Positions 1-36,879 of a DNA stretch of 36,879 nt are shown here, one piece after another. Source of the stretch: Tissierellia bacterium (GTDB lineage: Bacteria; Bacillota; Clostridia; Peptostreptococcales; Acidaminobacteraceae); contig DUPT01000032.1 in assembly GCA_012838225.1 (NCBI GenBank), forward strand, positions 1-36,879. Direction: 5' to 3'. Both the position numbers and the translations under genes were made by a program. Every line of letters begins with the position of its first letter. Position 1 is the stretch's first letter. The notes below the pieces were generated by a model that made no database searches, was not told the DNA's origin, and saw only the letters and a list, made by a program, of their open reading frames with translations.

Positions 1-2
1 AA

Positions 3-44
3 ATAAAAAAAGCCGATAACATCTTACCAATGTTTTCAGGCTTT
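3..44 (-). terminator. Rho-independent terminator of the tRNA-Ala transcript
   Basis: Read on the minus strand, AAAGCC (39-44) pairs with GGCTTT (9-14). An inner AACAT/ATGTT pair (30-34 with 18-22) extends the stem, and a run of T residues follows (3-10). It lies directly behind the tRNA gene, so it probably ends that transcript. Confidence 0.7.
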
Positions 45-50
45 ATATAA

Positions 51-126
<76 letters not shown>

Positions 127-175
127 AAATAGTAACGAATTGAATTGTAACCCATTTAGATTTGAATGTCAACCC

Positions 176-234
176 CTGAAAACGCACATGATATTGTCAT
201 CTGACCCGTCATCTGAAACGCACGTGATATTGTC
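176..234. repeat. Imperfect direct repeat, two 22-23 bp units
   Basis: Unit 1 (176-198) and unit 2 (213-234) share the pattern CTGAAA(A)CGCAC(A/G)TGATATTGTC, differing by one base and one inserted A. A shorter GTCATCTGA repeat (196-204, 208-216) is nested between them. Several short subterminal repeats are known at ends of IS21-family elements, so this could be an old element end. That is inference only. Confidence 0.6.
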
Positions 235-370
235 CTATCCCTTTGGGTAAACATAGATAGGTTTTACGGGGTTGCTCCAACACAACGCAGTGCTGATGCA
301 CCAGTCGAGCTAAGGGGCGGGTAGAATGGTTGTGTTCTTTATTGACGTGTGTGAATACTAATGAACGACG

Positions 371-394
371 AAAAGGGATCTGATCCCTTTTTTT
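371..394 (+). terminator. Terminator-like hairpin
   Basis: AAAAGGGA (371-378) pairs perfectly with TCCCTTTT (383-390) around a 5-nt loop, and four more T residues follow. No plus-strand gene precedes it within the window, so it may belong to a lost gene or shield the TAXI promoter from upstream transcription. Confidence 0.5.
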
Positions 395-486
395 GTTACT
401 TAGTTCGTGATGATCAGATTCCACCGATGAGAAAGGTAATTCGAAGTTTTTTATTATTTCATTCTTGTTACGATGTCGATAAGATA

Positions 487-516
487 TTGAAATCTTCTTT
501 GCAATATGTATATAAT
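487..516 (+). promoter_or_regulatory. Sigma-A promoter of the TRAP-TAXI operon
   Basis: TTGAAA (487-492), an 18-bp spacer and a perfect TATAAT (511-516) lie 63 bp before the start codon. The surrounding DNA is AT rich. The expected start site is near 523, which leaves a leader of about 55 nt. Confidence 0.75.
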
Positions 517-578
517 GTAACTACATACCGAAACGTGCCAAGGGAATCGTCTCTTGTCACACCGAAATGGAGGACTAT

Positions 579-1583
579 ATGAAAAAAAACAAGCTAGCGC
601 TAGTCTTGGTGTTCGTGTTGTTGGTCAGTCTCTTGGCAGGATGTCAACCGGCAGCACCGGCCGGCGATGAATCTGATGCCCCGGCCCCCTCCGGCGGAGC
701 GACCTTCATCAATGTTGCCACCGGTGGTACCGGCGGTACATACTACCCGCTCGGTGGTGCCATGGCCAAGATCTTCAACGACAACATCGAAGGTGTCACG
801 GCTAATGCCCAAGCCACCGGCGCATCCGTTGAAAATATCGGTCTGGTATCGACCGGTGAGACGGAAGTCGCCTTCGTCCAAAATGATGTTACCTACTATG
901 CTTGGACCGGAACGGAATCCTTCGCTGAGAGTGAGCCGATCAAAAACATTCGTGGTATGGCCATGCTCTATCCGGAAGTCGTCCAGATTATTGCCAATGC
1001 CGATGCCGGTATTGCTTCGATCGAAGACCTGGCCGGTAAGAAAGTGGCGGTTGGTGCACCGGGCTCCGGTACGGAAGTCAACGCTCGCCAACTGCTCGAG
1101 ATCCATGGCATGACCTATGATGACCTCGGAAAGACCGACTATCTCTCTTTCAATGAAGCCGCCAATAACCTAAAAGACAAAAACATCGACGCTGCCTTCG
1201 TTACCGGCGCTATCCCCACCTCGGCCGTTACCGAAGTCACACAAACCTCCGATATCGTTGTCATCCCGGTCGACTCGGCTAAGATCACCGAGCTGATCGC
1301 GAAGTACCCCTTCTATACCGAAGTGGTCATCCCGGGCGGCGAATATCGCGGAAATGACACTGACGTTATCACTCCGGCCGTTATGGCCATGCTGGTCGTT
1401 CCGGAAGATCTCGATGAAGAACTGGCCTATCAAATGACCAAGTTCCTCTTCGAACAACGTCAAGTGATTGTTGAGACACATGACAGAGGAAATGACATCA
1501 AGCTTGAAACGGCTCTCGAAGGGATGCCGATCGATGTCCATCCGGGCTCTCAGCGCTACTATGATGAGCAGGGAATCGAATAA
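579..1583 (+). CDS. TRAP transporter solute-binding lipoprotein, TAXI family
   Basis: This is the extracytoplasmic binding protein of a TAXI-type TRAP transporter, an ion-driven uptake system for organic acids or amino acids; the substrate is not predictable. The start is ATG 579, preceded by GGAGG with 5-nt spacing, rather than the in-frame ATG at 567. The 334-aa product begins with a lipoprotein signal (positive MKKNK, hydrophobic core, lipobox LLAG-C at residue 22) and a Pro/Ala-rich linker. The TAXI hallmark IN-VATGGTGGTYYPLGG follows at about residues 46-62. It is the first gene of an operon with a DUF1850 gene and a fused permease, the usual order for this family. A strong hairpin follows the stop codon. 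Confidence 0.95.
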   Translation: MKKNKLALVLVFVLLVSLLAGCQPAAPAGDESDAPAPSGGATFINVATGGTGGTYYPLGGAMAKIFNDNIEGVTANAQATGASVENIGLVSTGETEVAFVQNDVTYYAWTGTESFAESEPIKNIRGMAMLYPEVVQIIANADAGIASIEDLAGKKVAVGAPGSGTEVNARQLLEIHGMTYDDLGKTDYLSFNEAANNLKDKNIDAAFVTGAIPTSAVTEVTQTSDIVVIPVDSAKITELIAKYPFYTEVVIPGGEYRGNDTDVITPAVMAMLVVPEDLDEELAYQMTKFLFEQRQVIVETHDRGNDIKLETALEGMPIDVHPGSQRYYDEQGIE

Positions 1584-2100
1584 TACCAAGTCTTTCGGGA
1601 AAGGCAGGCCTGCCTTTCCCGCTTTTCCCATCTTGATGATCCTGATCCTCCTGGCAGTCCTGCTGTTGCCTGTCAAACTGTTGGCGGCCAGTAATCACGG
1701 ATCAGACCAACTGCTTCGCTTGTGGCTGATCCCCGGCGATGACCAGTTCAGTGTATCGTACACTCATTCGGTGGAATTGACCGAGGTTGTCGAAATCTAC
1801 CGGATCGAACATACTCAAATCTATCTCCAGGAAACGATCTTTTCATCCTATGGTGCCGGACTCCCGGCAACGACAGACTATCCCTTTGAGGTCACTGATC
1901 AAGGCTTTCGGATTTATGATATGAATCAATTGGTTGATCCGCTGGTCTATCGGACCGGTGCAGTACGAGCCGACCATCAGTTGATCCTGGAAGACAAACA
2001 GATGGCTTTTCTGGATTTTAGCCAACCGGCAGAAGGTGTCCGCTTTGAGATCAAGCGCCTCCCTCTGCTCTACTATCTCTATAAGGAGGTCTTTCAATGA
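1561..2100 (+). CDS. DUF1850 family protein, TRAP-TAXI accessory
   Basis: A roughly 179-aa protein with one N-terminal hydrophobic segment (around residues 25-45, rich in ILV) and an exported domain. Features such as FSVSYTHSVELTEVVEIYRI and the closing FEIKRLPLL match the DUF1850 family, which commonly sits between TAXI binding proteins and their permeases. Its role is unknown. The start is uncertain: ATG 1561 or 1564 would overlap the TAXI gene by about 20 bp and suggest translational coupling, while TTG 1633 or ATG 1636 would fall after the hairpin but trim the signal segment. No clear Shine-Dalgarno sequence supports either. The stop overlaps the next gene (ATGA). Confidence 0.8.
   Translation: MMSRESNNTKSFGKGRPAFPAFPILMILILLAVLLLPVKLLAASNHGSDQLLRLWLIPGDDQFSVSYTHSVELTEVVEIYRIEHTQIYLQETIFSSYGAGLPATTDYPFEVTDQGFRIYDMNQLVDPLVYRTGAVRADHQLILEDKQMAFLDFSQPAEGVRFEIKRLPLLYYLYKEVFQ
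1597..1620 (+). promoter_or_regulatory. Perfect 24-bp palindrome at the binding-protein/DUF1850 junction
   Basis: GGGAAAGGCAGG is followed at once by its exact reverse complement, starting 13 bp after the TAXI stop codon, with only a short T stretch (1623-1626) after it. As RNA it would form a very stable hairpin. Hairpins here are known to protect 3' ends of binding-protein mRNAs or to end part of the transcription, so that the binding protein is made in excess. It lies within the DUF1850 frame if that gene starts at 1561-1564. Confidence 0.6.
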
Positions 2101-4157
2101 CAGAAGACCATCTCAACAACGACCCCACCCCGATGGTTGATCCTGAGCAGCCGGATCCCCCGGTGATCGATGAACCCGTCACGCTGACTGAATCAGCCGA
2201 GGCAATGGACGTTGATGAACTGCTCGAAACCTATGACAAGGAAACCAGCAGCCTCAGAAAGCTGACCGGTATCATTGCTCCGATCGCGACTCTCATCGCC
2301 ATCGCCATGTCGGCCTTCCACTTCTATACGGCCGGCTTTGGTGTCCTGCTGGCGTCTCGCCAACGGGCGCTACATATCATCTTTGCCTTTGTCCTGGGCT
2401 TTTTATTCTATCCCCGATCGGATAAGAGCCGCAAAGACAAGCCCGAGATCATCGACTATGTCCTGATCCTTTTGACCGTCGTCGTCTTTGGCTATCTCTT
2501 CATGTTCCCCGAGCAGATCGCGAGAAAAGCCGGAGCGGTTTCTCAAAACGATTTGATCCTTGGGATCACGGCGATTCTTTTGACCCTGATCATTACCCGG
2601 CGAGTCGTGGGGATGGCACTACCGATCGTTGCCATCGTGTTTCTGCTCTACGCTTACTTTGGTCCCTATATGCCGGGACTATTGGCTCACCGGGGCTTTA
2701 GCATCAACCGGATCGTCTCTCATATGTACCTCGGTCTCGAAGGGATCCTGGGCATACCACTGGGGGTATCGGCCACCTTTGTCTTCATGTTCATCCTGTT
2801 TGGCGCGGTGCTCGATAAGACGGGCGTCGGTAAATTCTTTATCGACATTGCCTTTGCCGCCACCGGCTTCTTCCGCAGCGGACCGGCGATGACCGCCGTC
2901 TTGGCCAGCGGTCTGATGGGTTCGATCTCGGGCAGCTCCGTGGCCAATACCGTGACCACCGGTGCCTTTACGATCCCGCTCATGAAAAAGACCGGCTATA
3001 AGCCCTACTTTGCCGGGGCGGTCGAAGCGACGGCCTCGACCGGAGGACAGATCATGCCGCCGGTTATGGGAGCAGCCGCCTTTATCATGGCCGAGTTTAC
3101 CGGCATCAGCTATGGTCAGATCATTATTGCCGCCGCTATTCCGGCGATCCTGTACTATTTTGCCGTCGGCATCATGGTTCACTTTGAGGCATCCAAGCTC
3201 GGTATCCAGGGTATCCCCAGAGATCAGCTTCCCAGCGCTCGAAAGATCATGCGCCGCGAGGGCTATCTGTTGATCCCGCTGCTAAGCATCATCTACTTCC
3301 TAGTGGCCGGCTATACGCCGACCAAGGCCGCCTTCTATGCGATCGTGTTGAGTCTGGCGATCGCAGTGGTCGTGGGCCTGATCCGAAACCGAAATAAATT
3401 CGGCATCAAGGAGCTCCTCGGCGCCATGGAATCAGGTGCCAAGGGAGCGGTTGGTGTGGCCTGCGCCTGTGCCTGCGCCGGCATGATCGTCGGTGTCGTG
3501 ACACTGACCGGCCTCGGCCTTCGGATCGCTGAGCTCATCGTGACGATGGCCGGCGGAAATCTACTGCTGACACTGTTTTTTACGATGATCGCATCGATCA
3601 TCCTGGGCATGGGACTGCCGACGACGGCCAAGTATATCGTACTGGCCACCATGGCCGTACCGGCTCTGCTGCGACTCGATGTCAATCTGGTAGCGGCTCA
3701 CCTGTTCATCCTCTACTTCGGGGTTGTGGCTGATATCACTCCGCCGGTGGCTTTGGCCGCCTATGCCGGAGCCGGTATCGCCGGAGCATCACCCATGAAA
3801 ACCGGCTTCCAGGCGGTGAAGCTGGCCTTGGCCGCCTTTATCGTCCCCTACCTGTTTGCCGTCGATCCCTCTCTCATTCTGGTCGAGGCAGTCAATGGCG
3901 GAGTGATCGACTTCCTCCCCATCTGGCAGTCGGTACCGATCGTCATATCGGCGGTCCTAGGCATCATTTGTCTGGCCGCCGCCGTCGAGGGCTATCTGAT
4001 CGATCATACCAAAATCTGGGAACGGATCCCGCTGGCGATCGCCGCCCTGCTGCTGCTGAAGCCCGGACTGATCACCGATGCCATCGGACTGACGGTCCTG
4101 ATCGTCGTCTACTTCCTTCAACGCTCCCGCCGCTCAAAACCGGCGGCTGTGGCCTAA
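2097..4157 (+). CDS. TRAP transporter fused permease, 4TM/12TM (TAXI type)
   Basis: The membrane part of the TRAP-TAXI transporter, with the small (DctQ-like) and large (DctM-like) permease subunits fused in one 686-aa chain. A charged cytoplasmic N-terminus of about 60 residues is followed by many hydrophobic helices. The conserved large-subunit stretch with SGSSVANTVTTGAFTIPLM and GGQIMPPVMGAAAF lies around residues 275-330, and GMGLPTTAKYIV and DITPPVALAAYAGAGIA follow near residues 500 and 545. Such permeases couple uptake to a sodium or proton gradient. The start overlaps the DUF1850 stop by 4 bp and has a strong SD (AAGGAGG, 8 nt upstream). A terminator follows 7 bp after the stop, so the operon has three genes. 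Confidence 0.95.
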   Translation: MTEDHLNNDPTPMVDPEQPDPPVIDEPVTLTESAEAMDVDELLETYDKETSSLRKLTGIIAPIATLIAIAMSAFHFYTAGFGVLLASRQRALHIIFAFVLGFLFYPRSDKSRKDKPEIIDYVLILLTVVVFGYLFMFPEQIARKAGAVSQNDLILGITAILLTLIITRRVVGMALPIVAIVFLLYAYFGPYMPGLLAHRGFSINRIVSHMYLGLEGILGIPLGVSATFVFMFILFGAVLDKTGVGKFFIDIAFAATGFFRSGPAMTAVLASGLMGSISGSSVANTVTTGAFTIPLMKKTGYKPYFAGAVEATASTGGQIMPPVMGAAAFIMAEFTGISYGQIIIAAAIPAILYYFAVGIMVHFEASKLGIQGIPRDQLPSARKIMRREGYLLIPLLSIIYFLVAGYTPTKAAFYAIVLSLAIAVVVGLIRNRNKFGIKELLGAMESGAKGAVGVACACACAGMIVGVVTLTGLGLRIAELIVTMAGGNLLLTLFFTMIASIILGMGLPTTAKYIVLATMAVPALLRLDVNLVAAHLFILYFGVVADITPPVALAAYAGAGIAGASPMKTGFQAVKLALAAFIVPYLFAVDPSLILVEAVNGGVIDFLPIWQSVPIVISAVLGIICLAAAVEGYLIDHTKIWERIPLAIAALLLLKPGLITDAIGLTVLIVVYFLQRSRRSKPAAVA

Positions 4158-4164
4158 GTCTGCC

Positions 4165-4197
4165 AGGCATCACCTTTCACGGGTGGTGCCTTTTTTC
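4165..4197 (+). terminator. Terminator of the TRAP-TAXI operon
   Basis: AGGCATCACC (4165-4174) pairs with GGTGGTGCCT (4182-4191), with one wobble, around a 7-nt loop, and a T run follows. Confidence 0.85.
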
Positions 4198-4219
4198 TTG
4201 GCCAATGGCAACGAAAGAT

Positions 4220-4248
4220 TTGCCAGGCTGCACTTTATCATCTATACT
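4220..4248 (+). promoter_or_regulatory. Promoter of the plus-strand MATE gene
   Basis: TTGCCA (4220-4225), a 17-bp spacer and TATACT (4243-4248) make a good sigma-A promoter just behind the operon terminator. The predicted 5' leader before the GTG start at 4353 is about 100 nt and contains a hairpin. Confidence 0.6.
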
Positions 4249-4299
4249 GACAGTAGAATTTGTTGGTTTTTTGTTAGCTTGTCACGTAGATAGGGCTTT

Positions 4300-4325
4300 G
4301 CCGGACAGCTGTTGTTCGGCTTTTC
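4300..4325 (+). terminator. Terminator-like hairpin in the MATE leader (possible attenuator)
   Basis: GCCGGACAG (4300-4308) pairs with TTGTTCGGC (4312-4320) using two G-T pairs, then TTTTC follows. It sits between the predicted start site and the MATE start codon. It may be an attenuator or simply a weak terminator. I found no known riboswitch fold around it. Confidence 0.4.
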
Positions 4326-4352
4326 TATTGGAAAAATATCCGGAAGGGAGAT

Positions 4353-5774
4353 GTGTCTATCAATCGCCGAAATATTCTTCGGACGGCCTTTTTGCCCGGT
4401 ATCTTTGGTCTATTGGGTACCAGCCTATACGTGCTGGGAGATACCCTGATCGTCGGTCAGGCTTTAGGCCGGGACGGTTTGGCCAGCTTAAACCTGGCCA
4501 TCCCGATGATCAATCTGATGCAGGGACTGGACTTGATGCTTGGCTTTGGCGGCGCCACTGCGATGAGTCGCTCGTTGGGTCGAGGCGATCGACTTCGAGC
4601 CAAGGAGATGGCTGAGCTGACCATCAGTTGGTCGATCATCATCGGACTCTTGCTCCTGCTGGCTCTTCAGCTCAGCTTTACGCCGCTATTGCAGTTTTTG
4701 ACCGGCGGTGGTCCGGCCTTAGCCGGCTCTCGTGAATACCTCGGTATCCTGCTATGGTTCAGTCCGGTCTATGTCGTATTTCAGAGCCTGGTCGTTCTGG
4801 TCCGAAATGACGGCGGTGCCAAACGGGCCATGACGGCGCTGCTGATCGCCTCCGGGCTAAATGTCGTACTCGATGCCTTATTCGTGTTCGGCTTTGACTG
4901 GGGCATGTTTGGCGCGGGTCTGGCGACCGGTATCGCTCAGGTGGTCGGTCTTGGGATGCTCCTAAGCCGTCTAGCGCCGAGCAGCTTGTTGCGCGGGGTG
5001 CGTTTTCGATTGGCTTCGCCGCTACGCTTGATGGGCAAGGGCCTAGCCAGTCTGATCATGGAGCTCAGTCAAGGCGTGGTCATCTTTACCTTCAATGCCG
5101 TACTGCTAAGGCTGGCCGGTGAGATCGGGGTATCGAGCTATGCCATCATCGCCAATCTGTCACTGATGTTTACAGCCATCTTCTTGGGTCTGGCCCAGGG
5201 CGCCCAGCCGCTGTTTGCCCGGGCCAAGGGTGCCGGTGATCAGGCGAGCTATCGATCGGTCCTTCAGTTTTCCCACCGGGTCAGTCTGGTGCTGTCGCTT
5301 TGTGTGGTAGCCCTTTGTCTGGCCGTTCCGGGGCTGTTAGCGGCTATCTTTATTTCAGGTGACCCGACCGTCCTTCAGATGACGCTTCAGGGACTGCGTC
5401 TGTAAAGCCTGGGCTTTCTATTCCTCGGCTACAACCTGATCGGCACCCTGGCCCTCCAAAGCTCCAACCGCGCCATGGAGGCCTTTGTGTTTGCCCTGGC
5501 TCGGGGGATGGGCTTTTTGATCCTGGCGATGCTGATCCTTCAGGGACTGTTTGGCATCACCGGCGTCTGGTTGTCCTTCCTGGCGGCTGAGTTCTCGGGC
5601 TTTCTCTGGATGCGTCATACCTTGAAAAAACCTGATCCGGCAGTCCCCTTGTTGCTACTGAGCGCGCCACCGGTTACGACCGAAGCCGGACAGAGCGATG
5701 AGACGACACCGCCCAAGAAGCTTCGGCTCTCACCCGTGAGGGAGACCGCTTCAGACACTGTCTCCAAAAGCTAA
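4353..5774 (+). pseudogene. MATE-family multidrug/cation antiporter interrupted by an in-frame TAA
   Basis: The reading frame encodes a MATE-type efflux transporter, starting at GTG 4353 with GGAAGG upstream. Codon 351 is TAA (5403-5405). The same frame then stays open without any shift to 5774 and continues the family sequence (SLGFLFLGYNLIGTLALQSS and further helices). Compared with the intact MATE protein encoded nearby at 5795-7171, the stop falls at the residue after LRY/LRL, probably a former Tyr (TAT/TAC) codon. The first part would make 350 aa, about nine or ten helices. The rest could be made only by readthrough or re-initiation at ATG 5475, which lacks a convincing SD. A terminator follows. 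A recent nonsense mutation or a sequencing error are the main explanations. Confidence 0.85.
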
Positions 5775-5802
5775 CAGCGAGCCGATGCTCGCTGTTATTT
5801 TT
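5772..5802. terminator. Bidirectional terminator between convergent MATE genes
   Basis: AACAGCGAGC (5773-5782) pairs perfectly with GCTCGCTGTT (5787-5796) around a 4-nt loop, with ATTTTT on the plus side. The stop codons of both MATE genes lie in the stem (5772-5774 on plus, 5795-5797 on minus). On the minus side the T tract is shorter. Confidence 0.85.
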
Positions 5803-7171
5803 CTGCCCCATCGACCTTGGGCAAATTTTTCATAAAATAGATCAAAAACGGAATGGCGGCGATCGCACTGAGGACATCGGCGATCGGCTGTGAGATCTGG
5901 ATCCCTCGGATGCCAAATAGCGGCGGCAGGACCAAAAGCAGCGGAATAAAGAACAGTCCTTGTCTGGTGGCGGCTAAGAAGCTAGACGCCTTGATATGTC
6001 CCGTGGTTTGAAGGAGCATATTGGTGCTGGTGAGCATCGGCTGAGCGATCAGCGACAGGCTGATGTAGCGCAGCATCGTCGAGCCGATCGATACCACCAT
6101 GGCATCACTGCGAAAGGCTCGGATGATCGAGGGCGAATTGATGAAGATGATGGCACCGGTGATCGACACCAGGACCGTCATCGCGATATAGGTCACCCGC
6201 CAGGCCTCACGGACCCGGGAATACATCTTGGCTCCGTAGTTATATCCGGCGATCGGCTGAAAGCCCTGACCGATCCCGATGATGACCGAAAACATGATCA
6301 TCGAGACCCGGCCGACGATGACGATCGCGGCAATCGCCTCATCCCCAAACGGACGGGCGGCATTATTGAGGAGAATGATCGCGATCGATGCCAGACCTTG
6401 GCGCAAAAAAGAGCTGATGCCGGTGCCGACGATCGTGGCATAGGTCTGGATACGCGAGCTGATATTGCGGAGTGAAATCTCAAGGATCGACTTATTTCGG
6501 ACCATCCAGTACAGAATGGCCCAGCTGACCATTTGACTCAGGATCGTCGCCATGGCTGCACCCTTGATGCCTAGACCAAAGGTAAAGATAAAGATCGGGT
6601 CGAGGATGATATTGAGGATCCCGCCGATCATCAGACCCACCATCGACAGATTGTTCTTGCCCTGGAACCGAAGCTGGAGGTTTAGCACAAACTGGCTGAT
6701 GCTGATCGGTGCTCCAAACAGGATCCAACGGGCATAGTCCTTGGCATAGGGCAGGATCGTTTCGGTCGCCCCGAACAGGCGAAGCAGGTTGTCGAGCTGC
6801 CACTGTCCAAAGAGCGTGATCAGGATACCTGAGATAATTGCGATCGCCATGGCGGAGCTGCCGTATTGATTGGCTTCTTCGACCTTTCTGGCCCCGAGAA
6901 GCTGAGCCACCTGTGTCCCGGCTCCGACGGCATACGTAAAGCCGATGCCCTGGGTCAGGGCCATCATCGGAAGCACGATCCCCACCGCACCGGAGGCGGC
7001 AGTCGATATTTGGGACACAAAATAAGCGTCAGCTGTATTGTAGATCGAGGTGATGATCATGCTGACGATCGAGGGCAGAGATAACAGAAAGACCAGCTTA
7101 GGTATCGGTGTTCCTGTCATCTTCGTATACTGTTGTTGTTCGTGATCGGGATTGATTTCTTTTCTAGGCAT
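5795..7171 (-). CDS. MATE family efflux transporter
   Basis: An intact 458-aa MATE antiporter, of the family that exports drugs or organic cations in exchange for Na+ or H+. Twelve hydrophobic segments are seen. The N-terminal half has the typical IPKLVFLLSLPSIVSMII and NTADAYFVSQI, and the second half repeats the fold (IGQGFQPIAGYNYGA). It converges with the broken MATE gene and the two share a terminator. Start ATG 7171 has no SD. TATGAT (7178-7183) preceded by TGG ends only 6 bp before the ATG, so the mRNA may be leaderless. An alternative start is Met18 (7120), also without SD. The substrate cannot be told from sequence. Confidence 0.92.
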   Translation of the reverse strand: MPRKEINPDHEQQQYTKMTGTPIPKLVFLLSLPSIVSMIITSIYNTADAYFVSQISTAASGAVGIVLPMMALTQGIGFTYAVGAGTQVAQLLGARKVEEANQYGSSAMAIAIISGILITLFGQWQLDNLLRLFGATETILPYAKDYARWILFGAPISISQFVLNLQLRFQGKNNLSMVGLMIGGILNIILDPIFIFTFGLGIKGAAMATILSQMVSWAILYWMVRNKSILEISLRNISSRIQTYATIVGTGISSFLRQGLASIAIILLNNAARPFGDEAIAAIVIVGRVSMIMFSVIIGIGQGFQPIAGYNYGAKMYSRVREAWRVTYIAMTVLVSITGAIIFINSPSIIRAFRSDAMVVSIGSTMLRYISLSLIAQPMLTSTNMLLQTTGHIKASSFLAATRQGLFFIPLLLVLPPLFGIRGIQISQPIADVLSAIAAIPFLIYFMKNLPKVDGAEK

Positions 7172-7177
7172 GACTAT

Positions 7178-7186
7178 ATCATACCA
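7178..7186 (-). promoter_or_regulatory. Extended -10 promoter of the MATE gene, leaderless arrangement
   Basis: On the minus strand TGG-TATGAT (7186 to 7178) is an extended -10 element with no good -35 at 17-18 bp. It ends 6 bp before the ATG, so transcription would begin at or next to the start codon. Confidence 0.5.
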
Positions 7187-7250
7187 TAATGAGATTTTTT
7201 TCCGGGTCCAGCAACACTTAAATCACTTTTTTTTATCGTTAAATCTCTGT

Positions 7251-7838
7251 TTAAGTCTTGTCTGATACCGACCCAACCGGTTCATCTTCCTGACCGACCC
7301 GGTAGATCAGTTCAGCCAGCCAGTCGCCAAGCTTATCGGCTTGCGCCGGATCACCACTAAAGAACTTCATCACACTATCGGGATTGACCCCCGGAAGGGT
7401 GGTTGCCTTGGTGAGCTCCGAATCATCGTCTTGTCTGAGCCCGAGCGAGAACAATCCGACGACCGCCTGACGCTCGATGATCTCATCAAGGTTTTGCAGG
7501 AGCAGCTGTGAGAGCTGGCCCATATAGACCGACGAGCCAAACAGCATCAGATCATACTCACCTTCTATCACCGGCACATGAGGGCCGGCCACCGTCCGGT
7601 CGACCGAGAACCCGGCCGAAAGCAGCCGGTCCGTCATGCGCTCGATCAATCGATCCATCGCTTTGCCAAGAGCCGACGGCTGATACACCAGCAGGGCCAC
7701 TTTTCCGCCGTTGGCTTTGGCCGGAAAGTGATCGACCCGGCTGCCGCGAGCCTGTTCATTGCGCCGAGAAACAATATAAAGAAAAGCCATCGCTACCAGA
7801 AAAATGCCAAAAACAGCCATCAAAATAGTTCCAACCAT
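7251..7838 (-). CDS. Membrane-anchored flavodoxin-like protein
   Basis: A 195-aa protein with one N-terminal membrane helix (residues 1-22, MVGTILMAVFG onward) and a soluble domain that starts VALLVYQPSALGKAMDRLIE and contains DLMLFGSSVYMGQLSQ. This resembles flavodoxins in the order of a first beta strand, a phosphate-loop region and a Y(D)LMLFGSSVY strand. The classical T/SxTGNT FMN-phosphate loop is replaced by QPSALGKA, so FMN binding is uncertain. Start ATG 7838 is chosen because AAGGAG lies 7 nt upstream (7846-7851), better than ATG 7844. The gene is divergent from the Fur-family gene and not linked to an operon. Confidence 0.6.
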   Translation of the reverse strand: MVGTILMAVFGIFLVAMAFLYIVSRRNEQARGSRVDHFPAKANGGKVALLVYQPSALGKAMDRLIERMTDRLLSAGFSVDRTVAGPHVPVIEGEYDLMLFGSSVYMGQLSQLLLQNLDEIIERQAVVGLFSLGLRQDDDSELTKATTLPGVNPDSVMKFFSGDPAQADKLGDWLAELIYRVGQEDEPVGSVSDKT

Positions 7839-8094
7839 CACCATACTCCTTTGTCTTAATGGACCTATCATACCCCAATAATATGAAGACTGTGTTATGT
7901 CAAAAAAATTCCTCACATCGTTTGCGAGGATTTTTGGCTAAGGAGCCTGTATTTTTAGTTAGGGTAGGATTAAAGATTATCACCAACCTGCAGTCATCGT
8001 CACTTCAAAAATAAAAAAAGTCCTCTCAGCCCCGGACATCGTCTCGCAGGTTTTGAAGCTTGCACATTGTTCAACAAAACTATATGATTAGCCT
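7839..8094. other. Divergent intergenic region between the flavodoxin-like gene and fur/zur
   Basis: About 256 bp. On the minus strand TATGAT lies 26-31 nt upstream of the flavodoxin-like start. A TTGACA is present but is 25 bp from that -10, so the pair is unconvincing. A short hairpin TCCTC...GAGGA with T tracts on both strands lies near 7910-7935. The fur promoter is at 8060-8088. Nothing else is recognised. Confidence 0.4.
8060..8088 (+). promoter_or_regulatory. Promoter of the Fur-family gene, leaderless arrangement
   Basis: TTGCAC (8060-8065), a 17-bp spacer and TATGAT (8083-8088) end 6 bp before the ATG at 8095. Initiation would fall on the start codon, which explains the absence of an SD sequence. 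Confidence 0.65.
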
Positions 8095-8502
8095 ATGGAT
8101 ATAAAGAAACAATTAACGCAACACGGCTACAAACTGACCAAGCCCCGTCAGCTGATCATCGATGTCCTGCAGGACAATCACGATCGGCTGCTGAGCGTGG
8201 AATCACTCTATGAAGCCCTCGATCGGGCGATCGATCTCTCGACCGTCTACCGAAACCTGGAGGTGCTCGATGCCTGTGGTCTGATCTACCGGGTCCAATC
8301 AGGCGATAAGTCGCTCTTCAAACTCATCTGCCAGACCGATCATCATCACCACCTGATCTGCCTCCAATGCGGGAGCACCCAAGTGATCGACTATTGTCCG
8401 CTGCCTGAGCTGGGGCAGATCGCTCGCCAACACGATTTTGAGGTGGCCGCTCACACCCTGGAGGTGTTTGGCTACTGCCGGGATTGCCGAACTAGGCCCT
8501 GA
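8095..8502 (+). CDS. zur: Fur-family metal-dependent repressor, probably Zur
   Basis: A 135-aa regulator of the Fur/Zur/PerR family. The N-terminal winged helix (KLTKPRQLIIDVL...LSTVYRNLEVLDACGLI, residues 13-68) binds DNA. The C-terminal half has the HHHHLICLQCG metal site (about residues 82-92) and a second CxxC pair (CRDC, near 127-130) that form the structural zinc site. It lies convergent with the zinc ABC genes znuACB, and a Fur-type 7-1-7 palindrome overlaps the znuA start site, so zinc sensing is the likeliest role; Fur or PerR functions are possible. Its 3' end overlaps that of znuB by 11 bp. The ATG follows the promoter so closely that the mRNA is probably leaderless. Confidence 0.85.
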   Translation: MDIKKQLTQHGYKLTKPRQLIIDVLQDNHDRLLSVESLYEALDRAIDLSTVYRNLEVLDACGLIYRVQSGDKSLFKLICQTDHHHHLICLQCGSTQVIDYCPLPELGQIARQHDFEVAAHTLEVFGYCRDCRTRP

Positions 8503-9295
8503 TCCGCCGGATCACAAAGGCCAACAAGAAAAACACCGCATTGACCAGCACGATGCTGGCTCCGGTCGGAAGATTATAGATATAGCTTAAGCTGATACCG
8601 ATGACCACACTGACCAGCGCCACGACCGAGGAGTAGACAAAGGTCAACCGAAAGCTCCCGGCCAACTGAAGGGCTGTCACGGCCGGAAAAATGATCATCG
8701 AAGAGATCAGCATCGTCCCTACGATCCGGATGCCCAAAACGATCGTGACCGCTGTCAACGTCGAGATGAAGTAATTCAATCGTCGCGTTGGCAGTTTTTG
8801 TGTTATGGCATATTCTTCATCATAGGTCAAGGCAAACAGGTCGCGGTAGAAGGCTGCGATCAACACCAGCATGATCAGCGTCAGGCCGATCGTCAGCCAG
8901 ACCTCTTCTTGCTTAATGACCAGGATCGAGCCGAACAGATAGCTATAGAGATCGACCGAGAAGCCCTTGCCCAGAGACGCCAGCAGCACCCCCAAGGCGA
9001 CAGCAAACGAGCTCATCAGACCGATCGCCGCATCGCCATAGACATCGGCTGTCTCGCTTAAGCGAAGAATGCCAAAGCTCGCCAGGATCACCAGCGGGAT
9101 CGAAAAGATCAGCGGCTGAGCCCCCAACAAAAGCGCAATCGATACACTGGCGAAGCTGACATGAGCCAGCCCATCGCCGATCATGGCATAGCGCCTCAGG
9201 ACCAAAAACGGGCCCAGCAAAGCGGCCGAGATACCGATCAGGCTGCCGACCAGGAGGGCTCGCACCATAAAGCCATGCTGCAACATATCAATCAC
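8492..9295 (-). CDS. znuB: Zinc/manganese ABC transporter permease (ZnuB-like)
   Basis: A membrane subunit of a cluster 9 (ABC-3 type) metal uptake transporter. About 267 aa with seven to nine helices, including the family signature LGPFLVLRRYAMIGDGLAHVSF near residues 25-50 and a C-terminal ASIVLVNAVFFLLAFVIRR. The start is uncertain: GTG 9295 overlaps the znuC stop and has GAGGTG 4 nt upstream, and ATG 9286 (MLQHGFMVRALLVG) is closer to usual family N-termini. It is the last gene of znuACB. Its stop codon lies inside the convergent fur/zur gene, with no terminator between them. Confidence 0.9.
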   Translation of the reverse strand: MIDMLQHGFMVRALLVGSLIGISAALLGPFLVLRRYAMIGDGLAHVSFASVSIALLLGAQPLIFSIPLVILASFGILRLSETADVYGDAAIGLMSSFAVALGVLLASLGKGFSVDLYSYLFGSILVIKQEEVWLTIGLTLIMLVLIAAFYRDLFALTYDEEYAITQKLPTRRLNYFISTLTAVTIVLGIRIVGTMLISSMIIFPAVTALQLAGSFRLTFVYSSVVALVSVVIGISLSYIYNLPTGASIVLVNAVFFLLAFVIRRIRA

Positions 9296-10013
9296 AATCC
9301 ACCTCACAATCAACATGCTCATGCACATGACCAAAATAAGCCGTCATCTTATCCGAATGAGCAAACACCTCATAATCACCAAAGAAGATCAGCTCCCGGT
9401 CGAGATACATCACCTTATTGACGAGTGAGCCGATCGAAGCGATATCGTGTGTCACAAATAGGATCGTCATGCCCTGGCGGTTGAGCTCGGCCAGCAGTTG
9501 AAAATAGCTGTCTCGGATCGAAGGATCGAGGGCACTGGTCGGCTCATCCAGGATCAGGATATCAGGCCGGGATACGAGTGAGCGGGCCAGGAGAACGCGT
9601 TGCTGCTGACCACCCGAGAGATCCCCGATGCGACGGTGCTTGAGGTTTTCGATCTCCATCTCGGCCAGGGTCGAACGGATCAGCGCCTTGTCCTTTCGAC
9701 TGATGTGTTTGGGGAATTTCTTATCACCTAACAGGCCCAGAGCTACGATCTCGTAGACACTGGCCGGAAAGGTCCGATCACGCCGAGCATTGAGTTGTGG
9801 CAGATAGCCTAAACGTATCCCTTCACTTAGCGTGATCGATCCTCCGGCTGCCGGATGCAGCCCGAGGATCGTCTTAATCAATGTCGTCTTGCCGGAGCCA
9901 TTGGGACCAACGATCCCGACAAAGTCGCCTTTTTCAATCGTGAAGCTGATGTCTCGAAGGACCGTATAGCGTCCGTAGTTGACACTCAACTCCTCAACCG
10001 TTAATTGTTTCAT
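9288..10013 (-). CDS. znuC: Zinc ABC transporter ATP-binding protein (ZnuC-like)
   Basis: The 241-aa ATPase of the metal uptake system. It shows Walker A GPNGSGKTT (about residues 36-44), the Q-loop region YLPQ, signature LSGGQQQRVLLARSL (about 134-148), Walker B ILILDEPTSALD and the switch His in FVTHD. The C-terminus ends HVHEHVDCEVDCD, a His/Cys/Asp tail that could hold a metal ion; this tail is coded where the DNA overlaps the start of znuB. Its ATG overlaps the znuA stop (ATGA), and the same operon provides the binding protein and permease. Confidence 0.93.
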   Translation of the reverse strand: MKQLTVEELSVNYGRYTVLRDISFTIEKGDFVGIVGPNGSGKTTLIKTILGLHPAAGGSITLSEGIRLGYLPQLNARRDRTFPASVYEIVALGLLGDKKFPKHISRKDKALIRSTLAEMEIENLKHRRIGDLSGGQQQRVLLARSLVSRPDILILDEPTSALDPSIRDSYFQLLAELNRQGMTILFVTHDIASIGSLVNKVMYLDRELIFFGDYEVFAHSDKMTAYFGHVHEHVDCEVDCD

Positions 10014-11131
10014 TCAAGTCCTTTACGCAGGGCGTCCAAATTCTCCCGGAAGATATCGACATAGCTTATGCCGGCTGCCAGATCCTCCTTCGAGACATTA
10101 TGAGCGCCATTGAGCAGCATCATCTCCGCCCCGGTCGCATCCCGAATGACCTCTGCCACCTTGGGCTCGATCAATTCCTCATAGTAGATCACCTTGGAGT
10201 CAGCCTCAGCCATCTTCTCCATCAACTCAGTGATGGAACGGGGGCTTGGCTCGGCATCCGGCGAGTAACCGCTATAGGGCGAGTGAAAGTGTAGTCCGTA
10301 GCGATGAGCAAAGTAGCCGAAAGCATTATGCCCGGCAAAGAAGATATCGACCTCCTCCTGCTCATCAAATAGGTTTTCAAAGTCGTGATCCAATTGCTCC
10401 AACTGAGCGATATAGCTCGAAGCATTGTCTACAAAGGTCGCTTCATGCTCCGGTGCGATCTCGATCAGAGCATCTCGGATCGCCTCGACCATCAGTATGG
10501 CATTTTTCGGATCGGTCCAAATGTGAGGGTCGATCCCATCGTGGTCGTGATCGTGATGATCATCAGCGTCCTCATCATGCTCGTGCTCATGATCAGCGTC
10601 CTCATCATGCTCATGCTCATGATCAGCGTCATCATCATGCTCGTGCTCATGATCAGCGTCATCATCATGCTCGTGCTCATGATCAGCGTCATCATCATGC
10701 TCGTGTTCATGATCGGCGTCCTCATCGTGCTCATGGTCATCATCGGCGTCCTCATCGTGCTCATGCTCGTGATCGTGAGCCTCGCCTTCGATCATTTGGA
10801 CCGACTGCGACAGATCGAGGGCAGTGACATCACCGGTCCCATCGATCAAGCGATGGGCCCAGGGCTCCATATGCTCTCCGGTATACAAGAACAGATCCGA
10901 TGCTTCGATCGAAACGATCTCCTTCGGGGTCGGTTCATAGGAATGGGCCTCTACCCCCGGTGGCAGCAGCAGTGTCACATCCACCACATCGCCCCCCACC
11001 TGGCGGGCAAAATCATATTGGGGATAGAGACTGGCCATGACGGTGAGCTTGTCGTTGTCCGGTGCCGCCTGATCGGCCTGACAGCCGCTAAACAGCAAAA
11101 TGGCAATCAGTAATAGACTGATGTATTTCAT
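10010..11131 (-). CDS. znuA: Zinc-binding lipoprotein with His/Asp-rich arm (ZnuA-like)
   Basis: The solute-binding protein of the metal ABC transporter, cluster 9 family. Start ATG 11131 has AGGAGG 4 nt upstream; the in-frame start at 11149 would lie inside the operator. The 373-aa product has a lipoprotein signal with Cys17 (LFSGC). Likely zinc ligands are the His in GVEAHSYEPTP, in DPHIWTDPKN and in FAGHNAFGYFAHRYG. Between the first and second of these lies an unusually long His/Asp/Glu arm of about 80 residues, coded by seven 30-bp repeats; the DADHEHEHDD-type unit recurs. Such loops are known in ZnuA proteins and are thought to gather zinc. A palindrome over the promoter suggests Zur control. 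Confidence 0.95.
   Translation of the reverse strand: MKYISLLLIAILLFSGCQADQAAPDNDKLTVMASLYPQYDFARQVGGDVVDVTLLLPPGVEAHSYEPTPKEIVSIEASDLFLYTGEHMEPWAHRLIDGTGDVTALDLSQSVQMIEGEAHDHEHEHDEDADDDHEHDEDADHEHEHDDDADHEHEHDDDADHEHEHDDDADHEHEHDEDADHEHEHDEDADDHHDHDHDGIDPHIWTDPKNAILMVEAIRDALIEIAPEHEATFVDNASSYIAQLEQLDHDFENLFDEQEEVDIFFAGHNAFGYFAHRYGLHFHSPYSGYSPDAEPSPRSITELMEKMAEADSKVIYYEELIEPKVAEVIRDATGAEMMLLNGAHNVSKEDLAAGISYVDIFRENLDALRKGLE
10561..10770 (-). repeat. Seven tandem 30-bp repeats coding the ZnuA metal arm
   Basis: Exact 30-bp periodicity is seen in units starting at 10561, 10591, 10621, 10651, 10681, 10711 and 10741. Units 3 and 4 are identical and the others differ by a few bases. Each codes ten residues of the type HEHEHD(D/E)DAD. 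The repeat keeps the frame, so copy-number changes would lengthen or shorten the arm without breaking the gene. Confidence 0.95.
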
Positions 11132-11144
11132 AACTCCTCCTAGT

Positions 11145-11159
11145 TGCAAATCATTTGCA
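11145..11159 (-). promoter_or_regulatory. Zur/Fur-type operator over the znuA start site
   Basis: TGCAAAT-G-ATTTGCA is a perfect 7-1-7 inverted repeat (read on the minus strand), the architecture of Fur, Zur and PerR boxes with the AAT-N-ATT core. It begins 3 bp after the -10 element and covers the predicted transcription start, a position that fits repression. Confidence 0.8.
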
Positions 11160-11162
11160 TCT

Positions 11163-11191
11163 AGTATACAGAAACATCAGTGGCCCGTCAA
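11163..11191 (-). promoter_or_regulatory. Sigma-A promoter of znuACB
   Basis: On the minus strand TTGACG (11191-11186), a 17-bp spacer and TATACT (11168-11163). The -35 element overlaps the stop codon of the upstream metallopeptidase gene. The 7-1-7 operator lies directly downstream. Confidence 0.8.
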
Positions 11192-11847
11192 GACGTTTTG
11201 AGTGCCTCAGCTCGGACCGCCCAGTCCGGCATATGATAGGCCAATAATTCATAGAATGCCCGGTCGTGACCGCCCTCTTGCAGGTGGCACAGCTCATGCA
11301 CAATGACATAATCGATCAGACGGGGATCCTTTTCAGCCAGCAGCAAGCTAAACCATAGCCTCTTATCCGTTTGATTGCAGCTACCCCATCGGGTCTTCAT
11401 CTTCTTGATGCGCCACTCCTTTGGGCGAAGTCCGGTCAGTGCCGCATAGCCCGGCACGCTCGTATCGAGATACTGTTTGAGCTCGGTGCGATAGAGCTTC
11501 TCAAGCTTGGCCTGCATCGGCGTCGGATTATCCTGTGTCATGATGATCATATCACCTTCGATCCGCGGCAGGCTCAGTCTTTCATCCGTCAGTCGCAGCC
11601 GATACGTTTGGCCCAGGAGACGGATCGTTTCACCCTCAAGCCATCGTCTGGCTTCTACCGGCGGGCGAAGGCTCAGCTTTTGTCTGATCCAATCCCGCTT
11701 CGATCGCAGGAAGTCATCGATCATCTCATCTGTCATTCTTTTAGGCACCCTTAGACGAATGCTACCTTCGCGAGTGATCGACAGATAGATATGCTTGATC
11801 GGTCTTTTATCCAATTCGATGGCATAGTCTTCAAATGAGTAGATCAA
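11188..11847 (-). CDS. YgjP-type zinc metallopeptidase (M48-like, DUF45)
   Basis: A 219-aa cytoplasmic protein of the YgjP/DUF45 group of putative zinc metallopeptidases. It has the motif YVIVHELCHLQEGGHDRAFY near residues 180-200: HExxH for zinc binding and a further His at the family spacing. The preceding RWGSC is also typical of the group. The N-terminal half (IYLSITREGSIRLRVPKRMT) matches the usual beta-rich domain. The start is TTG 11847 with GGAGG 7 nt upstream, overlapping the epimerase stop (TTGA). It is the last gene of the helicase-DMT-epimerase run. Its 3' end carries the -35 element of znuA. The substrate is unknown. Confidence 0.85.
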   Translation of the reverse strand: MIYSFEDYAIELDKRPIKHIYLSITREGSIRLRVPKRMTDEMIDDFLRSKRDWIRQKLSLRPPVEARRWLEGETIRLLGQTYRLRLTDERLSLPRIEGDMIIMTQDNPTPMQAKLEKLYRTELKQYLDTSVPGYAALTGLRPKEWRIKKMKTRWGSCNQTDKRLWFSLLLAEKDPRLIDYVIVHELCHLQEGGHDRAFYELLAYHMPDWAVRAEALKTS

Positions 11848-12827
11848 TCCATCGCCTCCGTCAGCGAATCGACCGTATCTCTGATCGATTCGATCATTGG
11901 CCTGGGCGAATAGCCCAGCTCTCGTGACGCCTTGATATGCGAATAGAGCTCAAACGATTCCAGGACTTCGATCATATAGCTTGTTAACAGTGGCTTCTTT
12001 CCGAGAAGCTCCGCTCCTGTCTCGACCAGCCAAGCGATGGGGCTTAGGATGGCCGAGGGCAGGTAGCCGCTCGGACTTTTTTGGCCGGCCACTTCTGCCA
12101 CCATATCGATCACCTCGCGGAAGGTGTGGTAGTCACCGCTTAGGATATAGCCTTCACCGGATTGGCCCTTTTCGAGGGCTGCCATCACGCCTTGAGCGAC
12201 ATCTCTCACATCGACAAAATCATGGCCGCCCGATAGATAGAATGGAAGCCAACCGGCTAGAAACGCCCGGATAAGCGGTGTCGTCTGACCCTGACCGAGA
12301 CTGCCCGGTCCAACGATCCCGCTCGGATAGACCACGACGGCATCGAGACCGCCCCTTGCCCGATTTAGCACCAGCTGGGTAGCCAGTGCTTTCGACTTAG
12401 CATACTGCCCCGTGACCTGAGCCGGTGAGAAACGATCGATCTCCTGTTTGACCCGTCCCGGTGTACTCGGCAACGCGTGGACACTCGACACATAGACCAG
12501 TCGACCGACCGGAAACTGCCGGCATAGATCGAGAATGAGCTGCGTGCCATCGACATTGGTCTCACGTAGACCCGGTACTTCTTTTCGCTCGATCGTGATC
12601 AGACCGTCACTATGGATCACCCTGGCACCGGGTGAAAGCTGTGAAAAAGCCCGCTCCAGATCAGGCCTTCGTCGGATATCACCCTGGACATAGGTTATTT
12701 CTATGCCGTCGATTCTGGGAGGCTTCGACCGAGCAAAGATGATCGGCTGATAGCCTCCTTTTAGCGCCTCACGCACCACGGCCTGACCCAAATAGCCGGT
12801 GCCCCCAATGACCAATACTTGCTTCAT
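11844..12827 (-). CDS. NAD(P)-dependent epimerase/dehydratase family protein
   Basis: A 327-aa protein of the extended short-chain dehydrogenase family. The N-terminal Rossmann motif GGTGYLG (residues 8-14) binds NAD(P). The active-site YxxxK is seen as YAKSK around residue 142, with VYVSSVHALP upstream carrying the catalytic Ser, and VVYPSGIVGPG after it. Relatives act on sugar nucleotides, flavonoids or steroids, so the substrate is open. It starts with ATGA overlap on the DMT permease stop, with AGGAG 6 nt before the ATG, and overlaps the next gene by 4 bp, so translation of the three is probably coupled. Confidence 0.88.
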   Translation of the reverse strand: MKQVLVIGGTGYLGQAVVREALKGGYQPIIFARSKPPRIDGIEITYVQGDIRRRPDLERAFSQLSPGARVIHSDGLITIERKEVPGLRETNVDGTQLILDLCRQFPVGRLVYVSSVHALPSTPGRVKQEIDRFSPAQVTGQYAKSKALATQLVLNRARGGLDAVVVYPSGIVGPGSLGQGQTTPLIRAFLAGWLPFYLSGGHDFVDVRDVAQGVMAALEKGQSGEGYILSGDYHTFREVIDMVAEVAGQKSPSGYLPSAILSPIAWLVETGAELLGKKPLLTSYMIEVLESFELYSHIKASRELGYSPRPMIESIRDTVDSLTEAMD

Positions 12828-13756
12828 GTTTTTCTCCTAAGCTTTGTTGTGTGACGCTGCCAAAACTGCAATAGAAACGAACCCGATATGACCAAAAGTA
12901 ATCCCACCACGATTTGGATCGTCATCGGCTCGTTCAAAACGATGGCACTGAGCAAGGTACCAAACACCGGGATAAACAACCGATAAAAGCTCATCTCCAC
13001 CACCGATTGGACAGTGATGACACTATACCAAAGGGTAAATGCCGCCCCTGATAAGAAGGCGCCATAGCCCACGAGTGATAGCCCATACCAGCTCAGCGGA
13101 AACCCCGGTGTCGCCAATAGGCCAAACACCAATAGCGGAATCGACCCCAAGATCATCTGCCAGGCGGCAAAGAAAAACGGACTGGCCGATGACCCCCGCT
13201 GTTTGACCAGAAGCGTCGTCAGCGCCACCGTCAGAGAAGACCCTAGCAAGAGCCCCTCCCCCGTCAGCCGAAAATCAAAATCTAAGCCGCCACTGCTGAG
13301 GTTGGCGACCAGTATCCCGCCAAAGCCCAGCAGCATACTGAGCACATGGATCAGCCGAAGCTTCTCGATCCGAAGGATCATTGTCGAGATCACCAGGATC
13401 ATAAAGATCGATGACGATTGGATGATGGCACTCTTGGACGCCGAGGTATTGCCCACCCCGATATAGAAGAAAGAATATTGGATCGTGACACCCAAAAACC
13501 CCAGCAGGGCCGCTAACCGCCAATCCCGAAGCGTCTGCTTAGAGCGGGGGATGCGAAACAATCGCTTGAGTAGCAGCACGATCAGCCCCGCCCCCATAAA
13601 GCGAAGCCCGGCGAGTAAGAGCTTTGTCGCCACATCAGACGGCGCGACCTCAAACACCTGATACGTCACCTTGAGGAGTGGATAAGCACTCCCCCAAAAA
13701 AACGAGGCCAGGATAGCCGCCGCGATCGCAATGGGTTTTCGTTTGAACAGGTCCAT
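12824..13756 (-). CDS. EamA/DMT-superfamily permease
   Basis: A 310-aa drug/metabolite transporter with ten predicted helices in two EamA repeats, the first from about residue 8 (AAAILASFFWGSAYPLLK) and the second from about residue 155 (GEGLLLGSSLTVALTTLLVKQ). Family members export amino acids, metabolites or drugs; the substrate is unknown. The start ATG 13756 has GAGGG 4 nt upstream. The gene begins 21 bp after the helicase stop and overlaps the epimerase gene, so it is part of the same transcript. Confidence 0.9.
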   Translation of the reverse strand: MDLFKRKPIAIAAAILASFFWGSAYPLLKVTYQVFEVAPSDVATKLLLAGLRFMGAGLIVLLLKRLFRIPRSKQTLRDWRLAALLGFLGVTIQYSFFYIGVGNTSASKSAIIQSSSIFMILVISTMILRIEKLRLIHVLSMLLGFGGILVANLSSGGLDFDFRLTGEGLLLGSSLTVALTTLLVKQRGSSASPFFFAAWQMILGSIPLLVFGLLATPGFPLSWYGLSLVGYGAFLSGAAFTLWYSVITVQSVVEMSFYRLFIPVFGTLLSAIVLNEPMTIQIVVGLLLVISGSFLLQFWQRHTTKLRRKT

Positions 13757-13777
13757 TGGACCCTCACTTTCCCGGTC

Positions 13778-16700
13778 CTATCCGATCTGCCAGACAAAGC
13801 TGACCGGTTGAGACCCGTGATCCTCCAGGTATTTGACATTGCCTACAAAGCGATAGGGACTGGTGATCCCGCTGGGGAGTGCTTTGTGCTCCCGGACAAA
13901 CAGCAGGATATCGTGATCATTCTCCCGGTGTGTCCGGTAGCGCATCGCCGTATCACTGTCATCTCGGACCTTGTTTTGACTCTGCCAGTGGAATTTCTCC
14001 TCCGAGATATAATAGTCCTCATAGCGCGTCGCCTCAGAGTAGTCCTTCTGCGACTTCTGGATCGTGACAAAAAATAGGTCGGTCTGAGCATCCTTTAGAT
14101 GAAGCACCCCTTCACGAAAGGCCGGTGCTCGGTCGCCATTAAAATAGCCGACAGCTGCCAGGACCTGAGATAAGGTATAGCTGGCACCGACCTCGAGCGG
14201 TGCACCGGAGTTTAGGATCACTGGCTGCGACACAAAACCGACGTGCCCGTGCTTATATTCGAGGATCGTCACGATCTCGCGATTCTCCGCCCTCCGTCGA
14301 CGGATCGTTTCCAGCCCATCATGCATCGATAAAAAGCCGGCCCGCTTAGGTGGCTGATCATAAAACGAGTAGTAATAGATCGCCAACTGTCTATCATCTT
14401 CAAAAGCCTTTCCGTCCCGGAAAAAATCGATCCCGGCGCTCAGCAGCTGATAGCCATCGAGGGTGATCAGATTCTTTAGCCGCCGATTGATCGTCGGATC
14501 AAGCTTCTCCCGGAGATATAGCTCGGAAAAGGAGCGGTCGCGACCGTAAAAGTCAGTGATCGGCATCGCGTAGTAGTCAAGAAAATTGGCCAGTGTCGTG
14601 GCTTGCTCCGTCGCGGCTGAAAAGGCCTCCAGGCGCCGCACCAAGAGACGCTTATCGATGATGGCCTGGCGGATATTGTCCAAAATGATCGTTTGGGCCA
14701 TCTTCTCCATCCGGAAATGACAGCCGGCCGGCAAGGCCAGATTGTTGTCTTTGAGACTCTCATAGAGTGAGCGCGGCGAGCGATAGAGCAAGGCGCGAAA
14801 CTTATCTTCATAGTGATACTTCTCATGCGCCTGAGCTACAAAATCAAGTACCGTCAGTTGCTCCTTACCGGGAGCCGTTCGAAGCCCCCGCCCCAGCTGC
14901 TGCAGAAACACCGTCAAGCTCTGAGTCGGTCTCAAAAACAGCACCGTATTGACCAGCGGGATATCAACGCCTTCATTATAGACATCGACCGTAAAGATCA
15001 CCTTGATCTCACCCGATTCCAGCCTTGACACCGCTTGGGAGCGAGTCGTTCGATCGGTTTGGCCGGTCACACTGATGGCCGGGATCCCCAATTTGTTAAA
15101 GGAATCGGCCATGAGCTCGGCATGTTCGACTGTCACACAAAAGCCGAGGGCCTTCATATCAGAGATACTATCCAGATAGTGATCGAGCGAGCGGGCAATC
15201 GTCCGGATCCGCCTTTGATTGACTCGCCGGTAGAGATCATACAGTCCAGCCTCACTATAGCCACCGCCGACCCATTCGACCTGTCTTAGATCCACGCTAT
15301 CATCATCGATGCAAAAGTAGTGAAACGGGACCAACAGCCGCTTCTCGATCGCCTCCGGCAGACGCATCTCACTGGCGATGCGGTGATCGAAGTATTTGAA
15401 AATGTCCTTACCGTCCATCCGCTCCGGCGTCGCCGTCAGGCCCAGTAGGATCTTTGGTTGATAATAGGCCAGCAGATCCTGATAGGAATCAGCCGCCGCC
15501 CGGTGGAATTCATCGACAATGATATAGTCATAAAAGCCGGGAGAGGTCCGAGCGATCAGGTTTTGTGAGGCGAAGGATTGAATCGTGATAAACAAATGAT
15601 CGATGGCCTGAGCCTGATCATGACCGGTCTGGAGCTCACCAAAATTTGGATCCTTCAGGATCTCACGAAAGCGTATCAGGCTTTGTCGAAGGATCTCCTG
15701 GCGATGGGCCACAAACAGCAATCTGGCCCCGGGTTTTTCCTTTAGAAACCGCTGATAGTCAAAGGCTGAGATGACCGTTTTTCCGACGCCGGTGGCGGCT
15801 ACCAACAGATTTTTATAGTGACCATGGACCTCCCGCTCCGCTTGGAGCATATCCAGGATGACCTTCTGAAAATCATAGGGCCGAATATCAAAGCCGCTTA
15901 GGGTCATATCGAGCGGATCACTCGAGCGTCGGCCTTCTCTGGACAGGGCAATCCCAAGTCTTGTCCGATGTGCTTCGTTGGCCGGATCATAGCTGACAAA
16001 GCCGCTATCATTCCAATAACGCTCAAAGGTGTAGCGCATTTTCTTAAAAACGGCCGGGGAGTGCTGCTCCGTCAGTTTGATATTCCACTCCGCCCCATCG
16101 GTGAAGGCGGCCTTGGAGAGATTGGAAGAGCCGACATAGGCGGTCGAAAAGCCGCTGTGACGCTCGAAGATATAGGATTTGGCATGCAGTCTTGTCAGGT
16201 TTGAATCATAGCTGATCTTGACCTGAGCCGTCGGCAACTTGGCCAACATCTCAATCGCCGAAAAATGAGAGTTTCCCATATAGGTCGTTGTCAGGATATA
16301 GATGGGACGCTTCAAGACCTCACTGAAATATTTCAGCTGATCATAGATCAGGACGACGCCGCGCTTCATGATAAAGGATACGATCATATAGATGGCATCG
16401 CTCGAGAGGATCTCTTTATGGAATTCACTCATCATGGTGGGCTCACTCGGATCCCCGGTAAAGAGTGAACTTAGGGTCAACGGAAGCTCCGGCCGGATCG
16501 GGCGAGCCACCGAGCGATCAAGCTTTGATGTGATCGATTGCAGGAGACGTCCTTGGCGCAGGATCTCGGGTTGGGTGAAATCATGGCCGAGCGTGACATT
16601 GATGACATCAATGATCCGGTTGGCCAATCCGATCTGACGCTCGAGCGAGCCAGCCTCGGAGGACCGGTCATCCCGAATGATCTCTAGAGACCGCTCGATG

Positions 16701-16843
16701 ATGCGGCTTAAATAATGCGACAGCAAAGCCGGCGCCTCCATCTGATCGAGATCACTTCGTTCGATCAGCTTCTCATCCTCCAAAGCGCGAAGCTCCAGAA
16801 AGATCTCCGAGTTAATGATCTGTTCGTAGATACCATCCTTCAT
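13778..16843 (-). CDS. PLD-like nuclease/SF2 helicase fusion with DUF3427
   Basis: A large 1021-aa nucleic-acid enzyme. A phospholipase D-like domain comes first, with HAKSYIF...YVGSSNLS around residue 220, the HxK...GSSN pattern of PLD nucleases. A superfamily 2 helicase core follows: Walker A ATGVGKT (about 350), DEFH box (about 444), TATPER (about 473) and motif VI QLGRGLRT (about 653). The C-terminal 350 residues match DUF3427. Only one HxK is evident, so an active PLD site would need a dimer, as known for single-motif PLD enzymes. Start ATG 16843 has GGAGG 6 nt upstream. Roles proposed for related proteins include DNA repair and phage defence. It heads a run with DMT, epimerase and metallopeptidase genes. 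Confidence 0.88.
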   Translation of the reverse strand: MKDGIYEQIINSEIFLELRALEDEKLIERSDLDQMEAPALLSHYLSRIIERSLEIIRDDRSSEAGSLERQIGLANRIIDVINVTLGHDFTQPEILRQGRLLQSITSKLDRSVARPIRPELPLTLSSLFTGDPSEPTMMSEFHKEILSSDAIYMIVSFIMKRGVVLIYDQLKYFSEVLKRPIYILTTTYMGNSHFSAIEMLAKLPTAQVKISYDSNLTRLHAKSYIFERHSGFSTAYVGSSNLSKAAFTDGAEWNIKLTEQHSPAVFKKMRYTFERYWNDSGFVSYDPANEAHRTRLGIALSREGRRSSDPLDMTLSGFDIRPYDFQKVILDMLQAEREVHGHYKNLLVAATGVGKTVISAFDYQRFLKEKPGARLLFVAHRQEILRQSLIRFREILKDPNFGELQTGHDQAQAIDHLFITIQSFASQNLIARTSPGFYDYIIVDEFHRAAADSYQDLLAYYQPKILLGLTATPERMDGKDIFKYFDHRIASEMRLPEAIEKRLLVPFHYFCIDDDSVDLRQVEWVGGGYSEAGLYDLYRRVNQRRIRTIARSLDHYLDSISDMKALGFCVTVEHAELMADSFNKLGIPAISVTGQTDRTTRSQAVSRLESGEIKVIFTVDVYNEGVDIPLVNTVLFLRPTQSLTVFLQQLGRGLRTAPGKEQLTVLDFVAQAHEKYHYEDKFRALLYRSPRSLYESLKDNNLALPAGCHFRMEKMAQTIILDNIRQAIIDKRLLVRRLEAFSAATEQATTLANFLDYYAMPITDFYGRDRSFSELYLREKLDPTINRRLKNLITLDGYQLLSAGIDFFRDGKAFEDDRQLAIYYYSFYDQPPKRAGFLSMHDGLETIRRRRAENREIVTILEYKHGHVGFVSQPVILNSGAPLEVGASYTLSQVLAAVGYFNGDRAPAFREGVLHLKDAQTDLFFVTIQKSQKDYSEATRYEDYYISEEKFHWQSQNKVRDDSDTAMRYRTHRENDHDILLFVREHKALPSGITSPYRFVGNVKYLEDHGSQPVSFVWQIG

Positions 16844-16862
16844 GCGTATCCTCCCTATGCCC

Positions 16863-16891
16863 ATTCTAACGCAGTTAGGCAGGTCCCACAA
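16863..16891 (-). promoter_or_regulatory. Possible promoter of the helicase gene run
   Basis: On the minus strand TTGTGG (16891-16886), a 17-bp spacer and TAGAAT (16868-16863), about 20 bp before the start codon. The -35 match is weak. It sits just behind the clpB terminator. Confidence 0.4.
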
Positions 16892-16893
16892 AT

Positions 16894-16919
16894 AAAAAAG
16901 CCCATCCGAAGATGGGCAA
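16894..16919 (-). terminator. Terminator of clpB
   Basis: On the minus strand GCCCATC (16917-16911) pairs with GATGGGC (16906-16900) around a TTCG loop and is followed by six T residues (16899-16894). It begins about 10 bp after the clpB stop codon. Confidence 0.88.
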
Positions 16920-16926
16920 AAAAGGG

Positions 16927-19509
16927 TTATTGTCGTTTGATCGTCAACTGGTCGTTTTCGACCGATACCAGGGCGGTATCGCCCGGGCGAATGGTTTCAC
17001 TGAGGATGGCTCGAGCCAACAGTGTTTCGAGGTGCCGCTGCAGATAGCGCTGCATCGGACGGGCCCCATAGTTGACATCATAGCTGGCTTCGATCACGAA
17101 GTCCTTGGCTTCATCAGTAAATGCCAGACCCACCTGCTGCTCACTCAAACGATCAGCGATATCCTTCACCTGCAGGTCGATGATCTGACGCATATCGGCC
17201 TTGGTCAGCGGCTTATACAACACGATCTCATCGAGCCGGTTTAGGAATTCCGGCTTGAAGCGATGTCGTAGCTCACCTTGGATCAAATCGCGCGCTTCCT
17301 GGGTGATATTGCCGTCTTCATCGATCCCATCGAGCAGATAGTGAGAGCCCAGGTTGGAGGTCATGATGATGATGGTGTTTTTAAAGTCGACCGTTCGGCC
17401 TTGGGCATCGGTGGCTCGGCCGTCATCCAATATCTGCAATAAGACATTGAAGATATCGGAGTGAGCCTTCTCGATCTCATCGAATAAGATGACCGAATAC
17501 GGTTGACGCCGAACCGCTTCTGTCAGCTGTCCGCCTTCTTCATAACCGACATATCCCGGAGGCGCTCCCAAAAGTCGGGCCACCGTATGCTTCTCCATGT
17601 ATTCACTCATGTCGATCCGGATCATATTTTTTTCGCTGTCAAAGAGCAGTCGGGCGACACTTCGGGCCAGCTCCGTTTTACCGACACCGGTCGGCCCCAG
17701 GAATAAGAAGCTTCCGATCGGTTTATCCGGATCCTTGACCCCGGCGCGTGAGCGCATGATGGCATCGGCCACCCGAGACACGGCTTCATCCTGACCGATC
17801 ACCTGCTCATGGAGATGGTCCTCGAGGCTTAAGAGCTTGGCTCGTTCGGTCTCGACCAGCTTGTCGAGCGGGATGCCGGTCCAGCGCGACACGATCGTCG
17901 CGATCTCTTCTTCGCTCACCCGTTCTTTGACCATGGCCTCATGATCTTTTTCCTTGGCCTGCTCCTCCGCCAATCTCTTCTGCAGCTCCGGCAGCTTGCC
18001 ATAGGTCAGCTCCGCCACCTTGTCGAGCTCATATCGGCTTTGCGCCATCTCGATCTGATGATTCACCTGATCGATCTGCTCTTTTAGTGAGCTGATCTCG
18101 CTTGAGGCGGCCTTTTCGGCTTGCCACCGGGCATGGAGGGCATCGAATTCCTCTTGGAGATCGGCCACCTCTCGCCTCACCTCTTCGAGGTGATCAAGGC
18201 TTCGATCATCCGTTTCATTCTTGAGTGCCGCGATCTCGATCTCTTTGGTCATGATTTTCCGGCGGATCTCATCGATCTCGGTCGGCATCGACTGCATTTC
18301 GGTCTTGATCATGGCACAGGCCTCATCGACCAAGTCGATCGCCTTATCGGGCAGGAAGCGGTCCTGGATATAGCGATCAGACAACGAGGCGGCTGCCACC
18401 AAAGCGCCATCGGATATCTCAACGCCGTGATAGATCTCATAGCGCTCTTTTAGGCCTCGCAAGATGGTGATGGCGTCCTCGACCGATGGTTCATTGACCA
18501 TGACCGGTTGGAACCGGCGCTCCAGGGCGGCGTCTTTTTCGATGTATTGGCGATATTCGTCCAAGGTGGTGGCCCCGATGGTGTTGAGCTCACCTCGAGC
18601 CAATAAGGGCTTGAGCATATTGCCGGCATCCATCGCCCCCTCGGTTCGACCGGCCCCCACGATCAGGTGGAGCTCATCGATGAACAGAATGATCCGGCCA
18701 TCGCTTTTTTTGACTTCCTCTAAAACAGCTTTAAGCCGCTCTTCAAACTCGCCGCGGTATTTGGCACCGGCGACCAAGGCCCCGATATCGAGGGCAAAGA
18801 TGGTCCGGTCTTTTAGGCTCTCCGGTACATCGCCCTTTACGATCCGCTGAGCCAAGCCTTCTACGACAGCGGTCTTACCGACGCCCGGCTCACCGATCAG
18901 GACCGGATTGTTCTTGGTTTTTCTCGACAGGATCCGGACCGCCCGGCGGATCTCTTCGTCTCGACCGATGACCGGATCGAGCAGGTTGTCGCGGGCTCGT
19001 TGGACCAGATCATCGCCGTATTTTTTCAGGACATTATAGGTGCCCTCCGGCTCTTGTGAGGTGACACGCTGAGAGCCTCGGATCTCTTTTAGGGCCGCCA
19101 TCAGTTTTTCTTTGGTCAGACCGCGCTGTTTCAGGATCGAATAGACCCCGCCGCGATCGGTCTCGACCAGGGCGATCAGGATGTGTTCGACGCTTGTGAA
19201 TTCGTCCTGCATCGCACCGGCCAGCTTCTCGGCCTTCATCAGGATATGATTGGCTTCATTGCCGATATAGAGCTGAGTCGTTCCCTGGACCTTGGGCTTT
19301 CGGCCTAAGGCCTGTTCGATATCAGTCCGCAAAGCCGGCACGGAAACATCGGCCTTTTCCAGCAGCTCCTGGACAAAGCCGGATTCTCCACTCAAAAGAC
19401 CCGCCAGAATATGCTCGGGATCGATGGTGGAATTGCCATACTCATTGGCTATAAAATTGGCTTGATTGAGTGCCTCGATGACACTCGTTGTCATTTTCTC
19501 GTAGTTCAT
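16927..19509 (-). CDS. clpB: ATP-dependent disaggregase ClpB
   Basis: An 860-aa Hsp100 chaperone that works with DnaK to pull apart protein aggregates in the cytoplasm. The N-terminal Clp repeat domain (residues 1-145) is followed by the first AAA+ module (GEPGVGKT near 203, DELH), a coiled-coil middle domain at about 400-520 with many Glu/Lys/Leu, and the second AAA+ module (GPTGVGKT near 604, FDEIEKAH). The middle domain separates ClpB from ClpA/ClpC, and no ClpP-binding loop is seen. Length is normal for the family. A CIRCE element and a sigma-A promoter upstream show HrcA heat-shock control. The SD is AGGGGG 5 nt before the ATG. It is transcribed alone. Confidence 0.96.
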
Positions 19510-19524
19510 GTTTTCCCCCTGTTG

Positions 19525-19551
19525 TTAGCACTCTATCCTATTGAGTGCTAT
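19525..19551 (-). promoter_or_regulatory. CIRCE element (HrcA operator) of clpB
   Basis: TTAGCACTC (19525-19533), 9 bp, then GAGTGCTAT (19543-19551). This is the CIRCE inverted repeat with one mismatch at an outer base. HrcA binds it and represses chaperone genes until heat shock. Confidence 0.95.
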
Positions 19552-19557
19552 ATATCT

Positions 19558-19585
19558 ATTATACCGTCTTTGGCTCTAATGTCAA
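19558..19585 (-). promoter_or_regulatory. Sigma-A promoter of clpB
   Basis: On the minus strand TTGACA (19585-19580), a 16-bp spacer and TATAAT (19563-19558): both boxes are perfect. The CIRCE element starts 6 bp after the -10 and covers the start site. Confidence 0.92.
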
Positions 19586-19596
19586 CGGTTTCCGAT

Positions 19597-19618
19597 AAAA
19601 AACCGACGTTTCGTCGGC
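19597..19618 (-). terminator. Terminator of the SIMPL-domain gene
   Basis: On the minus strand CCGACG (19617-19612) and CGTCGG (19608-19603) form a 6-bp stem with a 3-nt loop, followed by six T residues. It insulates the clpB promoter just downstream. Confidence 0.8.
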
Positions 19619-19620
19619 TG

Positions 19621-20244
19621 TTACTCGATCGCAAACCGGATCGTCACCGCTCTGGTGATGGCTGTCTCTCCGGCGGGAAATTCCATATCGAAGGCCGCCT
19701 GCTTCTCAGCCAGTCGAAGGCTCGGACCACCTGTTTGGGTCGGCATGATGGTTTGGATCATGCCCAAACGGACCCCGTTCAACCGAGCCAATTCCTTTGC
19801 CTGATGGTTGGCATCGGCTACCGCCCGCTCCAGGGCGAGCTCCTCGGCCGCCGATGGATCCTTGATCCGAAAGCTTAAATGGAACTCCGGCTTATCACTG
19901 AGCTTTGAGAGCTTGTCGAGCAATTGATTGAGCGCTTCATCGTCATGATCGAAGCTCATCATCAGATCGTGGACCAGTCGGTAGCCATCAAAGACGGTCC
20001 GATAGATCGGTGATGACGGATCGGGCTCATAGCTTGTGTTCAGCCGGTAATTTCTCGTCTGGATGATCTCTTTATCGAAGCCCAAGGCCTCCAGGGACTG
20101 CTGGAGCTCGGTGAGCTGATTGGCCGATTGGGCTAGGGTTGCGGCGTAATCAGGCTGTTTGGCGATCAGGCTCAGGCTGATCACCACCTGATCGGCTCGT
20201 TGGGTGGCACTGCCTTGTCCGGTAACTTCCAGGTATCGCTTCAT
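19621..20244 (-). CDS. SIMPL domain (DUF541) protein
   Basis: A 207-aa protein with the SIMPL/DUF541 fold: the N-terminal RYLEVTGQGSATQRADQVVISLSL, the middle IQTRNYRLNTSYEP and the C-terminal KAKELA-like region (ANHQAKELARLNGVRLG) are typical. Bacterial relatives are often periplasmic or outer-membrane proteins linked to stress resistance, but this one has no signal peptide, as in some Gram-positive members. Its function is unknown. Start ATG 20244 is chosen for the AGGAGG 4 nt upstream; the frame also opens earlier at 20265. It has its own terminator, and another terminator separates it from the nitroreductase gene. Confidence 0.82.
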   Translation of the reverse strand: MKRYLEVTGQGSATQRADQVVISLSLIAKQPDYAATLAQSANQLTELQQSLEALGFDKEIIQTRNYRLNTSYEPDPSSPIYRTVFDGYRLVHDLMMSFDHDDEALNQLLDKLSKLSDKPEFHLSFRIKDPSAAEELALERAVADANHQAKELARLNGVRLGMIQTIMPTQTGGPSLRLAEKQAAFDMEFPAGETAITRAVTIRFAIE

Positions 20245-20261
20245 GGGACCTCCTTGTTCGA

Positions 20262-20289
20262 CCAAAAAGGGCTAGCCTGCGCTAACCCT
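20262..20289 (-). terminator. Terminator after the nitroreductase gene
   Basis: On the minus strand AGGGTTAGC (20289-20281) pairs with GCTAGCCCT (20276-20268), one wobble, around GCAG, and five T residues follow. The nitroreductase stop codon lies inside the stem. Confidence 0.8.
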
Positions 20290-20794
20290 CCTTGCCATAG
20301 GTTTCAAAAAAAATCTTATGCTCATACGACCGCTCACGACCGCTTCTCGGCTTCTTCGGATAGCCGATCGACAGAATGCTAAAGGGCATGATTGTCTCAG
20401 GTAGTCCCAGGATATCGGCGACATGAGCCATCCGCTCTCGTCTGGGAGCCACGCCCAACCAGACACCCCCCAGCTCCAAGTGGACCGCCTCCAACAGGAT
20501 ATTTTGGGACAGTGCGGCCAAGTCCTGTTGCCAAAATTCCGGTGTCACCAGATCGCTTTTATTGGCCAGGGTAACGATGGCCAAGGGGGACTGCTGCAGA
20601 CAAATGAAATATTTCGACACATCAGACAACCGGTGGAGCGTGTCCTTGTCCCGGATCACGACGACCTCCCAGGCCTGCTGATTATGGGCACTGGGCGCCT
20701 GAAAGCCGGCCTTGATCAGTCGGTCGATCTTGTCTTTTTCGACGGGACGGTCCTGATAGCTCCGAAGCGAATAGCGATCAAAGATCTGTTTCAT
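20282..20794 (-). CDS. Nitroreductase family protein
   Basis: A 170-aa FMN-dependent oxidoreductase of the nitroreductase family, which uses NAD(P)H to reduce nitro-aromatics, quinones or flavins. The N-terminus IFDRYSLRSYQDRPVEKDKI with GFQAPSAHNQQAWEVVVI is the FMN-binding signature (Arg-Ser-x-Arg-like start and PSAHNQQ). The second signature, LGGVWLGVAP, is near residue 120. Start ATG 20794 overlaps the 3' end of the GyrI-like gene by 17 bp and has no strong SD, so translation may depend on coupling. A terminator overlaps the stop. The true substrate cannot be told. Confidence 0.88.
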   Translation of the reverse strand: MKQIFDRYSLRSYQDRPVEKDKIDRLIKAGFQAPSAHNQQAWEVVVIRDKDTLHRLSDVSKYFICLQQSPLAIVTLANKSDLVTPEFWQQDLAALSQNILLEAVHLELGGVWLGVAPRRERMAHVADILGLPETIMPFSILSIGYPKKPRSGRERSYEHKIFFETYGKEG

Positions 20795-21347
20795 GAGGAT
20801 TACTTTCGTCTTCAAACACCATGGTGTCTTCATCGATCAGCTTTTTTCGTATCCGGCGATAGGGCTCGGAGTTGCGATCAGGCCAAGGCTCATTTTGGAC
20901 CGGTACATAGATCATGATGACCGGCTCCTCGGCGGCATAAAACTTCTCGGAGTAGACCTCGATATCATAGTCCTCGGTCGGGTAGAGCCCCATCTCCGGC
21001 AGGATCTCATGATAGATCCGATCGAAGCTTGAGCCGATGGTATTGGCCGGGCCCTCATGCGGATAGGCCAGGTACTGATGGTGAGAAATGAACCAGGCCT
21101 GCATGCCGTGGGGCACTTGATTGACCTTCTCGACCTCGACGCCGGCCAGATAGGTGATCCGATCCTCTCCCTGATATAAGGGTTCACACACACCATAGAA
21201 CTCGGTATCGGTCTTGACTCCCTCGATCTCTTCGATCCGTTCGGCCAACTCCTCCCAGGCAGAGGCGATGGCAGTGTATTCATTGACGCCTTTATGCGGG
21301 ATTCCCAGTATCATTCTATCGGGCAGATTGACGATTTCCGGCTTCAT
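20778..21347 (-). CDS. GyrI-like/effector-binding domain protein
   Basis: A 189-aa protein with the effector-binding fold shared by GyrI (SbmC) and the C-terminal domains of AraC and MerR-type drug regulators. Typical parts are RMILGIPHKGVNEY near the start, YGVCEPLYQGEDRITYLAGVEV in the middle and MYPTEDYDIEVY-type sequence (LYPTEDYDIEVYSEKF) near the end. It carries no DNA-binding domain. Stand-alone members bind small hydrophobic molecules and some hydrolyse cyclopropane compounds. Start ATG 21347 has AAGGAG 8 nt upstream. It is divergent from the PAP2 gene with mirror-image promoters, and the nitroreductase gene overlaps its end. Confidence 0.82.
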   Translation of the reverse strand: MKPEIVNLPDRMILGIPHKGVNEYTAIASAWEELAERIEEIEGVKTDTEFYGVCEPLYQGEDRITYLAGVEVEKVNQVPHGMQAWFISHHQYLAYPHEGPANTIGSSFDRIYHEILPEMGLYPTEDYDIEVYSEKFYAAEEPVIMIYVPVQNEPWPDRNSEPYRRIRKKLIDEDTMVFEDESNPHETDL

Positions 21348-21364
21348 ACTATGTTCTCCTTTTA

Positions 21365-21387
21365 TGGTACTATAGAAATATATACCA
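21365..21387. promoter_or_regulatory. Overlapping divergent extended -10 promoters
   Basis: Plus strand: TGG-TACTAT (21365-21373) for the PAP2 gene. Minus strand: TGG-TATATA (21387-21379) for the GyrI-like gene, with TATAGT (21374-21369) as an alternative. The two lie within a TGGTA...TACCA inverted repeat, so polymerase could probably occupy only one at a time. Neither has a clear -35 box. Confidence 0.45.
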
Positions 21388-21419
21388 CAAATCACTCCCC
21401 CACCAACAAGAGGAAGTCT

Positions 21420-22016
21420 ATGACAAAACGAATGATGATCGTGACATCGGTCCTGGCCGGCCTGACCGCTCTTTTCTGGGCGTCTTTTCTCGATGAGACA
21501 CTCAGCCAATGGGTCTATCAGCTGCGCCTGCCGGTGCTGACCAAGCTGATGGAGGCCTTCAGTTGGCTGGGCTATGTCTACTTTTTGGTCCCGATCAATC
21601 TGCTGATCCTGATCGTTTTGTTTCGACCGGACCGCCGACTGGCACTGGCCATCCCGCTTGGTACCTTGGCAATCTGGCGTCTGAGCGAATGGCTAAAGAC
21701 GCTCATCGAGCGGCCCCGGCCCGATCTCTCACCGATCGCCATCGAGACGAGCTATTCCTTTCCCAGCGGTCACGCCATGAGTAATACCGCCTTCTACCTG
21801 CTGCTGATGCTGATCGCTCCGACAAATAAGTACTGGCGCCGGTTTTGTATCTCTATGATCGTGATCATCGGATTCTCCCGGGTCTATCTCGGAGTCCACT
21901 GGCCAAGCGATGTCTTTGGCGGCACCGCCATTGCCATGATCCTGGTCCACCTGATCTATCAGTTGATCGCTCGGCGGCCCGAGTCGGTCCCGGACAAACC
22001 AAGCCTCACGAATTAA
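21420..22016 (+). CDS. PAP2-family membrane phosphatase
   Basis: A 198-aa integral membrane phosphatase of the PAP2 (phosphatidic acid phosphatase type 2/undecaprenyl pyrophosphate phosphatase) family. All three motifs are seen: KTLIERPRP (about residues 94-102), SYSFPSGHAMSN (about 113-124) and SRVYLGVHWPSDVFGG (about 159-174), with the catalytic His residues in the second and third. Five or six hydrophobic helices are present. Candidate substrates are undecaprenyl pyrophosphate, phosphatidylglycerophosphate or phosphatidic acid. Start ATG 21420 has AGAGGAAG 3 nt upstream; the frame is open further back but that part overlaps the divergent gene. It is a single-gene transcript with its own terminator. 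Confidence 0.93.
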   Translation: MTKRMMIVTSVLAGLTALFWASFLDETLSQWVYQLRLPVLTKLMEAFSWLGYVYFLVPINLLILIVLFRPDRRLALAIPLGTLAIWRLSEWLKTLIERPRPDLSPIAIETSYSFPSGHAMSNTAFYLLLMLIAPTNKYWRRFCISMIVIIGFSRVYLGVHWPSDVFGGTAIAMILVHLIYQLIARRPESVPDKPSLTN

Positions 22017-22051
22017 AAGCTCAAGGACCGGCTTGTCCTTGAGCTTTCTTC
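22016..22051 (+). terminator. Terminator of the PAP2 gene, probably bidirectional
   Basis: AAGCTCAAGGAC (22017-22028) pairs with GTCCTTGAGCTT (22035-22046) around a 6-nt loop, with TTCTTCTT behind it. On the minus strand the stem is followed by TTTAATT, so it may also end the selenoprotein transcript. Confidence 0.85.
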
Positions 22052-22091
22052 TTGTGGTTCGTTAAGTTTATTTTTTGGCTATAGATTAGTA

Positions 22092-22337
22092 TTAGTCTGT
22101 TAACTTTTGTTGGACGAGGCACTCCGCTTCGTCCTCTTCGGGAAATCTGGACAACGCTTTTTTAGAAAAAAGCAGCTCATCCTCCAGGGTGATCTCAAAT
22201 ACGCCGCCCGAGGATGGAATCAGTCGGAGTTCGGCCAGATCATTCTTGTTTTGATCGAGTACCTTTTGAGCCAGGCTCACGGCCTTTGTCAGATAGCCTC
22301 AGCCGGTACAGTATTCGATCGACAGGATCTTCTTCAT
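22092..22337 (-). CDS. SelW-like (Rdx family) selenoprotein with in-frame TGA as Sec13
   Basis: An 81-residue thioredoxin-fold protein of the SelT/SelW/SelH (Rdx) family, thought to act in thiol redox control. The frame opens at ATG 22337 with GGAGG 6 nt upstream and reads MKKILSIEYCTG-TGA-GYLTKAV, continuing in frame to TAA at 22092. The TGA (22301-22299) falls exactly at the U of the CxxU motif (Cys10, Sec13). The downstream LIPSSGGVFEITLEDELLFSKK-type sequence is the family hallmark. A small hairpin 13-26 nt after the UGA could be the SECIS. A standard caller would start at GTG 22280 and lose the active site. Non-selenium relatives use CxxC. No sel genes are in the window. Confidence 0.9.
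22273..22285 (-). promoter_or_regulatory. Candidate bacterial SECIS hairpin
   Basis: On the minus strand AGGC-CGTGA-GCCT: a 4-bp stem with a 5-nt loop that has G at the second loop position, with the loop starting 18 nt after the TGA. That distance fits known SelB-binding SECIS hairpins in bacteria. The stem is short and no strong lower stem was found. Confidence 0.45.
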
Positions 22338-22398
22338 TCAAAACCTCCATAATCGAGTCGTCATATCGCCTGTCTATCTATTTACCCAATTTATGGAA

Positions 22399-22410
22399 TG
22401 AATCGATTCA
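22399..22410. repeat. 12-bp perfect palindrome
   Basis: TGAATCGATTCA lies just after the anti-sigma stop, in the 79-bp gap before the SelW-like gene. It may be an operator or a remnant hairpin; there is no T run. A weak TTGGGT-18-TATGAC promoter follows it on the minus strand. Confidence 0.35.
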
Positions 22411-22416
22411 ATTTAT

Positions 22417-23175
22417 CTATTGTCGGGCATCGACATAGCCAATCGTCTCTTGGCCATCGATCTGATAGCGGAAGCGATAGATCGGGTGGATCAGTGACGC
22501 CTCCTCCGGCCGGGTGTAGCTTAGGTAGCCGGCGGTGATATCGGTCGGACCCAGTCCGCCGACCTGATCGCTTAGACGTTGTTTGGCTTCCTCGAAGCTG
22601 ATGATCGCCACCTGATCGGTCACCGATAGGGCCAGCTGATGGTCGGCTTCACCCATCGGTCGATGGACCGCATACTCGACGATCGCCGCCGTATAGTTTG
22701 ATTCGAGCGTTAAGTCGCCTGAGCTCTCCATCTCCGCTTCTTCATATCGTTCCTCCGAGGCGGCTATTTCGTCGAGACCCGGCATAAAGATCGGCAGCGA
22801 CTCCGGTGTTCGATCAGACTGCCACGGCGTCTGGGCGAGCTCTCGGTCAAACTCCTCATCGGATAGGACAAATCGATCGGGTTGGGCGGCGGCTTCATCG
22901 GCGGCCGCCATCGGCGACGCCTCTTCTTCGACGATCTTCTCAGGCATCGCTTCAGGGGCTTGGGCACCCTGAGCCGACCGAAGCTGGGGCAGCAGCTGCC
23001 ACAGTCCGATCACGATCACCAGACCAACGATGGCCGATGAGACACGCCACAGCCAGCGAAAGCGTTGCTGGGACGTATCCGGTTGAGCCCGGCGAATATT
23101 TCGCAGCATGGCCTGCTTTTGCTCCGTCGTCGGGGACAGTTCATGCAGGCTTTGTTTCAATTGATGTTTATTCAT
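22417..23175 (-). CDS. Probable membrane anti-sigma factor
   Basis: A 252-aa single-pass membrane protein. Residues 1-38 are a charged cytoplasmic segment (MNKHQLKQSLHELSPTTEQ), residues 39-62 a membrane helix (WLWRVSSAIVGLVIVIGLWQ), then an acidic Ala/Glu/Pro-rich linker and an external domain ending FRYQIDGQETIGYVDARQ. It is placed directly after an ECF sigma gene and overlaps it by 8 bp, with AGGAGG before the ATG, which is the usual arrangement for an anti-sigma partner. No HxxxCxxC zinc motif (ZAS) is seen, so the assignment depends on context and topology. Confidence 0.7.
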   Translation of the reverse strand: MNKHQLKQSLHELSPTTEQKQAMLRNIRRAQPDTSQQRFRWLWRVSSAIVGLVIVIGLWQLLPQLRSAQGAQAPEAMPEKIVEEEASPMAAADEAAAQPDRFVLSDEEFDRELAQTPWQSDRTPESLPIFMPGLDEIAASEERYEEAEMESSGDLTLESNYTAAIVEYAVHRPMGEADHQLALSVTDQVAIISFEEAKQRLSDQVGGLGPTDITAGYLSYTRPEEASLIHPIYRFRYQIDGQETIGYVDARQ

Positions 23176-23641
23176 GAACCTCCTCCAATTCCAGTTTGAG
23201 CAGTTCACGGGCCTTTTGCATCCGTGAGCGCAGGGTCGATTCGTTGAGCTCCAGGTATTGACTGATCTCTCTGGTCGAATAGCCCTCGTAGTAGTACATA
23301 TAGATGATGGTTTTATATTCATTCGGCAGGTTTAGCACCTGCTCCAAAACGTGATCGGTCTGAGGGTCCTCACTGCTTAGGAGCGGGGCCACGTCCTCAA
23401 AGTCGGTCCGTTTCTTTTTATACCAGTGGCTCAGCTGATTTTTGCACAGATTCGAGACCGTGACGATCAGCCAGGCCCTCTCATGTGACTCCGATTCAAA
23501 CGCAACGGGCTTGTTCATCAGATTGATGAAGGCCTGCTGCGTCATATCCTCAGCGTCGGGTCGGTTTTTCAGGTACATCATCGCCACCCGGTAGACAGTA
23601 TCCACCTGACGATGATAGATTTGTTCAATATCCACACTCAT
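23168..23641 (-). CDS. ECF-type RNA polymerase sigma factor
   Basis: A sigma-70 family factor of about 157 aa with only regions 2 and 4, as in extracytoplasmic-function sigmas. Region 2 includes VYRVAMMYLKNRPDAEDMTQQAFINLM (the DAED motif near residue 30) and region 4 includes LPNEYKTIIYMYYYEGYSTREISQYLELNESTLRSRMQKAR, a helix-turn-helix that reads the -35 box. It would direct polymerase to a small stress or envelope regulon. The start is uncertain: ATG 23641 has AGGA immediately upstream, GTG 23635 would have better spacing, and TTG 23662 extends the frame. The overlapping anti-sigma gene probably holds it inactive until a signal arrives. Confidence 0.92.
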   Translation of the reverse strand: MSVDIEQIYHRQVDTVYRVAMMYLKNRPDAEDMTQQAFINLMNKPVAFESESHERAWLIVTVSNLCKNQLSHWYKKKRTDFEDVAPLLSSEDPQTDHVLEQVLNLPNEYKTIIYMYYYEGYSTREISQYLELNESTLRSRMQKARELLKLELEEVHE

Positions 23642-23694
23642 TCCTGTCTGACTAAGATACAATCTCGGTCGGCTAAATGTCTAAGCTGTTTTTA

Positions 23695-23723
23695 AGTATA
23701 CCCCAGAACCTGCCCCAAGTAAA
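23695..23723 (-). promoter_or_regulatory. Promoter of the sigma/anti-sigma genes
   Basis: On the minus strand TTTACT (23723-23718), a 17-bp spacer and TATACT (23700-23695). The -35 shares bases with the T run of the liv terminator. An ECF-type promoter was looked for but not recognised. Confidence 0.45.
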
Positions 23724-23743
23724 AAAACCCGGTCGCCCGGGTC
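23720..23743 (-). terminator. Terminator of the livKHMGF operon
   Basis: On the minus strand ACCCGG (23742-23737) and CCGGGT (23732-23727) enclose GCGA and are followed by seven T residues, directly after the livF stop. Confidence 0.88.
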
Positions 23744-24456
23744 TAGGTTCGTCGTTTGCCCAGATAGGCCTGCTGGATATCGGGATTTTTGGCCACCATC
23801 GGCGCATCTCCCTCCATCACGATCTTGCCTTGCTCGAGGACATAAGCATAATCGGCGATCGATAGCGCCTTATAGGCGTTTTGTTCGACCAGCAGAATGG
23901 TCTTTCCCAGGGCTTTAAAATCCAAGATGACATCAAAGATCGTATTGACCAGCATCGGTGCCAACCCCAAGGACGGCTCATCGAGCAAGATCAGTCTGGG
24001 ATCACTCATCAGTCCTCGCCCCATGGCCAGCATCTGCTGCTCGCCGCCTGAGAGGGTCCCGGCGATCTGATCCTTTCGTTCCAATAGCCGCGGAAAGATC
24101 TCATAGACCTTGGCGAAGTCTTCCTCGATGGCGGCCTTGTCATTTCTTAGAAACGCCCCCATCCGAAGGTTTTCCTCGACGCTCAGGTTGACGAAGATCA
24201 AGCGTCCCTCCGGCACCTGCGAGATGCCGGCCGAGACGATCCGATTCGGCTTTCGAGGCAGGGGCTGGCCTAAAAACTCGATCGTTCCCTCGGAGCATTT
24301 GATGACACCGCTTAAAGCGTTTAGCAGCGTGCTTTTACCGGCCCCGTTCGAGCCGATGATGGTGATGATCTTGCCCTCCTCCACCTGGATATCAACGCCC
24401 TTTAGGGCATGGATACCGCCGTAGTGGACGTGGAGGTTTTTAATATCGAGCATCAT
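23743..24456 (-). CDS. livF: Branched-chain amino acid-type ABC transporter ATPase LivF
   Basis: The second ATPase of a HAAT-type amino acid uptake system, 237 aa. It has Walker A GSNGAGKST (about residues 37-45), QVPEGRLIF in the Q-loop region (the PEGR is typical of LivF), signature LSGGEQQMLAMGRGLM (about 136-151), Walker B LILLDEPSLGLAP and the switch residue region LLVEQN, which has Gln-Asn after Glu as in this family. Start ATG 24456 has GGGAGG 5 nt upstream and overlaps livG by 17 bp. It ends the operon and is followed by a terminator. Confidence 0.95.
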   Translation of the reverse strand: MMLDIKNLHVHYGGIHALKGVDIQVEEGKIITIIGSNGAGKSTLLNALSGVIKCSEGTIEFLGQPLPRKPNRIVSAGISQVPEGRLIFVNLSVEENLRMGAFLRNDKAAIEEDFAKVYEIFPRLLERKDQIAGTLSGGEQQMLAMGRGLMSDPRLILLDEPSLGLAPMLVNTIFDVILDFKALGKTILLVEQNAYKALSIADYAYVLEQGKIVMEGDAPMVAKNPDIQQAYLGKRRT

Positions 24457-25222
24457 GGTTGCCTCCCTCGCCCAGGTAGGCCTGGACCACCGCCGGGTCG
24501 TTTTGGATCTCGATCGGGCTGCCTTCGGCCAAGACACGGCCAAAGTTTAGCACCATGATCCGATCACACAGATTCATGATCAGGTCCATATGGTGCTCGA
24601 TGATGAGGACCGTCAGACCAAACTCCCGCTTCACCTGCTTGATCATCTCCAGCAGCTCAAACGTCTCATCCGGATTCATCCCGGCAGCCGGCTCATCCAA
24701 TAGCAGAAGCGTTGGCTTCAGAGCCACCGCCCGGGCGATCTCTAGGCGTCGTTGGAAGCCATAGGGCAGATTTCCGGCCGAGACATCTCGCCGATCCGTC
24801 AGGTTCATGATATCGAGCAGGATCTCGGTCTCCTGCTTGAGCTTCTTTTCGCCCTGATTTCTGGCCGGCAGCCGAAACAGCGCTTCGACTACCGAATACT
24901 TCGTATTCATATGACAGGCCGTCAAGACATTGTCATAGACACTCAGATCCTTAAACAAGCGGATATTCTGAAAGGTTCGGGTGATGCCTTTTTGAGCGAT
25001 CCGAAACGGCGCCAGGCCATCGATCGGCTCCCTCTCAAACAAGATTGTCCCGCCACTTAAGCCATAGATGCCGGTGATCAGATTGAAGAGGGTGGTTTTA
25101 CCGGCCCCATTGGGACCGATCAGACCGTGGATCGAACCCTGTTCGACCGTGAGGCTGACATCACCGACCGCCACCAATCCCCCGAACTGCTTGGTGACAT
25201 CACGCAGTTCAAGCAGACTCAT
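24440..25222 (-). CDS. livG: Branched-chain amino acid-type ABC transporter ATPase LivG
   Basis: The first ATPase of the HAAT uptake system, 260 aa. Walker A is GPNGAGKTT (about residues 36-44), followed by [11 protein letters not shown], the LivG signature; the ABC signature region is atypically [17 protein letters not shown], which is normal for LivG. Walker B is [13 protein letters not shown] and the switch His lies in [11 protein letters not shown] 25222 is chosen since GAGGTGA lies 5 nt upstream; GTG 25231 is in frame too. It overlaps livM and livF by about 14-17 bp each. Confidence 0.95.
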
Positions 25223-26096
25223 TCTTCTCACCTCGCCTTCTCACAAGCCGACGCTTGACCCATCGCAGCAGATCACTGATCTCATAGCCGCCCATCAGGC
25301 CCTTCGGCCGAAGCACCATGACCAGCACCACCAGGAACCCGAAGATGACATAGCGCCACTCATTGAAATTACGCAAAAACTCAGGGATAAAGGTCAGCAC
25401 CACCGTCCCGATGACCGAGCCGCTCAGACTCCCGAGCCCACCCAGGATGACCATGATCGTTAAAAAAGTCGACTTGGTCATATCAAAGTTTCTCGGAATC
25501 AGAAAGTGAGTCAGATGAGCCAACATCCCGCCGGCGATCCCAACCAGCACCGCACTGATAAAAAACGACAGCATCTTATAGCGGAAGATATTGATGCCGA
25601 TCACCTGAGAGGCCATCTCCTCTTCTCGGATAGCCTTGAAGTTTCGGCCATGTCGACTGTTGATGAGATTGGCGATCAGGATCAAGGCGATCAGATTGAT
25701 GATGATGACATCGCTCAGTGAGGTATAGTGGATCTCACTCGGGATCCGAAACCCCCGCGAGCCGCCGATCGGATCAAACCAATTGAACAGCAGCCTAATC
25801 GATTCACCAAAGCCAAGCGTGGCAATGATAAAATAGTCGCCCTTTAGCTTCAGAGTGAGCCGCCCGATGACCAGGCTGATCAGGCCGGCGGCCAGACCCG
25901 CGATCAGGAGCGCCAGATAATACGGTACGCCCAGCCAAACGGTCAGGATGGCCGAGGTATAGGCGCCGATCGCCATAAAACCGGCATGACCGAAGCTGAA
26001 CAGTCCGGTGAAGCCGGTCAGGACCGACAGACCGATAACGGCCAGCAGATTGATGCCGGTCATGATCAAAACAGTCGTGATATATGCCCAACTCAT
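25209..26096 (-). CDS. livM: Branched-chain amino acid-type ABC transporter permease LivM
   Basis: A 295-aa inner membrane permease with about nine helices and the LivM family stretch [22 protein letters not shown] (about residues 26-47). The EAA-like cytoplasmic loop region includes [24 protein letters not shown]. The start ATG 26096 has AGGAGG 5 nt upstream; the SD overlaps the livH stop. With LivH it would form the membrane channel for branched-chain or other hydrophobic amino acids, amides or related compounds. Confidence 0.95.
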
Positions 26097-26105
26097 CTTG
26101 ACCTC

Positions 26106-26984
26106 CTATGCCTTATCTTCTGTGGCCTTGCCCATGATCCCTGATGGCCGAACCACCAGGATCGTCACGAGCAGAACAAACGCGATCAGATCCCTTAGAT
26201 TGGAGCTGATATAACCGGTCGCCATGGCCTCGATGATGCCAAGCGATATCGCGCCGACGATGGCACCGGGCAGTGAGCCCAATCCGCCAAACACGGCCGC
26301 CACGAAGGCTTTATTGGTGATCAGGCCCATCTGAGGCCAGACCGTATAGCGCAGGCCATACATCACCCCGGCCAGCCCAGCCAATAGGCCCCCCAGACCG
26401 AACACGACAAAGATAACAAACTCCGTATTGACACCCATCAGATTGGCGGCCCTTAGGTTGAAGCTGGTGGCCCGGATGGCCAGACCGATCTTGGTCTTTT
26501 CGATCAGCCACATCAAACCGAATAGACTGATCGTTCCGACCACCAGGATCAGCACATCCAACTTACCGATCGAGATCCCACCGATATAGAAACCGGACGT
26601 TTGAAACAACGGCGGATAATTGCGAAAATCAGCCCCCAGCGTCGCCAAAACGATATTCTCCAAAAAGATTGAGATCCCCATCGCACTGATGATATAGTAG
26701 AGCGACGGCGCTTGACGGCGTCTGAGCGGATCATAAGCCAAGCGCTCGATCACCACCGCCAGAAGCGTCGTGCCAGTCATCGCGATCAGCGCCGCCAGCC
26801 AAAACGGTGCCTTTAGGATGGTGATGGCAAAGAAGCCGAAATAACTCCCCAGCATGATGACCCCGCCATGGGCAAAGTTTGAGAAGTTCATAATACTGTA
26901 GACCAAGGAATAGCCCACCGTCATCAAGGCATAGATGCTGCCGATGGCGATCCCGTTGATCAAAAACTGGATAAATTTTTCCAT
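26106..26984 (-). CDS. livH: Branched-chain amino acid-type ABC transporter permease LivH
   Basis: A 292-aa permease that partners LivM. The N-terminus FIQFLINGIAIGSIYALMTVGY and the FAHGGVIMLGSYFGF motif near residue 40 are typical of LivH. The cytoplasmic loop RATSFNLRAANLMGVNTEFV and the C-terminal VVRPSGIMGKATEDKA follow. Its ATG 26984 has GAAGGGA about 6 nt upstream, just behind a hairpin that separates it from livK. The hairpin probably lowers its expression relative to the binding protein. Confidence 0.95.
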   Translation of the reverse strand: MEKFIQFLINGIAIGSIYALMTVGYSLVYSIMNFSNFAHGGVIMLGSYFGFFAITILKAPFWLAALIAMTGTTLLAVVIERLAYDPLRRRQAPSLYYIISAMGISIFLENIVLATLGADFRNYPPLFQTSGFYIGGISIGKLDVLILVVGTISLFGLMWLIEKTKIGLAIRATSFNLRAANLMGVNTEFVIFVVFGLGGLLAGLAGVMYGLRYTVWPQMGLITNKAFVAAVFGGLGSLPGAIVGAISLGIIEAMATGYISSNLRDLIAFVLLVTILVVRPSGIMGKATEDKA

Positions 26985-26996
26985 GACCGATCCCTT

Positions 26997-27025
26997 CTAA
27001 AAAAAGGGGAGCCTAGGCTCCCCTC
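26997..27025 (-). terminator. Hairpin with T run between livK and livH (partial terminator)
   Basis: A perfect 20-bp palindrome (27005-27024; AGGGGAGCC-TA-GGCTCCCCT on the minus strand) is followed by seven T residues, 10 bp after the livK stop. It has full terminator form but sits inside the operon, so it probably stops only part of the transcription. Confidence 0.8.
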
Positions 27026-27034
27026 CGGGAAGTA

Positions 27035-28207
27035 TTACTCGACAGAGTACTTGGTGACGAATTTGTATTCTTCGCCCTCGATCCGAAGGATCGCTGCTTC
27101 CTTACCGATCGGATTGTGGGTCTCCGGATCGATCTTGATAAAGCCGGTGATACCCTGGACCTCGATGCCCTCAAGGGCCTTGGTGATATCCTCGGGATCG
27201 AGGCTGTTGGCTTTGTTGACGGCCGCTTCAAATACCTTGAAGGCGTCCCAAGCCAAGAAGCCGTTCAGCTCCGGGGGTTTACCGAATTCATCGGTATAGA
27301 GCTTGGTATAGTCCTGGACCGCCGGATCGGCATAGTCGAGGTGATTGACAAACAGTCCGCCCTGCATCTCATCCTTGGCAATGTCAAACAGCTGCTCGGA
27401 TGGCCAGCCATCGCCGCCGATCAGATCGACATCGAGTCCGAGCTCACGGGCCTGCTTGGCCGTCAGACCGACTTCTTTAAAGAAATAAGGCAGGAACAGC
27501 ACATCCGGCTCGGCCGATTTGATCTTGGTCAGCTGAGTCTTGAATTCCTGGTCGCCGGAGTTGAACGCTTCCTTAGCGACGATCGTTCCGCCCAGCTTCT
27601 CAAACTGCTCGATAAAGAACTCTGTCAGGCCGGTCGAATAGTCGAGAGATTGGTCATACAAGACGGCCGCTTTGGTCTTGCCCATTTCGTTGAAGGCATA
27701 GGCCGCCGCCACCGAGCCCTGATAGGGATCGATAAAGCAGACCCGGAAGTTATACGGATTGACCTTGCCATTATCGAAGGTGACCTTGGGATTGGTCGCA
27801 ACGGTCGCGATATCCGGTACGCCGCCGGCTTCGAGGGCCGGGATCGTTCCCAGCGCTTCACCGGATGAGTTCGGCCCCAGGATCGTGATGACACCGTCTT
27901 GTTCGATCAAACGACGAGTGACCGTATAGGCCTCCTCCCCCTTGCCCTGGGTATCAAGCGCTACCAGTTCGAGCGTTTTCCCCAGCAGGCCGCCGTTATC
28001 ATTGACCTCGTCGACCAACATTTGAATGGTGTTTCGCTCACACTGCCCCCAGATCGCTTGGTCACCGGTAAGTGAACCGATCCAGCCAACCTTTACCACT
28101 TCCCCGGTATCGCCACCGGTGTCCGCCCCGGGCGCCGCCGGAGTACAGCTGGTAAACAGTCCGATGATCATAATCAGACTAAGTAATAGCGTTAACGCTC
28201 TTTTCAT
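27035..28207 (-). CDS. livK: ABC amino acid-binding lipoprotein, LivK family
   Basis: A 390-aa type I periplasmic-binding-fold lipoprotein that feeds substrate to LivHM-GF. The signal peptide ends at lipobox LFTS-C (Cys21). The mature part starts VVKVGWIGSLTGDQAIWGQ, as in Leu/Ile/Val-binding proteins, and contains the GPNSSGEALGTIPALEAGGVP ligand-site region and YDQSLDYSTGLTEFFIEQF. The substrate could be branched-chain amino acids, amides or urea; sequence alone does not settle it. The SD AGGAGG lies 5 nt before the ATG. The promoter upstream has perfect TTGACA. A hairpin separates it from livH. Confidence 0.93.
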   Translation of the reverse strand: MKRALTLLLSLIMIIGLFTSCTPAAPGADTGGDTGEVVKVGWIGSLTGDQAIWGQCERNTIQMLVDEVNDNGGLLGKTLELVALDTQGKGEEAYTVTRRLIEQDGVITILGPNSSGEALGTIPALEAGGVPDIATVATNPKVTFDNGKVNPYNFRVCFIDPYQGSVAAAYAFNEMGKTKAAVLYDQSLDYSTGLTEFFIEQFEKLGGTIVAKEAFNSGDQEFKTQLTKIKSAEPDVLFLPYFFKEVGLTAKQARELGLDVDLIGGDGWPSEQLFDIAKDEMQGGLFVNHLDYADPAVQDYTKLYTDEFGKPPELNGFLAWDAFKVFEAAVNKANSLDPEDITKALEGIEVQGITGFIKIDPETHNPIGKEAAILRIEGEEYKFVTKYSVE

Positions 28208-28237
28208 TTTCCCCTCCTTCGGAGTTTTATTGAACTT

Positions 28238-28266
28238 ATATTAATAAATTTGGTTGTCTTTGTCAA
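28238..28266 (-). promoter_or_regulatory. Sigma-A promoter of livKHMGF
   Basis: On the minus strand TTGACA (28266-28261), a 17-bp spacer and TAATAT (28243-28238), 30 bp before the livK start codon. Confidence 0.85.
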
Positions 28267-28303
28267 TCAGTCGCCGATGTTTATTGACTGGAATTAATAT
28301 TAA
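28262..28303 (-). promoter_or_regulatory. Inverted repeats around and upstream of the liv -35 box
   Basis: GTCAAT (28262-28267) and ATTGAC (28283-28288) form an inverted repeat, and the TTAATATTAA palindrome (28294-28303) lies next to it. The position suits an activator or repressor site for the amino acid operon. No known regulator consensus was matched. Confidence 0.35.
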
Positions 28304-28324
28304 CCCGGAGCAGTCCCTAAAAAG

Positions 28325-28355
28325 CAAAAAAACAGAGACCCCTAAAAGGTCTCTA
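28325..28355 (-). terminator. Terminator of the DUF1089 gene
   Basis: On the minus strand AGAGACC (28354-28348) pairs with GGTCTCT (28340-28334) around a 7-nt loop, then G and a run of seven T residues. Confidence 0.88.
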
Positions 28356-28377
28356 ATGATCGTTGAGTGGTATCCGT

Positions 28378-28923
28378 CTACCAGATCTGAAAGTCGAGCA
28401 TCTTAAAGCGGCCCGCTTCTTCGGTGATCATCCCCTCCTCATTGACATGGATCGTCCGCTCCTCGGTCTCGTCTTGGAACAAAAAGCCGGCATCATCGAG
28501 TCGGGTATAGGTCTGCTTGACCGCCCGGTAGCTGCCACCGGCCACATCAAACAGAGCCACATCGAGTGTCTGTGATTCACCCGGCGCCAATTCCAGACGT
28601 TTGGTTGCCATGATATGGGTCAAGGGTGTAATATTGAGGTCAAAGTATTCAAAGCCCTTGAACTCCTCGATGATCCGTTTGGCGATGCGATCGACCCACA
28701 TGCCGTTCATCTTTTGCTGGCAGTGGAACAAACGCTCACCATCGACAGTCAGCTCAAAATCATCGAGCTGCCAATCGACATCGAAGTGGATCGAATAATA
28801 CATCGAGTCGCTCAGCAGATCGCTTGAGACAAAGATATCTCGTCTCTCGACATCGAGCCTGGCTTCCTCGACATGACGGCTGATTAGATTTTCCCAACGG
28901 ATGCGATAAGAACCTTGTTTCAT
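28378..28923 (-). CDS. Putative glycolipid-binding family protein (DUF1089)
   Basis: A 181-aa soluble protein that resembles the putative glycolipid-binding family (DUF1089, PF06475). The family's pattern is visible: MYYSIHFDVDWQLDDFEL in the first half, then FEYFDLNITPLTHIMATKRL, LAPGESQTLDVALFDV and a final YTRLDDAGFLFQDE with HVNEEGMI. Family members are described from Mycobacterium and other bacteria; the ligand is not established. There is no signal peptide. It is read from an extended -10 promoter (TGG-TATAAT at 28948-28940) with GGGGG 6 nt before the ATG. It has its own terminator before the liv promoter, so it is a single gene. Confidence 0.75.
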   Translation of the reverse strand: MKQGSYRIRWENLISRHVEEARLDVERRDIFVSSDLLSDSMYYSIHFDVDWQLDDFELTVDGERLFHCQQKMNGMWVDRIAKRIIEEFKGFEYFDLNITPLTHIMATKRLELAPGESQTLDVALFDVAGGSYRAVKQTYTRLDDAGFLFQDETEERTIHVNEEGMITEEAGRFKMLDFQIW

Positions 28924-28939
28924 TGATTACCCCCATCCC

Positions 28940-28948
28940 ATTATACCA
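28940..28948 (-). promoter_or_regulatory. Extended -10 promoter of the DUF1089 gene
   Basis: On the minus strand TGG-TATAAT (28948-28940), a perfect -10 with a TG extension and no good -35. It lies 16 bp before the start codon. The divergent DUF362 gene starts at 29012. Confidence 0.6.
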
Positions 28949-29011
28949 AGAATTCCTACATATATATATAGAATTGAGTTTTTATTCGTAGGCTATGAAG
29001 GAGACAACCTG

Positions 29012-30130
29012 ATGATCGTTGAATTTCGCGCTATCAGACAATATGATCCTAGGCTGATCGAGCCGCTGGTGGATGAGCTGCTCGACCCGATCGCCGACAA
29101 AATCATCCCTCAAAAAACAGCACTGCTAAAGCCAAATCTACTGATGATGGCCACTCCCGATCGAGCCATCACCACTCACCCAACCATTGTGGAGGCCGTT
29201 GCCAAGCACCTGATCGACCGCGGGATGAAGGTGATCATCGCCGATTCGCCCGGCGGTCCCTTTCGGCCGTCTCTGCTCGAGGCGGTTTATCGGGCCACCG
29301 GCATGATGGGCGTCGCCGAGCGGACCGGGGCCAAGCTAAACTTCGATCTCAGCTGTTTCTTAGCCGAGCTGACCTCCGCTAAGACCTTGCACCGCTTCGA
29401 GGTCTTGAATGTGATCAAGCAGGCCGACCTGATCATCAATCTCCCCAAGTGCAAGACCCATGGCATGATGACCTATACCGGAGCAGTCAAAAATCTGTAC
29501 GGGGTGATCCCGGGACTGACCAAGGCCAATCATCACTTCCGCCTGCCCGACAGTTCGGCCTTTGGCCACCACCTGGTCGATGTCGCCGAATACGTCGCAG
29601 CCGATTATCACCTGATCGATGGCATCGTGTCGATGGAGGGAGACGGTCCCAGCGGCGGTCAGCCGGTCCGATCCGGCTTTCTAGCGGCCGCTCGCTCACC
29701 CCACCAGTTAGACCGGGCGGTGCTAAGGCTGATCGGCATCGATGAAGCACTCGTCCCGACGATCCGCTCCGCGATGGGACGTGGTCTTCTCAGTCAGAGC
29801 CCGACCATCGCAGGCGATGAGATCACCGTAACGCCCTTTCGGCTGCCGGCCTCCTCACCGGTGACCTTCCTGCCGGCCTGGGTGCCGGGCTCCATCCATC
29901 ACCGTCTGGCCAAGGCCATCCGCTCAAAGCCGATCTTTCGACACGAGCGATGCATTGGCTGCGCCCGTTGCGCCGAGATTTGTCCGGCTAAAGTCATCAC
30001 GATGGATCAGAACCGGCGACCGGTCTGTGATTATGATCACTGTATCAGTTGCTTTTGCTGTCATGAGATCTGCCCGGTCAGGGCGATCGATCTGAAGCGC
30101 TCATGGCTTGGAAATAGGCTAAAAAAATGA
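29012..30130 (+). CDS. DUF362 domain protein with two [4Fe-4S] clusters
   Basis: A 372-aa protein. The DUF362 domain (residues 1-300) has KTALLKPNLLMMATPDRAITTHP, the VIIADSPGG stretch and INLPKCKTHGMMTYTGAVKNLYG, the conserved part of the family. The C-terminal 65 residues are a bacterial-ferredoxin module with CIGCARCAEICP and CISCFCCHEICP, each holding the cysteines for one 4Fe-4S cluster. Such DUF362-ferredoxin proteins are common in anaerobes and have no assigned reaction; an electron-transfer or iron-sulfur role is likely. Start ATG 29012 has AAGGAG 8 nt upstream. It stands alone, converging with the small unknown gene at 30142 with no visible terminator. Confidence 0.9.
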   Translation: MIVEFRAIRQYDPRLIEPLVDELLDPIADKIIPQKTALLKPNLLMMATPDRAITTHPTIVEAVAKHLIDRGMKVIIADSPGGPFRPSLLEAVYRATGMMGVAERTGAKLNFDLSCFLAELTSAKTLHRFEVLNVIKQADLIINLPKCKTHGMMTYTGAVKNLYGVIPGLTKANHHFRLPDSSAFGHHLVDVAEYVAADYHLIDGIVSMEGDGPSGGQPVRSGFLAAARSPHQLDRAVLRLIGIDEALVPTIRSAMGRGLLSQSPTIAGDEITVTPFRLPASSPVTFLPAWVPGSIHHRLAKAIRSKPIFRHERCIGCARCAEICPAKVITMDQNRRPVCDYDHCISCFCCHEICPVRAIDLKRSWLGNRLKK

Positions 30131-30141
30131 GCCGGCCGAAG

Positions 30142-30537
30142 CTAGCTCTCAAAGGCGATACTGAGTGCCTCCAGGGGCACTTTTTTGATTGACTGATAGG
30201 TCGGATTGGCCTTGACCGCCCGCATGAAGGCCCGGCGATCCGTCACCGGAAAATCGAGCACTTCCTTGGTGGTGACAGGCAGGGCCATTCGAATGACGAA
30301 GCAGCCTCGGCTGCCGAAGCAGCGCTCCAGGCGAACATAGCCCTCTCTGACCTCATAGCTCAAACGCTGCTTGTCGCCATAGAAGGGGAGCTTGGCAAAG
30401 CGGTTGAAGACGATCAGGATATCGCCGGCATCAGGCTTTGTCCCAAGGCCCTGGATACGGGCCAGCCCGTTCCAGGTCGGGACAGCCTCAAGCCTTGGAT
30501 CTTGTGGCCGGTCTTTATTTCTCCAAAAGAAAAACAT
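30142..30537 (-). CDS. Hypothetical protein, 131 aa
   Basis: I do not recognise this protein. It begins MFFFWRNKDRPQDPRLEAVP, has a possible central stretch DILIVFNRFAKLPFYGDKQ and a Cys pair in LERCFGSRGCFVIRMAL, and ends SIKKVPLEALSIAFES. No membrane helix beyond the short hydrophobic start and no signal peptide are obvious. ATG 30537 overlaps the last base of the amylase stop (TGATG), so translation is probably coupled to the amylase gene. A TTG three bases earlier is possible. Codon use looks like the neighbours and the length and coupling support a real gene. Confidence 0.7.
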   Translation of the reverse strand: MFFFWRNKDRPQDPRLEAVPTWNGLARIQGLGTKPDAGDILIVFNRFAKLPFYGDKQRLSYEVREGYVRLERCFGSRGCFVIRMALPVTTKEVLDFPVTDRRAFMRAVKANPTYQSIKKVPLEALSIAFES

Positions 30538-31895
30538 CAATTGCTCCGATAGATCACGATCCCCCGGGGCGGCAAGATGAAATCGACCGCCTGATCCGGG
30601 TGTAGAAAATTCGTCAGTCCGGTGATCTCCCAGGTGAGACTGACGGCTTCATTGCCATTGTTCATACCAATGATATATCGGTCTTCCTGCCAGACGATCT
30701 CATAGAGGATATAGTCATCGGTTGTGTCTAATAATACCACACGCCCGTTTAGATAAATGTCATCATTTCGTAACTCGATCAGTTTGCTCCAAAGCGGCTC
30801 GAGGATATTGTCGGTCCGCTCCCACGGAAACGGACGCCGATTGTCCGGATCCTCTCCCCCCTCTAAGCCGACCTCGGTCCCATAGTAGATCACCGGGATC
30901 TGGCGGGTCGTCATGATAAAGGTGATGGCCTGGCGCAGATAGTCCTCGCCCGATGGATCCACCTGTGTCAAAAAGCGCATATTGTCGTGGTTATCGACAA
31001 ACATTCCGTTGAGATGAGGTGTCGGATCGTTCTTGGCGCGCTCATATACGGCCGAGATGGCCTGCATCGATCCCCCCGGCCGAAAGGCCGCCTGGATGGC
31101 CCGATACATCGGGTAGTTCAGCATCCCGTCGATCCCCACCTGCTTATAGTGGTTGAGTACCGGGGGATTGTAGTCATAGACCTCGCCCATAAAGAAAAAA
31201 TCAGGGTGCTTTTCCCGGATGGCAGTGGTGAAGGTGGTCCAGAATTCCGGTGAGACATGCTTGACGGTATCGAGGCGAAAGCCGTCGATCCCGGTCTCCT
31301 CGATCAGCCACAGGGCCGAGTCGATCAGATAGTCTGCCACCTCGGGATTGGATTGATCGAAATCCGGCAGGCCGGCCAACCAACCCGTCTCCACCTGCGT
31401 CTTATCACTCCAGTTGTGGATGGCTTTGTCGGGATGGAACCAGTCCGGATGGTCGCGAAGCAGGTCGGAGTCATAGCCGGCATGATTGACGACAAAATCG
31501 ACGATCAGCTTCATATCGCGTGAATGCATATCTCTCACCAGGGCCCGAAGATCATCGATCGTGCCCAGGTGGGGCTCGATGGCATAGAAATCATCGATCC
31601 AGTAGCCGTGATAGCCGCCCGGCGTGTTCTTTTGGACCGGTGTGATCCAGATGGCTGTTGCCCCCAAGTCCTCGATATAGTCGAGCTTCTCACGCAGGCC
31701 TTTAAAATCACCGCCGTGAAAGCTCGCCAGATCGGCTTTGTTGACGGCGTGATTGTTCGTCTCATCCCCGTCATAAAAGCGGTCGGTCATGACAAAATAC
31801 ATCACCTCATGCAGACCCATATTGCGCTCAAGCGGCGCCTCTGATCGGCATCCGACCAGCAGTATGACCAGCAGCAACAGCCCAAGCTTCTTCAT
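30537..31895 (-). CDS. Secreted GH13 alpha-amylase family lipoprotein
   Basis: A 452-aa glycoside hydrolase family 13 enzyme anchored as a lipoprotein (lipobox LLVG-C, Cys16). The TIM barrel has the family's regions: DFVVNH (about residue 130), DGFRLDTVKH with the nucleophile Asp, FFMGEVYDYNP with the acid/base Glu and FVDNHDNMRF with the stabilising Asp. It probably cuts alpha-1,4 glucans such as starch or maltodextrins outside the cell. ATG 31895 is chosen, with GGAGG 5 nt upstream, directly behind the lplA stop. It shares a transcript with lplA and the small downstream gene, an unusual partnership. Confidence 0.92.
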   Translation of the reverse strand: MKKLGLLLLVILLVGCRSEAPLERNMGLHEVMYFVMTDRFYDGDETNNHAVNKADLASFHGGDFKGLREKLDYIEDLGATAIWITPVQKNTPGGYHGYWIDDFYAIEPHLGTIDDLRALVRDMHSRDMKLIVDFVVNHAGYDSDLLRDHPDWFHPDKAIHNWSDKTQVETGWLAGLPDFDQSNPEVADYLIDSALWLIEETGIDGFRLDTVKHVSPEFWTTFTTAIREKHPDFFFMGEVYDYNPPVLNHYKQVGIDGMLNYPMYRAIQAAFRPGGSMQAISAVYERAKNDPTPHLNGMFVDNHDNMRFLTQVDPSGEDYLRQAITFIMTTRQIPVIYYGTEVGLEGGEDPDNRRPFPWERTDNILEPLWSKLIELRNDDIYLNGRVVLLDTTDDYILYEIVWQEDRYIIGMNNGNEAVSLTWEITGLTNFLHPDQAVDFILPPRGIVIYRSN

Positions 31896-31896
31896 T

Positions 31897-32874
31897 CTAG
31901 CCTCCGATTTCGAGCTCATCAAGCCAGGCTAGAAGATCGTCTCGGACTTGGATCGGTTCGACCTGAGAAAAGACCGATCGAATCGCCGGCTTTCGATACT
32001 CGGTCCCGATCAGGTCGGTTTCGAGTTGCCGAAAATCGGTCTCGACCAAGGCGTCACTGAAGAATTTGACCCGGGCGATTTTTCCCTGATTGATATCGAT
32101 ATGCCAGTCGGTCAAGCCCCAATCAAACTTCTTCTCGAAGTGCACTTCATAGGCCGGGCTGGTCCCGACATTCCACTGCCAGGTCTGATACTTGTCGGCA
32201 CTCTCATGTCCCTGTAGAAACGCCTCATCGATCACGATCGGCTCGTGCGAGGGACCAAAGACCTCTTGGAAGGCTTCGATCAGCTTGTCGATCAGTTGCT
32301 CGATCGTCATATCGGGGGCATAATCGATCAGATTGGTGACACGGCTGCGCACACTCTGAATGCCCTTGGCCTGCATTTTCAGCGGCGGGACATTGAGATA
32401 GTTCGACAGCTTCGTCATATCGACATCGACCATGATCGTGCCGTGATGGCAATTGTTGGCCCGAATGCGGCTAAAGGCATTGCCTGAGAATTTCTTGCCA
32501 TCGAGCAGGATATCATTGCGTCCCGAAAACTCAGCCGGCAGTCCGAATTTTTGGATGGCACCGATGATGACCTTGAGGTTCTTTTCGAGCGAATAGTCCT
32601 TATCGTGGGCACAGAAGCTGAAATTCAGATTGCCCAGATCGTGAAAGACCGCCCCGCCGCCGCTCAAGCGACGGATCAAGGTGACATCATCTCGTTCGAT
32701 CGCGCCCAGATCGCATTCTTTATAGGGGTTTTGATTGCGTCCGATCACGACGGTATTTTGGTTCTGCCACAAAAAGAACGTCACCTCACCCATCTTGGCT
32801 TCTCGGGTCATGATCTCTTCGGCGGCCAGATTGATTCTGGGATCATGTGACTCGGCGATATAGATTTTATGCAT
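31897..32874 (-). CDS. lplA: Lipoate--protein ligase
   Basis: A 325-aa enzyme that adenylates lipoate and attaches it to lysine on lipoyl domains such as GcvH or E2 subunits of 2-oxoacid dehydrogenases. Motifs seen are VVIGRNQNPYKECD, RRLSGGGAVFHDLGNLNFSF (the lipoyl-AMP pocket, about residues 68-87) and the catalytic Lys in GKKFSGNAF (near 127). The C-terminal accessory domain (residues 245-325) is present, as in full-length LplA. The ATG has AAGGA 5 nt upstream, and the stop is one base from the amylase ATG. Confidence 0.94.
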   Translation of the reverse strand: MHKIYIAESHDPRINLAAEEIMTREAKMGEVTFFLWQNQNTVVIGRNQNPYKECDLGAIERDDVTLIRRLSGGGAVFHDLGNLNFSFCAHDKDYSLEKNLKVIIGAIQKFGLPAEFSGRNDILLDGKKFSGNAFSRIRANNCHHGTIMVDVDMTKLSNYLNVPPLKMQAKGIQSVRSRVTNLIDYAPDMTIEQLIDKLIEAFQEVFGPSHEPIVIDEAFLQGHESADKYQTWQWNVGTSPAYEVHFEKKFDWGLTDWHIDINQGKIARVKFFSDALVETDFRQLETDLIGTEYRKPAIRSVFSQVEPIQVRDDLLAWLDELEIGG

Positions 32875-33012
32875 GGTTATCCTTTGGGCCTATCGCCCAA
32901 CCTTTCACTGTTGATTTAGTCTTAGAATATCATGTTTGGGCCGGTCCTGACAAACCGGGCGCGGCCTGCTCGAGCCGATGAATAAGATTTTATTAAAAAG
33001 TGTGTTTTCTGA

Positions 33013-33041
33013 TTGACACCTCTGTACCAATCTGCTAACCT
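33013..33041 (+). promoter_or_regulatory. Promoter of the ABC exporter leader
   Basis: TTGACA (33013-33018), a 17-bp spacer and TAACCT (33036-33041). The predicted start site near 33048 leaves a leader RNA with a strong SD and a short ORF close to its 5' end. Confidence 0.7.
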
Positions 33042-33072
33042 GAAAATATCTTATGAAAGGAGGTCGCTATCC

Positions 33073-33129
33073 ATGACAAAGCATCGTTCAAACTACACAC
33101 AACTGCAGACCTCCCTGTTTGGTATCTAG
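33073..33129 (+). CDS. Leader peptide of the ABC exporter operon, 18 aa
   Basis: A short ORF starting ATG 33073 and ending TAG at 33127-33129, coding MTKHRSNYTQLQTSLFGI. It has the strongest SD of this region (AAAGGAGGT, 8-nt spacing) and lies between a promoter and a terminator that precedes the BmrCD-like genes. No membrane or known motif is present, so it is probably regulatory: translation stalling would change the fold of the leader RNA. In B. subtilis the BmrB leader serves in this way for the homologous bmrCD exporter. Confidence 0.7.
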   Translation: MTKHRSNYTQLQTSLFGI

Positions 33130-33155
33130 ATCAGGGATCCAACCCTTTTACAGAC

Positions 33156-33185
33156 CACACCCACCTGTAGCGGGTGTGTTTTTTT
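33156..33185 (+). terminator. Intrinsic terminator upstream of the ABC exporter genes
   Basis: CACACCC (33156-33162) pairs with GGGTGTG (33172-33178) around a 9-nt loop, followed by seven T residues (33179-33185). The first ABC start codon is only 21 bp further on, so read-through must be regulated or partial. ACAG/CTGT (33150-33153 with 33165-33168) would compete with the stem. Confidence 0.85.
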
Positions 33186-33206
33186 GTGTGAATATCCTGA
33201 GAGGAA

Positions 33207-34970
33207 GTGATCAAGCTGTTTCAAACCTTTGGCAAGATCAAGTGGTTCATCCACTACTATCGAAAAAAATATGCCATCGCGCTCAGTGTGCTGCTCATCA
33301 GCTATATCTTTGCCCTGATCCCGCCTAGGATGATCGGGGATCTGACCGACCGCATCAATAGCGGACGGATCGATCTAAACGGCCTACTCATGCAGCTTGG
33401 TATCCTGCTGGCAGCGCTGATCTTCAATTATATCGGCAATTATATTTGGTCCTACTATCTGTTTATGGGGTCGGATCAGATCGCCCGCAACACCCGCCGC
33501 CGGCTGATGCGTAAGTTTTTGCACCAAAGTCCCATCTTCTATGAGAAGAACACCACCGGCTCGCTCATGGGCAAGAGCACCAATGATGTCACGGCCCTGA
33601 GTGATTTTGCCGGCTTTGGCTTTATGAGTCTGATCGATGCCACGCTCTTTCCGCTGGTCATCCTGATCATCATGGCCTCCACCATCAGCCTGAAGATGAC
33701 GCTCCTGGCCGTCATACCGATGCCGCTTTTGATCGTGTTTACTAAGAGATTTGAGGACAAGATCACCCTCTACTATAAGCAGTCGCAGGAGGCCTTTGAT
33801 AGCCTAAATGATAAGGTGCTCGAGAATGTCTCGGGGGTGCGCGTCGTTCGGGCCTATGGTCAAGAGGACTATGAGATGGCTCGCTTTCAGGACTTGGCCG
33901 AGAACAACTACACCAAGAATATCCTGTTTCAGACCATCATCGCCTATTATCCGGTCCTGTCTCGTCTGATCCCGGGCATCAGCTTCATCATTGCCCTCTT
34001 GGTCGGAGCGCGTTTGATCTCGCTGGGCGAGCTCAGTCTGGGCAAGTTCATCAGCTTCACCATCTATCTCGATATGCTGGTCTGGCCGATGTTTGCCTTC
34101 GGGGAATTCATCACCGTCAGCGAACAGGCCTCGACGGCGATGGACCGGATCCAGGAGCTGTTTGACTATCAAGAAGAGGTCCCGATCGAAGACCATCCGG
34201 CCTATCCCGGTGGCGGGGACATCACCTTTGATGACTTCAGCTTCAGCTATCCCAATTCGACCGAACCGGTCCTAAAAGATATCAGCTTCCGGCTGCCCCA
34301 TGGCAAGACCCTGGGCATCGTCGGTAAGATCGGTTCGGGCAAAACGAGCCTGGTGCGCCAACTGATGCACCTCTATCCGATCGAGCCGGCCAGCCTCTAT
34401 CTGGGCGACAAGCCGATCGAGGACTACCAGGTCCAAACGATCCGAGAAGCCATCGGCTATGTCCCTCAGCAGCACGTCTTATTCTCAAAGACGATCGAAC
34501 AAAACATTCGGCTGGGCTCTCATGAAGCGATCACGTCTGAGAGGCTTCAGGAGGTGCTCCGGCAAGCCGACTTTATCAAGGATCTGGCTCAGCTTCCCCA
34601 CGGTCTTGAAACGATGACCGGTGAAAAGGGCATCGCCCTATCGGGCGGCCAAAAGCAACGGATCTCGATCGCCCGAGCGCTGCTGGGTGATCCGGAGATC
34701 CTGATCCTGGACGACTCGCTGTCGGCCGTCGATGCCACGACCGAGGCCAATATCTTGGCCTCGATCCAGCAGTATCGTCGCGGCAAAACCAACCTGATCA
34801 CTGCTCACCGGCTCTCAGCCATCGCCCACGCGGATCTGATCCTGGTCCTGGAGGAGGGACGGATCATCCAGCGCGGCACCCACCAGGAGCTATTCGAGAG
34901 CCCGGGCTGGTATCGCGACCAATTCCTCCATCAACAATTGGAAGGAGGTGATAGCTATGGCGACCTCTAA
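33207..34970 (+). CDS. Heterodimeric ABC multidrug exporter subunit, BmrC-like (degenerate ATP site)
   Basis: A 587-aa half-transporter: six membrane helices (residues about 20-300) and an ATP-binding domain (about 335-575). Walker A is VGKIGSGKTS, signature LSGGQKQRISIARALL and Walker B ILILDDSLSAVD. The residue after the Walker B Asp is Asp, not the catalytic Glu, as in BmrC/TM287-type subunits that form a degenerate ATP site. The switch His is present (TAHRLSA). The partner gene overlaps its end. Start is GTG 33207; the SD is only GAGAGG, very close to the start. Typical cargos of the family are drugs; the true substrate is unknown. The leader peptide and terminator upstream suggest induction by ribosome-targeting drugs. 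Confidence 0.92.
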   Translation: MIKLFQTFGKIKWFIHYYRKKYAIALSVLLISYIFALIPPRMIGDLTDRINSGRIDLNGLLMQLGILLAALIFNYIGNYIWSYYLFMGSDQIARNTRRRLMRKFLHQSPIFYEKNTTGSLMGKSTNDVTALSDFAGFGFMSLIDATLFPLVILIIMASTISLKMTLLAVIPMPLLIVFTKRFEDKITLYYKQSQEAFDSLNDKVLENVSGVRVVRAYGQEDYEMARFQDLAENNYTKNILFQTIIAYYPVLSRLIPGISFIIALLVGARLISLGELSLGKFISFTIYLDMLVWPMFAFGEFITVSEQASTAMDRIQELFDYQEEVPIEDHPAYPGGGDITFDDFSFSYPNSTEPVLKDISFRLPHGKTLGIVGKIGSGKTSLVRQLMHLYPIEPASLYLGDKPIEDYQVQTIREAIGYVPQQHVLFSKTIEQNIRLGSHEAITSERLQEVLRQADFIKDLAQLPHGLETMTGEKGIALSGGQKQRISIARALLGDPEILILDDSLSAVDATTEANILASIQQYRRGKTNLITAHRLSAIAHADLILVLEEGRIIQRGTHQELFESPGWYRDQFLHQQLEGGDSYGDL

Positions 34971-36735
34971 AAACTATCGGCTGGAGAAGCTTCTGGGCTA
35001 TGCCAAGCGGACCCAAACGATCCTCCTGGGCGGACTTTTGATGGCGCTGCTGACGGTCGTAGCCGACCTGTTTGCCCCGCGCATCATTGCCCGCATCCTC
35101 GATCACGAGCTGATCGAGGGCATCGGAACGAGAGACTACGACGTCTTCATCCAACTGGTCGTGCTCTACGGTGGTTTGATCGCCTTGTCGGCACTGACTC
35201 GCTTTCTCAGCCTGATCTTCTTTCAGCGAGGCGCTCATAAGGTCAGTCGCTATATGCAAGAGGATCTGTTTCGTCACGTCCAGACATTGCCGATCCAGTA
35301 TTTTGACTCCCTGCCGGCCGGCAAGGTAGTCTCTCGCGTCACCAATGATACCAAGGATGTCATCATCCTGTTTCAGGTGGTACTGAGTAACCTAAGCACC
35401 GCCGCCCTCTACCTGATCGGCATCTACGGCAGCCTACTGCTGCTGGACCCGAAGCTGGCCCTGATCGCAGCCATCCCGCTGCCGATCATCGGCTGGGTGA
35501 TCATGGACTATCGCAAGAAAAGCACGGAGCTAAACACCGTCTATCGGTCCAATCTCTCAGAGCTCAACGCCTCCCTGAATGAGAATATCCAGGGGATGGA
35601 GATCATCCAGGCCTTCACCCAGGAGGAGTCGACCTATCAGAGCTTCTCGCAGATCAATGATACGATCTACGGAGCTCAGCTCGGCATGACTAAGCTCATG
35701 AGCTACTCGAGCTTCAATGCCATCGGCTTTCTACGCTATTTCACGATCGGCACCATCCTGCTCTACTTCGGCTACGGCCATATCACCGGAGCCTATCCGG
35801 TTAGTGTCGGCATCCTCTATGTCTTCATCTCCTATATGATGAAGATCTATGATCAGTCGCAAAACGTCTTGGACCGGATCGGACAGCTCCAGCGAGCCAA
35901 TGTGGCCAGCGATCACATCTTCAGTCTGCTCCAGCAGCCCGGCCTCAGCCAAGAGAGCCATCAGCCGATCGAGGTCAAGGGGGATGTCACCTTCGAGCAT
36001 CTGTCGTTCTACTATAAGGATGGAGAGTATGTCCTAAAGGATGTCAGCTTCACCGTCGAGCAGGGAAAAACGGCCGCCTTTGTCGGTCATACCGGCTCAG
36101 GTAAATCGACCATCATGAATCTGCTGCTGCGCTTCTATGAGGCGCAGCACGGTCAGATCCTGATCGATGGCCGTCCCATCACGGAGCTGCCGCGTCGGCG
36201 GTTTCGTGAGCATGTGGCGATCGTGCTCCAAGACCCCTACCTGTTTACCGGCACCATCCTCTCCAATGTCACACTGGGCAATCCCGATATCACCGAGGAC
36301 ATGGCCTATCAGGCCTTTATCGATGTCGGCGGCCGGGAGTTTCTCGATCGCCATCCGCAGGGGTTGCATACCCCGATCACTGAAAAAGGCGCCACCTTCT
36401 CAGCCGGTGAGAGACAACTCATAAGCTTCGCCCGGGCGCTGGCCAAAAATCCCAAGATCTTGGTACTGGATGAGGCGACCGCCAATATCGACTCCGAGAC
36501 GGAGCAGCTCATCCAACGCGGGGTCGAGCGGCTGAAGAAAGGCCGAACGACACTGCTGATCGCTCACCGGCTCTCAACCATTCGCGAGGCCGATCAAATC
36601 TTTGTGCTGGATAAGGGCCGGATCGTCGAGGCCGGTGATCATGAAGAATTGATCCGCCTGGACGGCGAATACAAGCAGATGTATCTTCACCAGTCCAACC
36701 AGACCAATGGCAATGGAAAAACAGATAGACAGTAG
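34957..36735 (+). CDS. Heterodimeric ABC multidrug exporter subunit, BmrD-like (degenerate signature)
   Basis: A 592-aa half-transporter with six helices (about 25-310) and an ATP-binding domain (about 350-590). Walker A VGHTGSGKSTIM and Walker B ILVLDEATANID are canonical with the catalytic Glu, while the signature is FSAGERQLISFARAL, a changed LSGGQ. Set beside the partner's intact signature and Asp-for-Glu change, this fits a heterodimer with one working and one impaired ATP site. Start ATG 34957 has AAGGAGG about 8 nt upstream; GTG 34948 is less likely. It overlaps the first subunit gene by 14 bp, giving coupled expression. Confidence 0.93.
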   Translation: MATSKNYRLEKLLGYAKRTQTILLGGLLMALLTVVADLFAPRIIARILDHELIEGIGTRDYDVFIQLVVLYGGLIALSALTRFLSLIFFQRGAHKVSRYMQEDLFRHVQTLPIQYFDSLPAGKVVSRVTNDTKDVIILFQVVLSNLSTAALYLIGIYGSLLLLDPKLALIAAIPLPIIGWVIMDYRKKSTELNTVYRSNLSELNASLNENIQGMEIIQAFTQEESTYQSFSQINDTIYGAQLGMTKLMSYSSFNAIGFLRYFTIGTILLYFGYGHITGAYPVSVGILYVFISYMMKIYDQSQNVLDRIGQLQRANVASDHIFSLLQQPGLSQESHQPIEVKGDVTFEHLSFYYKDGEYVLKDVSFTVEQGKTAAFVGHTGSGKSTIMNLLLRFYEAQHGQILIDGRPITELPRRRFREHVAIVLQDPYLFTGTILSNVTLGNPDITEDMAYQAFIDVGGREFLDRHPQGLHTPITEKGATFSAGERQLISFARALAKNPKILVLDEATANIDSETEQLIQRGVERLKKGRTTLLIAHRLSTIREADQIFVLDKGRIVEAGDHEELIRLDGEYKQMYLHQSNQTNGNGKTDRQ

Positions 36736-36740
36736 AAAAC

Positions 36741-36752
36741 GCCCCGCGGGGC
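36741..36752 (+). repeat. GC-rich 12-bp palindrome after the ABC exporter genes
   Basis: GCCCCGCGGGGC, 5 bp after the stop codon and without a T run. It could be a stabilising hairpin; the convincing terminator is further on at 36810-36852. Confidence 0.4.
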
Positions 36753-36809
36753 CAATGTCATTAAGTTAGCTATAACCATCATGACTCAAACATGACCCAA
36801 GAGGAATTG

Positions 36810-36852
36810 AATCAGCTTATTTGTCCCCAAAGGGATAGATAAGCTGATTTTT
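36810..36852 (+). terminator. Terminator of the ABC exporter operon
   Basis: AATCAGCTTAT (36810-36820) pairs perfectly with ATAAGCTGATT (36839-36849) around an 18-nt loop, and the T run continues to 36852. The 3' end of the window has no further gene that can be supported. Confidence 0.8.
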
Positions 36853-36879
36853 CTTGTTTCGAGACAGCACAAATAGCCG

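Follow-up and report, generated by a model that had tools for sequence, protein, structure and literature searches.

Can a frame with a TGA at its thirteenth codon encode a complete protein? The question is raised by a short locus in the DNA analysed here, a stretch of 36,879 nucleotides (henceforth the window) from the draft genome of a Tissierellia bacterium (G000; 1.85 Mb, 77 contigs, 97% complete). On the minus strand, a frame of the Rdx family (22092..22337; henceforth selW) opens with an ATG at 22337, has a coding span of 22337-22095 and closes with a TAA at 22094-22092, giving 81 codons plus the stop. Its single in-frame TGA, codon 13 (22299..22301, minus strand), occupies the last position of the motif C10-T-G-U13. 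Translated with this TGA as U, the product (MKKILSIEYCTGUGYLTKAVSLAQKVLDQNKNDLAELRLIPSSGGVFEITLEDELLFSKKALSRFPEEDEAECLVQQKLTD) has no further internal stops, and a Shine-Dalgarno sequence, GGAGG (22344..22348, minus strand), is found 6 nt before the ATG. A plain ORF list offers instead a 62-aa ORF from GTG 22280. A sequence-only reading of this DNA had already claimed a complete Rdx-family frame from ATG 22337 with the TGA at the Sec position of CxxU, otherwise unbroken and behind a good Shine-Dalgarno sequence, which a gene caller would reduce to the 62-aa fragment; each of these claims held. We are nearly certain that the gene product is a selenoprotein of the SelW-like type (Rdx, PF10262), with Sec inserted at codon 13 via SelB and a downstream stem-loop.

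In a profile search, the translated frame matched Pfam Rdx (PF10262) with 76.1 bits (cut-off 22.6, E 2.5e-21), residues 6-75 aligning to positions 3-72 of the 74 in the profile, unbroken across the TGA. The model TIGR02174 (CXXU_selWTH) was also exceeded (61 bits, cut-off 34.2), and the NCBIfam equivalog NF041051 (SelTWH_Campy) gave 75 bits, below its curated cut-off of 88, so that the protein is not placed under that narrower model. An AlphaFold2 model built from 26 sequences, with Cys substituted for Sec, reached a pLDDT of 90.8 and predicts the order beta-alpha-beta-beta-beta-alpha, in which C10-U13 links strand 1 to helix 1; the strand (3-10) and the helix (16-33) flank the CxxU motif in a thioredoxin-like fold. 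The top PDB matches of the model were Rdx proteins (2obk, 2oka and 2fa8; TM 0.82-0.85). Rdx proteins are thioredoxin-fold thiol oxidoreductases. The protein is predicted to be a small thiol/selenol oxidoreductase in which Cys and Sec form a selenylsulfide, and it is likely to serve thiol redox reactions or the defence against oxidants; a glutathione interaction has been reported for SelW (PMC1088965).

The sequence-only reading had placed the gene behind an ECF sigma/anti-sigma pair and had seen in this neighbourhood a possible tie to stress control. A sigma-70 family (ECF-type) factor with Sigma70_r2 and Sigma70_r4_2 domains is present upstream (23168..23662, minus strand), and the gene next to selW (22417..23322, minus strand) is a putative anti-sigma, without a Pfam match and so assigned because it follows the sigma gene. 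Since selW follows the latter by only 79 nt on the same strand, and no terminator was found in between, co-transcription with the sigma pair is possible in G000. A selenoprotein within the ECF sigma regulon, acting as a stress-controlled redox effector, would add to our explanation of the locus rather than replace it, but we consider it improbable. No homologue of the sigma factor or of the putative anti-sigma was found at any other selW locus (1.5-5 kb flanks), the selW neighbourhoods vary between lineages, and the pair adjoins selW in G000 only, so the tie to stress control did not survive the comparison. In particular, G001, the one same-genus genome compared, keeps the pair in a syntenic block (L156:1262-2785, contig C67, corresponding to 22016-22417 of the window) where the putative anti-sigma and PAP2 genes abut with no selW between them. 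As no selW was found anywhere in G001, the gene is variably present within the genus; a SelW tree of 79 columns does not place the window row and does not discriminate between a loss from the sister species and a gain by transfer. The PAP2 superfamily gene itself (21294..22016, plus strand, Pfam match) converges on selW, and the tail-to-tail gap holds a 13-bp hairpin (22016..22047), an intrinsic terminator by its plus-strand score and plausibly a bidirectional one. Elsewhere in the window there is a tRNA gene at 54-126 on the minus strand (Rfam 57.8 bits).

The Sec reading draws support from the behaviour of codon 13 among relatives. Counting its own genome, the protein was found in 16 of 61 relatives, with one TGA each; in every one of the 16, selA exceeded the cut-off, and the protein is missing from the seven genomes without full selA. 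Among 394 genomes from this order, the protein was present in 41, and the Sec codon is TGA in 42/42 copies, a conservation that, on the sequences compared, is far beyond chance. Elsewhere, the best 80 matches among 84,980 species searched comprise 76 Sec and 4 Cys forms (the rarity of Cys forms in Sec-using organisms was noted already in 2006; PMC1794560), and TGA stood at the CxxU position in every Sec copy whose sequence was examined. Relatives with a normal stop and a degenerate downstream part, which the sequence-only reading had named as evidence that would speak against it, did not turn up among those compared. In a draft of 77 contigs, and with a TGA one base away from a Cys codon, one might suspect a Cys-type Rdx gene broken at its second active-site codon by a nonsense mutation or a sequencing error. 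This we regard as extremely improbable, given that the same TGA recurs in all copies of the order, in isolate genomes and in divergent proteins elsewhere, that the frame beyond it is intact and conserved, and that the stem-loop downstream covaries (see below); the conserved TGA rules out a pseudogene or sequencing error. The order also contains a second, divergent SelW-like subfamily (YCxSUG... FNNK/FHNK; L020-L024 and L041-L043), with Sec in every copy found.

The genome is equipped to decode Sec. A complete set is clustered within 26.4-33.7 kb of contig C45, consisting of selD (C45:26394-27314), selA (C45:27463-28779), selB (C45:28806-30590) and tRNA-Sec (C45:33563-33655; 76.9 bits), i.e. 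all four components by which a Sec-decoding organism is recognized; the sequence-only reading had proposed to search for them. Its accompanying claim that, if the gene is real, the organism makes selenoproteins is supported by this cluster. The selD gene has an in-frame TGA of its own and a hairpin with a GGU loop, and the glycine reductase gene grdA (contig C10) also carries an in-frame TGA, so that the predicted selenoproteins of the organism number at least three (SelW-like, SelD and GrdA). The grdA gene adjoins grdB (G000:C10:9585-11114), for which a match without TGA in the matched part was obtained; this adjacency suggests a Stickland-type metabolism. A genome-wide reassignment of TGA to Trp, Gly or Cys would also keep the frame open through codon 13, but its probability is negligible, because TGA serves as a normal stop (it terminates 10 of the 30 window ORFs above 150 aa, chosen greedily by length), which rules out a genome-wide code change, tRNA-Sec and selA/selB/selD are present, and the gene occurs in 0/7 relatives without full selA.

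The sequence-only reading had suggested looking for a bacterial SECIS element just after the TGA. A candidate upper stem-loop, AGGC-CGUGA-GCCU, is located at 22273..22285 (minus strand), 17 nt after the TGA, its apical loop (22281-22277) having G as the second nucleotide and U as the third. It was present in both the minimum-energy and the centroid structure of the 53 nt from the UGA, which fold at -11.3 kcal/mol, and it fits the published bacterial SECIS model (taken from PMC13188914) in its 4-bp upper stem, its 5-nt loop with G2 then U and its spacing of 17 nt. The GTG at 22280 falls within this loop, so that a 62-residue fragment starting inside the SECIS is corrected to an 81-residue SelW-like protein. 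Taken alone, the window hairpin is not unusually stable (z -0.74 against synonymous recodings, -0.33 against shuffles); folding of a single sequence is uninformative as proof of a SECIS, and covariation was used instead.

The signal emerges from the relatives. Over 101 distinct genes, SECIS-type hairpins had a mean energy z of -1.18 (s.e. 0.13) against synonymous recodings. The 16 genes with the window's loop type were selected on codons 6-8, with pairing of the outer positions left out of the rule; 96% of their cells were paired and covariation was 0.280 against 0.180 +/- 0.024 in shuffled data (0/500), although the count leans slightly in favour, as L092 met the codon rule but was excluded for its shifted hairpin. 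The outermost pair of this stem varies between A-U, C-G and G-C. An 11-mer, GCCGTGAGCCT, is common to the same-family L010, L014, L018 and L019 and to Clostridium polynesiense (L055). In 40 distant relatives, picked by taxon and with a register 4 nt further on than the window's, the stem was 97% paired with 25 compensatory cells, and covariation reached 0.480 against 0.165 +/- 0.023 (0/500) in a shuffle control that leaves the relatedness among genes in place; sliding the partner by 1-3 columns gave at most 58.5% pairing. Compensatory changes often fell on synonymous third positions; those of two alanine codons, for instance, pair with each other as C-G, G-C, A-U and U-A. Judging from these alignments, the SECIS structure in the relatives is under selection beyond the protein code.

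The position of the hairpin differs between lineages. The loop lies 17 nt from the UGA in the window's family and 21 nt in distant phyla, and 100 of the 101 genes can form one of four registers, a count that is only descriptive because the registers were found by inspecting the same data. Alkaliphilus and relatives (L015, L071, L074, L075 and L140-L149) use another stem register, with a loop UGGAnN ~19 nt after the UGA. The odds seem roughly even that the hairpin has slid among about four registers within one orthologous gene (loop start ~17/19/21 nt) while nearly the same amino acids were kept. If so, SelW-like genes would make a natural series for the spacing tolerance of SelB.

The selenoprotein proposed by the sequence-only reading is thus supported by the Sec machinery, the covarying SECIS-type stem-loop and the conserved TGA in relatives; together with the intact frame and the predicted Rdx fold, these are the observations on which the following scheme would stand. 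SelB carrying Sec-tRNA-Sec would bind the stem-loop, located 17 nt beyond the UGA, and permit insertion of Sec at codon 13 of the selW-like frame. The product would be an 81-residue thioredoxin-like protein with the redox motif CxxU where strand 1 ends. Actual Sec incorporation is a prediction here, and a 2026 review (PMC13188914) treats bacterial SelW-like proteins in general as high-confidence predictions and not as proven. They have stood in selenoprotein catalogues since 2005-2006 (PMC1088965, PMC1794560), hence the window gene adds one member to an already known group, and with the family known for twenty years the finding is ordinary in general terms.

The closest known systems are the bacterial SelW-like selenoproteins (PF10262, CxxU) of Alkaliphilus metalliredigens and Desulfotomaculum reducens (PMC1794560), which share with the window protein the family, the motif and the place of Sec, as well as a SECIS right after the UGA and Sec-using Clostridia as hosts; the difference is in the organism only, with ~50-65% identity to the nearest relatives compared. 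Rdx proteins of the Cys type from Proteobacteria and Streptomyces (2fa8, 2oka, 2obk, 3dex) are alike in fold and aligned motif, but in the alignments shown, 2fa8 and 3dex have CxxC where the window protein has CxxU. Vertebrate selenoprotein W (mouse SelW, 2npb) has a homologous fold and CxxU in common with it, yet is distant (sequence E 0.37, TM 0.69), and the eukaryotic SECIS is found in the 3' UTR (PMC1088965), whereas that of the window directly follows the UGA.
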